The position numbers and the translations under genes were made by a program. From Opitutaceae bacterium (GTDB lineage Bacteria; Verrucomicrobiota; Verrucomicrobiae; Opitutales; Opitutaceae), in contig JAISAX010000484.1 in NCBI GenBank assembly GCA_031266495.1, positions 1-7,611 on the forward strand: a stretch of DNA of 7,611 nt. Direction: 5' to 3'. Under the pieces are notes generated by a model. It did not search any database. It was given only the letters and a program-made list of their open reading frames with translations, and was not told the origin of the DNA. Each line of letters opens with the position of its first letter. Within the stretch, counting starts at the first letter, position 1. Positions 1 to 7,611 of this stretch are shown piece after piece.

Positions 1-860
1 CCCCCCTGCATTCCGGCGAAGAGCTGGCCGACATCCACGACGCCCTGGTGCTCGGCTTGCGCGATTACGCAGGCAAGAGCGGTTTCCGGCGCGCCCTCAT
101 TGCGCTGTCCGGCGGCATCGATTCGGCGCTCGTGGCGGTGCTCGCCGTCGAGGCGTTCGGGGCGGACAACGTCACCGGCATCGCGCTCCCCTCCGCGATT
201 TCCTCGCAACATTCCCGGGACGACGCGGCGGCGCTCGCCCGCAATCTCGGCATCCGTTTCGAGTCGCTCTCCATCGCCGGGCCCGTGACCGCCACCGAAG
301 CGGCGCTCGCGCCGGTGTTCGCCGGGTTGCGGCGCGATGTGACCGAGGAAAACATCCAGGCGCGCCTCCGCGGCGTCCTCATGATGGCGCTCTCCAACAA
401 GCTCGGCGCGCTCCTCCTCACCACGGGCAACAAGAGCGAGATCGCGGTCGGTTACTGCACGCTTTACGGCGACATGTGCGGCGGGCTCGCCGTGATCAGC
501 GATGTTTTCAAGACGCAGGTCTATGCCCTTTGCCGGTGGCTCAACCGCGACCGCGAGATCATCCCGCTCAACACGATCGAGAAACCGCCCAGTGCCGAGC
601 TTCGCCCCGGCCAGGTTGACCAGGACAGCCTTCCGCCGTACGACATCCTTGATGCGATCCTGCACGGTTATGTGGAGGAAGGTCTGTCGCGCGCCGGGCT
701 GGTTGAGCGCGGTTTCGATGCCGCCGTGGTCAACGACGTGGTGCGCAAGGTCGATCTCAACGAATACAAGCGCAAGCAGGCCGCCCCCGGCCTGAAGATC
801 ACCCCGCTCGCTTTCGGCGTCGGTCGCCGCATCCCCCTCGTCCAGAAGTACGTGAACTGA
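1..860 (+). CDS. nadE: Glutamine-dependent NAD+ synthetase, C-terminal synthetase part (5'-truncated by window edge)
   Basis: This enzyme makes NAD+ from nicotinic acid adenine dinucleotide by ATP-dependent adenylation and amidation in the cytosol, the last step of NAD synthesis. The frame is open to the left edge (first full codon at 3), so the gene begins outside the window and a start at the GTG at 48 is not credible. What is visible is the linker into the synthetase domain (ALVLGLRDY, 40-68) followed by the ATP-pyrophosphatase P-loop [10 protein letters not shown] (about 106-135), then [29 protein letters not shown] and [11 protein letters not shown], all hallmarks of the NadE family. The ALVLGLRDY linker is typical of the long bacterial form that carries an N-terminal nitrilase-type glutaminase domain. 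That domain would lie upstream and cannot be confirmed here. The stop is TGA at 858-860. An inverted repeat begins 9 bp after it. Confidence 0.96.
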
Positions 861-869
861 AAGAGGGGG

Positions 870-981
870 AACCGCTAAAATACGCTGAAGAACGCTAAAA
901 AAAAAGACCGGCCCGGCCCTCTTTTACCATCCTGTGACAAGGCTCGACCATTTTAGCGTTCTTCAGCGTATTTTAGCGGTT
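870..981. repeat. Perfect 31-bp inverted repeat with 50-bp spacer, built of 10-bp units
   Basis: Bases 870-900 are the exact reverse complement of 951-981, a 31-bp arm without mismatch, around a 50-bp spacer (901-950). Each arm consists of three 10-bp units of the form CGCTRAARWA: CGCTAAAATA, CGCTGAAGAA and CGCTAAAA with the following A's. The element fills almost the whole nadE-hemL gap, and its right end lies 8 bp before the hemL ATG. Transcribed in either direction, it would fold into a long stem. The spacer carries only a weak inner hairpin (AAAAGA at 902-907 with TCTTTT at 920-925). It has no open reading frame, so a non-autonomous dispersed repeat (REP- or MITE-like), a processing site or a terminator are all possible. 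The structure is certain; its role is not known. Confidence 0.9.
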
Positions 982-989
982 TACCAATC

Positions 990-2273
990 ATGACCGATCC
1001 CGTCTCCACCGACCTCTTCACCCGGGCGAAAAAGCTCATCCCCGGCGGCGTCAACTCGCCCGTCCGCGCCTTCCGGGCGGTCGGGGGCGCGCCGTTTTTC
1101 GTCAAGGCCGCGCGCGGGGCCACGCTCGTCACCGCCGATGATCGCGAACTCGTCGATTTCGTCTGCACCTGGGGGCCCGCCATCCACGGACACAACCACC
1201 CCGCCATCCGCGATGCCATCGCCGCCGCCCTCGACCTCGGCACCTCCTTCGGCACCCCCAACCCGTACGAGGTCGGCATGGCCGAACTCATCACCCGCTT
1301 TTTCCCCTCCGTCGAAAAAGTCCGCATGTGCAACAGCGGCACCGAAGCCACCATGACGGCCATCCGCCTCGCCCGCGGCTTCACCCGGCGCGACAAAATC
1401 ATCAAGTTCTCCGGCTGCTACCACGGCCATTCCGACTCGCTCCTCATCAAGGCCGGCTCCGGCGCGCTCACCCACGGCCACCCCGACAGCGCCGGCGTCC
1501 CCGCCTCCTTCGCCCGCGAAACCGTCGTCCTCCCGTACAACGACCGCGCCGCGCCCGAAGCCGCCTTCGCCGCCAACCCCCGACAAATCGCCGGCGTCAT
1601 CATCGAACCTTTTTGCGGCAACGTCGGCTTCATCATGCCCGACCCCGGCTACCTCGCCTTCCTCCGCACCCTCACGGCCCGCCACGGCGCCGTGCTCATT
1701 TTCGACGAGGTCATGACCGGCTTCCGCATCGCCCCCGGCGGCGTGCAGGAACGCGAGTCGATCACGCCCGACCTCACCACCCTGGGGAAAATCATCGGCG
1801 GAGGCCTTCCGGTCGGCGCCATCGGCGGCCGCGCCGACATAATAGACCACCTCGCGCCCGACGGACCCGTTTACCAGGCCGGCACCCTCAGCGGCAACCC
1901 GCTCGCCATGGCGGCCGGCATCGCCTCGCTCCGCCTGCTCCGCGAACTCGATCCCTACGCGGGCCTCGACGCCCTCGGCCGCCGGCTCCGCGACGCCGTC
2001 CTCGCCGCCGCCTGCGCCAAAGGCATCCCCGTGCAGGTGCCGCAATGCGGGTCCATGTTCAGCATTTTTTTTACCGATACGCCGGTGCGCGACTACGCCA
2101 CCGCCCTCAAGAGCGATGCGAAACGCTTCGCGCGCTTTTTCCACGCCTGCCTCGACGGCGGCGTTTACCTCGCGCCCAGCGCGTACGAAGCCGGTTTCCT
2201 CAGCACCGCCCACGAGGGCTCCGCCATCGACCGCGCTTGCGAAGTCCTCTCCGCCGCGATCCGGGAGCTGTGA
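990..2273 (+). CDS. hemL: Glutamate-1-semialdehyde 2,1-aminomutase
   Basis: HemL is a PLP enzyme that converts glutamate-1-semialdehyde to 5-aminolevulinate, in the C5 route to heme and other tetrapyrroles. The 427-residue length is normal for the family. In order, the sequence shows the N-terminal [16 protein letters not shown] (13-28), the substrate and cofactor motif CNSGTEATM (114-122), CYHGHSDS (143-150), IIEPFCGN (204-211), the PLP-ring Asp region FDEVMTGFR (238-246), and the Schiff-base Lys in [14 protein letters not shown] (Lys267), followed by [10 protein letters not shown] (298-307). The ATG at 990 gives the expected N-terminus, but no purine-rich Shine-Dalgarno sequence precedes it; the inverted repeat ends at 981. 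It probably belongs to a + strand run with nadE upstream and nnrED 63 bp downstream. Long open frames on the opposite strand are GC-driven shadows. Confidence 0.98.
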
Positions 2274-2290
2274 ATTCCCGATTCATGGTC

Positions 2291-2331
2291 TTCTTTGTTT
2301 TTTTTCTTCGTTCTCTTCGTTTCCTTCTGTT
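2291..2331 (+). repeat. Pyrimidine tract with 9-bp period in the nnrED leader
   Basis: The 63-bp gap between hemL and nnrED is nearly all T and C. It contains 9-bp units TCTTCGTTC (2305-2313), TCTTCGTTT (2314-2322) and CCTTCTGTT (2323-2331). A further related unit, TTCTTTGTT (2291-2299), is separated from them by a 5-T insert. Read on the other strand, the motif is AACGAAGA repeated. The tract stops 5 bp before the nnrED ATG, where a ribosome binding site would be expected, and no GGAGG-like sequence is present. It may act as an unstructured leader or be a dispersed intergenic repeat; the sequence alone does not decide. Confidence 0.65.
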
Positions 2332-2336
2332 CAAAA

Positions 2337-3857
2337 ATGAATTTGATCCCGTCTCACCCGATACTTTCCTGCGAGGCCACAAAAACGTTTGAAGCCTCGT
2401 TTTTTGCCGGTGACGAGGGACGCGAGTGGTCCGCCATGCAGCACGCCGGCATCGCGGTGGCGGAAAGCGTGCGGCGCGATTTTGCGGAGACCGGTCCGTT
2501 TCCCGCCGCGCCCCGCCTGCTCGTGCTCGCAGGCAAGGGGCACAATGCCGGCGATGCGCTCCTCGCCGCCCGTCACCTGCTCGCCACTTCGCCGGAAGGC
2601 GGCTCCGCGGTGGTGCTGTTCGTGTTCGGCGAACGCAGCACCCTGCGCCCTCTCGCCGCCCGCGCCTGGCACTCTCTCGCGCAGACCGCGCCCGACCGCG
2701 TGCGGACGGTCCGCCTGCCCGACGTCGCCGTCGCAACCGGGACCGGCTACGATCTCGTCCTCGACGGCGTCTTCGGTTTTCAATTTCGCCCGCCCCTCCC
2801 CTCCGCAGCCGCCCGCGTGTTCGCCGCTGTTAACAAGACCCTGCCCGTCCGCATGCGCGTGGCCGTCGATCTGCCGAGCGGACTCGATGCGCCCGACGCG
2901 TTTCGCGCCGATTTCACGTACGCGACCGGCATCGTGAAAACGCCCCTCCTCCCGGGCAATGCCCATGCCGGACGCGTGCGCTACCTCGATCTCGGTTTCT
3001 TCGACCGGAGCGGTGCCACGGCGACCGACGACATCCCTGACCGCGTGCTCGTGCCCGCCGCGGTGCTCGATCCGTTGCGCCGGTGGCGTGCGCCGCACGC
3101 GGACAAACGCACCTTCGGCCACGTGCTCCTGGTCGGCGGCTCGCGGGCGTTCCCCGGCGCCATCTTCATGGCCGCCTCCGCGGCGGTGCGCAGCGGCGCG
3201 GGCCTCGTCACGGTGCTCGCGCCGGAATCGCTGGTGCCGGCCTTTGCCGCGCGGTTGCCCGAAGCCATGTGGGGCGCCTGGCCGGAATCGCCGGACGGCG
3301 GTCTCGCCCTCGAAGGCCTGCACCTTATTCGCGAACGCCTCGCGCGCGCCTCCCGCCCCTCCGCGCTCGTCATCGGCCCCGGCCTCGGTCGCGAACCGGA
3401 AACGCTCACCCTCGCCGCCGAAATCGTGAAACTCTCCCCCGTGCCCCTCGTGATCGACGCCGACGCGCTGCAACCCCGCATCGTCTCCGCCGGTCAGGCG
3501 CCGCGCATTCTCACGCCCCACGCGGGGGAATTCACCCGTATCGAAAAATCCATTTTGCCGACCCGCGCCGTCCTCGTCCGCAAGGGGCCGGTGACGGTGG
3601 TCGAAACCGGCGGACGGCGTTACCACAGCCTGGCCGGCGGCCCGGTGCTGGCACGCGGCGGCAGCGGCGACCTCCTCGCCGGGCTCACCGGCGGCCTGCT
3701 CGCGCAAACGCCGGACGATCCGGCCGGCGCGGCTTGTCGCGGCGTGGTCTGGCACGGAGCCGCCGCCGACGCCCTCGCCCGTGCGCACGGCGCTGTCGCG
3801 GTGCGCACCACGGAGTTGGCGCACTACCTGGGGCCGGTGTTGCGGGAAACTGCCTGA
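2337..3857 (+). CDS. nnrD: Bifunctional NAD(P)H-hydrate repair enzyme (epimerase plus ADP/ATP-dependent dehydratase)
   Basis: This fused protein repairs hydrated NADH and NADPH. The N-terminal YjeF_N epimerase domain interconverts R- and S-hydrates, and the C-terminal ribokinase-like domain dehydrates S-NAD(P)HX. At 506 residues from ATG 2337 it is close to E. coli YjeF/NnrD (about 515). The epimerase half shows MQHAGIAVAESV (34-45), LAGKGHNAGDALLAARHL (64-81), LDGVFGF (142-148) and VDLPSGLDA (177-185). The dehydratase half shows FGHVLLVGGS (260-269), RSGAGLVTVLAP (285-296), IGPGLG (346-351), VIDADAL (372-378), TPHAGEF (393-399) and the catalytic-Asp region ARGGSGDLLAGL (439-450). Two oddities are visible. 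The loop usually written GNNGGDG reads GHNAGDA. The segment between GEF and the KG strand is much shorter than usual. A TTG at 2295 would add a Phe-rich stretch read from the pyrimidine tract and is rejected. The gene converges on the next one across 25 bp. Confidence 0.95.
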   Translation: MNLIPSHPILSCEATKTFEASFFAGDEGREWSAMQHAGIAVAESVRRDFAETGPFPAAPRLLVLAGKGHNAGDALLAARHLLATSPEGGSAVVLFVFGERSTLRPLAARAWHSLAQTAPDRVRTVRLPDVAVATGTGYDLVLDGVFGFQFRPPLPSAAARVFAAVNKTLPVRMRVAVDLPSGLDAPDAFRADFTYATGIVKTPLLPGNAHAGRVRYLDLGFFDRSGATATDDIPDRVLVPAAVLDPLRRWRAPHADKRTFGHVLLVGGSRAFPGAIFMAASAAVRSGAGLVTVLAPESLVPAFAARLPEAMWGAWPESPDGGLALEGLHLIRERLARASRPSALVIGPGLGREPETLTLAAEIVKLSPVPLVIDADALQPRIVSAGQAPRILTPHAGEFTRIEKSILPTRAVLVRKGPVTVVETGGRRYHSLAGGPVLARGGSGDLLAGLTGGLLAQTPDDPAGAACRGVVWHGAAADALARAHGAVAVRTTELAHYLGPVLRETA

Positions 3858-3882
3858 CCGATTTCAGTCGAAGGTCGGCTGT

Positions 3883-4638
3883 TCAGCGGGGATCGTTGTC
3901 GGGGAGCTTGCGGGTGAAACCGACAAGCAGGCGTTCCTTCATGAGGAGCGCCTGGCACACCGGCAGGAGCGTCACCCCGAGGGCCGTGAACCGGTACACG
4001 GGGTGAACGTCGATACACAGGCTGAAGAGGACGGCAGCGGCGGCGGTCACCGGAAGAAACGTCAGCGGGGTTTTGAGCAGCGGGGTGTTCGTCCAGGCGA
4101 CGGCCGCGGCGATCAGACCGGCACGCCAGTCCACGAGCCCGAACAGCAGGCCCTGGATGAAAAAAACCGGCGCATGGCACTGGATCATGCCCCGCTCCGC
4201 CGGCACCGGCACCTGGAGCGCCACCGCCACGACAACAACCGCGATCTGCGCCGCTATGACCGGGCCCGATTGCGCCAGCGGCAAGTCCACCAGCGCCACG
4301 CCCGCAATGCCGCCCGCAAACAGCCCGTAACCGCCGACCAGCGCCCGCAAAAAATCGAGCCAGTTGCGGACGTCTTTCACCTCGCGGATGAAATCGAGGT
4401 CGTAGTTGCGCACGTACGCCATCCGGTTCCTCGCCTTTTTCAGCGGCGAATCCGGAACCGGCGCGGCGGCGGCGGCGGGAGGGGCGGCGGCGGGGGTGGG
4501 GACGGCGGCGGGAGGGGGGGGTGACGCGGGGCGGCGGCGGCGCTTTCCCCCGCCGAGGCGACCCCGGCTCATCCACGGACGCGGTATCCATAGCAGGATG
4601 ACCGACAGGATCAGGATGGCGTAGTCGAGCTTCAGCAT
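3883..4638 (-). CDS. Multi-pass membrane protein of unknown function with a Pro/Ala-rich linker
   Basis: I do not recognise this 251-residue protein. From the ATG at 4638 it has a hydrophobic N-terminal helix (6-19), a basic patch (RGRLGGGKRRRR, 25-36), a long Pro/Ala-rich linker (37-65) and a charged stretch with RNYDLDFIREVKDVRNWLDF (77-96). About five or six more hydrophobic segments follow (99-118, 126-145, 157-169, 172-188, 192-209, 218-233), and the tail is basic. This suggests an inner-membrane protein with a flexible loop after the first helix. I chose ATG 4638 because everything upstream in the frame is a Pro-Asn run read from the hexanucleotide repeat. No Shine-Dalgarno sequence is visible. 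The linker DNA includes a run of eight C's (4514-4521 on the coding strand), a possible slippage site. The gene follows the PEP-CTERM gene on the same strand but is separated from it by 183 structured bases, so co-transcription is uncertain. Confidence 0.75.
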   Translation of the reverse strand: MLKLDYAILILSVILLWIPRPWMSRGRLGGGKRRRRPASPPPPAAVPTPAAAPPAAAAAPVPDSPLKKARNRMAYVRNYDLDFIREVKDVRNWLDFLRALVGGYGLFAGGIAGVALVDLPLAQSGPVIAAQIAVVVVAVALQVPVPAERGMIQCHAPVFFIQGLLFGLVDWRAGLIAAAVAWTNTPLLKTPLTFLPVTAAAAVLFSLCIDVHPVYRFTALGVTLLPVCQALLMKERLLVGFTRKLPDNDPR

Positions 4639-4671
4639 GGGGACGGGGTTGGGGTTGGGGTTGGGGTTGGG
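4639..4671 (+). repeat. TTGGGG hexanucleotide repeat / G-quadruplex sequence abutting a start codon
   Basis: Six G-runs (4639-4642, 4645-4648, 4651-4654, 4657-4660, 4663-4666, 4669-4671) are separated by two bases each, TT in four cases and AC in one. This satisfies any G-quadruplex rule. On the opposite strand the CCCCAA repeat is the immediate leader of the membrane-protein gene, ending at its ATG (4638). That mRNA would therefore carry C-rich repeats instead of a Shine-Dalgarno sequence, while the template DNA strand carries the quadruplex. Copy-number change by slippage is plausible. Confidence 0.85.
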
Positions 4672-4726
4672 AGGCCGGCGTTCCCCGTATATGAATCGCA
4701 ATACCCTGCGGGAAACGCCGGCTCCC
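4669..4726 (-). other. Imperfect stem-loop in the gap between the two minus-strand genes
   Basis: GCCGGCGTT (4674-4682) pairs with AACGCCGGC (4714-4722). The stem extends inward by CCC/GGG (4684-4686 with 4710-4712) after one mismatch, and outward by GGGA/TCCC (4669-4672 with 4723-4726) after a bulged G at 4673. The loop is 23 bases. There is no T-run on either side, so it is not a classical intrinsic terminator. It lies directly next to the G-run repeat and shares the last G-run with it, so the two structures compete. It could be a leader element of the membrane-protein gene. Confidence 0.55.
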
Positions 4727-4815
4727 CCCGGACGGAGCGAGGTTTTGCAGGGAGCGGTGTTACTTGAATCCCTATTGTTGTCGCTCCTGAAACCTCTGTC
4801 TGTTTTCCGTCCGGG
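4727..4815 (-). other. Nested stem-loop 6 bp past the PEP-CTERM stop codon
   Basis: Three nested helices can be drawn: CCCGGACGGA (4727-4736) with TCCGTCCGGG (4806-4815), 10 perfect pairs; GAGGTTT (4739-4745) with AAACCTC (4790-4796); and GGAGCG (4751-4756) with CGCTCC (4782-4787). The apical loop is about 25 bases. On the minus strand it begins just past the PEP-CTERM stop (4822-4824) and would form the 3' end of that message. No U-tract follows, so it may be a processing or stability element, a factor-dependent terminator or a structured RNA. Confidence 0.6.
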
Positions 4816-4821
4816 AAAGGT

Positions 4822-5700
4822 TCATTCACGGCGCCGCCTCCCGGTCAGCGCCCATGCGAGGATCGCCAGGCCGGCAAACGCCGCGAACGCCGCTGGCTCG
4901 GGCACGCTCGATATCTTCACCCGCAGATCATCGAACTCCTCCGATACGTACACCTCTGCGCGCGACGCGCTGTCGCCTGTCACCGTTATCGCCGCAAATA
5001 GCCCGTCCGGAGTTATGCCGCTAAATGATTCCGCGCTGAGAAGCGAATAATCGCCGTCCGGAACGTTATTCAGGTTCAGGTTTATCTTCCCGGTAAAGTC
5101 GGTGAAAGTCAGTGTGCTTCCTGCCCCGAGATAGCCGGGGCCGAGGCTACCCGATTCGGAATTTCCGTTGAAATTCAGGATCGTGTTGCCGCTCAGTCCA
5201 ATCGTGCCCCAATGGATGTACAGGGACGATCCCGCATCTATATTGACAGTGGTGTCTGTCAGAAGAATCCCGCCGCTTTCCATCGTCAGTTTATTGCCAG
5301 AATCAGAACCTTCGACATAGAGGGTGGCATTGGTCATCGTCAGTGTCCCGGTAATAACCTGACCATCGTTATCGGCATGCATATTTATGAGGCGGAGGCC
5401 TGAATTGTTGGTAACGGAAAAGTTGGCATACGTCTGCATCCCCTCCACTCCGTTAATCGTGACGGTCGCTCCGTTAGCTATCTGCCCATCCGTTTGGGAG
5501 CTATTTGGGGTCCACTTGGACGTCTCGTTCCAGTTGCCGTCACCCGGGTCATTCCATGCGGAAGTCCCGGCGACCAGAGAGCAAGCCAGCAGGGCGGCGG
5601 CGGCGGCGGCGGCGAGGACCGGCATCGGGCGCAGGCCCGGAGAACCATGCCGTTGCGTGTGTGTTGTCTTTTCTTTCCGTAACGAGGGTATGATTGTCAT
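4822..5700 (-). CDS. PEP-CTERM sorted surface/exported protein
   Basis: This 292-residue secreted protein carries a C-terminal PEP-CTERM sorting signal. The signal comprises the VPEP motif (266-269), a hydrophobic helix (270-286) and the RRRRE tail (288-292). In this system an exosortase recognises and processes the tail at the membrane. The N-terminus has a basic region, then a hydrophobic Ala-rich core (about 28-45), a probable signal peptidase site after GTSA (45-48) and a mature start WNDPGDGNWNETSKW, typical of beta-strand-repeat PEP-CTERM proteins. The middle (about 75-200) is rich in N, G, T and S with alternating hydrophobics, suggesting a beta-helix. LLAC (37-40) loosely resembles a lipobox, a weaker alternative. 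ATG 5700 gives a 25-residue lead before a second possible start, Met26 at 5625. The C-terminal anchor supports an intact gene. It is less GC-biased than its neighbours. No exosortase gene lies in the window, and its ligand or role cannot be told. Confidence 0.9.
   Translation of the reverse strand: MTIIPSLRKEKTTHTQRHGSPGLRPMPVLAAAAAAALLACSLVAGTSAWNDPGDGNWNETSKWTPNSSQTDGQIANGATVTINGVEGMQTYANFSVTNNSGLRLINMHADNDGQVITGTLTMTNATLYVEGSDSGNKLTMESGGILLTDTTVNIDAGSSLYIHWGTIGLSGNTILNFNGNSESGSLGPGYLGAGSTLTFTDFTGKINLNLNNVPDGDYSLLSAESFSGITPDGLFAAITVTGDSASRAEVYVSEEFDDLRVKISSVPEPAAFAAFAGLAILAWALTGRRRRE
5593..5613 (-). repeat. Seven-copy GCC trinucleotide repeat in the signal-peptide core
   Basis: Seven uninterrupted GGC units on the + strand (GCC on the coding strand) encode the Ala run in the hydrophobic core of the PEP-CTERM protein's signal peptide. 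Unit gain or loss would keep the frame and change the core length by one Ala per step. Confidence 0.8.
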
Positions 5701-5705
5701 GAGTG

Positions 5706-6125
5706 CTACGTTTCCGTGAAATGTAACCGGTTCAACAAAAAAACTGATGTGGATACGTAAAAAACCTCATGCTGGACAAAAAATGACGCGCCGGAAACCT
5801 TCCCCGTACCCTGAATCCATAAACCTTTTTCACTCGAAAGGTTCCCCGCGCCCGGATTCTTGAAATCTTGCGCACTTGAATAGCTCCCCACCCCCCCAAT
5901 CCATAAACCTCGTTCACTCGAAAAGCTCCCTTCGTCCGGATTCCACAAACCTCGTTCATTCGAAAGGTTCCCCGCGCCCGGATTCTTGAAATCCCGCGCA
6001 CTTGAATAGCTCCCCGCGCCCCGAATCCATAAACCTCGTTCACTCGAAAAGCTCCCCTCGCCCAAAAACAGCCTTGAAAAGAAGTAAGAACATGCAACCT
6101 CAACCCGGATATCCGCCGCCCGCAT
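5706..6125 (-). CDS. Doubtful ORF reading a 14-residue repeat protein through the 42-bp array
   Basis: On the minus strand a frame runs from ATG 6125 to a TAG at 5706-5708 (139 codons). Because 42 is divisible by 3, it reads the array as six 14-residue repeats such as GEGSFSSERGLWIR and GAGSYSSARDFKNP, with a GxGxxS framework. Its stop lies 5 bp before the PEP-CTERM ATG, a spacing typical of coupled genes. Several points argue against it. The codons (TTA, CGA, TCA, AGT) are unlike those of neighbouring genes, no ribosome binding site is evident, the last 30 residues look random, a second minus-strand frame is also open through the array, and substitutions between copies are not mainly synonymous. 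I list it only as a candidate. Confidence 0.15.
   Translation of the reverse strand: MRAADIRVEVACSYFFSRLFLGEGSFSSERGLWIRGAGSYSSARDFKNPGAGNLSNERGLWNPDEGSFSSERGLWIGGVGSYSSAQDFKNPGAGNLSSEKGLWIQGTGKVSGASFFVQHEVFYVSTSVFLLNRLHFTET
5813..6064. repeat. Tandem array of six 42-bp units in a two-by-126-bp higher-order arrangement
   Basis: The units are 5813-5854, 5855-5896, 5897-5938, 5939-5980, 5981-6022 and 6023-6064, each exactly 42 bp. By my alignment unit 1 matches unit 4 at 37 of 42 positions, 2 matches 5 at 38 and 3 matches 6 at 38. Neighbouring units match less well (1 against 3 about 34; unit 2 is the most different). The array is therefore a duplicated 126-bp block. A degenerate copy may precede it (about 5771-5812). 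Units share a TTCACTCGAA-like core followed by a C-rich stretch. Unit 1 contains a 7-bp hairpin (AACCTTT/AAAGGTT). There is no variable spacer, so it is not CRISPR. Confidence 0.9.
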
Positions 6126-6142
6126 CCGGATTTTTCCCGATA

Positions 6143-6158
6143 CCAACCAACCAACCAA
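6143..6158 (+). repeat. CCAA x4 repeat in the leader of the DUF6261-like gene
   Basis: Four perfect CCAA units end 12 bp before the ATG at 6171, followed by CACCCATACCCG. This occupies the ribosome-binding position with a C/A-rich, G-free sequence, so initiation does not appear to depend on a Shine-Dalgarno sequence. Confidence 0.7.
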
Positions 6159-6170
6159 CACCCATACCCG

Positions 6171-6947
6171 ATGAAAATAAAGACCCTCCGGTCCAACCTG
6201 CTCCGCAACGAAGAATTGTTCCAGTTCCAGACGGAGCTGCTCGCCCAGCTCCGCAACAACGCCACCGTGAAGGATGGCCTCGGCCCCGTCCTCTATGGCG
6301 AGTGCAATCGCCTGTTCGCCGCCGCCGACGCCGCCCTCCAGGCCGGCCGCAAGAGCGCCTACACCGAAGTCCTCGCCGAACAGGACGCCCTCCGCGACCG
6401 GCACTACGGCAGCTTGCGCGAATCCCTCGAACTGGGCACCCGCCACTTCGACTCCGCCAAACACGCCCCGGCCAAACGCCTCCTCGTCGTGCTCGACAAA
6501 TACAGGCGCGACATCCGCACCGGCTCCTACGACGAGGAGACCGCCGCCCTCACCAACCTCGTCGAGGACCTGCAAGCCGCCCCCGCCTCCGACGACATCA
6601 ACACCCTCGGCCTCACCGGCTGGGTCTCCGCGCTCGACTCCGCCAACAAACAATTCGAGGCCTCCTTGCGCGCCCGCGACGCCGAAACCGCCGCCCAGTC
6701 CTCCGCCATCCCCGAAACCATGACCTCCCTGCGTCACGGCATAATCACGAACCTCCGGGATGTGTTTGAAAAGATCAACGCCCTCGCCCTCACCGCCACC
6801 GACCCGGTCGCCCTCACCGCAATAAACGCCTTCATCGTCCTCTTGAATACCTTGATCGACCGCTACGATCGCGAAGCCGCCCACCACCACCACCGGCACC
6901 CCTCCCCACCCACCCCGCCCCTCCCGCCGACCCCGCCCAATCAATGA
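6171..6947 (+). CDS. DUF6261-like helical protein of unknown function with His/Pro-rich tail
   Basis: This 258-residue protein begins MKIKTLRSNLLRNEELFQFQ. The N-terminal LRNEE-x-FQF pattern and the all-helical composition resemble the uncharacterised DUF6261 family, known from Bacteroidota and found by inference in Verrucomicrobiota. No function is established, and I rely on recall of the pattern. Residues 1-235 are rich in A, L, E, R and D with amphipathic spacing and no signal peptide or membrane helix, so it is probably cytosolic. Motifs to note are YGECNRLF (42-49), KRLLVVLDKYRRDIRTGSYDEETA (102-125) and the conserved-looking end INAFIVLLNTLIDRYDREAA (218-237). After that come HHHHRH (238-243) and a Pro-rich tail (to 258), which look added. 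Codons are strongly C-ending, supporting a real gene and making the long opposite-strand frame a shadow. It converges on the four-helix-bundle gene, with 74 bp between the stops. Confidence 0.8.
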   Translation: MKIKTLRSNLLRNEELFQFQTELLAQLRNNATVKDGLGPVLYGECNRLFAAADAALQAGRKSAYTEVLAEQDALRDRHYGSLRESLELGTRHFDSAKHAPAKRLLVVLDKYRRDIRTGSYDEETAALTNLVEDLQAAPASDDINTLGLTGWVSALDSANKQFEASLRARDAETAAQSSAIPETMTSLRHGIITNLRDVFEKINALALTATDPVALTAINAFIVLLNTLIDRYDREAAHHHHRHPSPPTPPLPPTPPNQ

Positions 6948-6961
6948 AACCTCTGGCCGCA

Positions 6962-7025
6962 GGCGGGCGGGAGACGGCGGGCGGGAGGTGGGAGGTATGG
7001 GAGGTATGGGAGTTGTGGGAGTTAT
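6962..7025 (+). repeat. G-rich direct repeats between convergent genes (12-bp pair and 9-bp array)
   Basis: GGCGGGCGGGAG occurs at 6962-6973 and again at 6977-6988. A 9-bp array follows: a partial GGGAGGT (6983-6989), GGGAGGTAT (6990-6998), GGGAGGTAT (6999-7007), GGGAGTTGT (7008-7016) and GGGAGTTAT (7017-7025). The last unit overlaps the TAA stop (7022-7024) of the minus-strand gene. The many GGG runs can form a G-quadruplex. GGCGGGAGG (6980-6988) can also pair with CCTCCCGCC (6920-6928) in the C-rich 3' end of the DUF6261-like gene, a possible shared 3'-end structure. No T-run is present. Confidence 0.8.
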
Positions 7026-7594
7026 GGTTTGGGGGGACGGGAACGGTAATCGAGGCGGGCGCGGGTCATGCGTTCGCGGAGTCCGCCGTTTTTGAGGAAA
7101 TCTTTTTCGAGGTAGCGGAGCTGGCGGTCGATGAGGTAGTTGGTCTGGTGGATGAGACAGATGACAATGTTGGCCAGGATCGCGGGCGGACGGGTTTGCA
7201 CAAAGGAGCGGTAGAGTTCGTAGGTCTGCGGGGTACGTCTCCCGAGTTTGCGGACATAGAGGGCTTCCCGGGAGTTCTTTTCCCAGACAGGGAGATCGTG
7301 CGTGGTGAGGTAGTCGCGGTAATCGTCGAGAAGTTCTTCGAGGCTGGCTCGGGCTACATTGGTGAGCTTGATCTCGGTTTCCTTGGAGGTGACGGCCGCC
7401 TTGCTCCCTTCAAGCAGGTTTTTCTTCCCGGAGCGCGCCGCCTGCACCATCTGGTCGATCGTGCGGTCGCCTCTGGCAAAGTATTTGTGGCAAAACCGGT
7501 AGGTGATGCCGTAAACGATCTCCGCCTTCTGGAACGAGAGTAGCCGGGTGTAGTCGCCGTGGCGAGGGAGGAAGCCTTCGGGTTCGGATGGCAT
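7022..7594 (-). CDS. Four-helix-bundle protein of the 'suffix' type (23S IVS / Avd-like superfamily)
   Basis: This 190-residue protein matches the pattern of four-helix-bundle proteins related to those encoded in 23S rRNA intervening sequences and to Avd of diversity-generating retroelements. The core motif is RTIDQMVQAARSGKKNLLEG (44-63), preceded by FQKAEIVYGITYRFCHKYF (21-39) and followed by SKETEIKLTNVARASLEELL (70-89) and DYRDYL (91-96). The longer C-terminal part with VWEKNS (103-108), ANIVICLIHQTNYLIDRQL (141-159) and a basic end is what I recall as the 'suffix' domain variant. The biological role of stand-alone copies is not established. By analogy with Avd it may form an oligomeric barrel that binds nucleic acid. 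The start at ATG 7594 follows a TCTCACCCACCC leader with no Shine-Dalgarno sequence; the window ends 17 bp upstream. No reverse transcriptase or rRNA gene is nearby. Confidence 0.85.
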   Translation of the reverse strand: MPSEPEGFLPRHGDYTRLLSFQKAEIVYGITYRFCHKYFARGDRTIDQMVQAARSGKKNLLEGSKAAVTSKETEIKLTNVARASLEELLDDYRDYLTTHDLPVWEKNSREALYVRKLGRRTPQTYELYRSFVQTRPPAILANIVICLIHQTNYLIDRQLRYLEKDFLKNGGLRERMTRARLDYRSRPPKP

Positions 7595-7611
7595 GGCGTG
7601 GGTGGGTGAGA

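Follow-up and report, generated by a model that had tools for sequence, protein, structure and literature searches.

A tandem array of 42-bp units stands upstream of a DUF6261 gene in a 7,611-nucleotide stretch of DNA from an Opitutaceae bacterium (the window), and arrays with nearly the same step precede most of the DUF6261 genes that we surveyed in Bacteroidota. This association of DUF6261 with arrays is well supported. The upstream arrays share a step of ~41.5 bases but have unrelated sequences, and thus point to a module made of a protein and its own DNA sites. We suggest, with a probability of roughly 0.55, that the array and the downstream DUF6261 gene form one two-part module in which DUF6261 acts on its cognate array as DNA.

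The array of the window lies in a 470-bp gap between a PEP/MYXO-CTERM-like gene on the minus strand and the DUF6261 gene on the plus strand (Table 1). A sequence-only reading of this DNA had described six 42-bp units in two ABC blocks, and we reproduced this structure: the two 126-bp blocks are identical at 113/126 positions in that reader's register (5813) and at 112/126 in ours (5816). The ABCABC order and the match between blocks bear out its proposal that a block was duplicated after the units had diverged. Tandem Repeats Finder reported a period of 42 (6.3 copies, 5801-6063) and a period of 126 (1.9 copies, 91% matches, 5816-6060), and lags of 42, 84, 126, and 168 gave more than 50% self-matching inside the array region. 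A degenerate core pattern drawn from the units, with up to three mismatches allowed, matched exactly six times in the window and not once in 200 dinucleotide shuffles of it. The 42-mer at 5774-5815, tested as a full extra unit, did not score as one. As the same reading had held, the array is not CRISPR: its units run head to tail in ABCABC blocks and are not identical repeats split by unique spacers.

Table 1. Features of the array region in the window
Feature	Position	Strand	Remarks
Six-unit array (42 bp per unit; A B C A B C)	5816..6067	.	
Unit starts (A B C A B C)	5816, 5858, 5900, 5942, 5984, 6026		
Degenerate partial unit on the PEP-CTERM side of the array	5801..5815	.	Tandem Repeats Finder extends the array to 5801
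Spacer from the array to the DUF6261 start codon	6068..6170	+	Holds an ACCA run at 6142-6159
DUF6261 gene, 258 aa, predicted all-helical	6171..6947	+	PF19775, E 1.3e-30
PEP/MYXO-CTERM-like protein, divergent neighbor	4822..5700	-	NCBIfam matches below cut-off, no Pfam match

We also checked whether the array is the coding part of a longer gene, and its non-coding status stands. Stops interrupt all plus frames and one minus frame; the other two minus frames are open throughout. Codon differences between the blocks in these two open frames were 0 synonymous/12 non-synonymous and 3 synonymous/7 non-synonymous, so there is no synonymous excess, and a search for protein homologs of the two frames across the array found none. 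A protein-coding repeat was ruled out on these two grounds. No exact match of the degenerate pattern was found in other genome contigs or in viral contigs, nor was there a blastn match of the unit in phages or plasmids, and no Rfam family was found in the window. The window unit was thus found nowhere else in these searches; the term "dispersed repeat family", offered as one guess by the sequence-only reading, holds in a special sense for relatives in other genomes. An inverted 42-mer just downstream of the PEP-CTERM-like gene (4726-4767, minus strand) matches unit C at 28/42 positions, which is marginal relative to shuffles and unremarkable next to random 42-mers drawn from the window. Other short tandem repeats in the window are GGGGTT x4.5 at 4645-4671, GGC x7.3 at 5593-5614 (within the PEP-CTERM-like gene, near its start), and TGGGAGGTA x4.3 at 6989-7027.

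The gene to the right of the array, previously called DUF6261-like, is a true DUF6261 member: its product scored 106.8 bits against a gathering cut-off of 27 in a Pfam scan, with PF19775 as the sole match. The seven closest other DUF6261 proteins are 54-56% identical to it, and five of these seven come from Opitutaceae records. An AlphaFold2 model (pLDDT 90.3, pTM 0.58) is all-helical with a 60-residue helix, and its structural matches are generic helical bundles only; the model also aligns with an S23-family bundle (2rld). DUF6261 proteins are mildly acidic (median pI 5.7, 105 proteins). Searches of Pfam, PADLOC, NCBIfam, and PHROGs returned no recognized DNA-binding family, and PADLOC, PHROGs, and NCBIfam returned no defense, phage, or NCBI family that fits DUF6261. 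Given this generic fold, the mild acidity, and the lack of a fitting family, we infer the function of DUF6261 from its array. Many paralogs in genome G772 (L096-L115) terminate in an extended linker rich in P/K/G together with a common C-terminal motif of the type NPDIxLPEE, and DUF6261 proteins of other genomes carry other short terminal motifs, for example RPGIL or SPDEI. We judged the PEP/MYXO-CTERM-like neighbor to be outside the module. Convergent to the DUF6261 gene, the minus strand at 7022-7594 encodes a protein that matches TIGR04258, the "four helix bundle suffix" domain, at 86.5 bits (vs. 40).

To survey upstream arrays, we collected loci around DUF6261 matches in Bacteroidota. Tandem Repeats Finder detected an array of period 41-42 located 5' of the gene in 16 of the first 26 loci, some of which overlap and one of which is not a true DUF6261; these 16 arrays often also showed a period of 82-84, and their sequences are unrelated to that of the window. 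We then had a lag test set of 109 distinct DUF6261 genes, the window's being the only case outside Bacteroidota, in which 700-bp flanks were scored for self-matches at lags 15-130 against 20 local shuffles. A flank was called significant at a score of at least 20 and at least 3 above the best shuffle. Six genes had too short an upstream stretch; the other 103, of which 102 are from Bacteroidota and one is the window's, had 250 bp or more. A significant tandem array was present upstream of 87 of these 103 genes, a count in which the loci are related and hence not independent. The best lag was 40-42, 82-84, or 126 in 85 of the 87 arrays: 40 (2), 41 (28), 42 (42), 82-84 (11), and 126 (2), with single cases at 16 and 29. 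A higher-order pattern, with a best lag of 82-84 or 126, is frequent in this class (13 of the 87 loci, the window included); the window's own array appeared at lags 42/84/126, from -377 to -107 relative to the DUF6261 start codon. Downstream stretches were significant in 10/109 cases, with scattered lags. Among the 16 genes without a significant upstream array, one lies directly behind another DUF6261 gene, two are fragments, and seven (one a fragment) peak at 41 or 42 below the threshold when lags up to 60 are considered. In 81 upstream arrays the fundamental lag was 40-42 and significant, and 68 of them were left at <70% unit identity; the median gap from array to start codon was 91 bp (81 arrays). 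The sequence-only reading was right in part: it missed that the array is linked to the DUF6261 gene and that conservation lies in the 41-42-bp period, not in the sequence.

A finished replicon of Prevotella nigrescens (NZ_CP082843) provides an annotated example, in which a 41-bp array (3.6 copies, 93%) immediately precedes a DUF6261 gene. The start given in the annotation falls inside the array, and an in-frame ATG at L274:5977 is the likelier start. Around this locus, the replicon also has a 120-bp tandem array (L274 5190-5572) and two genes of equal length (3,669 bp; L274 659-4327 and 6823-10491).

How often do such arrays occur away from DUF6261? In genome G309, 400 kb without any of its five DUF6261 genes held one 40-42 array. 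Another 400 kb from G071/G816/G346 held two, a lag-42 array that falls within a long ORF and a lag-83 array, and 200 kb of the P. nigrescens replicon held no array of lag 40-42 or 82-84 and one weak lag-126 match. G772, with at least 28 DUF6261 matches (28 of 61 first-look candidates scored), behaved differently: 58 of 80 arrays in 400 kb were at lag 40-42 or 83-84, approximately one per 7 kb. These arrays lie mostly beside ordinary genes, with six recognized DUF6261 genes in that DNA, so in G772 the link between arrays and DUF6261 is an enrichment. We also sampled first contigs within the same family. The 40-42-bp kind was absent from 20 genomes without DUF6261 (0 arrays in 302 kb), appeared once in 10 one-copy genomes (105 kb), and appeared nine times in 10 many-copy genomes (149 kb), in a comparison that ignores kinship and uses 40 contigs, five of them masked (no GC) and some others short. 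Arrays of other periods occurred at 2.7, 5.7, and 6.0 per 100 kb, respectively. Arrays of period 21-23 bp (two helical turns), seen in samples L176-L215 and in L277, L279, and L280, occur in genomes with DUF6261 and in some without (G695, G719, G725); four 22-bp arrays lie in the 200 kb of the P. nigrescens replicon.

These counts bear on whether the array is an ordinary minisatellite, i.e., the product of slippage in a non-coding stretch with DUF6261 as a bystander. Such an origin would account for units that vary, for block duplications, and for the arrays of other periods in these genomes. It does not account for the confinement of 85/87 arrays to 40-42 bp or multiples, for their upstream-only position, or for the rarity of these arrays in random DNA of low-copy genomes and their absence from the sampled genomes without DUF6261. 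We consider this explanation, already disfavored, to be highly improbable.

To relate solo arrays to those beside DUF6261 genes, we used 65 G772 arrays, 48 from random pieces (a 13% sample; a few of these themselves precede DUF6261 genes) and the other 17 from loci with DUF6261. For nine of these 17, the unit recurs among the 48 random-piece arrays at 0.67-0.98 identity (0.98, 0.90, 0.80, 0.78, 0.69, 0.67, and, for three near-identical copies, 0.93), whereas a control of shuffled pairs (n=528) gave at most one pair at 0.55-0.60 and none higher. In whole-genome searches of G772, one paralog's unit was found at eight places, with DUF6261 at one of the six whose flanks were checked, and a second unit at eight places, all checked, with DUF6261 at three. 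The single stray array in the G309 sample shares 0.85 identity with the array of one paralog, compared with 0.34-0.39 for those of the other four. A search of this genome placed that paralog's unit at three sites, with a further weak match; the loci retrieved around its three other places showed no DUF6261. In a Mantel test over 80 arrays, units were more alike the more alike their proteins were (r 0.52, p 0.001). Protein pairs below 50% identity have a mean unit identity of 0.43-0.46, with 20 of 3,059 pairs reaching 0.6, and pairs above 80% identity have a mean of 0.79.

Three G772 loci (L104, L105, and L106) are 95-97% identical over 1.42-1.45 kb, and the shared stretch has a sharp edge at the array and runs to the stop codon, with unrelated flanks on either side. 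Joint movement of array and gene is suggested by this one set of G772 copies. Solo arrays with this unit have only the array part in common, and two of five have the same array edge. One could read these data as a selfish element, a cassette of array plus DUF6261 that spreads within genomes and leaves solo arrays as its decayed or non-autonomous copies, in the style of RAYT/REPIN; the presence of at least 29 DUF6261 matches in the genome with most would fit. We hold this to be quite unlikely as the main account, in that the duplicates are one recent set, no transposase or nuclease family was matched in Pfam, PADLOC, NCBIfam, or PHROGs, and cassette copying and DNA binding are in any case compatible with each other.

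The mean fundamental period of the arrays is 41.56 bp (81 arrays), or 4 x 10.39, four turns of B-DNA. Dyad symmetry reached p<0.05 in 33 of 68 non-redundant arrays (p<0.005 in 14), with 35 of 68 missing p<0.05, and it is absent from the window's own array (p 0.7). We aligned one clade of 39 units from 12 loci, which we had chosen for their resemblance to a seed unit. Its 38-bp dyad aligns without gaps, and one pair flips between GC (18) and CG (17). Over the 37 distinct units, Watson-Crick cells were in modest excess (399 vs. 378 expected), whereas G.U cells (55 vs. 54 expected) and A.C cells (68 vs. 68 expected) were not; the lack of a G.U excess speaks for DNA over RNA. We searched for promoters with a -7 box motif that we take to be the Bacteroidota type. 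On the sense strand, the box lies before the array in 20/80 loci and between array and gene in 19/80; the antisense counts are 7/80 and 2/80. A two-box promoter pattern was seen six times in the interval from array to gene and nowhere ahead of the array. With the -7 box on both sides, the array is not always in the leader, and it may lie on either side of the promoter. For 17 of 81 arrays the distance to the start codon is at most 60 nt, and these are, for that reason, probably within the leader.

Those leader arrays, together with the 20 loci that have a -7 box before the array, would also suit a module that works at the RNA level, with a transcribed array whose repeated hairpins are bound or cut by DUF6261, as in type III toxin-antitoxin systems. 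The layout of array then gene is indeed that of type III loci (PMC4627078, in the part consulted), and many units fold better than their shuffles (mean z -1.28 on the sense strand, 81 arrays). However, antisense folding is nearly equal (mean z -1.00), with the sense strand folding better in 47/81 arrays, so the strands do not differ significantly (p 0.098). G.U pairs are not favored over A.C, the two-box pattern and the -7 boxes of 19 loci lie between array and gene, solo arrays occur without a gene, and the Pfam scan gave no match to a ToxN-like family. An RNA-level module is hence unlikely in our view.

We favor the two-part module that acts at the DNA level. DUF6261 would recognize the double-stranded DNA of its cognate unit, and dimers would probably bind cooperatively on a single face of the helix; the protein would probably control its own gene and probably also act at solo arrays of the same type. 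Among the three guesses of the sequence-only reading, which also included a VNTR that tunes expression, "multi-site operator" comes nearest to this outcome. Arrays may grow by duplicating one to three units, which would yield the 126-bp pattern of the window. The 41-42-bp period may instead reflect the origin of the arrays rather than binding. A broader proposal, to which we give somewhat less than even odds, is that DUF6261 and its 41-42-bp arrays represent a novel type of system, made of cognate proteins and satellites, that is genome-wide in some Bacteroidota. Each protein lineage would have its own fast-evolving unit, read on one face at every fourth turn; solo arrays would be sites of action in trans, and array-plus-gene cassettes would multiply within genomes to dozens of orthogonal pairs.

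PF19775, an uncharacterized family, thereby gains a functional lead, and a class of bacterial intergenic satellites is explained by a rule of geometry, not of sequence. Should these pairs prove specific and orthogonal, one genome would contain dozens of protein-DNA pairs independent of each other, and one could test how the period of a satellite persists through the turnover of its sequence. Such pairs would further illustrate the spread of a multi-copy gene family, together with its repeats, in Bacteroidota.

We compared the module with the nearest known systems; a search of the DUF6261 and tandem-repeat literature, with limited coverage of subscription journals and preprints, found no published description of DUF6261-linked arrays. 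Operator and iteron arrays place repeated sites upstream of the binding protein's own gene, as in the DUF6261 layout. They differ in that DUF6261 belongs to no known DNA-binding or replication-initiator family and its arrays also lie far from the gene. RAYT-REPIN systems, which also resemble the DUF6261 arrays, pair a protein gene with palindromic repeats dispersed in one genome. Unlike these, DUF6261 arrays run head to tail with a 41-42-bp step and differ between paralogs, and DUF6261 had no HUH-type transposase match in Pfam, PADLOC, NCBIfam, or PHROGs. The BrickBuilt MITE of Porphyromonas gingivalis is likewise an intergenic tandem array dispersed in the genome of a member of the Bacteroidota; it has a 23-nt unit, a leader, a tail, and small inverted-repeat ends, and the consulted part of its description mentions no partner protein (PMC4596501). 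Type III toxin-antitoxin loci (ToxIN, CptIN, TenpIN) have tandem repeats upstream of one protein gene that differ greatly between loci and are processed to RNAs of 36 nt (ToxI) or 45 nt (CptI), according to the sections consulted (PMC4627078). DUF6261 arrays, in contrast, lack an RNA-strand signature and also occur solo, and their protein is helical without a ToxN-family match. TIGR-Tas systems likewise combine a tandem array with a single adjacent protein gene, and they share arrays of stem-loops in some clades and a symmetric protein dimer, the last a proposed feature of DUF6261, but as far as the consulted text goes they have two 8-12-nt repeats, two 9-nt spacers, 36-nt guide RNAs, and a Nop-domain protein (PMC12045711). 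DUF6261 had no Nop match in the Pfam scan, and its list of structural matches does not speak against such a domain. As a comparison with TIGR-Tas spacers, whole-unit identity has a median of 0.73, and a 9-nt stretch at 0.45 or below occurs in 22 of 69 arrays. Because none of the last four kinds is matched in all its defining features, in our judgement the array and its DUF6261 gene, with a proposed mechanism of binding, constitute a new kind of module that is real and not local.
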